Below, in pieces: positions 1-33,611 of a DNA stretch of 33,611 nt. Numbering within the stretch: position 1 is the stretch's first letter; every line of letters begins with the position of its first letter. Both the position numbers and the translations under genes were made by a program. This DNA comes from Clostridia bacterium. Its GTDB lineage: Bacteria; Bacillota; Clostridia; Christensenellales; Borkfalkiaceae. Location: NCBI GenBank assembly GCA_017626135.1, contig JAGAJI010000013.1:1-33611 (forward strand), given 5' to 3'. The notes beneath the pieces are model-generated. The model had not been told where the DNA came from. It ran no database searches and saw nothing but the letters and a program-made list of their open reading frames with translations.

Positions 1-642
1 CTCGGCAAAATGGGTGATGAGAATGACCGTGATCTTCTCCTCTTTGTTGAGCCTGCGGACGACGTCGATGACTTCCTTGCGCCCCTTGGGGTCGAGCATC
101 GCCGTCGATTCGTCCAAAATCATCACGCGCGGTTTGAGCGCGAGCACGCCCGCAATGGCGATACGCTGTTTCTGTCCGCCCGAAAGTCTCGTGGGGGTGG
201 CGTGGCGAAACTCCTCCATGCCCACCGCTTGCAGGGCAAATTGAATACGCTGACCGATTTCCTCGCGGGGAACGCCGATATTTTCGGGACCGAACGCCAC
301 GTCGTCTTCGACGATGGACGCCACCGTCTGGTTGTCGGGGTTCTGGAACACAATCCCCACTTGTCTACGAATATCAAACAGATTTTTCTCGTCGCGCGCG
401 TCCATGCCAAGCACGGTCACTTCGCCCGAAGTGGGCGTCAGCAAGCCGTTGGTCAGGCGCGCAAGGGTGGATTTTCCGCTCCCGTTGTGCCCCAGCACGG
501 CGACGAACTCCCCTTCCTCCACGGAAAAATCGACGCCGCGAAGAGCGAACTCGCCGTCCGAGGAAAACAAATCCTCGCTCGCGCCTTCCGACTTTTCCTC
601 GTCGTAAGAAAAGTATACGTTGTCAAATTTAATTACTTCCAT
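1..642 (-). CDS. ecfA: ECF transporter ATP-binding protein (EcfA-type), 3' end outside window
   Basis: ATPase subunit of an energy-coupling factor importer, which powers vitamin or metal uptake by substrate-binding S components through EcfT. The 214 visible codons begin MEVIKFDNVYFSYD and contain Walker A GHNGSGKST (about residues 59-67), the Q-loop FQNPDNQ, signature LSGGQKQR, Walker B VMILDEST and the switch histidine in ITHFAE at the window edge. FQNPDNQ and the length to the switch region are typical of EcfA1/EcfA2 rather than generic ABC ATPases. Being first after its promoter suggests EcfA1, with ecfA2 and ecfT probably beyond the left edge; this is inference. A stretch rich in Glu and Ser at about residues 15-32, before the conserved FALRGVDF strand, is longer than usual. 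The ATG at 642 lies just before the conserved first strand; its ribosome site is weak (GGAAGAG). Confidence 0.93.
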   Translation of the reverse strand, partial: MEVIKFDNVYFSYDEEKSEGASEDLFSSDGEFALRGVDFSVEEGEFVAVLGHNGSGKSTLARLTNGLLTPTSGEVTVLGMDARDEKNLFDIRRQVGIVFQNPDNQTVASIVEDDVAFGPENIGVPREEIGQRIQFALQAVGMEEFRHATPTRLSGGQKQRIAIAGVLALKPRVMILDESTAMLDPKGRKEVIDVVRRLNKEEKITVILITHFAE

Positions 643-654
643 CTTCTCTTCCGA

Positions 655-673
655 AAAGGAGCTACGCTCCTTT
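655..673 (-). promoter_or_regulatory. Hairpin in the ecfA leader enclosing a ribosome-site-like sequence
   Basis: Perfect 8-bp inverted repeat AAAGGAGC-TAC-GCTCCTTT in the roughly 95-base leader of the ECF ATPase gene. In the mRNA the 5' arm AAAGGAGC is the best Shine-Dalgarno-like sequence in the leader but lies about 25 bases before the ATG and is paired in the hairpin. No U-tract follows, so it is not an obvious terminator. Function unknown. Confidence 0.5.
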
Positions 674-742
674 CTCCAAATTACTCTGTATCTCTATTTA
701 CTCAACGTTTTCCAAATTTTTTCCTTTATCCCATACCTTATT

Positions 743-771
743 ATTATAGCAAATATTTTTGAATTTTACAA
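743..771 (-). promoter_or_regulatory. Sigma-A promoter for the ECF ATPase gene
   Basis: On the minus strand TTGTAA (766-771) and TATAAT (743-748) are separated by 17 bp. The predicted start at about 736 leaves a leader of about 95 bases before the ATG at 642. Confidence 0.7.
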
Positions 772-862
772 TGAAAATTGCGTGAAATTATGTGTTATTC
801 CGCAGAAAAATATACTTTCTTTTACTTTTTTTAAGTTTTTTCATTTTTTTCCGCTCATTTGC

Positions 863-891
863 TTGTCTTCTCCAAGAAAAAGTATTATTAT
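863..891 (+). promoter_or_regulatory. Sigma-A promoter for the YitT-family gene
   Basis: TTGTCT (863-868), 17 bp, TATTAT (886-891). The predicted start near 898 is followed by AGGAG at 909-913, seven bases before the ATG at 921. It is divergent from the ecfA promoter. Confidence 0.6.
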
Positions 892-920
892 AGTATCGAT
901 CTTTTTTCAGGAGAACGCAT

Positions 921-1928
921 ATGCTTGACGCAAAAGATAAAAAAGTAGCAAAGCAAGGCACCATGTCCGCGTTGAAGGGGCAAAATGCAAAGACGATCGC
1001 CATGGATATTTTCGTGTGTTTCCTCTCGGCGCTCCTCGTCTCTTCGTCCCTGTATTTCTTTTCCAACTACAATCAATTCGCACCGGGCGGCGTGACCGGG
1101 TGCGCGTCCATTCTCGCCTCCCTCATCGCCCGAACGTCAGACGACGTGACCTTATATATGAGTATTTTGATGTTCGCCTTCAACTTGCCCATCTTTACTC
1201 TGGTCGCGATTTTTTGCAGCCGCAAAACGGGCGTCATGCTCATCGTTTACCTGCTCTTTCAGTCGGGACTTTTGATGTTGTTCAAATACCTGCATACCAC
1301 ATTCGATATTCCTTACTACGCGGCGTTCCCCTCCGACACTCCCATGTACATAGAAGGGAACAACGTCGTATTCGCCGCCATCGGCGTGGGCGTCATTTCG
1401 GGGCTTGGGTTCTCCCTCATGCTCCGCAGGTTCGGTGCCTCGGGCGGCACGTACGCCATCTCTGCGCTCATCAAACGCTTCAAACCCGAAAAGAATATCG
1501 CCTGGCTTGCCTTTGCGCTCGACTCCTCCGTCGTCGTGCTCGCCTTCTTCGTGTACGGCGCGAGCATCAACTCCGTCATCTCCACCCTCTCCAACATTTT
1601 CATCTCCAACCTCGTGGTGGACTACCTTTTGCAAGGGCTTCGGAACGGCTATAAATTCGAAGTCATCACCGATCGTCCCGACGAGCTTGCAGACCTCATG
1701 ATGACGAGACTGCACCGCGGCGTGACGCTCTTGCACGCGGAAGGTATGTATACGCACACGGACAAAGCCATTCTCATTTGCATTATCAGAAAACGCCAGA
1801 TCGGGGAATTTTTGAAACTGTTAAAAGACCACGGCGCAACCTTCTCTTTCTCCTGCAAAGTCAACGAGGTATACGGGAAGTTCGATAGCTACGTGGAAAA
1901 CGAGAAACCCCTGTTCGGCGGACTTTGA
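921..1928 (+). CDS. YitT family membrane protein (DUF161 + DUF2179)
   Basis: Integral membrane protein of 335 residues of the YitT family, widespread in Bacillota and of unsettled function. After a basic N-terminus (about 25 residues) come hydrophobic segments at about 28-47, 60-80, 90-118, 140-165 and 190-225, with the family motif FAPGGVTGCASILASL after the first, and a second glycine-rich segment near LRRFGASGGTYAISALI. The last 85 residues form the cytosolic DUF2179 domain, beginning with YKFEVITDRPDELADLMM and containing RGVTLLHAEGMYTHTDKAILICIIRKRQ, a GlnB-like fold by family knowledge. The ATG at 921 has AGGAG seven bases upstream. It appears monocistronic, because the next gene has its own promoter. 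Length and domain order are normal for the family. Confidence 0.93.
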   Translation: MLDAKDKKVAKQGTMSALKGQNAKTIAMDIFVCFLSALLVSSSLYFFSNYNQFAPGGVTGCASILASLIARTSDDVTLYMSILMFAFNLPIFTLVAIFCSRKTGVMLIVYLLFQSGLLMLFKYLHTTFDIPYYAAFPSDTPMYIEGNNVVFAAIGVGVISGLGFSLMLRRFGASGGTYAISALIKRFKPEKNIAWLAFALDSSVVVLAFFVYGASINSVISTLSNIFISNLVVDYLLQGLRNGYKFEVITDRPDELADLMMTRLHRGVTLLHAEGMYTHTDKAILICIIRKRQIGEFLKLLKDHGATFSFSCKVNEVYGKFDSYVENEKPLFGGL

Positions 1929-1958
1929 TGATTTTATAAAAATATAAGCCGAATCAAC

Positions 1959-1987
1959 TTGATTTTTTCATTCGTTTGCATTATAAT
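1959..1987 (+). promoter_or_regulatory. Sigma-A promoter giving a probable leaderless transcript
   Basis: TTGATT (1959-1964), 17 bp, perfect TATAAT (1982-1987). The usual start, seven bases after the -10 box, is base 1994, which is the A of the SDR start codon. No Shine-Dalgarno sequence fits between the -10 box and the ATG. Confidence 0.8.
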
Positions 1988-1993
1988 AGAGTT

Positions 1994-2806
1994 ATGAAGA
2001 ACTGGTTATACGAAAAAACCGTCGTTCTCACGGGCGCTTCGGGCGGCATCGGCAGAGAACTGACGAAAATTTTAATCAACAACTACGGCGCAACCGTCAT
2101 CGGGATCGGACGGAGCGAGGAAAAGATGAAAGCGCTGTCCGAGGAGCTCGGCGAAAACGCAAGTCGCTTTTCCTACCGTTTATTCGATATCGCCAAGCAG
2201 GAAAACTGGGAGGACTTCGCCGCCGACCTTGCAAGAGAGGGGATTTACCCCCTGCTTTTGATCAATAACGCGGGCGCGTTCCCCACCTTTCGCAGGGTGG
2301 AAGACACCCCCGTAGAAACGATAGAAAATATCTTAAAAATCAATTACGTGGCTACCATGTACGCGACGAACGCGCTTTCCGCGTTGTATAAACATATCTC
2401 CGTCGTCAATATATGTTCCTCATCGGCGCTCTGTTCCGTTGTCGGAACCGCGCCCTATTCGGCGAGCAAGGCGGCGCTCAAAGCGTATACGGAAGTCCTG
2501 CAAATGGAAGATAGGAAACGCTATATCGGTATTTTCTACCCGGGCACGACGAAGACGGACTTGTTCCGAAACGATAAAAACACCGAAAACAGTGCCCTCG
2601 ATATCGTGGCGATGCACGCCTCCAAAATGGCGAAAAAGATTGCGAAAAAGATTCTCAAAAAGCGCAAGCGCGCCGTGCTCGGCTGGGACGCAAAGGCGAT
2701 GAATCTGGTGGCGAAAATCGCGCCCGTGAAGGGACTTGCCCTGATTGCGTGGGTCATGCGAATCTCCAAATCCAAAGTATTCACGAATGTATTTAACGAC
2801 GAATAA
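1994..2806 (+). CDS. SDR family NAD(P)-dependent oxidoreductase
   Basis: Classical short-chain dehydrogenase/reductase of 270 residues. The cofactor motif TGASGGIG is at residues 13-20, the NNAG motif at 91-94, the catalytic serine in CSSSA at about 142-144 and the catalytic YSASK with Tyr155 and Lys159. The C-terminus has a basic stretch (KMAKKIAKKILKKRKR) and a hydrophobic segment, as in the DltE/YqjQ-like membrane-associated group. The substrate cannot be read from the sequence. An in-frame TTG at 1976 lies before the -10 box and cannot be the start; the ATG at 1994 coincides with the predicted transcription start, so translation is probably leaderless. The formate/nitrite channel gene follows after 13 bp and is probably co-transcribed. 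Confidence 0.9.
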   Translation: MKNWLYEKTVVLTGASGGIGRELTKILINNYGATVIGIGRSEEKMKALSEELGENASRFSYRLFDIAKQENWEDFAADLAREGIYPLLLINNAGAFPTFRRVEDTPVETIENILKINYVATMYATNALSALYKHISVVNICSSSALCSVVGTAPYSASKAALKAYTEVLQMEDRKRYIGIFYPGTTKTDLFRNDKNTENSALDIVAMHASKMAKKIAKKILKKRKRAVLGWDAKAMNLVAKIAPVKGLALIAWVMRISKSKVFTNVFNDE

Positions 2807-2819
2807 AAAGGTTATCACC

Positions 2820-3563
2820 ATGGATATTATGAAAAAACTGCATTTACAAAAAATCCGCAAGACGGACATTCTCGTCTTTGTGTTGCTCGCCGTGTGCGCC
2901 GGCGTCATGATCGGCATTGCGGCAACGGCGTCTTTGCTCGCACAGAGTTTATACGAAAGCTGGGGAAAAATCATCGGCGCAATCCTCTTTTCCCTCGGCA
3001 TTTACGCCATCGTCACCTTTGAAATGAAACTGTTCACGGGCATGGTGGCGGACATTCCCAAGATGCCCAAGGAAAATTACTGGACTTTGCCCGTCTGCTT
3101 TCTCGGGAATGCGCTCGGCGTAGGGCTCATCGCCCTCGTCGTATCCGTCTCTCCCGTTGCGGAATCCACGATGGCGCTTGGCGCGTCCGTCATTGAGAAT
3201 AAACTCAACGCGGAAAACTGGGCGCTCGGTTCGCTCAGCTCGGCGATCCTTTGCGGCATGATGATCACCCTTTCCGTGTGGTCGGTGAACTACGCCCCCA
3301 AAAAGGGGTTGAGCGCCACCGTCGGCGTCATGTTCCCCATCATCTTCTTCGCATTCTGCGGGTTTGACCACTCCGTCGCGAATATGCTGTATTTCTACTA
3401 CCTTGGGGAAGTGTCCTGGCACGTCGTGGGCTATATCGCCCTGTCCATCTTAGGCAATATCATCGGCGGTATCACCCTGCCTCTGATCGTCAAACTTCGG
3501 GAATTTTCCATCAACCGAAAGCTCCCCGAGGAAAACGAGAACGAAACGCAACAAGCCGCGTAA
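2820..3563 (+). CDS. Formate/nitrite transporter family protein (FocA/NirC-like)
   Basis: Membrane channel of the FNT family, 247 residues with six hydrophobic segments, normally a pentamer that passes formate, nitrite or hydrosulfide. Family signatures are TFEMKLFTGM after the second helix, NALGVGLIAL, the loop FCGFDHSVANM and WHVVGYIALSILGNIIGG near the C-terminus. The ATG at 2820 has AAGG eight bases upstream; an in-frame upstream start at 2745 overlaps the previous gene and lacks a ribosome site. With PFOR elsewhere in the window and no formate lyase in view, the substrate is open. It shares the promoter of the preceding SDR and ends 11 bp before a strong terminator. The pairing with an SDR has no obvious meaning to me. 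Confidence 0.9.
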   Translation: MDIMKKLHLQKIRKTDILVFVLLAVCAGVMIGIAATASLLAQSLYESWGKIIGAILFSLGIYAIVTFEMKLFTGMVADIPKMPKENYWTLPVCFLGNALGVGLIALVVSVSPVAESTMALGASVIENKLNAENWALGSLSSAILCGMMITLSVWSVNYAPKKGLSATVGVMFPIIFFAFCGFDHSVANMLYFYYLGEVSWHVVGYIALSILGNIIGGITLPLIVKLREFSINRKLPEENENETQQAA

Positions 3564-3574
3564 ATATAACGACG

Positions 3575-3607
3575 ACACCCGTTGGCAAACGCCAACGGGT
3601 GTTTTTT
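3575..3607 (+). terminator. Rho-independent terminator of the SDR-FNT operon
   Basis: Perfect 12-bp stem ACACCCGTTGGC / GCCAACGGGTGT with loop AAAC, followed directly by a run of T. It lies 11 bp after the FNT stop codon. Confidence 0.92.
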
Positions 3608-3608
3608 T

Positions 3609-3636
3609 CGCCGCCCTGCCTTTCGGCAGGGCGGCG
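3609..3636 (-). terminator. GC-rich hairpin after the ferritin-like gene, no U-tract
   Basis: Perfect 12-bp stem CGCCGCCCTGCC / GGCAGGGCGGCG. Read on the minus strand, downstream of the gene ending at 3644, the loop is GAAA, a stable GNRA tetraloop, but the next bases are A rather than U. It could act as an mRNA 3'-end stabiliser or a non-canonical terminator. It abuts the T-run of the convergent terminator. Confidence 0.5.
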
Positions 3637-3643
3637 ACGTACA

Positions 3644-4924
3644 CTATTTCTTGTTGCAGGTAAACTCGGTCGACTTCGCGGCGTTCGGTTCTCTGCCCAC
3701 TTCCGTATTATCCTCGCGGCGATTGCGCAGCTCGGGCACGGGCGAGGGCGCAACCTGAAAGCGATAATCCGCACCCCTTCTGCGAATAAACTCCTCGATG
3801 ACGTTATGCGAAGGCACGATCTCCGTCGTGGAATTGATCTGCGCCTGAATACGGAAGAACTCGCTATCGACAGGCAGGCTTTCCACCCGCACGTACTCCT
3901 CTTTCTTCGAAGTGAACTGCACGGTATTCCCCAAAACATTGCGCACGTACTCAATATTCTCGTGCAGAGAAATGGGCGCAGGGAAGTCTCCGCAGGGAAT
4001 CACTTCCTGCCACTCCTTCCCCTCATATTTTTTCAAAAGCTCCGCCGCCTTGTGCAGATGATTGATTTCCATCTCCAGATTCTCCTCCCAGAGGGATTTG
4101 ACGTAGCGGTCGGTCTCCGTCACGTAGCACGACCAGTACAGATAACATTCGCAATACTCGTGCCAAAGGAGCATTTCAAGCCACGTGGCGTTGGGATCCA
4201 TGAGGGACTCGTACTGCGTGACGTGTTCCTCCTCCACCAAGGCAATTTCCTGATAGAGCTTCCGCCCCATCTCCGAGCAGGCAAACGGCGTGACGTTCAT
4301 ATAATAATTCATCGTCTGCTGTTCCGCCGCCGTAATGATCATCGTGGAAAGCACCGTCTGCACGTCCGATTTTTTGGCGTTGATACCGCGTTTCACGTTG
4401 TCCTTGGGGAAGCGCAGATGGGAAATGGTCGGGCGACCGGGCATAATTTCCGTATACCGTCCCACCAACCACTCGGCGGCGACGCCTTGCTCCATTTCGA
4501 GCAAATTCGCATAGCGATACAGATGATCGAAATCCTCCAACAGGGCGAAATCAAGCGCCCGTTTCACGTCGCAATCGACTTCCCGTTTTGCAAGCTCGGC
4601 AGTCAGATCGACGGCGAGTTGCTCGTAGCCGATCGTATGCTCCAACACCGTTTCGTTGGCGGGTTTTAATAGACCGATTTTGAGCTGCTGTTGCTTTTCC
4701 TGATACCGCGCAAGCGCTAAATCTCGCCGCAGATCGTTGTCGTCTACGTGGCGGGCGAATTGATGAGAAAACCAGTTCGCCTCGAATTCCGTGCCGTTCA
4801 TCAAGATGATACGGGTTTTGGTATACGGGTCGACTTCGCGCTTGTCGTAGGCTTTGGGATAGAGTTCCTTCCAGTTTTGCAAGGTGTTCTCGATCCGTCC
4901 GGGTTTTTCTAAAAATGGATTCAT
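3644..4924 (-). CDS. Ferritin-like (possible di-iron) protein of unknown function
   Basis: A 426-residue soluble, helix-rich protein without a signal peptide that I do not recognise as a named enzyme. It carries several acidic/histidine pairs of the kind that bind two metals in four-helix ferritin-like bundles: ETVLEH (E95/H96), LLEDFDH (E130/H134), VEEEH (E231/H234), WHEY (E256) and MEINHLH (E286/H289). The helices between them are long and amphipathic. A cluster of Cys, Tyr and Trp (EYCECYLYWSCY) lies in the third bundle helix. The C-terminal 100 residues look less ordered and end in a polar tail. The start has AAAAGGAG eight bases upstream. It is transcribed alone. A role in oxygen or peroxide handling is plausible for an anaerobe but is inference. 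The metal ligands are assigned by pattern only. Confidence 0.5.
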   Translation of the reverse strand: MNPFLEKPGRIENTLQNWKELYPKAYDKREVDPYTKTRIILMNGTEFEANWFSHQFARHVDDNDLRRDLALARYQEKQQQLKIGLLKPANETVLEHTIGYEQLAVDLTAELAKREVDCDVKRALDFALLEDFDHLYRYANLLEMEQGVAAEWLVGRYTEIMPGRPTISHLRFPKDNVKRGINAKKSDVQTVLSTMIITAAEQQTMNYYMNVTPFACSEMGRKLYQEIALVEEEHVTQYESLMDPNATWLEMLLWHEYCECYLYWSCYVTETDRYVKSLWEENLEMEINHLHKAAELLKKYEGKEWQEVIPCGDFPAPISLHENIEYVRNVLGNTVQFTSKKEEYVRVESLPVDSEFFRIQAQINSTTEIVPSHNVIEEFIRRRGADYRFQVAPSPVPELRNRREDNTEVGREPNAAKSTEFTCNKK

Positions 4925-4941
4925 GGGCTTTACTCCTTTTC

Positions 4942-4959
4942 GCCAACTTTACGGTTGGC
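4942..4959 (-). promoter_or_regulatory. Small inverted repeat in the leader of the ferritin-like gene
   Basis: GCCAAC-TTTACG-GTTGGC, a 6-bp stem about 17 bases upstream of the ATG and next to the ribosome site. It may be a small leader hairpin or an operator. I found no convincing promoter for this gene in the 140-bp gap. Confidence 0.35.
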
Positions 4960-5004
4960 AAACGTTTTCTCTTTTATGGTATGCCCCAAAACCCGTTTTT
5001 GTAT

Positions 5005-5047
5005 ACAAAAAATAAGACCCGCAAACCAAAACGTTTGAGAGTCTTAT
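5005..5047 (-). terminator. Terminator of the TetR-controlled operon
   Basis: Read on the minus strand: ATAAGAC, three bases, CAAAC, loop, GTTTG, three bases, GTCTTAT, then six T. The two stacked stems with an internal loop lie 17 bp after the stop of the last operon gene. Confidence 0.85.
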
Positions 5048-5064
5048 CCGTTTGGAAAACGTTT

Positions 5065-5715
5065 TTATACCGTACCGAAAAGCACGGAGCGAAGGAGCGT
5101 CGCCGTCTTTTCTTCGCCGAGCTCCTCTTTGAGCACGTCCGTCGCCGCGCCGCCGTGGGAGAGCAAGCCTTCCACGTAGTAGGCAGTCTTTTTTACCTTC
5201 TCTTCACGCGCACAGGAAGGCGCGTCCATCTGTAAGTATGCTTGCAGATATTCCTCGACGAAGGCATCGAAATTATGCTTTTCCTTCCCCCTTTTCGCGA
5301 TGGACTGCGGCAAACGGATATCGTCGTACCAGTATTCTTTCGCCCCGTCTTTGAGGACGCGTTCAGGCAGACGGGCGTACTTTTGCTTGACCGTTTCCAC
5401 TTTGGAAACGTCCGTGATCGGTTGTACGCAGGTATCGTATAACTCCATGATCAAGGTATCGTTCCCCATCGCGTAGATGCGATCGTACGAAAGCAGCGGC
5501 AAATCTTTTTGCTCGGGACAAATCACGAGGGTGTCCATTTTTATGAGCCCGAAAAAGCCCTTCGCCGTCATCACGGACACGTGCCCGAGCCCCTCCGCGG
5601 CGTACGCGAAACAGGAAAAGGTCATGCCCCTTGCCTGAAAACGAGCAAATTCTCCCACGCTTTTTTCCGTCAAAGGATAACGCTTTGCGATTTCTTCGAT
5701 GATTTTTTCGACCAT
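5065..5715 (-). CDS. HY2-like (ferredoxin-dependent bilin reductase-like) protein
   Basis: Soluble protein of 216 residues, last gene of the TetR-controlled operon, four bases after the preceding membrane-protein gene with GGAG inside that gene's end. The pattern resembles ferredoxin-dependent bilin reductases and red chlorophyll catabolite reductase. A central strand pair has DLPLLSYDR (71-79) followed by a conserved aspartate-ended strand DTLIMELYDT, and the C-terminus reads YYVEGLLSHGGAATDVLKEELG then LLRSVLFG, matching the end of FDBR proteins, where a Tyr-containing helix, GPA-like turn, FG and LF recur. By family knowledge such enzymes reduce linear tetrapyrroles with electrons from ferredoxin and no cofactor. 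Catalytic residues cannot be assigned by eye, the similarity is distant, and a different substrate is possible. The protein is slightly shorter than typical FDBRs (about 230-260). Confidence 0.5.
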   Translation of the reverse strand: MVEKIIEEIAKRYPLTEKSVGEFARFQARGMTFSCFAYAAEGLGHVSVMTAKGFFGLIKMDTLVICPEQKDLPLLSYDRIYAMGNDTLIMELYDTCVQPITDVSKVETVKQKYARLPERVLKDGAKEYWYDDIRLPQSIAKRGKEKHNFDAFVEEYLQAYLQMDAPSCAREEKVKKTAYYVEGLLSHGGAATDVLKEELGEEKTATLLRSVLFGTV

Positions 5716-5719
5716 TTGA

Positions 5720-6331
5720 TTATAGCTCCAGTTTGGAAAGTCCCGCTTTTCTCAAACACAAGGCACCCGCAAGGAAACAGCCCTGCCCGACGATATTGAC
5801 GCTTTGCGCGATCCAGTTCATCGCCGCCTCGGCAAAGTCCTGCGAGGAGAGATATCCCATACAAAGCGAGCACAGGAAGGACACGATGAAAAGCACCATC
5901 ACCCGATTCTTTTTGAGTTTTTTGCAAAGAATACAAAATACCGTATCCATAACGCCGAGCCCCGCCACCATCAAGCCGACGAACACGAACGTGCCCGTGA
6001 AGAGCGCGGGCGCCGCCGTACTTAACGCCACTTTCTTTTTCGGAACGAGCATGAGCAACATACCCATACCCGCAAATAAAAATCCGAGGGATTGCACCGG
6101 GAAAAAGATTGCGCTCAGGGGTTGAAAATCGCAAACGTTCGCCGCATAGAGCAACTTATACGTCGCTTTCAACGCCCCCGCGCAGGTGACGTCGATCACG
6201 CCCGTTGCGAACAGCGCAAACGCCGCCGCACTCATTTTGTTATGGAAGGCGCGGAGAAAAATAATCGCCGCAATTGCAAAGCAGACGACGGGGATATAAT
6301 CCGTCAACGCCATAGGAATTGAAAAATCCAT
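5720..6331 (-). CDS. Small integral membrane protein, unknown family
   Basis: Protein of 203 residues with about six hydrophobic helices, at roughly 10-25, 33-53, 71-94, 105-130, 142-160 and 170-192, joined by short basic loops (MLVPKKKVAL, ILCKKLKKNR). I do not recognise a named family; the even spacing suggests an internal duplication of three helices or a YhhN-like fold, which is only a guess. AAGGAG lies seven bases before the ATG. It sits sixth in the TetR-controlled operon, 30 bp after the restored end of the hydrolase and 4 bp before the HY2-like gene, so a membrane partner or transporter for the operon's product is a reasonable inference. Several cysteines (IDVTCAGAL, VFCILCKKL, FLCSLCMG) lie in or near the helices. 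Confidence 0.7.
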   Translation of the reverse strand: MDFSIPMALTDYIPVVCFAIAAIIFLRAFHNKMSAAAFALFATGVIDVTCAGALKATYKLLYAANVCDFQPLSAIFFPVQSLGFLFAGMGMLLMLVPKKKVALSTAAPALFTGTFVFVGLMVAGLGVMDTVFCILCKKLKKNRVMVLFIVSFLCSLCMGYLSSQDFAEAAMNWIAQSVNIVGQGCFLAGALCLRKAGLSKLEL

Positions 6332-6482
6332 ACTAATTCTCCTTATCTTTCTGTAAACCCTTTATTTGTGGAAGATAAATTTTATCGTTTCATCGATGGC
6401 AATCGTTTGCTGTTCCGTCCTCGAAATGGTTGCGGACGCGTCGCCTTTTTGCTCGCCGTAGTCGCCGAATTGCGCGTGATTG

Positions 6483-6489
6483 CCCCCCC
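6483..6489 (-). repeat. Homopolymer run (7 G in the coding strand) at the frameshift
   Basis: Seven C on the plus strand, seven G in the hydrolase coding strand. Six G give the conserved GGNHAQFGDYG reading; seven do not. It is a possible slippage site. Confidence 0.9.
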
Positions 6490-6814
6490 TCGATGACCAC
6501 GACGTTTTCGGTGTAGTCAATCTTCTCGGCAACGCTCGTATTCAACGAGCCGTAGACCGTCAACGTCCTTTCCAAGGGGAAATCTCCGTTCGGGTAAGCG
6601 CCGTACAAAATCAAGCCCTCGATCGTCTCGGCATGAGCGGACGCGTAGCTCGACGCCATCGCTCCCCCTAAGGAATGTCCTGCGATATACCAACGTTTCA
6701 CGTCGGGATTGCGCGCAATAATGTCACCTGCAATATTCATTCCAAAGAAGGCAAGATGAAACGGCATCTCTACCAAATAGCAACTCAAACCCGCCTCGCA
6801 AAGACCGTTCATAA

Positions 6815-6833
6815 GGGGCAGGTATGCGTTGAA
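6815..6833 (-). repeat. Interspersed 19-mer, copy A (exact, inside the hydrolase gene)
   Basis: Exact copy of TTCAACGCATACCTGCCCC on the minus strand, read in frame as FNAYLP in the alpha/beta hydrolase. See the finding on the recurring word. Confidence 0.9.
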
Positions 6834-7075
6834 CTCCACTTTTGCCCCCGGATAGAAGATGAGCGCCGTATCCGAATTTTCCTTGGAGGAGAGCAAATAT
6901 CCCTCCTCCGTTCTGTGCACGTGCTCCTCTTTGGCAACGACAAGCGCCGTTTCGTCCGCGCGATAATAATCGGAAACGTACAGAAAGAATGCTCCCGTAC
7001 AACCAAAGACGACCGCCATTACGGCGCATACGGCAACGGTTATTTTACGCCATATTGATTTTTGGGTAGCCATGT

Positions 7076-7885
7076 TCAGTTCTTCTTATTCAAATGATAG
7101 AGAGGCACCAAAGGCAAAATGATGGGCGTCTTGTTTGCGTACTCATTGTAGGCAGGATCGTCACCGTAACGTTCCATCTGACGCTTTTCCAGTCTCTGCG
7201 CGCCGTTGAACATAATGAACACGATCGCGATATAGGCAACGATTGCAATCACCCATTGCCACCAAGAATTATAGGCGGTGACGCCGCTCACGAAAACGCC
7301 CGTCCAGAAAATGATTTCGCCCAAGTAGTTGGGACAACGAACGATCTTATAAAGACCCTGCGTGGCTACCATGGACGGGTTGAGTTTCTTCTGCGCCGAT
7401 TTTTGCATATCGGCAAGCGCTTCCAGCGCCAAGCCGCCGACGGAGATTACGATGCCGACGACGGGCACGATCCAGTCGCCGACGCCCTCGTTGCAATAGC
7501 GGTACAGCATGGGGCTTACCTGCATCGTGTAGAGCACGGAAACGAATACCCAGATGGTAACGAGCACGAAAACGGGCATCTTCTTGTCGTTCCCCGTCGC
7601 TTCTTTCAGCGTCTTGCGGTAGGCTGCGTTTTTGATTTCACGCACGAGCAAAAATCCCGAAAGCCGAGCTCCATACGCCACGAACAACGCCGCTTGCAAA
7701 ATCACGAGCCACCAAAGCTCCCCTGCCCAACCGTTGGCAAACGCCATCACGAGCACGGCGATCCCGCCGCCCGCTACGGCAAAGCCGTAACCGATGGAGA
7801 GGAAGTAGACGAATTTATAGAACCCGACTGCGCAAAGCAGGGCGCAAACGCCGAGCAAAATCGCCAAACAAATCCATTCGTTCAT
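7076..7885 (-). CDS. DUF1295 membrane protein (steroid 5-alpha-reductase/ICMT-like fold)
   Basis: Integral membrane protein of 269 residues with about seven hydrophobic helices. The C-terminal half holds the family signature: LVATQGLYKIVRCPNYLGE (close to LW.ysRHPnYfge in related proteins), a WTGVF segment and RYGDDPAYNEYANKTPIILPLVP before the last helix. DUF1295 belongs to the clan of steroid 5-alpha reductases and isoprenylcysteine methyltransferases, which bind NADPH or AdoMet and act on lipophilic substrates; the actual reaction is unknown. The open frame extends 94 codons upstream, but the ATG at 7885 has AAGGAGG six bases upstream, and the extra N-terminus is Arg/Ser/Pro-rich shadow over the preceding gene. 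It starts one base after the previous stop and ends two bases before the hydrolase start, so it is tightly coupled. Confidence 0.88.
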   Translation of the reverse strand: MNEWICLAILLGVCALLCAVGFYKFVYFLSIGYGFAVAGGGIAVLVMAFANGWAGELWWLVILQAALFVAYGARLSGFLLVREIKNAAYRKTLKEATGNDKKMPVFVLVTIWVFVSVLYTMQVSPMLYRYCNEGVGDWIVPVVGIVISVGGLALEALADMQKSAQKKLNPSMVATQGLYKIVRCPNYLGEIIFWTGVFVSGVTAYNSWWQWVIAIVAYIAIVFIMFNGAQRLEKRQMERYGDDPAYNEYANKTPIILPLVPLYHLNKKN

Positions 7886-7886
7886 A

Positions 7887-8738
7887 TTACGCCTCCTTCG
7901 TAAAGCTCTGCTTGATATATTCGGCAAAGCTCCTGTCGCCGTATACGGTATCGCCGACCATCTCTTCGGTGAGCGTCCATTTGGAGAAGCGCAAGATTGC
8001 CTCTTTGCCGTTCTTTTTGAGTTTGTTGACGAAGGCGAGCACGTCGAACAGGAAGGCGGGCGCGCGTTTGATGACGGATTCTTTCCCCGCCGCCGCAAAG
8101 CAGAGGTTGGCGATCTCTTCGTAGGAATACGTTTCCTTCCCGCCCACGTCGTACGTCTTGTTTTCATCCATCACGTGCTTGACGATAAATTCCGCAAAAT
8201 CCTCGGTGGCAATGACGTTGGCGTGCACGGGTTTCTTGCCGAGCAGGGTGACTTCTCCCTTTTCGATCATGGGTTTGAACACCTTGACGATGTCGTAGAA
8301 ATACCCCGTAGGGCGGTGGATCACCCAAGTAAGTCCGCTCTTTTTGAGTTCTTCTTCGAAGAGGTATTTGGCGTGGAGCATGGGCACCTTAGGCGCCTTA
8401 TCCGCCTTGATGACGGAGACGTAACTGAAATGCTTTACGCCTGCCGCCTTTGCCTCGTTCAAAAGATTCAGATTGCCCTGATAATCGATTTGATAGTTCG
8501 TCACGGTGGCGGAAGTTTTGGTGAGCCCGACCGTCGTAATCACAGCGTCCGCCCCATCGCAAAGTCCTTGGAGGGTGTCGGGGTTGGTCACGTCGATCTT
8601 TTTGAAGGTATAGTTCCCCGTCAAGCCGAGATCTCTTTCCATCATATCCGCGGCAACCACTTCGTGTCCCTCTTTCAAAAGTGCCTTCAAGATATCGGCG
8701 CCAAGGTTTCCGTATGCGCCTGCAAGTACGATTTTCAT
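7887..8738 (-). CDS. NmrA-like atypical SDR, NAD(P)-binding protein
   Basis: Rossmann-fold protein of 283 residues of the atypical (NmrA/SDR_a5) group. The N-terminal motif GAYGNLG (GxxGxxG, residues 7-13) binds NAD(P); the acidic residue after strand two (AADMMERD) and YVSVIKADKAP, HAKYLFEEELKKSGLTWVIHRPTGYFYD match this family. The usual catalytic YxxxK is present only as HAKYLFEEEL, so it may be a reductase with altered chemistry or a regulator. It is third in the TetR-controlled operon: 21 bp after the flavoprotein gene and one base before DUF1295. AAGGAGG lies eight bases upstream of the ATG. The whole length matches the family. Confidence 0.85.
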   Translation of the reverse strand: MKIVLAGAYGNLGADILKALLKEGHEVVAADMMERDLGLTGNYTFKKIDVTNPDTLQGLCDGADAVITTVGLTKTSATVTNYQIDYQGNLNLLNEAKAAGVKHFSYVSVIKADKAPKVPMLHAKYLFEEELKKSGLTWVIHRPTGYFYDIVKVFKPMIEKGEVTLLGKKPVHANVIATEDFAEFIVKHVMDENKTYDVGGKETYSYEEIANLCFAAAGKESVIKRAPAFLFDVLAFVNKLKKNGKEAILRFSKWTLTEEMVGDTVYGDRSFAEYIKQSFTKEA

Positions 8739-8759
8739 AAATATAGCCTCCTTATCCGA

Positions 8760-9686
8760 TTATTTTTTATTCTTTTCTTTTGCGCGTTTGTCGTTGATGA
8801 TCTTCATGTGTTCCTCGGTGACGAGCTCCACGTTGTTTTCCTTCGCCCAGCTCACGCAACCCTTCAAAACGATGGGCAGGAATACTCTGGGTACGCCGAG
8901 AATGGTTTTGAGCGCCTCGTCCGTGAACTTGACTTTATCGTCCGCTCTGTCCGCCGCATAGCGCACCGATTCCAAACTTGCCTGACGGACTTGCAACAAC
9001 TCCGCTTTCATGTGACGCTTTTTGTGATACCAGAAGTTTTTGCTGTCACGATAGCCGTAGTCCACGGGCAGGTTGGGGAAATCGCAAGCGCGCACGCCGT
9101 TGATGATGGCGTCCGAATATTTTTTCTTCATGAGGATCTTGTCGACTTTCAAGATGAAATGCGCGCCGAATTTACTCGTGATCCCGTTGAAATCGTGGTA
9201 GGGTCCCTCGTAGCCGTTGAGCTCGCCGGGCATATCCTTGTCTGCACCGTCCAACTCGCGTACCCACGTGCACTCAATCACCTGAATGGCGTCGGTAAGT
9301 ACCTGCGGACGCTTTTCCCCCGTCTCCTCTTCGATCATGCTCGTTTCCAGACGGAAGTTGCATTTGGGCATCTTGTCGGAGGGCTTGTCGCCGGGCCAGG
9401 AAAGCTTGACCGCTTCCTTGAAATATTTCGGTTCGTCCGAAATGAAGTTGAGGGAACATTTGCCGTTGCGCAAGATGTTCTGTGCCGTATTCGAAGAGTT
9501 ACGACAGGACAACAGCATTGCGTAATAGTCCTTACCCGCCACGTAGTAGGGCTGAATCAGGGAATACGGTCCCAAGGTGGTCGTGCCGTCCTCGCAAAGC
9601 GTACCGATGACGACGGTGGGCATCGGGAAGAACAACGACGTTTGATAGAAGTTGTCTACGACGCGCAAATTTTCAAAACTGCTCAT
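8760..9686 (-). CDS. Flavin reductase-like (FMN split barrel) protein with PCP_red-like C-terminal tail
   Basis: Protein of 308 residues. Residues 15-200 form a flavin-reductase/FMN-binding split barrel: FFPMPTVVIGTLCEDGTTTLGPYS, then the CRNSSNTAQNILRNGKCSLNFI segment where these proteins bind FMN phosphate. Residues about 256-300 (FTDEALKTILGVPRVFLP through NNVELVTEEHM) resemble PCP_red (PF08369), the short C-terminal domain of light-independent protochlorophyllide reductase ChlB, with its W/FTxEA, IPxF and E(I/L)T positions. The match is by eye and the domain is short. It starts in an ATGA overlap with tetR, so its expression follows the repressor. Chemistry: probable FMN-dependent reduction of an unknown substrate. 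AAGGAG lies ten bases before the ATG. Confidence 0.8.
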   Translation of the reverse strand: MSSFENLRVVDNFYQTSLFFPMPTVVIGTLCEDGTTTLGPYSLIQPYYVAGKDYYAMLLSCRNSSNTAQNILRNGKCSLNFISDEPKYFKEAVKLSWPGDKPSDKMPKCNFRLETSMIEEETGEKRPQVLTDAIQVIECTWVRELDGADKDMPGELNGYEGPYHDFNGITSKFGAHFILKVDKILMKKKYSDAIINGVRACDFPNLPVDYGYRDSKNFWYHKKRHMKAELLQVRQASLESVRYAADRADDKVKFTDEALKTILGVPRVFLPIVLKGCVSWAKENNVELVTEEHMKIINDKRAKEKNKK

Positions 9687-10207
9687 AGTGATATATCTCC
9701 TTCATTTTTATTGATCAATTTATAAAACAGGGGTTGTAAAGTCTCGAAGGGAACTCCCTCGACGATCCATCTCAAAATACTTTCCGCCAAAAATTCCGAG
9801 AGGAACTGCTCCTCGCAAACGGGGAAAATCACCTCGGCGAGCTGGGAGCGCAACGGTTTATGGAAGTCCGCGGCAGAAGAATTGTAGCTCGCCTTCGCGC
9901 CCTCGTCACAAAAGAGCGTTTGATAGGCGGTGAGAAATTCTCCCAGACAGGTATAGACGAAGGACAGACGTTCCATTCCGACGGAAGAACACCCTCTCAT
10001 CTTTTCCAGACAGTACCGCCAGTCCTCCAACATGACGGAAGCGACGAGGGTGTTTTTCGAGGGGAAATAGTTATACGCCGTTCCTACGCCCAGTCCGCAG
10101 GCGTTGGCTACCGAGCGCATCGTCAGCTTCCCGTACCCCTCCTCATTTAATAGTCTTTTCGCTTCCTGCAATAACAGTTCGCGTGCGTTCTCAATCTTTT
10201 TCGGCAT
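9683..10207 (-). CDS. TetR family transcriptional regulator, first gene of the operon
   Basis: Repressor of 174 residues. The N-terminal helix-turn-helix spans about residues 10-55, with LTMRSVANACGLGVGTAYNYFPSKNTL as the recognition region, typical of TetR. The C-terminal ligand domain (56-174) has no family-specific signature; it ends in an acidic tail. The upstream in-frame extension to 10273 overlaps the promoter, and the ATG at 10207 has AAAGGAG five bases upstream, so 10207 is the start. It overlaps the flavoprotein gene by ATGA. A perfect 8-2-8 palindrome starts at the predicted transcription start, the classic arrangement for autorepression. It probably senses a substrate or product of the operon; the ligand cannot be inferred. 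Confidence 0.92.
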   Translation of the reverse strand: MPKKIENARELLLQEAKRLLNEEGYGKLTMRSVANACGLGVGTAYNYFPSKNTLVASVMLEDWRYCLEKMRGCSSVGMERLSFVYTCLGEFLTAYQTLFCDEGAKASYNSSAADFHKPLRSQLAEVIFPVCEEQFLSEFLAESILRWIVEGVPFETLQPLFYKLINKNEGDISL

Positions 10208-10220
10208 ACTTACTCCTTTT

Positions 10221-10238
10221 ATATGAACGTGTTCATAT
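10221..10238. promoter_or_regulatory. Probable TetR operator
   Basis: Palindrome ATATGAAC-GT-GTTCATAT, perfect over 8-bp arms. It begins at the predicted +1 of the operon promoter (about 10238) and lies 14 bp upstream of the tetR ATG. Bound repressor would block transcription. Confidence 0.8.
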
Positions 10239-10244
10239 GCACAT

Positions 10245-10273
10245 ATTATACTATACGTTTTCCATTTTGTCAA
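10245..10273 (-). promoter_or_regulatory. Consensus sigma-A promoter of the TetR operon
   Basis: Minus strand TTGACA (10268-10273), 17 bp, TATAAT (10245-10250): a perfect consensus, which fits a gene set kept off mainly by its repressor. Confidence 0.92.
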
Positions 10274-10329
10274 TAGTGAAAGTAAAAATTGTTTGCGTTT
10301 TTTACAAAAAATCTTGCTTTTTTAATACG

Positions 10330-10359
10330 AAAAGAGTGGGAACGCCCTCGTTCCCACTC
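10330..10359 (-). terminator. Terminator after hisF
   Basis: Perfect 10-bp stem GAGTGGGAAC / GTTCCCACTC with a 6-base loop, followed on the minus strand by TTTTCG. It lies 18 bp after the hisF stop. Confidence 0.9.
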
Positions 10360-10377
10360 CGTTTGTCCGTTTCTATT

Positions 10378-11136
10378 TTATTTTCGCACGTGAATTTTGT
10401 TTTGCGACAACCGCTCTTTCAGCACCCCGATATCGATTTCTCCAAAGTGAAAGACGGACGCTGCCAGTCCCCCGTCGATATCGGGAATTTCTTGGAACAA
10501 TCGGACGAAATCCTCTATACTGCCTGCGCCGCCTGAAGCGACGACGGGGACTTTGACCGCCTTGCAGACTGCTTGCAAAAGTTCGATATCGAATCCCTTC
10601 CTCTCGCCGTCGGTGTCGAGGGAATTGACCATCACTTCCCCGGCACCGTTGCCTACGCAACGCCGAATCCATTCGACGGCGTTCAAGCCCGTATCCGTCT
10701 TGCCCCTGTCCGTAAACACGCGGAATTCGCCTTGAACCCGACGGACGTCGACGGAGACGACCACGCATTGATCGCCGTACTTTTTCGCCGCCTCTTCCAC
10801 GAGCGAGGGATTATTCAACGCACCCGTATTGACGCTTACCTTGTCTGCGCCGCAGGCGAGCACGTGCTCGAAATCCGCCGTCCGACGAATCCCGCCGCCC
10901 ACCGTGAGGGGAATGAAAACCGAACGCGCCACTTCTTTCAGCGTTTCCGTAAACGTCGTTCTGCCCTCTGTCAACGCCGTACTATCGCAAAAGACGAGCT
11001 CGTCCGCACCCCCGTCCGAATATTTCCGCGCGAGTGCCACGGGCGTGGGCACGCCTTGCAAGGGTTCCCCGTTGCCGCTTTTGACTACCCTGCCGCCTTT
11101 GGTGTAGAGGCAGGGAATGATTCGTTTCGTGATCAT
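10378..11136 (-). CDS. hisF: Imidazole glycerol phosphate synthase cyclase subunit HisF, variant active site
   Basis: (Beta-alpha)8-barrel protein of 252 residues. It aligns end to end with HisF: ADELVFCD, FIPLTVGGGI, GADKVSVNT, VVVSVDVRRVQGEF (Asp130 equivalent present), GAGEVMVNSLDTDG, PVVASGGAG, LAASVFHFGEID. The general acid/base Asp11, in CLDVKDGR of typical HisF, is Tyr here: CLYTKGGR (residues 9-16). HisF makes imidazole glycerol phosphate and AICAR from PRFAR and ammonia supplied by HisH. With Asp11 missing, normal activity is doubtful. It sits after hisH with 13 bp between them, in an operon begun by serA, with no other his gene in view. It could be a divergent but active enzyme, a HisF-like enzyme for another product, or a decaying copy. 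The ATG at 11136 has GAGGGGAG close upstream. Confidence 0.88.
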   Translation of the reverse strand: MITKRIIPCLYTKGGRVVKSGNGEPLQGVPTPVALARKYSDGGADELVFCDSTALTEGRTTFTETLKEVARSVFIPLTVGGGIRRTADFEHVLACGADKVSVNTGALNNPSLVEEAAKKYGDQCVVVSVDVRRVQGEFRVFTDRGKTDTGLNAVEWIRRCVGNGAGEVMVNSLDTDGERKGFDIELLQAVCKAVKVPVVASGGAGSIEDFVRLFQEIPDIDGGLAASVFHFGEIDIGVLKERLSQNKIHVRK

Positions 11137-11149
11137 CTTCTCCCCTCCC

Positions 11150-11761
11150 TCACTTCATCTCACAGAAGGCGCGCAGGACGTTCAAGCCCACCTCGCCGCT
11201 CTTTTCCGGGTGGAACTGACAACCGAACACGTTGTCCTTCTCCACCGCCGCCGTCAACGCCTTGTCGTATTCGGACGTCGCAATCACGCTGTCTTGACAC
11301 TTGCTCGCAAAATAGGAATGTACGTAATACACGTAGTCCCCTTCCTTGCAATACTTCAAAAGGCGACTCGGCTTCTCAATATGAATGGAGTCCCAGCCGA
11401 TGTGGGGAACCTTTAAGCGTGGATCGATATAGCCGCGCATGGGCACGACTTCCCCGTGCAAAATGCCTAACCCCTCGTGTTCGCCGTATTCGTAGCTCTT
11501 TTCGAAAAGCAGTTGCATTCCCAGACAAATGCCCATGACGGGTTTGCCCTTTTTTAATTCCGTCCTGACGAGCTCGCCCAAGCCCGTCTCTTTGAGTTTC
11601 GCCGCCGCGTCGCGGAACGCGCCCACTCCGGGCAACATGATCCTGTCCGCGTTTCTAATCGTTTTTTCCTCGGACGTCAAAACAACGTCCGCGCCGATTC
11701 GCGCGAACGATGATTTGATGGAAAACAAGTTCCCAACGCCGTAGTCAATGACCGCTATCAT
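11150..11761 (-). CDS. hisH: Imidazole glycerol phosphate synthase glutaminase subunit HisH
   Basis: Class I glutamine amidotransferase of 203 residues that supplies ammonia to HisF. The nucleophile elbow is GICLGMQLLF with the catalytic cysteine; the His-Glu pair is in FHPEKS near the C-terminus. The N-terminal IDYGVGNLFSI and the PHIGWD and YYVHSY segments are characteristic of HisH, and length is normal. GAGGAA is at good distance before the ATG. It lies 30 bp after serA and 13 bp before hisF with no terminator or promoter visible between, so serA-hisH-hisF is probably one transcript. The three catalytic residues are intact, in contrast to its partner's altered site. Confidence 0.92.
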   Translation of the reverse strand: MIAVIDYGVGNLFSIKSSFARIGADVVLTSEEKTIRNADRIMLPGVGAFRDAAAKLKETGLGELVRTELKKGKPVMGICLGMQLLFEKSYEYGEHEGLGILHGEVVPMRGYIDPRLKVPHIGWDSIHIEKPSRLLKYCKEGDYVYYVHSYFASKCQDSVIATSEYDKALTAAVEKDNVFGCQFHPEKSGEVGLNVLRAFCEMK

Positions 11762-11791
11762 TCAATTCCTCTTTATTCTTCCTTTGCTATA

Positions 11792-12955
11792 TTATCCAAA
11801 CGTTCGAATCCCGAATACCCCGTCGATGTCTTTCAACCGCTGCAAAATATCCTCGTTTGCCCGTTCGTTCGTTTCCACGATCGTGTAGGCGACTTCCCCC
11901 TTGGACCCGTTTGCCAGATTTTCAATGTTGATGTTTTGCGACGAGAATACCGAAGTGATCTGCGAAAGCATATTCGGCACGTTTTTATTCATAACGCACA
12001 CGCGCGGCTTGTCGAACACGGGGATCCCCACGTTTGGAAAGTTCACGCTGTTTTTGATATTGCCGCAAGTTAAAAACTCGTCGAGCTGTTGCGCCGCCAT
12101 CACCGCGCAATGGTCTTCCGACTCCATCGTCGAAGCGCCCAGATGGGGAATGGCAATAATCCCCTTCACTCCCGCCGTCTCGTCCGTCGGGAAATCGGTG
12201 ACGTAGCAAGCGACTTTTCCGCTTTCCAACGCCGATTTGATTGCCGTAGCGTCGACGAGGTCCGCCCTCGCCAGATTGAGAATACGCACACCCGCCTTCA
12301 TCTCGGCAATCGTCTTTTCGTTGATCATGCCCTTCGTCTGCGGCGTCGCGGGCACGTGCAGAGTGATATAGTCGCAATGCTTAAAAATATCCCCGTAATC
12401 GGATGCCTGACGGACGGAAGGCGCAAGGCTCCACGCCGCCTTGGCGGTGATGTAGGGATCGTACCCCATGACGCTCATACCCAAGGATATTGCCGCGTTG
12501 GCAACCATGCCGCCGATCGCGCCCAGCCCGATGACGCCGAGGGTCTTGCCTGCAAGCTCGTGTCCCACGAATGCGGATTTGCCCGCCTCCACCGCTTTGG
12601 CTACGTTCTCCGTGCCCTGCAAACTCTCCACCCATTTCACGCCGCCGAGGATATCTCGGGACGCGAGCACGAGCGCGGCGACGGCAAGCTCCTTAACGGC
12701 GTTTGCGTTTGCGCCCGGCGTATTGAATACGACGATGCCCTCCTTCGTGCAACGCTCCAAGGGGATGTTGTTCACCCCTGCGCCGCAACGGGCGATCGCC
12801 CGTAACGAGGGCGAAAATTCCGTTTCATGCAAGTTCGCCGAGCGAACCATGATCGCATCTTCGCCTTGCAAATCCGTCCCGACTTCGTAGCGGTTCGGAC
12901 TCAATACGTCCGTGCCCACTTTGGCAATCTTATTCATCAATTTCACTTTTAACAC
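11792..12955 (-). CDS. serA: D-3-phosphoglycerate dehydrogenase (SerA, short ACT type)
   Basis: First enzyme of serine synthesis, oxidising 3-phosphoglycerate with NAD. The protein is 387 residues: substrate domain, an NAD domain with LGVIGLGAIGGMVANAA, the Arg in ILNLARADLVD, the acid and histidine of the active site (AIPHLGAST), and a C-terminal ACT domain (PRVCVMNKNVPNMLSQITSVFSSQNINIENL) that usually binds serine for feedback. The start is a GTG at 12955 with GAGGAAA five bases upstream; the open frame runs up to 13015, but that region holds the promoter, with its -10 box at 12981-12986, so upstream starts are excluded. An internal ATG at 12937 has no ribosome site. It follows serC and is likely co-transcribed with hisH and hisF. 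Confidence 0.93.
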   Translation of the reverse strand: MLKVKLMNKIAKVGTDVLSPNRYEVGTDLQGEDAIMVRSANLHETEFSPSLRAIARCGAGVNNIPLERCTKEGIVVFNTPGANANAVKELAVAALVLASRDILGGVKWVESLQGTENVAKAVEAGKSAFVGHELAGKTLGVIGLGAIGGMVANAAISLGMSVMGYDPYITAKAAWSLAPSVRQASDYGDIFKHCDYITLHVPATPQTKGMINEKTIAEMKAGVRILNLARADLVDATAIKSALESGKVACYVTDFPTDETAGVKGIIAIPHLGASTMESEDHCAVMAAQQLDEFLTCGNIKNSVNFPNVGIPVFDKPRVCVMNKNVPNMLSQITSVFSSQNINIENLANGSKGEVAYTIVETNERANEDILQRLKDIDGVFGIRTFG

Positions 12956-12980
12956 GTTTCTTTCCTCACTCGGGTTATTC

Positions 12981-13009
12981 ATTATAACATAGTCCGCCCC
13001 GTTTGTCAA
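12981..13009 (-). promoter_or_regulatory. Consensus sigma-A promoter of serA-hisH-hisF
   Basis: Minus strand TTGACA (13004-13009), 17 bp, TATAAT (12981-12986). Predicted start about 12974, giving a leader of about 19 bases to the GTG at 12955. It begins nine bases after the serC stop, and no terminator separates the two genes. Confidence 0.9.
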
Positions 13010-13017
13010 GGGCATTT

Positions 13018-14106
13018 TTATTTTTTCGGGTTTTCTTTTGCAAATTCTTCCATAAAGCCGACGAGCGCTTCCACCCCTTCGTAGGGCATGGCGTTATAAA
13101 TCGAGGCGCGCATACCGCCAACCGAGCGGTGTCCTTTGAGGTTGACGAGCCCCCGTTCCGCCGCTTCGGCGCAGAATTTTTTGTCGAGTTCCGCATCCCC
13201 CGTCACGAAGGTGACGTTCATGAGCGAACGGCTCTCCTTGTCCACGGGCGCGCGATAGTAGCTCTGTCCGTCCAAATAGTCGTACAAAAGTGCCGCCTTC
13301 TTCTCGTTTCGCGCTTGCATCGCTTTCAATCCGCCCAAGCCCAAGATCCATTCGTATACGAGCTTTGCGATATAGATGCAATAGGTGGGCGGCGTGTTGT
13401 ACATGGAGCCGTTGTCCGCCATCACTTTATAATCGAGCATCGTCGGCGTTTCCGCTCTCGCCTTGCTCAAAAGCTCCTCTTTGACGATGACGACGGTGAG
13501 TCCTGCCGGCGCCATATTTTTCTGTGCCCCTGCATAGATAAGCCCGAATCTCGTCACGTCCACGGGCTCGCTTAAAATGCAGGAAGACATATCCGCCACG
13601 AGCGGGATTTCCCCCGTATCGGGAATGTAGGGAAATTTCGTGCCGTAGATGGTGTTGTTCATACAGATATGCACGTAGTCGGCGTCCGCCCTGAAATCCT
13701 CCCGCTTTACCTTGGGCACGGCGGAGAAATTGACGTCCTTACTGCTTGCCGCCGCCACGGCGTCGCCGTACTTTTTCGCCTCCTGCCAAGCCTTGGTGGA
13801 GAACTGACCGGACAGGACGTAATCCGCCTTTTTGCTGCCGTTCATGAGGTTGAGCGGCACCGCCGCAAACTGCGTGGACGCACCTCCTTGCAAGAACAGC
13901 ACCTTGTACGTATCGGGGATCCCCATCACTTGGCGGAGCAGAGCTTCCGCATCCTTGATGATTTTATCGTATACGGGAGAGCGGTGGCTCATCTCCATCA
14001 CCGACGTACCGCTCCCCTCGTAATCGAGCATCTCCGCCGCCGCCCGTTCGAGCACTTCTTTGGGGAGCATCGAAGGCCCTGCCGAAAAATTGTATACACG
14101 TTTCAT
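13018..14106 (-). CDS. serC: Phosphoserine aminotransferase SerC
   Basis: PLP enzyme of 362 residues that converts phosphohydroxypyruvate to phosphoserine, the step after SerA. Class V aminotransferase marks include NFSAGPSMLP at the N-terminus, GTSVMEMSHRS, FLQGGASTQF, the PLP lysine in YAGAQKNMAPAG, NTPPTYCIYI and GHRSVGGMRASIYNAM at the C-terminus. Two upstream ATGs (14112, 14121) are in frame, but AGAGG lies seven bases before the ATG at 14106, and MKRVYNFSAGP is the usual N-terminus. It has its own promoter at 14175-14203 and lies directly upstream of serA, which also has one, so the two can be expressed separately. No SerB is visible in the window. Confidence 0.95.
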   Translation of the reverse strand: MKRVYNFSAGPSMLPKEVLERAAAEMLDYEGSGTSVMEMSHRSPVYDKIIKDAEALLRQVMGIPDTYKVLFLQGGASTQFAAVPLNLMNGSKKADYVLSGQFSTKAWQEAKKYGDAVAAASSKDVNFSAVPKVKREDFRADADYVHICMNNTIYGTKFPYIPDTGEIPLVADMSSCILSEPVDVTRFGLIYAGAQKNMAPAGLTVVIVKEELLSKARAETPTMLDYKVMADNGSMYNTPPTYCIYIAKLVYEWILGLGGLKAMQARNEKKAALLYDYLDGQSYYRAPVDKESRSLMNVTFVTGDAELDKKFCAEAAERGLVNLKGHRSVGGMRASIYNAMPYEGVEALVGFMEEFAKENPKK

Positions 14107-14132
14107 AATCATACCTCTCAAACAGTTTTTTC

Positions 14133-14171
14133 GAATAAAGCTTATTCTTTAATCAAAATTATTGATTAAAG
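14133..14171. promoter_or_regulatory. Two adjacent palindromes in the serC leader
   Basis: GAATAA-AGC-TTATTC (14133-14147) and CTTTAATCA-AAATTAT-TGATTAAAG (14147-14171; perfect 9-bp arms). The second covers the predicted transcription start (about 14168). Either operators for a serine regulator or leader hairpins. Confidence 0.55.
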
Positions 14172-14174
14172 TTT

Positions 14175-14203
14175 ATTATAGCACATTCTTTTTGTAAAAG
14201 CAA
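14175..14203 (-). promoter_or_regulatory. Sigma-A promoter of serC
   Basis: Minus strand TTGCTT (14198-14203), 17 bp, TATAAT (14175-14180). The leader to the ATG is about 62 bases. No T-box structure is evident in it. Confidence 0.85.
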
Positions 14204-14305
14204 GGATTTGAAGGGAGAAACTTGCTATTTCTCTTAAAAATATGAAGATCGAAAAAAATTCGTGCGGAAAGGAAAAAAACGCTCGCCCGCAACGGATCGC
14301 AAACG

Positions 14306-14343
14306 AAAAAAACGCCCGCCTCGGCAAGGAGGACGAGCGTTTC
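14306..14343 (-). terminator. Terminator of the mrp-MBL operon
   Basis: Minus strand AACGCTCG-T-CCTC, loop CTTGCC, GAGGCGGGCGTT, then seven T. A 12-bp stem with one bulge, right after the stop of the metallo-beta-lactamase gene. Confidence 0.88.
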
Positions 14344-14354
14344 TTCCGTAACGC

Positions 14355-15356
14355 TTATTTCTCACAGTCGACGGAATAGGAGCCGTCTGCGCGAATCGTA
14401 ACTACCACCGTACCCCGTTCCGCCGTGACGTACGAATCGACGCCTGCGTTGCGCAGGTTGGTCGTCACTTTATCGGACGGGTGTCCGTACAAATTGTTCT
14501 TCGCGCAGGAAACGATCGCCGTTTCCACGCGCAGGTATTCCAAAAATTCCGCGCTCGTGCCGTCGGCGCTGCCGTGGTGCGCAACTTTCAGAATTTCCGT
14601 ACTCGTAAGTTCGACGCCGAGGAACTCGTACAGCCCCAACCGATCGTCGCGCATGAGTGCGCTTTCGGTTGAGAACGGCGCGTCGCCTGTGAACAGCGCG
14701 CTCACGCCCTGATAGTCCAACCACAGCACCGCGGAATTTTCGTTGTCGTCCTCCTGCGCGGTATCCGCATCCACGAGATTCGGATACAAAAAGACGAACG
14801 AATATCCGTTTTCCGACTCTTGATTCCCCAAATCGAGATAGCTCTTCGAATACTGCAACGTGCACGCTTCCTCCAACAACCGCGCGAAAAATTGCGCGTA
14901 CTCCGAGTTGGAATTTTCGGGCTTGGTGGCAGGCAGGTATGCGTTGAGTATCTTTTTCTGTTCCAAAATTTTGTCGAGCGCACCGCAATGATCGGCGTCG
15001 TCGTGGCTGACGACGAGGTAATCGATCGTATCGATTTTGAGGGCGTTGAGATAACGCAAAACTGTAGTTTCCGTACTCTCCCTGCCGTCGCCGCCGTCGA
15101 TGAGCGCCACCTTGCCGTCGGGGAATTCAATTAATTGACAATCCCCTTGTCCCACGTCGATAAAGTGAATGCGGAGCTCCCCTTCCCCTATTTTTGCAAT
15201 ACGGGGTTTGCCTACGTGATATTTCCAGGTGTCGGGCGGTACGAACGCAGAAAAAACGCAGAGGAAAAGAAGCGCCGCCAACGTCACGCAAAGAACGACG
15301 GTTTTGACTCGCTTGAGTTTGCTCTCTACCTTTTCTTTTTCCGCTTGATAACCCAT
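14355..15356 (-). CDS. Membrane-anchored MBL-fold hydrolase, ComEC C-terminal-domain-like
   Basis: Protein of 333 residues with an N-terminal membrane helix (about 19-39) after a charged cytosolic start, then an extracytoplasmic metallo-beta-lactamase fold. The metal motif SHDDADH is at 117-123; GDAPFSTE and VAHHGSADGTSAEF supply further ligands. IHFIDVGQGDCQLIEFPDG at the domain start is the signature of the Rec2/ComEC C-terminal hydrolase. Unlike full ComEC, no competence channel is attached, so it is a stand-alone relative, possibly an exported nuclease or phosphodiesterase; this is inference. It starts three bases after the mrp stop and is translationally coupled to it. It contains copy B of the interspersed word. 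Confidence 0.88.
   Translation of the reverse strand: MGYQAEKEKVESKLKRVKTVVLCVTLAALLFLCVFSAFVPPDTWKYHVGKPRIAKIGEGELRIHFIDVGQGDCQLIEFPDGKVALIDGGDGRESTETTVLRYLNALKIDTIDYLVVSHDDADHCGALDKILEQKKILNAYLPATKPENSNSEYAQFFARLLEEACTLQYSKSYLDLGNQESENGYSFVFLYPNLVDADTAQEDDNENSAVLWLDYQGVSALFTGDAPFSTESALMRDDRLGLYEFLGVELTSTEILKVAHHGSADGTSAEFLEYLRVETAIVSCAKNNLYGHPSDKVTTNLRNAGVDSYVTAERGTVVVTIRADGSYSVDCEK
14932..14947 (-). repeat. Interspersed word, copy B (16 exact bases, inside the MBL gene)
   Basis: TCAACGCATACCTGCC on the minus strand, read in frame as LNAYLP. Confidence 0.85.
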
Positions 15357-15359
15357 ACT

Positions 15360-16193
15360 TTATTTCCGTTCCGCCTTTTGGATTTGTGCAAAGACTTCCT
15401 CCAATGCGTTGCCGTCGTAGTCCTCGATGCGGCCCTCGTCGGCAAGCTGAGAGATCTTCGGATCGAGAGGCATACGCGCTACGGAAGGGATCCCGTACTC
15501 CGCAGCGATGGCTTTCGCCTTGCTCGCCCCGAAAACTTCTATCCGTTTGCCGCAGTCGGGGCAGGCGAGATAGCTCATGTTCTCCACCAACCCGAGCACG
15601 GGAATATGCATGATTTTCGCCATATTGACCGCTTTTTCCACGACCATTTTGACGAGGTCCTGCGGGGTCGTCACGATAACGATTCCGGCGATGGGAATGC
15701 TTTGGAACACCGTCAAAGGCACGTCACCCGTTCCCGGGGGCATGTCGATGAACAGCAGGTCGAGGTCCTTCCAGACGACGTCCGTCCAAAACTGCATGAC
15801 GGTGCCCGAAATGACCATTCCTCGCCAAATGACGGGCATAGTCTCGTCGTCGAGCAACAAATTCATGGACATGAGTTGCATACCCGAGGGGGAAAGCACG
15901 GTGTCGATCCCTTCCGAGCTCCCCGTCGCGTGCTCGGACACGCCGAACATTTTGGGAATGGAGGGACCCGTGATATCGGCGTCCATGATGCCGACGGACA
16001 TACCCCGTTTTTGCGCGTACGACGCCAACAGCGAGGTGGTGAGAGATTTTCCGACTCCCCCCTTTCCGCTGACGACGGCAATCACTTTCTTGATGGAAGA
16101 AGCTTTGTGCGGCTCTTTCAATAAACTTTCCTGCTTTCTTTCTCCACAGTTCGACGAGCAGGAAGAACAATTATGCGTACAATTTTCCGACAT
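15360..16193 (-). CDS. Mrp/NBP35 family P-loop ATPase, Fe-S cluster carrier
   Basis: Scaffold or carrier ATPase for iron-sulfur cluster assembly, 277 residues. The deviant Walker A GKGGVGKS is at 43-50, followed by DADITGPSIPKMFG and IDMPPGTGDVPLT. The N-terminus CTHNCSSCSSNC (Cys 5, 9, 12, 16) and the CPDCGK pair later are cluster-ligand motifs typical of NBP35-type proteins in Clostridia. An open frame extends upstream to 16289, but the ATG at 16193 has AAAAGGAG seven bases upstream and lies downstream of a consensus promoter. It is co-transcribed with the MBL protein, a pairing I cannot explain. Carrier duty fits the many Fe-S enzymes of an anaerobe, such as the PFOR in this window. Confidence 0.93.
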   Translation of the reverse strand: MSENCTHNCSSCSSNCGERKQESLLKEPHKASSIKKVIAVVSGKGGVGKSLTTSLLASYAQKRGMSVGIMDADITGPSIPKMFGVSEHATGSSEGIDTVLSPSGMQLMSMNLLLDDETMPVIWRGMVISGTVMQFWTDVVWKDLDLLFIDMPPGTGDVPLTVFQSIPIAGIVIVTTPQDLVKMVVEKAVNMAKIMHIPVLGLVENMSYLACPDCGKRIEVFGASKAKAIAAEYGIPSVARMPLDPKISQLADEGRIEDYDGNALEEVFAQIQKAERK

Positions 16194-16229
16194 GAATTTA
16201 CTCCTTTTATACCTACTTTTACGCTTATT

Positions 16230-16258
16230 AGTATACCCCACTTTGCGAAGTTTGTCAA
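16230..16258 (-). promoter_or_regulatory. Sigma-A promoter of mrp
   Basis: Minus strand TTGACA (16253-16258), 17 bp, TATACT (16230-16235). Predicted start near 16223, 30 bases before the ATG at 16193. Confidence 0.88.
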
Positions 16259-16329
16259 CTTTTTCGCTTAAGAAATTCCCTTTCCGCAAAAAGTTTACAA
16301 AACCTTCACAAAAGAACCCCGTAAAACGG

Positions 16330-16358
16330 TTGCTTTTTCTTTAAGAATGTGGTATGAT
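16330..16358 (+). promoter_or_regulatory. Sigma-A promoter of the SRP RNA gene
   Basis: TTGCTT (16330-16335), 17 bp, TATGAT (16353-16358). The predicted start at about 16365 coincides with the 5' end of the RNA. Confidence 0.85.
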
Positions 16359-16363
16359 ATATA

Positions 16364-16638
16364 GGCTGCGCGTAGGCGGGGAGTTAGCGGCACCCTGTAT
16401 CTGCAATCCGCTATAGCAGAGCCGAATGCCTTTCCCGACGTCGTTTATGGGAGGTTTGCGCGCCGTAAGGAATGTTGATAGCAAGGTCTTATGCAACGTG
16501 ATGCCGTGAACCGTGTCAGGACAGGAATGTAGCAGCTCTAAGCGGAAGTTCGCGTGTGCCATAAGGAAGCTTTGCAGGAGTCACCTGCGGCGTTTCCGCT
16601 CCGGTAAATGACGGCAAAAAAGGATCGCGCAGTTTTTT
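16364..16638 (+). ncRNA. ffs: Signal recognition particle RNA, large bacterial (Alu + S domain) type
   Basis: About 270-base RNA that binds Ffh and targets ribosomes to the membrane. The 5' end CTGCGCG pairs with CGCGCAG at the 3' end, and T6 follows as the transcript end. The S domain is plain: CCGTGTCAGGACAGGAATG then TAGCAGC, i.e. a GGAA-capped helix 8 with the internal loops that contact Ffh. The first 100 bases form the Alu domain, as in Bacillus and Clostridia; this large form is absent from enterics. The ends are placed by helix closure and promoter distance and may be off by a few bases. There is no gene in the flanking spacers. Confidence 0.93.
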
Positions 16639-16647
16639 ATGCTCTGA

Positions 16648-16687
16648 AAACGCCTCGGTTTGGTGACAATGCCAAACCGAGGCGTTC
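16648..16687. terminator. Strong bidirectional hairpin between SRP RNA and dinB
   Basis: AACGCCTCGGTTTGG / CCAAACCGAGGCGTT, a perfect 15-bp stem. On the minus strand it is followed by TTTTC and serves dinB; on the plus strand it gives a second stop after the SRP RNA, with a weaker T tract. Confidence 0.85.
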
Positions 16688-16698
16688 CCTATTTATAT

Positions 16699-17937
16699 TC
16701 AATCTTCCTTTTTGCCTCGAATGTCAAGTCCGTTGAGTTTTTCGTCCCCCATCACGACCCCTCTCTGCACGGTGGCATAGCCGTACTTTTCCCGAATTTT
16801 CGCAATCGCGCTCTCCGCCCGCTCTTTTTTATCGTACTTCGAGCGCTCCCCCGACAACATAGAATCGAGGGTCATCTGCTCGATATGATAATCGAACCCC
16901 GACACCGTCACCCCAAGCATACGCACCTTGTACCCGAGGGGAAAGTTGCGACAGAACAGCTCGTACGCCGCCTGTGCGATATCCCCGCAAAGCGCGGTGG
17001 GCGGCACTTTCTTCTGACAGGTACTATCCTCCAACTTCTCGTTTCTGACGACGATATGTACGGTACTTGCGCGCCCGACGTCCGCCGCCCGAAGACGGGC
17101 GGAAACGCTCTCGGCAAGGGCGTAAAACCATCGCTTGACTTCCTCTCTATCGCTGATATCTTTGGGCAGCGTCATGGAGTTTCCGATCGATTTCAAATCC
17201 TCTTTTTTCTTCTCGAAATGCACGGGTTCGTCGTCCTCGCCACGGGCGTAAACGCGTAACTGCCTGCCCCGCTTGCCCAAAAAACGGCTGAGCATCGCCT
17301 CGTCCGCACGCGCCAAATCCCCGATGGTATGCACCCCCAAATCGCGCAACGTCTGCGCCGTGGACTTGCCCACGAAGAGAAGATCGGTCACGGGCAAGCG
17401 CCACACGATCTCCCGATAATTTTCTTCGGATATTTCCGTGACGGCGTCCGGCTTTTTCAGTTCGGAGGCAAGCTTGGCAAACACCTTATTGAAGCTCACC
17501 CCTACGGACACGGTAAGCCCTAATTCCTCCTTCACCGTCCGACGGATTTTCTCTGCGATCTCGTAGCCGCTCCCGAAAAGGAAGGTACTCTCCGTCATAT
17601 CCAACGCACATTCGTCGATGCTGCATTCCTCGATCTTGTCGGTAAACCGCGCGTAGATTTCCACGACTTTTTGGGAGTATTTCTTATATTCGTGAAAATG
17701 CGAACCCACCATCTGCAAATCGGGACATTTTTTCAAGGCGGAATACACCGTTTCGGCGGTCTTAATACCAAACTTTTTCGCCTCTTCGTTTTTGGCAAGC
17801 ACGACGCCGTGTCGCTCCTTGGGATCTCCGCAAACGATAAGCGGTTTGCCCGCCAACGCAGGATTGAGCGCAATCTCCACGGAGGCAAAAAAGTTGTTCA
17901 GATCCGAATGTAAAATCACACGTTTTTTCGGTTGCAT
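16699..17937 (-). CDS. dinB: DNA polymerase IV (Y-family)
   Basis: Error-prone lesion-bypass polymerase of 412 residues. HSDLNNFFASVE carries the first catalytic Asp and the aromatic steric gate; CSIDECALDMT carries the SIDE motif with the other two acids. SVGVSFNKVFAKLASELKKPDA and the HhH region LLFVGKSTAQTLRDLGVHTIGDLA are typical, with a C-terminal little-finger domain. No clear beta-clamp motif is seen at the very end (RGKKED), and a QMTLDS box is internal. The start has AGGAGG five bases upstream. It follows the thioredoxin reductase-like gene by 47 bp without its own obvious promoter. No LexA box was found upstream. Confidence 0.95.
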   Translation of the reverse strand: MQPKKRVILHSDLNNFFASVEIALNPALAGKPLIVCGDPKERHGVVLAKNEEAKKFGIKTAETVYSALKKCPDLQMVGSHFHEYKKYSQKVVEIYARFTDKIEECSIDECALDMTESTFLFGSGYEIAEKIRRTVKEELGLTVSVGVSFNKVFAKLASELKKPDAVTEISEENYREIVWRLPVTDLLFVGKSTAQTLRDLGVHTIGDLARADEAMLSRFLGKRGRQLRVYARGEDDEPVHFEKKKEDLKSIGNSMTLPKDISDREEVKRWFYALAESVSARLRAADVGRASTVHIVVRNEKLEDSTCQKKVPPTALCGDIAQAAYELFCRNFPLGYKVRMLGVTVSGFDYHIEQMTLDSMLSGERSKYDKKERAESAIAKIREKYGYATVQRGVVMGDEKLNGLDIRGKKED

Positions 17938-17954
17938 TTTTCCTCCTTTTTCAT

Positions 17955-17973
17955 TTCAACGCATACCTGCCCC
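17955..17973 (+). repeat. Interspersed 19-mer, copy C (exact, intergenic)
   Basis: Exact TTCAACGCATACCTGCCCC in the 47-bp gap between the thioredoxin reductase-like gene and dinB. On the minus strand the similarity to copy F extends on both sides (GAGGGG(G)CAGGTATGCGTTG, then AAATGAA). Confidence 0.9.
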
Positions 17974-17984
17974 CTCGTTTGAGG

Positions 17985-18830
17985 TTATCTCAAATATTCG
18001 CTCACGCTGTGCGCCGCGATATTCCCTTCCCCTGCCGCCTTGGTATACTGATAGGGTCTGCCCGTGCAATCCCCCGCGGCGTACAAGCCGTTGAGGTTGG
18101 TGCTCATATCCCGTCCGACCACGACGTGCCCGTTCTCCGTGTGCAAACCGCCCACCAAAATGGCGGGAGAAACGCTCTCGCGGAGCATAAACACTCCGTC
18201 CACGGGGACTTCTTCGGTCGGGAACACGAGCTGTTCCACCCGTTTGCCGCCCACAATTTTCGTGGGCATTTTTTGTATGATCGTGATATTTTCGCGCCGA
18301 ACTTCCACATTTTTATACATGGGCACGAGGTAGACCCGTTTGGCAAAATCGGCAAGGTAGCCGATTTCATGCTCCAAGCGTTTGGTGGTACACACCACCC
18401 CGATCGTCTTGTCCTTATACAAGAACCCGTCGCAAGTGGCGCAATAGCTCACGCCTCTCCCCGAAAACTCCTCTTCGCCCTCGATTTGTCGAACGCTTTC
18501 CACCCCGCAAGCGAGAATGACGGCACGGCTTTCGTACTGCTTTCCTTCCTGCGTCAAAACGGTAAAACCGGATTTCAACGCGTACACGCCTGCCACCTTT
18601 TCCTCTTTCACCTCGATTCCTGCGCTTTCGAGCTGGGCTTTCAACGCCTCGGAAAATACCTTCCCCGACACGTCGGGGAGCCCGGGATAGTTGTGGATTT
18701 TTTCCGCTTTCTCGATCTTCTCGCTGAGCGCTTTCGAACCGAAAATCAAGAATTCTTTTCTATTTGCCTGTAAAGTGAGCGCCGCCGATATCCCGGCAAG
18801 ACCGCTCCCGATGATGATACAATCAACCAT
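17985..18830 (-). CDS. Thioredoxin reductase-like flavoprotein without NADPH motifs (ferredoxin-type candidate)
   Basis: Protein of 281 residues with the thioredoxin reductase layout: FAD motif GSGLAGISAAL at 8-18, redox pair CATC (Cys130, Cys133) in YCATCDGFLYKDK, and the C-terminal FAD motif GLYAAGDCTGRPYQYTKAAGEGNIAA. The NADPH domain is present but its two hallmarks are gone: GGGDSA reads VVCTTK, and the HRR motif reads PMY. That is the hallmark of the ferredoxin-dependent flavin thioredoxin reductases described from Clostridium, so electrons may come from ferredoxin rather than NADPH. The divergent neighbour is PFOR, a main source of reduced ferredoxin. The start has AGGAG seven bases upstream. 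Alternatively it acts on another dithiol. Confidence 0.87.
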   Translation of the reverse strand: MVDCIIIGSGLAGISAALTLQANRKEFLIFGSKALSEKIEKAEKIHNYPGLPDVSGKVFSEALKAQLESAGIEVKEEKVAGVYALKSGFTVLTQEGKQYESRAVILACGVESVRQIEGEEEFSGRGVSYCATCDGFLYKDKTIGVVCTTKRLEHEIGYLADFAKRVYLVPMYKNVEVRRENITIIQKMPTKIVGGKRVEQLVFPTEEVPVDGVFMLRESVSPAILVGGLHTENGHVVVGRDMSTNLNGLYAAGDCTGRPYQYTKAAGEGNIAAHSVSEYLR

Positions 18831-18851
18831 ATTCCTTCTCCTTGTTCTATT

Positions 18852-18880
18852 AGTATAGCATATCCTGCCAAGAAAATCAA
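18852..18880 (-). promoter_or_regulatory. Sigma-A promoter of the thioredoxin reductase-like gene
   Basis: Minus strand TTGATT (18875-18880), 17 bp, TATACT (18852-18857). It is back-to-back with the PFOR promoter. Confidence 0.82.
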
Positions 18881-18886
18881 GCGTCT

Positions 18887-18916
18887 TTGAATTTTTTCCA
18901 AAAAATGGAGAATACT
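18887..18916 (+). promoter_or_regulatory. Probable promoter of the PFOR gene
   Basis: TTGAAT (18887-18892), 18 bp, AATACT (18911-18916). The -10 lies in the first unit of a 14-bp tandem repeat. Weaker than other promoters here, so placement is tentative. Confidence 0.5.
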
Positions 18917-18930
18917 AAATGGAGAATACT
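18903..18930 (+). repeat. Perfect 14-bp tandem duplication upstream of PFOR
   Basis: AAATGGAGAATACT occurs twice in a row (18903-18916, 18917-18930), duplicating the -10-like AATACT. It lies just before the GGAGG ribosome site. Confidence 0.9.
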
Positions 18931-18947
18931 CTTTATCGGAGGTGCTT

Positions 18948-21900
18948 ATGAAAAGAATGACGATGGACGGGAACGCGGCGGCAAGCTACGTTTCCTACGC
19001 TTTTTCGGAACTTGCCGTGATCTACCCCATCACGCCGTCCTCCCCCATGGCGGAGCTCGCCGACAAGTGGCAAGCGCAGGACAAACCAAATCTGTTCGGG
19101 CAGGTCCCCAAAGTCGTGCAGATGCAATCGGAGAGCGGCGTGGCGGGCGCCTTGCACGGATGCCTGACCGCAGGTGCTTTGGCAACCACGTACACGTGCA
19201 GCCAAGGGCTCTTGCTGATGATTCCCGATATGTACAAGATCGCGGGCGAGTTGCTTCCCACCGTCGTGCACGTCAGCGCCCGAGCGATCGCCACCCACGC
19301 GCTCAGCATTTTCGGCGATCATCAGGACGTAATGGCGACGCGGCAGACGGGGTTTGCGATGCTTGCGTCCTCCTCCGTACAGGAATGTATGGATCTGGCT
19401 CTCGTCGCCCACCTTGCCACTTTGAAAACGAGCGTGCCCTTTTTACACTTTTTCGACGGATTCCGCACCTCGCACGAACTTTGCAAAATCGAGGTAGTGG
19501 ACGAAGAGGAAATGCGGAGCCTGCTCGATGATGAGGATATCGAAAGGTTCCGCGCTCGGGCACTCACGCCCGAAAACCCCGTTTGTCGCGGAACGACGCA
19601 AAATCCCGATATCTATTTTCAGAATCGGGAAAGCGCGAACACCTACTACGCCGCCGTACCGAATCTCGTGCAAAACGTCATGGACGAAGTGGCAAAAATC
19701 ACGAAACGGGCATACCATGTCTTTGATTACTTCGGAAATCCACGGGCAAAATACGTCGCCGTGCTCATGGGCAGCGGCGGGTCTACCATGGAAGAAACAG
19801 TGAAAAAAATGTATAAAAACGGCGAAGAAGTCGGCGTTATCAAAGTACGCCTGTATCGCCCGTTCGACGGCGAACGGTTGCGTGCCGTCCTTCCCAAAAC
19901 CTGCCAAAAGATCGCCGTGCTTGACCGCACGAAGGAGCTCGGCTCCCTCGGCGAGCCCCTCTACCTCGACGTATGCGCCGCGCTGAAAGAAAACGGGCTT
20001 TCCCATATCCAAGTATTCGGCGGTCGCTACGGGTTGGGCTCCAAGGAGTTCACGCCGTCCATGTGTTACGCCGTATTCCAAAACCTGCGATTGGACAATC
20101 CCAAAAATCATTTCACCGTCGGCATTCACGACGATCTGACGCACACTTCCCTCGATTTTTCCACCCCCTATATCACCGAACCCGAAGACGTCCTTTCCTG
20201 TAAATTTTACGGACTCGGTTCGGACGGGACGGTGGGTGCGAATAAAAATTCCATCAAAATTATCGGCAATCATACCGACCTCTACGTACAGGGCTACTTC
20301 GTGTACGATTCGAGAAAATCGGGTGGCGCGACCATTTCTCACCTTCGATTCTGGCATACGCCCATACGCTCCGCCTATCTCGTGCAACACCCCGATTTCG
20401 TCGCCTGTCACGACCCGTCTTACCTTACGAGGTACGATATGATCTCGGATATGAAGGAAGACGGACGGGTGCTTTTGAACTGCCCGTGGACGGGACTTGG
20501 CGAACTCAACGCATACCTGCCCTCCTCGTTTAAGAAACTCCTCGCCCAAAAGCGACTTTCTCTTTACGTGATCGACGGCACGAAAATTGCGAACGAAGTC
20601 GGGTTGAGCGGCCGCACGAGCGTGATCATGCAAGCGGCGTTTTTCTTGCTTCACCCCTCCATTCTGCCCTACGAAAAGGCGATCGAACACCTGAAAGCGG
20701 AGCTTTCTTCCGTCTTTGCGAGCAAGGGTGAAGAGGTCGTCAAGCGCAACTTTACCGCCATCGATCGGACGAAAGACGCACTTTTGAAAATCGACTACCC
20801 CGAAAGTTGGGCGACTTCGCAAGAAGGCGCGCCTATGCTCGCTTCTTCCCAAGACGACTATTTCCGCACGTTCATTCACCCCGTTTTATCCCTCAAGGGG
20901 GACGAACTCCCTACCTCCGCATTCCGAGCGGACGGCTCCGTACCGACGGGCACGACCAAACTCGAAAAGCACGGCATGCCCTATTTGCTCCCCAAATGGA
21001 TTGTGGAAAACTGCATTCAATGCGGTCAATGCTCCTTCGTCTGTCCACACGCCTGCATTCGACCCTTCGTCTTGCAAGAGGACGCCGAAAAACCGCAGAG
21101 CTTTGTGACGAAGCCCGCGATCGGCATCAAAAACGCACAATTCCGCATACAGGTTTCCCCGCACGATTGCATGGGTTGCGGCGTGTGCGCAAATACTTGT
21201 CCCGCAAAGGAGAAGGCGCTCGTGATGACGCGTGCCGACGAGCTGATGCCGAGCGCAGGAGCGAACTGGGAATTTTCGCAGACGATTCCGCCCATCGACA
21301 CGAGCGTTTTCAAGCGCAATACAGTCAAAGGGATTCAGTTCTACCCTCCCCTCTTCGAGTTCTCGTACGCCTGCTCGGGGTGTGGAGAGACCCCCTATAT
21401 CAAGGTGCTCACCCAACTGTTCGGAGAGAAAATGCTCATTGCCAACGCCACGGGTTGCTCGTCCATTTACGGCGGTTCGGCGCCCACCTGTCCGTATACG
21501 AAAAATCGGGAAGGACACGGTCCTGCGTGGGCGAATTCCCTCTTTGAAGACAACGCGGAATTTGGGCTGGGGATGCGGCTTGCCCAAGAAATGCGAGGGC
21601 AAACGGACAAGTCGGTCTGGATCGTCGGCGGCGACGGGTGGGCGTACGACATCGGGTTCGGCGGACTCGACCACGTGCTCGCAAGCGGCGCAAACGTCAA
21701 CGTGCTGGTGCTTGATTCGGAAGTGTATTCCAACACGGGCGGACAGACGTCCAAGGCGACGCCCGTGGGTGCAGTGGCGCGGTTCGCGGTCAACGGGAAG
21801 TCCGTAAAAAAGAAAAATCTTGCGCTGATGGCGATGAGCTACGGCTACGTGTACGTCGCGCAGGTGTCCATGGGTGCGAATATGCAACAGCTCCTCAACG

Positions 21901-22265
21901 CACTCACGGAGGCGGAGTCTTACGACGGCCCGTCGCTCGTCATCGCCTACGCCCCCTGCATCGCGCACGGGGTCAATCTGTCCAAATGTATGGAGGAGGA
22001 ACGCCGCGCCGTGGAAAGCGGTTACTGGCAACTTTTTCGCTTCAATCCCGCCCTTGAAAAAGCTGGGAAAAATCCGTTTATTTTGGATCACAAGGCACCC
22101 ATGGTCGAGTTCACGGACTTTTTGATGGGCGAAAACCGTTTTGCAAGTCTCAAAAACTCAAATCCCGAGCGTGCGGAAAAACTCTTTCACGAAGGGGAAC
22201 AAGACAGCAAAAAGCGACTCGCTTTTTATCGGAAATTGCACGATTTGTTGGAGGAGCTTTTATAA
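18948..22265 (+). CDS. nifJ: Pyruvate:ferredoxin (flavodoxin) oxidoreductase
   Basis: Single-chain PFOR of 1,105 residues that splits pyruvate with CoA to acetyl-CoA and CO2 and reduces ferredoxin. The N-terminal domain I (MTMDGNAAASYVSYAFSE, YPITPSSPMAE) and domain II bind pyruvate; the 4Fe-4S insert has CIQCGQCSFVCPHAC (about 688-702) and CMGCGVCANTCPAKEK; the C-terminal TPP domain has CSGCGE, NATGCSSIYGG, GGDGWAYDIGFGGLDH and SNTGGQTSKATP. All expected cysteines are present. An in-frame GTG at 18942 overlaps the ribosome site, so the ATG at 18948 (GGAGG five bases upstream) is the start. It ends at a strong bidirectional terminator. Length is near the family norm. Confidence 0.97.
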   Translation: MKRMTMDGNAAASYVSYAFSELAVIYPITPSSPMAELADKWQAQDKPNLFGQVPKVVQMQSESGVAGALHGCLTAGALATTYTCSQGLLLMIPDMYKIAGELLPTVVHVSARAIATHALSIFGDHQDVMATRQTGFAMLASSSVQECMDLALVAHLATLKTSVPFLHFFDGFRTSHELCKIEVVDEEEMRSLLDDEDIERFRARALTPENPVCRGTTQNPDIYFQNRESANTYYAAVPNLVQNVMDEVAKITKRAYHVFDYFGNPRAKYVAVLMGSGGSTMEETVKKMYKNGEEVGVIKVRLYRPFDGERLRAVLPKTCQKIAVLDRTKELGSLGEPLYLDVCAALKENGLSHIQVFGGRYGLGSKEFTPSMCYAVFQNLRLDNPKNHFTVGIHDDLTHTSLDFSTPYITEPEDVLSCKFYGLGSDGTVGANKNSIKIIGNHTDLYVQGYFVYDSRKSGGATISHLRFWHTPIRSAYLVQHPDFVACHDPSYLTRYDMISDMKEDGRVLLNCPWTGLGELNAYLPSSFKKLLAQKRLSLYVIDGTKIANEVGLSGRTSVIMQAAFFLLHPSILPYEKAIEHLKAELSSVFASKGEEVVKRNFTAIDRTKDALLKIDYPESWATSQEGAPMLASSQDDYFRTFIHPVLSLKGDELPTSAFRADGSVPTGTTKLEKHGMPYLLPKWIVENCIQCGQCSFVCPHACIRPFVLQEDAEKPQSFVTKPAIGIKNAQFRIQVSPHDCMGCGVCANTCPAKEKALVMTRADELMPSAGANWEFSQTIPPIDTSVFKRNTVKGIQFYPPLFEFSYACSGCGETPYIKVLTQLFGEKMLIANATGCSSIYGGSAPTCPYTKNREGHGPAWANSLFEDNAEFGLGMRLAQEMRGQTDKSVWIVGGDGWAYDIGFGGLDHVLASGANVNVLVLDSEVYSNTGGQTSKATPVGAVARFAVNGKSVKKKNLALMAMSYGYVYVAQVSMGANMQQLLNALTEAESYDGPSLVIAYAPCIAHGVNLSKCMEEERRAVESGYWQLFRFNPALEKAGKNPFILDHKAPMVEFTDFLMGENRFASLKNSNPERAEKLFHEGEQDSKKRLAFYRKLHDLLEELL
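20506..20522 (+). repeat. Interspersed word, copy D (17 exact bases, inside PFOR)
   Basis: TCAACGCATACCTGCCC, read as LNAYLP. The flank CTCGTTT is also shared with copy C. The surrounding protein aligns normally with other PFORs, so this is not an insertion. Confidence 0.85.
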
Positions 22266-22266
22266 A

Positions 22267-22303
22267 AAAGAAACAGCGGATCTTCTATCCGTTGTTTCTT
22301 TTT
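22267..22303. terminator. Bidirectional terminator between PFOR and DUF1071 gene
   Basis: AAAGAAACAGCGGAT / ATCCGTTGTTTCTTT, a 15-bp stem (one G-U pair) with loop CTTCT, T-runs on both strands. The stop codon of the converging DUF1071 gene lies inside the hairpin. Confidence 0.9.
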
Positions 22304-22869
22304 GCCGTACTTTTTTTGCGTTTCTTTTTCTGTTCTTCCAGAACGGTGCGGACGGCTTCGCACTCCTCTGCGCCCCAGTCGGGGAAGGCAATCCCCAACT
22401 GCCGCTCGTACCACTTCACCGTCTTCGGCACGTCCTGCACGCCCCATTTGTCTACGAGCTCCTGCTCGGTGATGGGCTCGAAATTTTTGGGCACGTCGGG
22501 TAGATCCTCGCCGGCATAGATATAGAGGCCCAACCCGAACATGGCGAGATTTTTGGTCAGGCAACGCATGATGGACTTGTTGATCTCCGTCATCTTGGGC
22601 TGTAAAATGGTGTTGTTGCGCATATCCATAACGGGCAGCCACATCTCGTAGGTGCGTTCCCCCGCCGTCACCTGCGTTTGCACCATGTAGCCCATTTTTT
22701 CGTTCCCCGAACAAAAAGTTCCGTCAAACTCATTGACCTTGTAGTCGGCATCGGGGTAGATTTTTTTGAACTCCGCCCAGGCAGGTGCCCACGAAAGGTA
22801 GGTGAGTCCACCCTTTTTCTCTGTTTTGTCGTTGACGTTGATGGCGTATATTTCCTCGAACTTCTCCAT
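22285..22869 (-). CDS. DUF1071 protein, phage Sak-type single-strand annealing recombinase
   Basis: Protein of 194 residues that matches DUF1071, the family of the lactococcal phage Sak annealing proteins. Signatures are GGLTYLSWAPAWAEFKKIYPDA (21-42), MWLPVMDMRNN (76-86) and TEINKSIMRCLTKNLAMFGLGLYIYAGEDL (94-123). By family knowledge it anneals complementary single strands in recombination. The C-terminus ends in a Lys/Arg tail. The ATG at 22869 has AAAGGAG five bases upstream; an earlier in-frame Met is rejected for lack of a site. No other phage gene is adjacent, so it is either a remnant beside the tRNA gene or a domesticated host recombinase. I found no clear promoter for it. Confidence 0.88.
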   Translation of the reverse strand: MEKFEEIYAINVNDKTEKKGGLTYLSWAPAWAEFKKIYPDADYKVNEFDGTFCSGNEKMGYMVQTQVTAGERTYEMWLPVMDMRNNTILQPKMTEINKSIMRCLTKNLAMFGLGLYIYAGEDLPDVPKNFEPITEQELVDKWGVQDVPKTVKWYERQLGIAFPDWGAEECEAVRTVLEEQKKKRKKSTAKRNNG

Positions 22870-22944
22870 AAATACTCCTTTCCTTATATAGTGTAACAAT
22901 TTTGAAGGAAATTATACGAGTTGAGAAAATCTAAGAAAAAACAA

Positions 22945-22973
22945 TTGCTTTTTGCCGCAAAAAGGAGTATAAT
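22945..22973 (+). promoter_or_regulatory. Sigma-A promoter of tRNA-Arg
   Basis: TTGCTT (22945-22950), 17 bp, TATAAT (22968-22973). Start about 22980, ten bases before the mature tRNA. Confidence 0.88.
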
Positions 22974-22990
22974 AGAAAAAATGAATATAA

Positions 22991-23065
22991 CTTTCCGTAG
23001 TTAAATGGATATAACGGGTCCCTCCTAAGGATCAATTGTGAGTTCGATTCTCGCCGGGAAGACCA
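22991..23065 (+). tRNA. tRNA-Arg (anticodon CCT), CCA encoded
   Basis: Decodes AGG. The acceptor stem CTTTCCG / CGGGAAG closes with one G-U pair, discriminator A, then encoded CCA. D stem GTTA/TAAC, anticodon stem GGTCC/GGATC with loop CTCCTAA (anticodon CCT at loop positions 3-5), T stem GTGAG/CTCGC with loop TTCGATT. 75 bases including CCA. The acceptor stem starts with C rather than the usual G, which is uncommon but pairs well. Confidence 0.93.
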
Positions 23066-23093
23066 AAAAACGACCGATTTCTCGGTCGTTTTT
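23066..23093. terminator. Terminator after tRNA-Arg, usable on both strands
   Basis: AAAAACGACCGA-TTTC-TCGGTCGTTTTT. It follows the encoded CCA directly, and also serves the small minus-strand gene ending at 23111. Confidence 0.92.
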
Positions 23094-23110
23094 GCATTGT
23101 AGCACGTTCG

Positions 23111-23278
23111 TTATTCTTCCTTAAATCCGGTCAGCATGCGCAGATGTGCTTGGTTGTAGTATTTTCTAAAGGTTGCCCACGGTAGGCTTGTATCCTGCGA
23201 GAAGGCGATTATTACGTCTATTAGTTCACCTTTGTCTTTCGCCTCGGTAATTGCTTTTTCATAGTCTATTTTATTCAT
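23111..23278 (-). CDS. Small 55-residue protein of unknown function
   Basis: The frame begins MNKIDYEKAITEAKDKGE and ends MLTGFKEE with TAA at 23111. It has no signal peptide or membrane segment; it looks soluble and helical, with mixed charge and a Trp/aromatic middle (LPWATFRKYYNQ). Support comes from a clean promoter 32 bases upstream (TTGACA, 17 bp, TATAGT) and the shared terminator after it. There is no good Shine-Dalgarno sequence before the ATG. Codons are A/T-rich (ATA, CTA, AAA) compared with the neighbours, and it lies beside a tRNA gene and a phage-type recombinase, so acquisition by transfer is possible. I do not recognise the family. Confidence 0.65.
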   Translation of the reverse strand: MNKIDYEKAITEAKDKGELIDVIIAFSQDTSLPWATFRKYYNQAHLRMLTGFKEE

Positions 23279-23309
23279 ACTGTTTGCTCGTAGGAAAATA
23301 GATATTTCT

Positions 23310-23338
23310 ACTATACTTCTTTTCTTTTATTTTGTCAA
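23310..23338 (-). promoter_or_regulatory. Sigma-A promoter of the 55-residue gene
   Basis: Minus strand TTGACA (23333-23338), 17 bp, TATAGT (23310-23315). Predicted start about 23303. Confidence 0.85.
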
Positions 23339-23511
23339 GCGTTTCGGCGTTGTCTTGGAAAAATCCTCTTCCCCTCCTCTTTAACTCTGCTTCTATACGC
23401 CTTATTATAAGAAATGCTTATATACCCTATAATAAAAAATTATTTTTTGAGGATTTTTGAAGATAAAATTAAGAAATTTTTATATTTTTTTATTTCTCGG
23501 CGTTCAAACTG

Positions 23512-24939
<1,428 letters not shown>

Positions 24940-24968
24940 TTCGCTATTAGTTTCGAGAATATGATTTT

Positions 24969-25003
24969 AGGGGCAGGTATGCGTTCAACGCATACCTGCC
25001 CCT
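24969..25003. repeat. Palindromic pair of the interspersed word (copies E1/E2), probable terminator
   Basis: Perfect inverted repeat with 17-base arms around one C. The + copy (24984-25002) is the exact 19-mer; the - copy (24970-24988) differs at one base. It lies between the convergent gdhA and surface-protein genes and would form a strong hairpin in either transcript, but the T tracts are weak on both sides (TTTCGTTTT; TAAAATC). Confidence 0.9.
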
Positions 25004-25018
25004 TTCGTTTTGCAAAAA

Positions 25019-28000
25019 TCAATCTTTCTTTTTCTTCGCAAGCACCCAAAGCGCGATCGCCGTCGGGAAGAATATGCAGCCCGTCGAAACCGTTCCGAGA
25101 CACCCCCGCAGATTGAACTTGGGCTTCTCCGTCGAAGAGCCGTCCTCTTCAAGGGAGGTATACACCGCCGTGACGATCGTATCTCCCAACCCAACGTCGG
25201 AGGGCGTTTTATCCCAGACGCCCGAATAGCCGACTTTGAGCGGCACTTCGGGGAAACGGAGCTCCTCGATCGTCTCCACCGTAAACCGAATGGGGAGCAC
25301 CTCGACCGCCACGCCCTTGAACGTGATCGTATACACGATCGCCGTATAGACGGGCGCCAGCGTGACATCTTCCAGATCGCACGTCGCAAAGTCCCGATCC
25401 CAACGCCCCTCGTACCCCGCTTTCACCGGCACGGCAGGGAGTTCTATCCCGCTCTTATTCTCGACGGTATAGGAAATAGGAGCGATTCCCTCGCAGGCAA
25501 AGGAAAGGGTATAGACGATCGGCGTATAGAGCGCAGTCACCGTCGCATCTTCCAAGCCGAGCGCAGACAAATCCCTATCCCACGTGCCCGTATACCCCTT
25601 CCGCTCAGGAAGCGCAGGCATATGCACCTGTCCGATCGTTTCGATCGTGAACGCGATGGGATCGACCCCTTCGACGCCGACGAAGGATATGACGTAGAGA
25701 ACGGGCGTGTAGACGACGGTCAACGTCGTATCTTCCAAGTTAAGCTCCGAAGGCGTTTTGCTCCACGTGCCCACGTACCCGATCCGCTCGGGTACTTCGG
25801 GGAAGACGACGGCGTCCTTCGACTCCACCGTAAAGGTCACGGGTTCTATCTCGCAGTCCGCCTCAAAGGTAACCGTGTAAACAAGGAGGGTGTAGATTGC
25901 CTCCACGCGCACGTTCTCCAAACCGAGCTCGGACGGGGTTTTATCCCAGACCGCCGTATATCCTGCCCGCGCAGGCACTTCGGGGAAGGTCAGGTAGGGC
26001 AACGTCTCGATCGTAAAGACGATTCGGCATTCCCACTCAACCCCTGAAAAGGTGACGACGTACTCAATCGCCGTATAGACGAGGAAGACGGTCGTATCCG
26101 CCAAGGGAATATCGGCGGGCGTCTTGTCCCACGCGCCCGTATATCCCTCCCGCTTAGGGATTTTCGGGAACTCGATCTCCCCGATCGTTTCCACGGTAAA
26201 CGTGATCGGTTCCGCCCCTTCCAAACCGACGAAGGTCAACGTGTACTCGATCGCCGTATACACGGCGGTCACCGTCGTATCGGCAAGCGTAATTTCCGAG
26301 GGCAATTTGTTCCACGCGCCCGTATAACCCGCCCGCTCGGGCACCTCGGGGAAAGTCAGTTGCGAAAGGGTTTCCACCGTGAACGAAACGGGTTCGAGCC
26401 CCTCTGCGCCCGCGAAGGTAAGCGTGTAGACGATCGGCTGGTAAATCGCCGTGACCGTCGTATTTTCCAACCCGATCTCCGACAGCTTTTTATCCCATCT
26501 CGCCGTATATCCCTCCCGTTCGGGCAACGCGGGCAGGCAGACCTCGTCGAGCGTTTCCACCGTGAACGGGATATCCTCGATCCCCTCCACGCCGAGGAAG
26601 GTGATCCTATATTCCACGGGCGTGTAGATCGCCGTCAACGTGGCGTCCTCCAACCCCAACTCGGACACCGTCTTATCCCATTTCGCCGTGTAGCCGATCT
26701 TGCTCGGAACCTCGGGGAGTTGCAACGAAGTCAGCGTTTCCACCGTAAAGGGCAAGGGCGCTATTCCCTCCGCGCCTGCGAAGGTGAGCGTATAGACGAG
26801 GGGTGTTTTGACGACGGTATAGACTCGTCCGCTCTCCAAAGGCAACGTCTCGGGGACGGGTTCCGCCCAACCGTAGGTGTACGCCTTGAGATTCTCGGGG
26901 ATCAAAAACCGCGCGAACAACGCCTGCACGTAGGAAGGGTCCTCCCCCTCTTTTGCCGTGTAGGTGAGTACTTGCTCCACGCCCGCCCCGTCGAGCACGG
27001 TCATCGTGTATTCCGTCCACGACCACGCCGCGTAGAGCGTGAGGTTGTTCGTAGGCATATACGCGGGGGCACTCTCGCCGTCCGCCCTCTTCCACCCCGA
27101 AAAGGTTCTGCCGCGCATGGGCTCGGGGTCGCTCAAAACGAGTTCCTCTCCCCAAGGGAGGACGTATTCTTTCGTCGTCTCGATCTCCCGTTCGGGATCG
27201 CCGACGACCTTCAGTTTGTAGGACACCTTCTGCGTGGTAACCGCAAAGACGCAATCTTCCGCCTCCAACGCATCGGGCAGGGGCGACGACCACGCGTACG
27301 TGTACCGTTCATTATTACAAAGAAGGAGAAAATCCCGCAAATCCTGCAACACGGTCTTCGCCGTTTCCAACGTGTAGTTCTTCTTGCCAAGAATTTCCAT
27401 ATCCGTCTGTACGGTGGCAACGTACGTCTCCAACTCTCGGTTGGTATACGCGCGTACGTCGTTTGTGGGCATATACGTCGGCGCAGTCGCGCCCCGTTCG
27501 TCTATCCACCCCAAAAACCGATACCACGGCTTTTTCTCCACCGTTGGATAGGGAATAAGTTCGCCCCACGCCAACTTTTTCGTGAACGCGACGTTCGTCC
27601 CATCCTCGTCGTAGAAATACACGACGTAGCACACTTTGCGTTCCGCATATTGCGGAAGGAGCGCCACGTCGTCCGTGACCGTATCCCGTTCAAAATCCCA
27701 CAAACAAAATTGATCGCCCTGCAAATAATACCAGCCCGTAAATTCATATTCGTATTCTGCCGTCGCAGGTTTTTCGGGCGTGGGTGGTTGGGTCAGATAG
27801 GCACCCTCTTCCACGGTTTGCGTCTCGCCGTCGAAGGAAACGACGTACACCGTTTTCGTCGTGTAACACGCCTTTAAGATCGTATCCCGCGTGACTTTGT
27901 CGCGGCTGAAATCCCAGGCGACAAGCCCGTCTTCCGACCAACAGAGAAAACGATAGACGACGTGCCCGTCCTGCAATTTCTGCGGATCGCCGGGGATTTG

Positions 28001-29812
28001 TGCAAGATGGATCAACGCGCCTTCGTATACCTGCACGCTCGTGGGCGCAACGCCGTTGTCCCCGTCGAACGTGACGGTGTATTTCGTCTTTTCCACTTCG
28101 AGAAAGTCGGGCTCCAAGGTAAGCGCGCTGAAAACGGCGTCGTTCTCAAAATCCCAGTATACCTTTTCCCCTTCCCGATAGTACGTCCAACCGAGGAATT
28201 GATAGGTGTGCGACTCCGTCTCCTCCTTCGTCGGGGTCTCGGAAGGTTGAGAGAGCTTTTCCCCTGCCAACACACGGATTTCCACGCCGTTAATCTTCAC
28301 TATATATTTTGCAATCACCGTATATTTTGCGATCAGACTTACGTCTCCTTCAATCGTGCTTTCAAAGTCGAACTGGGTACCCACGTCTGCGTTGAACCAA
28401 CCTGCAAATAGATATACGCAAGTTTCCTCGTCCGCCTTTTCGGGGTCGGCAGGCAACGCCTCTGCGGCGATTTTGCTCCCCTCGTACACCTCGATTTTCG
28501 TGCTTTCTTCCCCGTTTGCCGGATCGAAAACGACGGTATATTTCGTCTTTTCCACTTCGCAAAAATCGGGCTCCAACGTGAGGTCGCCGTTCACAACGTC
28601 CTTTTCAAAATCCCAGTATACCTTCTCCCCCACGTCGTCGAGGTAGTACCAACCCACGAATTCGTAGTAATGGGTGTCCGTCTCCGCCTTCGTCGGCGGC
28701 TGGGGCGCGGAAAGCTTTTCGCCTTCGAGGACTCTCTGCGTTTCCCCGTCTATCGTCACCGAATATTTGGGCGTGCGCAGGTATTTCGCCTCGATCGTCT
28801 GACTGCCCGTAATCGGGGCGGAAACGTCAAACGGGGTATCCATGTCTGCGTTGAACCAACCTACGAAGGCGTACTTCGCCTCGTCGGTCTCCGCTTTTTC
28901 GGGGTCGGCGGGCAACTGTGCCGACGGGATAATTCCGCCGTAATAAACCTCGATATACGTAACCGCTTCGCCGTTCTTCGGATCGAAGGTGAGCGCACAT
29001 TTCGTCTTTTCCACTGCACGGAATTCGGACGTCAGGACGAGATCGCCGTTCACGACGTCGTTCTCAAAATCCCAGTATACCTTCTCCCCCTCGCCGTCGA
29101 GGTAGTACCAACCCACGAATTCGTAGTAATGGGTGTCCGTCTCCGCCTTCGTCGGCGTTTCGGGACGAGTCGCAAGCCCACCTTCCTCCACTTCCTGCGC
29201 GACTCCGTCCACGGTAACCGTGTACTTCGTCAATTCCGCCTGCGAGGGCGTAGCGACGGCGCAGCCGCTCAGAAGGTAGGTACAGGGGTCGTCTGCATTA
29301 TATTCGTATACGAAAGGGCCGCTGATTTTAATCTCCCGCACTTCCGCCGCAGGAAGATACGCCTCGGGGATCATGACGTCGATTACGTTGGCGGAGCTAC
29401 CTGCGTCATAGTCGAACGTGACGCTGATGGGCGCGCAACCGTAATTTTTTATGTACAGATCGGAAGTCTCCAACGCCGGGGAGCCGTTTGCCTCGTACTC
29501 GCTTTTGTGCTCCGCAACCGTCTTTCCGTTGACGGTGATTTGCGCAAGCCAGTCCACCTGTTCAATGTTGAGGCTCAATATCCCCCACCCGATTTCGTCT
29601 TCCTGAACGAGAAAGCGGGTCCTGTGCGTATCCTGATAGCGAGAAAACTGTGCGAACTCCGTACAAACGGCGTCCGAAAGGGAGATTTCCACGTAAGAAC
29701 TTGCGGCGTTCGCTCTTATATCGCTTTCCGCGTCATGGAATAACGATACCCCCGTATAAACAAAAATTGCGGACAAAACGATTGCCGCAATTTTACCCTT
29801 CTTTACTTTCAT
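25019..29812 (-). CDS. Large repeat-containing surface protein (InlB/Flg_new-type repeats)
   Basis: 1,597 residues. The N-terminus (1-37) is a signal or anchor helix after MKVKKGK; an unassigned domain runs to about 190. Next come alternating beta-grasp repeats of the Listeria-Bacteroides (Flg_new/InlB B) kind, with YTVTFD.NG, Y.F.GWY and KVYWDFENDVV units, to about 740, then a central part with APTYMPTN (twice) and further GW repeats. Nine repeats of about 61 residues follow (25157-26803), each with YTLTF, FTVETL, FPEVPERAGYTG.WDKTPSELGL and TAVYT. The end reads GCLGTVSTGC, a hydrophobic helix and KKKKD, with no LPXTG, so it is anchored by the membrane or by a Gly-Cys signal. Likely an adhesin or cell-envelope protein. 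AAAGGAG lies nine bases upstream of the ATG. Confidence 0.9.
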   Translation of the reverse strand: MKVKKGKIAAIVLSAIFVYTGVSLFHDAESDIRANAASSYVEISLSDAVCTEFAQFSRYQDTHRTRFLVQEDEIGWGILSLNIEQVDWLAQITVNGKTVAEHKSEYEANGSPALETSDLYIKNYGCAPISVTFDYDAGSSANVIDVMIPEAYLPAAEVREIKISGPFVYEYNADDPCTYLLSGCAVATPSQAELTKYTVTVDGVAQEVEEGGLATRPETPTKAETDTHYYEFVGWYYLDGEGEKVYWDFENDVVNGDLVLTSEFRAVEKTKCALTFDPKNGEAVTYIEVYYGGIIPSAQLPADPEKAETDEAKYAFVGWFNADMDTPFDVSAPITGSQTIEAKYLRTPKYSVTIDGETQRVLEGEKLSAPQPPTKAETDTHYYEFVGWYYLDDVGEKVYWDFEKDVVNGDLTLEPDFCEVEKTKYTVVFDPANGEESTKIEVYEGSKIAAEALPADPEKADEETCVYLFAGWFNADVGTQFDFESTIEGDVSLIAKYTVIAKYIVKINGVEIRVLAGEKLSQPSETPTKEETESHTYQFLGWTYYREGEKVYWDFENDAVFSALTLEPDFLEVEKTKYTVTFDGDNGVAPTSVQVYEGALIHLAQIPGDPQKLQDGHVVYRFLCWSEDGLVAWDFSRDKVTRDTILKACYTTKTVYVVSFDGETQTVEEGAYLTQPPTPEKPATAEYEYEFTGWYYLQGDQFCLWDFERDTVTDDVALLPQYAERKVCYVVYFYDEDGTNVAFTKKLAWGELIPYPTVEKKPWYRFLGWIDERGATAPTYMPTNDVRAYTNRELETYVATVQTDMEILGKKNYTLETAKTVLQDLRDFLLLCNNERYTYAWSSPLPDALEAEDCVFAVTTQKVSYKLKVVGDPEREIETTKEYVLPWGEELVLSDPEPMRGRTFSGWKRADGESAPAYMPTNNLTLYAAWSWTEYTMTVLDGAGVEQVLTYTAKEGEDPSYVQALFARFLIPENLKAYTYGWAEPVPETLPLESGRVYTVVKTPLVYTLTFAGAEGIAPLPFTVETLTSLQLPEVPSKIGYTAKWDKTVSELGLEDATLTAIYTPVEYRITFLGVEGIEDIPFTVETLDEVCLPALPEREGYTARWDKKLSEIGLENTTVTAIYQPIVYTLTFAGAEGLEPVSFTVETLSQLTFPEVPERAGYTGAWNKLPSEITLADTTVTAVYTAIEYTLTFVGLEGAEPITFTVETIGEIEFPKIPKREGYTGAWDKTPADIPLADTTVFLVYTAIEYVVTFSGVEWECRIVFTIETLPYLTFPEVPARAGYTAVWDKTPSELGLENVRVEAIYTLLVYTVTFEADCEIEPVTFTVESKDAVVFPEVPERIGYVGTWSKTPSELNLEDTTLTVVYTPVLYVISFVGVEGVDPIAFTIETIGQVHMPALPERKGYTGTWDRDLSALGLEDATVTALYTPIVYTLSFACEGIAPISYTVENKSGIELPAVPVKAGYEGRWDRDFATCDLEDVTLAPVYTAIVYTITFKGVAVEVLPIRFTVETIEELRFPEVPLKVGYSGVWDKTPSDVGLGDTIVTAVYTSLEEDGSSTEKPKFNLRGCLGTVSTGCIFFPTAIALWVLAKKKKD
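25157..26803 (-). repeat. Nine tandem repeats of about 183 bp in the surface protein gene
   Basis: Nine units of about 61 codons. They are divergent at DNA level, so the array is old compared with the 63-base duplication further upstream in the gene. Units 5 and 8 are the most divergent by eye. Confidence 0.88.
28636..29157 (-). repeat. 63-bp identical direct repeat within the surface protein gene
   Basis: 28636-28698 and 29095-29157 are identical for 63 bases, encoding PTKAETDTHYYEFVGWYYLD in both. Neighbouring codons differ, which suggests recent recombination or gene conversion between repeats. Confidence 0.88.
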
Positions 29813-29833
29813 TGTTCCTATCTCCTTTGTATA

Positions 29834-31288
29834 TCAGTTTTTCATAATATTCATTTCATCGCATACCTGCCCCTCACCTTCGGCAGATAATACCCCTACT
29901 TTTGCCTGCTCTGCCCGAAGCTTTTTGAAGAAGGCGAGCGTGAAGGGAATCGCGAAAAAGAAGGCGCAAAAGTCCGTTACCGCCTGACACGATTGCACGC
30001 CGAGCAGCCCGAACGCGCGAGGCAAAATGAGTACCGACGGGATATAGAACAAGCCCTGACGGGAGGCGGAAAGGACGGACGCCACCGCCTTGTTCCCTAC
30101 GACCTGATAAGTCACGCCCGCCATGAAATTCGTAGGAATGAGGGGCATCATCAAACATTGTAGCCGCAAGGTGAGTACGCCGATTTCCGTCGCCGTCCCC
30201 GAAAGGCTGAATACGTGCATGAGTCCCGAAGCGAAAACGGCGCAGACGATCGCGAACACCGTCATGAGCGCAGTAGCAAACCCGAGTGTAAAGAGGTACG
30301 CCGCGCGCACGCGGTCAAAGCGCTTCGCGCTGTAATTGTAGCCGAGTACGGGTTGATACCCCTGCCCGATGCCAAGCGCGATCGAGAATGCTAACATGAA
30401 GAATTTTTGCACGACCCCGAGCGCCGCTTGCGCCGCGTTGCCGCCGTAGGTGAACGCCGCGTCGTTGAGGAATACCGAGCACAAGCTCGCCAAAATCTGT
30501 CTGCAAAAGGACGGAAAACCCGTTTTGATAATCTCCCGATAAACGCTCAATTTGCGAGAAATTGCCGTGAAACGAAGTCGCACGACCGTCCGCCCCGACA
30601 CGAACATAAAGAGCAGGATCAAAAAGCTGACCGTTTGACTGACGCAGGTGGCGATTGCCGCGCCCGTCACGCCGAGCCCGCAGGCGAAAATGAGTATGGG
30701 GTCAAGTGCCACGTTGACGACCGCGCCCGTGATAAGTCCGATCATGGACAGGACCGCCTTCCCCTCCGCGCGCAGAATATTGTTCAAAACGAAGCTCATA
30801 CACATGATGGGCGCGGCAATTAAAATGAAGGTAGCATAGGCAACGGAATACTGCAACGTCGCCCCGTCTCTCGATCCAAACAGCCACATCAAGGGTTTCA
30901 AAAACAAAAAACCGATTAGGAGAATGAGCAAGCCGCTCCCAAGCGCGATCGCAAAGGCAGAGGACGCCACTTCGTCGGCGCTCTTTCTGTCCCGTTTTCC
31001 CAAAAGCTTGGAAATGATGGCCCCACTCCCCATACCGTAAGTAAACCCGATTGCCTGAATGATGGACATGAGCGCCAACAGGTTGCTGACTGCCGCCGTC
31101 ACCGCGTCCTCCCCGATGAGAGAGACGAAGTAGGTGTCTGCCAGATTGTACAAAGACGTGACCATCATGCTCAACGTTGTAGGGATCCCCAAGCTGATTA
31201 CGAGCTTGGGAATGGGTGTTTTCGTCATTTTCTCAAATTGTTTACGCTCACGCTCGGCGACGAGCGTTTCTTCCGTCACTTCTTCCAT
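29834..31288 (-). CDS. MATE family efflux transporter
   Basis: Membrane protein of 484 residues with 12 hydrophobic helices, a multidrug or toxin extrusion transporter driven by Na+ or H+. Family signs: PIPKLVISLGIPTTLSMMVTSLYNLADTYFVSLIG at the N-terminus, GSGAIISKLLGKRD, LRAEGKAVLSM and the second-half IGQGYQPVLGYNYSAKRFDRV. This N-terminal pattern matches the DinF/NorM-like subgroup common in Clostridia. The substrate is unknown. The start has only a weak ribosome site (AAGAGA). An extra C-terminal tail of about 25 residues ends in GEGQVCDEMNIMKN and is encoded by copy F of the interspersed word. The 21-bp gap to the surface-protein start suggests co-transcription, with AAAGGAG in the gap. 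Confidence 0.94.
   Translation of the reverse strand: MEEVTEETLVAERERKQFEKMTKTPIPKLVISLGIPTTLSMMVTSLYNLADTYFVSLIGEDAVTAAVSNLLALMSIIQAIGFTYGMGSGAIISKLLGKRDRKSADEVASSAFAIALGSGLLILLIGFLFLKPLMWLFGSRDGATLQYSVAYATFILIAAPIMCMSFVLNNILRAEGKAVLSMIGLITGAVVNVALDPILIFACGLGVTGAAIATCVSQTVSFLILLFMFVSGRTVVRLRFTAISRKLSVYREIIKTGFPSFCRQILASLCSVFLNDAAFTYGGNAAQAALGVVQKFFMLAFSIALGIGQGYQPVLGYNYSAKRFDRVRAAYLFTLGFATALMTVFAIVCAVFASGLMHVFSLSGTATEIGVLTLRLQCLMMPLIPTNFMAGVTYQVVGNKAVASVLSASRQGLFYIPSVLILPRAFGLLGVQSCQAVTDFCAFFFAIPFTLAFFKKLRAEQAKVGVLSAEGEGQVCDEMNIMKN
29855..29873 (+). repeat. Interspersed 19-mer, copy F (18/19, end of the MATE gene)
   Basis: TTCATCGCATACCTGCCCC, one base from consensus. It overlaps the last codons of the minus-strand MATE gene, where it reads GQVCDE on the opposite strand. 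Confidence 0.85.
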
Positions 31289-31341
31289 ATTTCTCTTACT
31301 ATAATTTCAAAAACGTTGTACGAAATTTATCAAGTTTACGG

Positions 31342-31370
31342 TTGCTTTTTTCAGGCAAACGTGCTATAAT
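31342..31370 (+). promoter_or_regulatory. Sigma-A promoter giving a probable leaderless transcript (PH-domain gene)
   Basis: TTGCTT (31342-31347), 17 bp, TATAAT (31365-31370). The expected start is base 31377, the A of the ATG, the same geometry as at 1994. Confidence 0.85.
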
Positions 31371-31376
31371 ACCTGT

Positions 31377-31865
31377 ATGAGTAAACAATCCGCGCCCCGA
31401 GAGGCTAAAATTTTTAAGTTCAAATTTACCTTGCCCATGATTTTACTCGCGCTCGCCGCGTTGGCGTTCTGTGCCGTCGGCATCGGGTTGAGTATCTGGC
31501 GAATCGTCAAAGACGGCATTCACAGCTTTGGCGACGTGTTGAAGTCCCCCTTCCTGATCATCATCAGCGTCTTTGCCATCGTCGTCATCGTCGCCCTGCT
31601 CGTGCGCTCAAGGTACGTGGTCACGAAACAGTCCTTCACCATTCAGTTCGGATTCATCAAGAGCACCTACGACTTATCCAAAATCACGTCTTTGCTGTTG
31701 GATACCGATTCGCATAAGTTGACCGTATACATGGGCGAAGAATTTTTCGTCGTCACGACCAACCCCGAATGGAACAACGACCTCGTGCAGGCGGTGCGGG
31801 AAGGCAATCCCGACGTAGAATTTGACTTCACTTTGGCAGAACCTAAAAATTCCGACAAAAAATAA
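31377..31865 (+). CDS. Bacterial PH-domain (bPH) membrane protein
   Basis: Protein of 162 residues: a cytosolic N-terminus, two membrane helices (about 19-40 and 58-78) and a C-terminal beta-rich domain RSRYVVTKQSFTIQFGFIKSTYDLSKITSLLLDTDSHKLTVYM, the core of bacterial PH domains (YdbS/bPH_2-like). Function unknown; related proteins act at the membrane. No Shine-Dalgarno sequence precedes the ATG, and the -10 box ends six bases before it, so it is probably translated from a leaderless mRNA. It is monocistronic, with a terminator just after the stop. It is divergent from the MATE gene. Confidence 0.85.
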   Translation: MSKQSAPREAKIFKFKFTLPMILLALAALAFCAVGIGLSIWRIVKDGIHSFGDVLKSPFLIIISVFAIVVIVALLVRSRYVVTKQSFTIQFGFIKSTYDLSKITSLLLDTDSHKLTVYMGEEFFVVTTNPEWNNDLVQAVREGNPDVEFDFTLAEPKNSDKK

Positions 31866-31869
31866 ATAC

Positions 31870-31894
31870 AGGCGTGGTGCGAGCTACGCCTTTT
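31870..31894 (+). terminator. Terminator of the PH-domain gene
   Basis: AGGCGTGG-TGCGAG-CTACGCCT (8 bp with one G-U) followed by TTTTC, five bases after the stop codon. Confidence 0.78.
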
Positions 31895-32157
31895 CTCATG
31901 TTTCTTCCTTTCTATTATACCGCTCTTAACAAAAAAATTCAATCATCTGTTGCACAAATTTTCCATTTTTTTTGAATTTTTATAAGATTTTTTCTAATGA
32001 TCCTTGCACGGTATCAATACGCCCGTTTACTGTTCCATTGAACGGCGGCGCGCTCGATTCCCTTGCGGAAAATATAGCATAGACGTTCGGCAAATATACA
32101 AGTATATGATCGCACATTATCCCGTTTCTGTCAAATCTCAAAACGAAAAATCTCGTA

Positions 32158-32193
32158 TAAAAATCGCAGGAGTTTGCTTTTGCAAACTCCTGC
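32158..32193 (-). terminator. Terminator of the PrsA-like gene
   Basis: Perfect 12-bp stem GCAGGAGTTTGC / GCAAACTCCTGC, loop TTTT (AAAA on the minus strand), then GATTTTTAT on the minus strand. About 17 bp after the stop of the gene. Confidence 0.92.
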
Positions 32194-32210
32194 TTGATTT
32201 TACTCTTTCA

Positions 32211-33611
32211 TTAATCTTCAAACAAATCGCTGTATCTCTTTTCGTAACGGGTTACACAGGTATCGTTGTCGTACGCTTTTAACGTCTTGTTCTGCTGTTC
32301 CGTCGTGTAGTTGGAGTACGCGGATTCTTTCACGTATTCGTAGTAGAGGTTGGAGAAGGTTCCTTCCGTATCTTTATCCGCATGTACGTAACCGCCGTAT
32401 ACGTCGCCGTCTGCGCCCATATAAGAAGCGGTATAGCTGAAAGAACAGTAGATGATGTGCCAACCGTAATCGGTCAAGCATACTTTGTAGCTACCTACGC
32501 CTTCTTTCACGACTTCCTGTGCCGCGTATTCGAATTCCTTCACGAAGTTGGTGCCGTAAGGAGATACCGAATAGCCCATGTAGGTGTTGAGACAACCCGT
32601 ATCCGTGCTGTATGCGAACATGAGTTCGTTCACCGCGGAGAGCGCTTTATACTGTTCGGTCGTTTCGTCGAAGAAGCCTGCCGCCGTCTGCGGTTCGCTG
32701 AAGTTTACCTTACCGCTGTAATAGACGAACTTGCTGTAATCGACGACTTTTTTGCCCGTCTTATCGTCGATCTTGTAGAAATCATCCGTATCGTAATCGA
32801 GCTGACAAGACTCATCCTTAGCTGCAATACCATCAACGCCTACTGCTTTGCTGATTTCCGTTTCGAAAATCGTCATGAACGCGTCGATGTTTTTCACCTT
32901 GTTTGCCGTGACTTCGCTTCTGTCTTCGGACACCGTACCGTTAAAGGCGTAGTTGCCAAGGTAGTGGGAAAGGGATTCGTACTTGCCGCTGTCGTCGACG
33001 AAGAATTTACCCGTCGTATCGTCGTAGTAGTTGGCGTGATCGTGTTCGGAAATCCAGCTGGTACGAAGGTCTTTCGCGCTGATATTTACAGCGATATCCC
33101 GTCTTTCCGCGAAGAGTTGCGCTTCGGACAAGCCCATGTTCTTCGCTTCCGTATAAGCGACGGTCTGACTCGTGGAGAAAGGCAATAAGATGTTGTATAC
33201 GTAGCCGAACGTCTTGCCTTCCGCCGTGGGCGCGTAGAGCAGGAAAGAATCTGCCGACGCGCTGTCCATTGCCGTTGCGAACGCAGAGGGATCCCCTTCG
33301 TAAGCACGCTTATTCTGGTTGAACGCTTCGTTATACTTGCCCGTTACGTACGCGTCGTCCAAGTTGAGGTTGACGTCTTCCTCCAACGCTTTATAGTAGT
33401 TGTTGATAAGGCGCTGTTCGAGCAAGGAAACGAGTTCCACGTAATAATATTCAAGGTTGGTAACGGAGGAAGTGTCTTCCGCGTCGCCGACGAGGTTGTA
33501 TTCCTGCAAGTTGGTCAAGAAGGCGTTGTACGCTTTCTGACGGGAAGCGACGGTAGAGCCCGATACCTTCTCGTAATCCTTGATGCTGTCCGCCGCGTTA
33601 CGACCGGTGTA
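32211..33611 (-). CDS. PrsA/SurA-like secreted foldase, C-terminal part (5' end outside window)
   Basis: 467 codons are visible, and the gene continues past the right edge, so no start is in view (an internal TTG at 33518 is not one). The sequence is acidic, rich in Tyr, Asp and Ser, with long helical stretches and few cysteines, as in secreted proteins. Near the C-terminus FVKEFEYAAQEVVKEGVGSYKVCLTDYGWHIIYCS resembles the last strand and helix of parvulin-type peptidyl-prolyl isomerases (typically ..G..S.pV.T.yGyHII), so PrsA-like is the best guess. The visible domain is otherwise highly divergent, and the isomerase part may be inactive. It ends before a strong terminator. A signal peptide or lipobox, expected upstream, cannot be seen here. 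Confidence 0.5.
   Translation of the reverse strand, partial: YTGRNAADSIKDYEKVSGSTVASRQKAYNAFLTNLQEYNLVGDAEDTSSVTNLEYYYVELVSLLEQRLINNYYKALEEDVNLNLDDAYVTGKYNEAFNQNKRAYEGDPSAFATAMDSASADSFLLYAPTAEGKTFGYVYNILLPFSTSQTVAYTEAKNMGLSEAQLFAERRDIAVNISAKDLRTSWISEHDHANYYDDTTGKFFVDDSGKYESLSHYLGNYAFNGTVSEDRSEVTANKVKNIDAFMTIFETEISKAVGVDGIAAKDESCQLDYDTDDFYKIDDKTGKKVVDYSKFVYYSGKVNFSEPQTAAGFFDETTEQYKALSAVNELMFAYSTDTGCLNTYMGYSVSPYGTNFVKEFEYAAQEVVKEGVGSYKVCLTDYGWHIIYCSFSYTASYMGADGDVYGGYVHADKDTEGTFSNLYYEYVKESAYSNYTTEQQNKTLKAYDNDTCVTRYEKRYSDLFED

Follow-up and report, generated by a model that had tools for sequence, protein, structure and literature searches.

We identified, in the genome of a non-photosynthetic Clostridia bacterium, a gene for a protein of 216 residues with the fold of ferredoxin-dependent bilin reductases (FDBRs), lying in an operon of reductases headed by a TetR-family regulator. 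The explanation that accounts best for the evidence as a whole, and to which we give an even chance, is that the protein might be a ferredoxin-fed reductase of a tetrapyrrole from the diet or from bile. The source genome (1.47 Mb, 79 contigs) is 94% complete, and the window, that is, the whole stretch of 33,611 nucleotides analysed here, is one of its contigs (C70). The open reading frame, which the initial annotation had placed at 5065–5715 without a strand, is intact on the minus strand, together with the sequence elements quoted from it: DLPLLSYD at residues 71–78, the next strand ending in ELYD (91–94), and in the C-terminal part Tyr179-Tyr180 within a helix, GG at 188–189, LG at 199–200, and LF at 212–213. 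By sequence comparison, the frame is a genuine gene beyond chance because relatives of 38–62% identity with open frames exist within the same taxonomic order and 80 more loci occur in GTDB genomes.

Fold, sequence kinship and active site

We modelled the protein with AlphaFold together with 57 relatives (pLDDT 95.8, pTM 0.92). The model consists of one helix followed by seven antiparallel strands and a helical block. The initial annotation had staked its assignment on the alpha/beta/alpha sandwich of FDBRs, and the model clearly has it, with Z-scores of 18–20. A Foldseek search of the PDB returned PcyA, PebA, PebB, and HY2 as the best matches (E-values from 2e-9 to 3e-7) and PebS at about 1e-5. 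All matches with E <1e-3 were FDBRs except two chains of the chloroplast FtsHi complex; as these two belong to a motor complex, the match of the modelled fold is no proof of chemistry. With VIA-align, the Z-scores for PebB (19.9), PebA (19.7), PcyA (19.4), and HY2 (19.2) were tied, followed by 16.4–17.1 for red chlorophyll catabolite reductase (RCCR), 16 for phage PebS, 10–15 for the oxygen-dependent coproporphyrinogen oxidase HemF, and below 5 for unrelated folds. Among viral models, the top match was a protein without a name and the second an annotated phage PcyA. The model places the protein in the FDBR/RCCR/HemF fold superfamily, with FDBRs as its structurally closest relatives. The label "HY2-like" given at first thus fits the FDBR-type fold but is too narrow, given the tie among PebB, PebA, PcyA, and HY2 and the separation of the family from phage PebS and PcyA described below. 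The suggested kinship to RCCR likewise extends to the shared fold, yet RCCR, which acts on a linear chlorophyll catabolite, is more distant than FDBRs, with 9% identity and no match of the window protein to Pfam RCC_reductase (PF06405) at E-values up to 10. HemF, which requires O2, shares the overall fold at a still greater distance.

The evidence from sequence is weaker than that from structure, but it agrees, and together they bear out the initial annotation, which had rightly seen a protein of the FDBR/RCCR type as unexpected in a genome without photosynthesis. The Pfam family of FDBRs (PF05996, Fe_bilin_red) matched residues 30–213 of the window protein with an E-value of 0.035 and 14.2 bits, below the gathering score of 31 bits, and matched 25 of the 57 relatives with a best E-value of 1.7e-7. 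The phage "ferredoxin oxidoreductase" profile PHROG_7278 aligned with residues 2–214 (E 7e-4). Profile–profile comparison by hhalign was collinear with phage FDBR profiles, with P-values from 6.5e-5 (phage PcyA) to 5.6e-3; the probabilities were low (6–64%) because the profiles are shallow. Profile searching of PDB sequences retrieved GtPebB only at an E-value of 0.1, and with a deeper alignment no FDBR. A PF05996 search of the source genome gave nothing but a short stretch of 15.3 bits on another contig, which was judged to be due to chance. The protein shares with FDBRs the fold (Z-scores of 16–20), the length, and a collinear sequence, whereas it is only 14–19% identical to the phage enzymes. 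In a maximum-likelihood tree of the family with phage FDBRs, all family members form one clade (98/99 support) that is separate from the PebS and PcyA of phages.

The active site combines one conserved catalytic residue with several replacements. When 17 family members, the distant paralogues L015 and L016 among them, are aligned jointly with six FDBRs from phages (PebS/PebA-like and PcyA), Asp78 is the only invariant column, and it is Asp in all 81 family sequences. In PebS of P-SSM2, which served as the reference, Asp105 is part of CFGMD105L and Asp206 part of ELD206P, a numbering confirmed by the solved mutants D105N and D206N. By this alignment, Asp78 is the FDBR catalytic Asp105. The C-terminal pattern of a Tyr helix, GG-A, LG, and LF, which had been taken as matching FDBRs and RCCR, is present in its elements, but FDBRs do not share GG, which sits at the second catalytic residue, Asp206, of PebS. 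Gly189 occupies this site; Asp193, one helical turn (four residues) further on, is found in 71/81 sequences. The His88 site of PcyA (His or Asn in FDBRs) is Asp61 in 79 of the 81 sequences of the core set, while the more distant members carry other residues there; Met49 takes the place of Glu76. The loss of the second Asp and the exchange of Glu76 and His88 speak against the preferred explanation. However, the pre-2 and pre-3 groups of pre-PcyA proteins keep Asp105 and are active without Glu76 and His88 (PMC10151467), so the altered site is no argument against activity; Asp at position 88 is absent among the variants given in that paper. The distant paralogues L015, L016, and L017 (23–27% identity), which three genomes of a single genus carry as second copies, also keep the catalytic Asp and adjoin another hydrolase, L016 and L017 in addition a related membrane protein.

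The operon and its predicted operator

The genes from the regulator to the FDBR-like gene are all on the minus strand, with intergenic distances between a 4-bp overlap and 58 bp. The first gene encodes the TetR-family regulator (9683–10207; PF00440, E 1e-12), starting at 10207 after AAAGGAG. It is followed by a flavin-reductase-like protein of 308 residues (8760–9686; PF01613, E 8.5e-6), of the split-barrel type by family, which scores just below the cut-off in the window and above it in the closest relative, L018. This protein is highly conserved across loci, and its single-sequence structure prediction reached a pLDDT of 34. A protochlorophyllide reductase (PCP_red) domain considered for its C-terminus found no support, with no Pfam match at E-values up to 10 and no PF08369 in G000. 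Next are an atypical short-chain reductase of the NmrA/NAD_binding_10 type by family match (7887–8738), with triphenylmethane reductase and SimC7 among its solved relatives, and a DUF1295/steroid-5-alpha-reductase-like membrane reductase (7076–7885; PF06966, E 1.2e-26), which starts at 7885 as judged from its ribosome-binding site and matches the solved bacterial SRD5A 7c83 (E 1.7e-4). An alpha/beta hydrolase (Abhydrolase_5; 6390–7073) has a frameshift near its end relative to L018, in which the hydrolase and the membrane protein are one ORF of 447 residues. The hydrophobic, multi-spanning membrane protein itself (TM6; 5720–6331, 203 residues), which matches no trusted family, precedes the FDBR-like gene with a gap of 4 bp. 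Downstream, a protein of 426 residues (3644–4924, minus strand) that matches no trusted family in Pfam, NCBIfam, or PHROG follows after 140 bp, which makes its membership in the operon doubtful; it adjoins the FDBR-like gene only in L018 and gave a weak Rubrerythrin hint (E 0.18).

About 60 loci share the operon of TetR, flavin-reductase-like, NmrA, SRD5A-like DUF1295, membrane, and FDBR-like proteins, joined in some loci by the hydrolase. Over the 80 loci, many of which end at contig edges, the same order was counted for DUF1295 (60), the membrane protein (60), NmrA (52), the flavin-reductase-like protein (43), and TetR (38). In rumen Bacteroidales, DUF1295 lies directly upstream of the FDBR-like gene, and the two overlap by a few codons in L090–L096. 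In Butyrivibrio, several Lachnospiraceae, and some others, the FDBR-like gene occurs without the operon, so the enzyme can work without these partners. The cultured carrier Pseudobutyrivibrio ruminis retains the part NmrA-DUF1295-TM6-FDBR. We identified neither a bilin transporter nor a bilin-binding partner, which, like the copies outside the operon in several Lachnospiraceae, counts against the preferred explanation.

A sigma-70-type promoter, TTGACA-17-TATAAT, perfect in 12/12 positions (10245–10273, minus strand), precedes the TetR gene, and the palindrome TATGAACACGTTCATA (10222–10237, minus strand), a predicted TetR operator, lies between its −10 box and the TetR start. The palindrome core TGAAC-NN-GTTCA occurs 43 times with up to two mismatches in 0.99 Mb of the relatives' loci, compared with four times in one shuffle, and 37 of the 43 copies are located at the operon's first gene. 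In genome G373, which carries the FDBR-like gene on a different contig, the operator precedes a TetR-NmrA pair. Most simply, these sequences would be read as an operon that represses itself through a common operator, to which TetR presumably binds. Such an operator might offer, with a simple inducer assay, a route to the true substrate.

Elsewhere in the window, a Sak-like single-strand annealing protein (22285–22899; PHROG_659, E 6e-53) is a phage-type gene in a chromosomal context, and a protein of 1597 residues (25019–29812), with an N-terminal signal-like stretch and many TFxVExxxxxxxPxxPxRxGYTxxWDKxxSE repeats, is probably a surface protein.

Carriers and the source of the pigment

The gene is patchily distributed. 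Relatives with open frames were found in 5 of the 100 nearest genomes; 11 of 396 genomes sampled from the order, including the source genome, had matches (two of the ten others were also in the nearest-100 set), and in a phylum-wide sample of 398 genomes the source genome was the only one with a match, the other 397 having no relatives. The 80 further loci, collected by a degenerate-pattern scan of GTDB genomes with close relatives as the query alignment, belong to Clostridia and rumen Bacteroidales. Their record titles name a ruminant host in 48 cases, carry RUG (rumen) labels in seven, refer to cultured Butyrivibrio/Pseudobutyrivibrio in five, and give no source in 20; none names a human source. 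This bias towards herbivore guts is suggestive only because ruminant metagenome-assembled genomes are abundant among GTDB Clostridia and the counts have no background. In the tree, the sequences from rumen Bacteroidales cluster tightly within the otherwise Bacillota family, which suggests a transfer of the FDBR-like gene between phyla in the rumen. We found no relatives on phages, plasmids, or viral contigs.

Heme oxygenase is absent from all 14 carrier genomes examined, with control matches in 3/14, and no HutW-type anaerobilin synthase scored above the cut-off in the carriers. Matches to HutW below the cut-off occurred in all genomes, but they also occurred in all control genomes and were therefore read as HemW-like. 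Without these two enzymes, any bilin used would probably be exogenous. By its sequences, the family is a separate, well-supported, and new clade of the FDBR superfamily in anaerobic gut bacteria that have no known bilin-making route; in this, its carriers differ from those of known FDBRs.

The statement of the initial annotation that such enzymes are known mainly from phototrophs and phages is outdated, since a 2023 publication described pre-PcyA FDBRs from heterotrophic bacteria (PMC10151467). Those proteins resemble the present family in occurring in non-photosynthetic heterotrophs and, for pre-2 and pre-3, in their active site. However, they come from other taxa, the main text naming Chloroflexi, proteobacteria, Acidobacteria, Planctomycetes, and others with no mention of Firmicutes or Clostridia, and their genes are linked to those for globin, V4R, and Fe-S proteins and in some cases to heme oxygenase (PMC10151467). 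No globin, V4R, Fe-S, or heme oxygenase gene was seen among the scanned operon neighbours here, which are reductases, the hydrolase, the membrane protein, and TetR. Among the open-access papers searched, we found none joining bilin reductases with the rumen or Butyrivibrio and none reporting the clade itself.

Candidate substrates

In the explanation that we prefer, a flat tetrapyrrole, which could be a bilin or a derivative of chlorophyll with an open or closed ring, would bind between the central beta sheet and the C-terminal helices, and the invariant Asp78 would protonate it, as Asp105 does in PcyA and PebS. Reduced ferredoxin, which fermenters bearing pyruvate:ferredoxin oxidoreductase (PFOR) make in quantity, would, we infer, supply single electrons. 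The PFOR to which the initial annotation had pointed is present in the window (TIGR02176, 1685 bits), but it lies 13 kb from the FDBR-like gene and is a housekeeping gene, so ferredoxin is no more than plausible as the donor. The pigment would be imported from the diet or bile, not made, expression would come from the TetR-repressed operon, and the flavin-reductase-like, NmrA, SRD5A-like, and membrane proteins might further reduce the same compound or its products.

The pigment could more narrowly be of the biliverdin/bilirubin type, the protein being a ferredoxin-dependent counterpart of the gut bilirubin reductases BilR/BilV that acts on biliverdin from herbivore bile, which we regard as rather unlikely in this specific form. 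Biliverdin is the substrate of FDBRs, carriers without heme oxygenase would need a host source for it, and the operon encodes members of the NmrA/atypical short-chain reductase and split-barrel families, which include the bilin reductases BLVRB/ChuY and Rv2074. Herbivores excrete biliverdin and bilirubin in variable amounts (PMC13252198), and an ecological role similar to that of BilR/BilV, the reduction of bile pigments by gut anaerobes, would apply, although BilR/BilV are Old-Yellow-Enzyme flavoproteins of an unrelated fold (PMC10769871, PMC13252198). Yet BilR acts directly on biliverdin (PMC13252198), leaving a second enzyme unneeded, and all vertebrates deliver bile pigment, which fits poorly with the lack of human sources among the 80 titles, a count made without a background control.

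Because herbivores also eat chlorophyll, bile and chlorophyll substrates are not distinguished here. A chlorophyll-derived tetrapyrrole of the pheophorbide or phyllobilin type, reduced during microbial chlorophyll breakdown in herbivore guts, is the other narrow form of the preferred explanation and seems improbable when taken singly. It would suit the ruminant hosts and RUG labels in the titles, the fold common to the plant enzyme RCCR, the hydrolase in the operon of some loci and, weakly, an O-demethylase link in one clade that could suit a methyl ester. The missing background for the host counts and the lack of a Pfam match to RCCR weigh against it.

This O-demethylase link comes from L043, L058, and L077, loci of one clade in which a further operator copy (at L043:13006, L058:4455, and L077:11548) immediately precedes the gene for a methyltransferase of the URO-D family, followed by pterin-binding and B12-binding proteins, a set of the corrinoid O-demethylase type as judged by its families. 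If the additional operator reflects regulation and not chance, methoxy groups may be present on the substrate or on a companion compound, which keeps a non-tetrapyrrole substrate in play; an operator at such a cluster is as compatible with a methoxylated plant compound as with a tetrapyrrole. The fold might accordingly have been recruited to a flat compound such as a methoxylated plant polyphenol or a steroid-like molecule that is reduced by the whole operon, a doubtful proposal that gains from the resemblance of the operon partners to steroid 5-alpha-reductase and NmrA reductases and from an active site unlike those of known FDBRs. To our knowledge, all characterised enzymes of the FDBR/RCCR/HemF fold act on tetrapyrroles. 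This common chemistry, also described in PMC10151467, argues against such a recruitment, as does the strict conservation of the catalytic Asp. A non-catalytic role in tetrapyrrole binding or structure (sensor, chaperone, or sequestration), to which the lost second Asp and the chloroplast FtsHi-complex subunit of the same fold might point, is very unlikely because Asp78, Glu91, Trp129, and Lys173 are invariant in 57/57 aligned members and the gene is surrounded by reductases.

Returning to the preferred explanation, we tentatively propose, with the balance somewhat against it, a strictly anaerobic gut pathway, widespread among rumen and hindgut Clostridia and passed to rumen Bacteroidales, in which the new FDBR clade, encoded in a reductase operon under TetR control, would reduce tetrapyrroles of the diet or bile. 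The known enzymes of this fold have been described as ultimately oxygen-dependent, which is the basis for placing the origin of FDBRs after oxygenic photosynthesis (PMC10151467). A large clade in genomes of obligate fermenters without heme oxygenase makes this argument directly testable, and the anaerobic pathway, if true, would provide the first member of the fold working in organisms that neither synthesise bilins nor use oxygen. Should a chlorophyll or bile pigment prove to be the substrate, the operon would provide genes behind the microbial breakdown of tetrapyrroles in grazing animals, a process tied to the photosensitisation of livestock by phylloerythrin.
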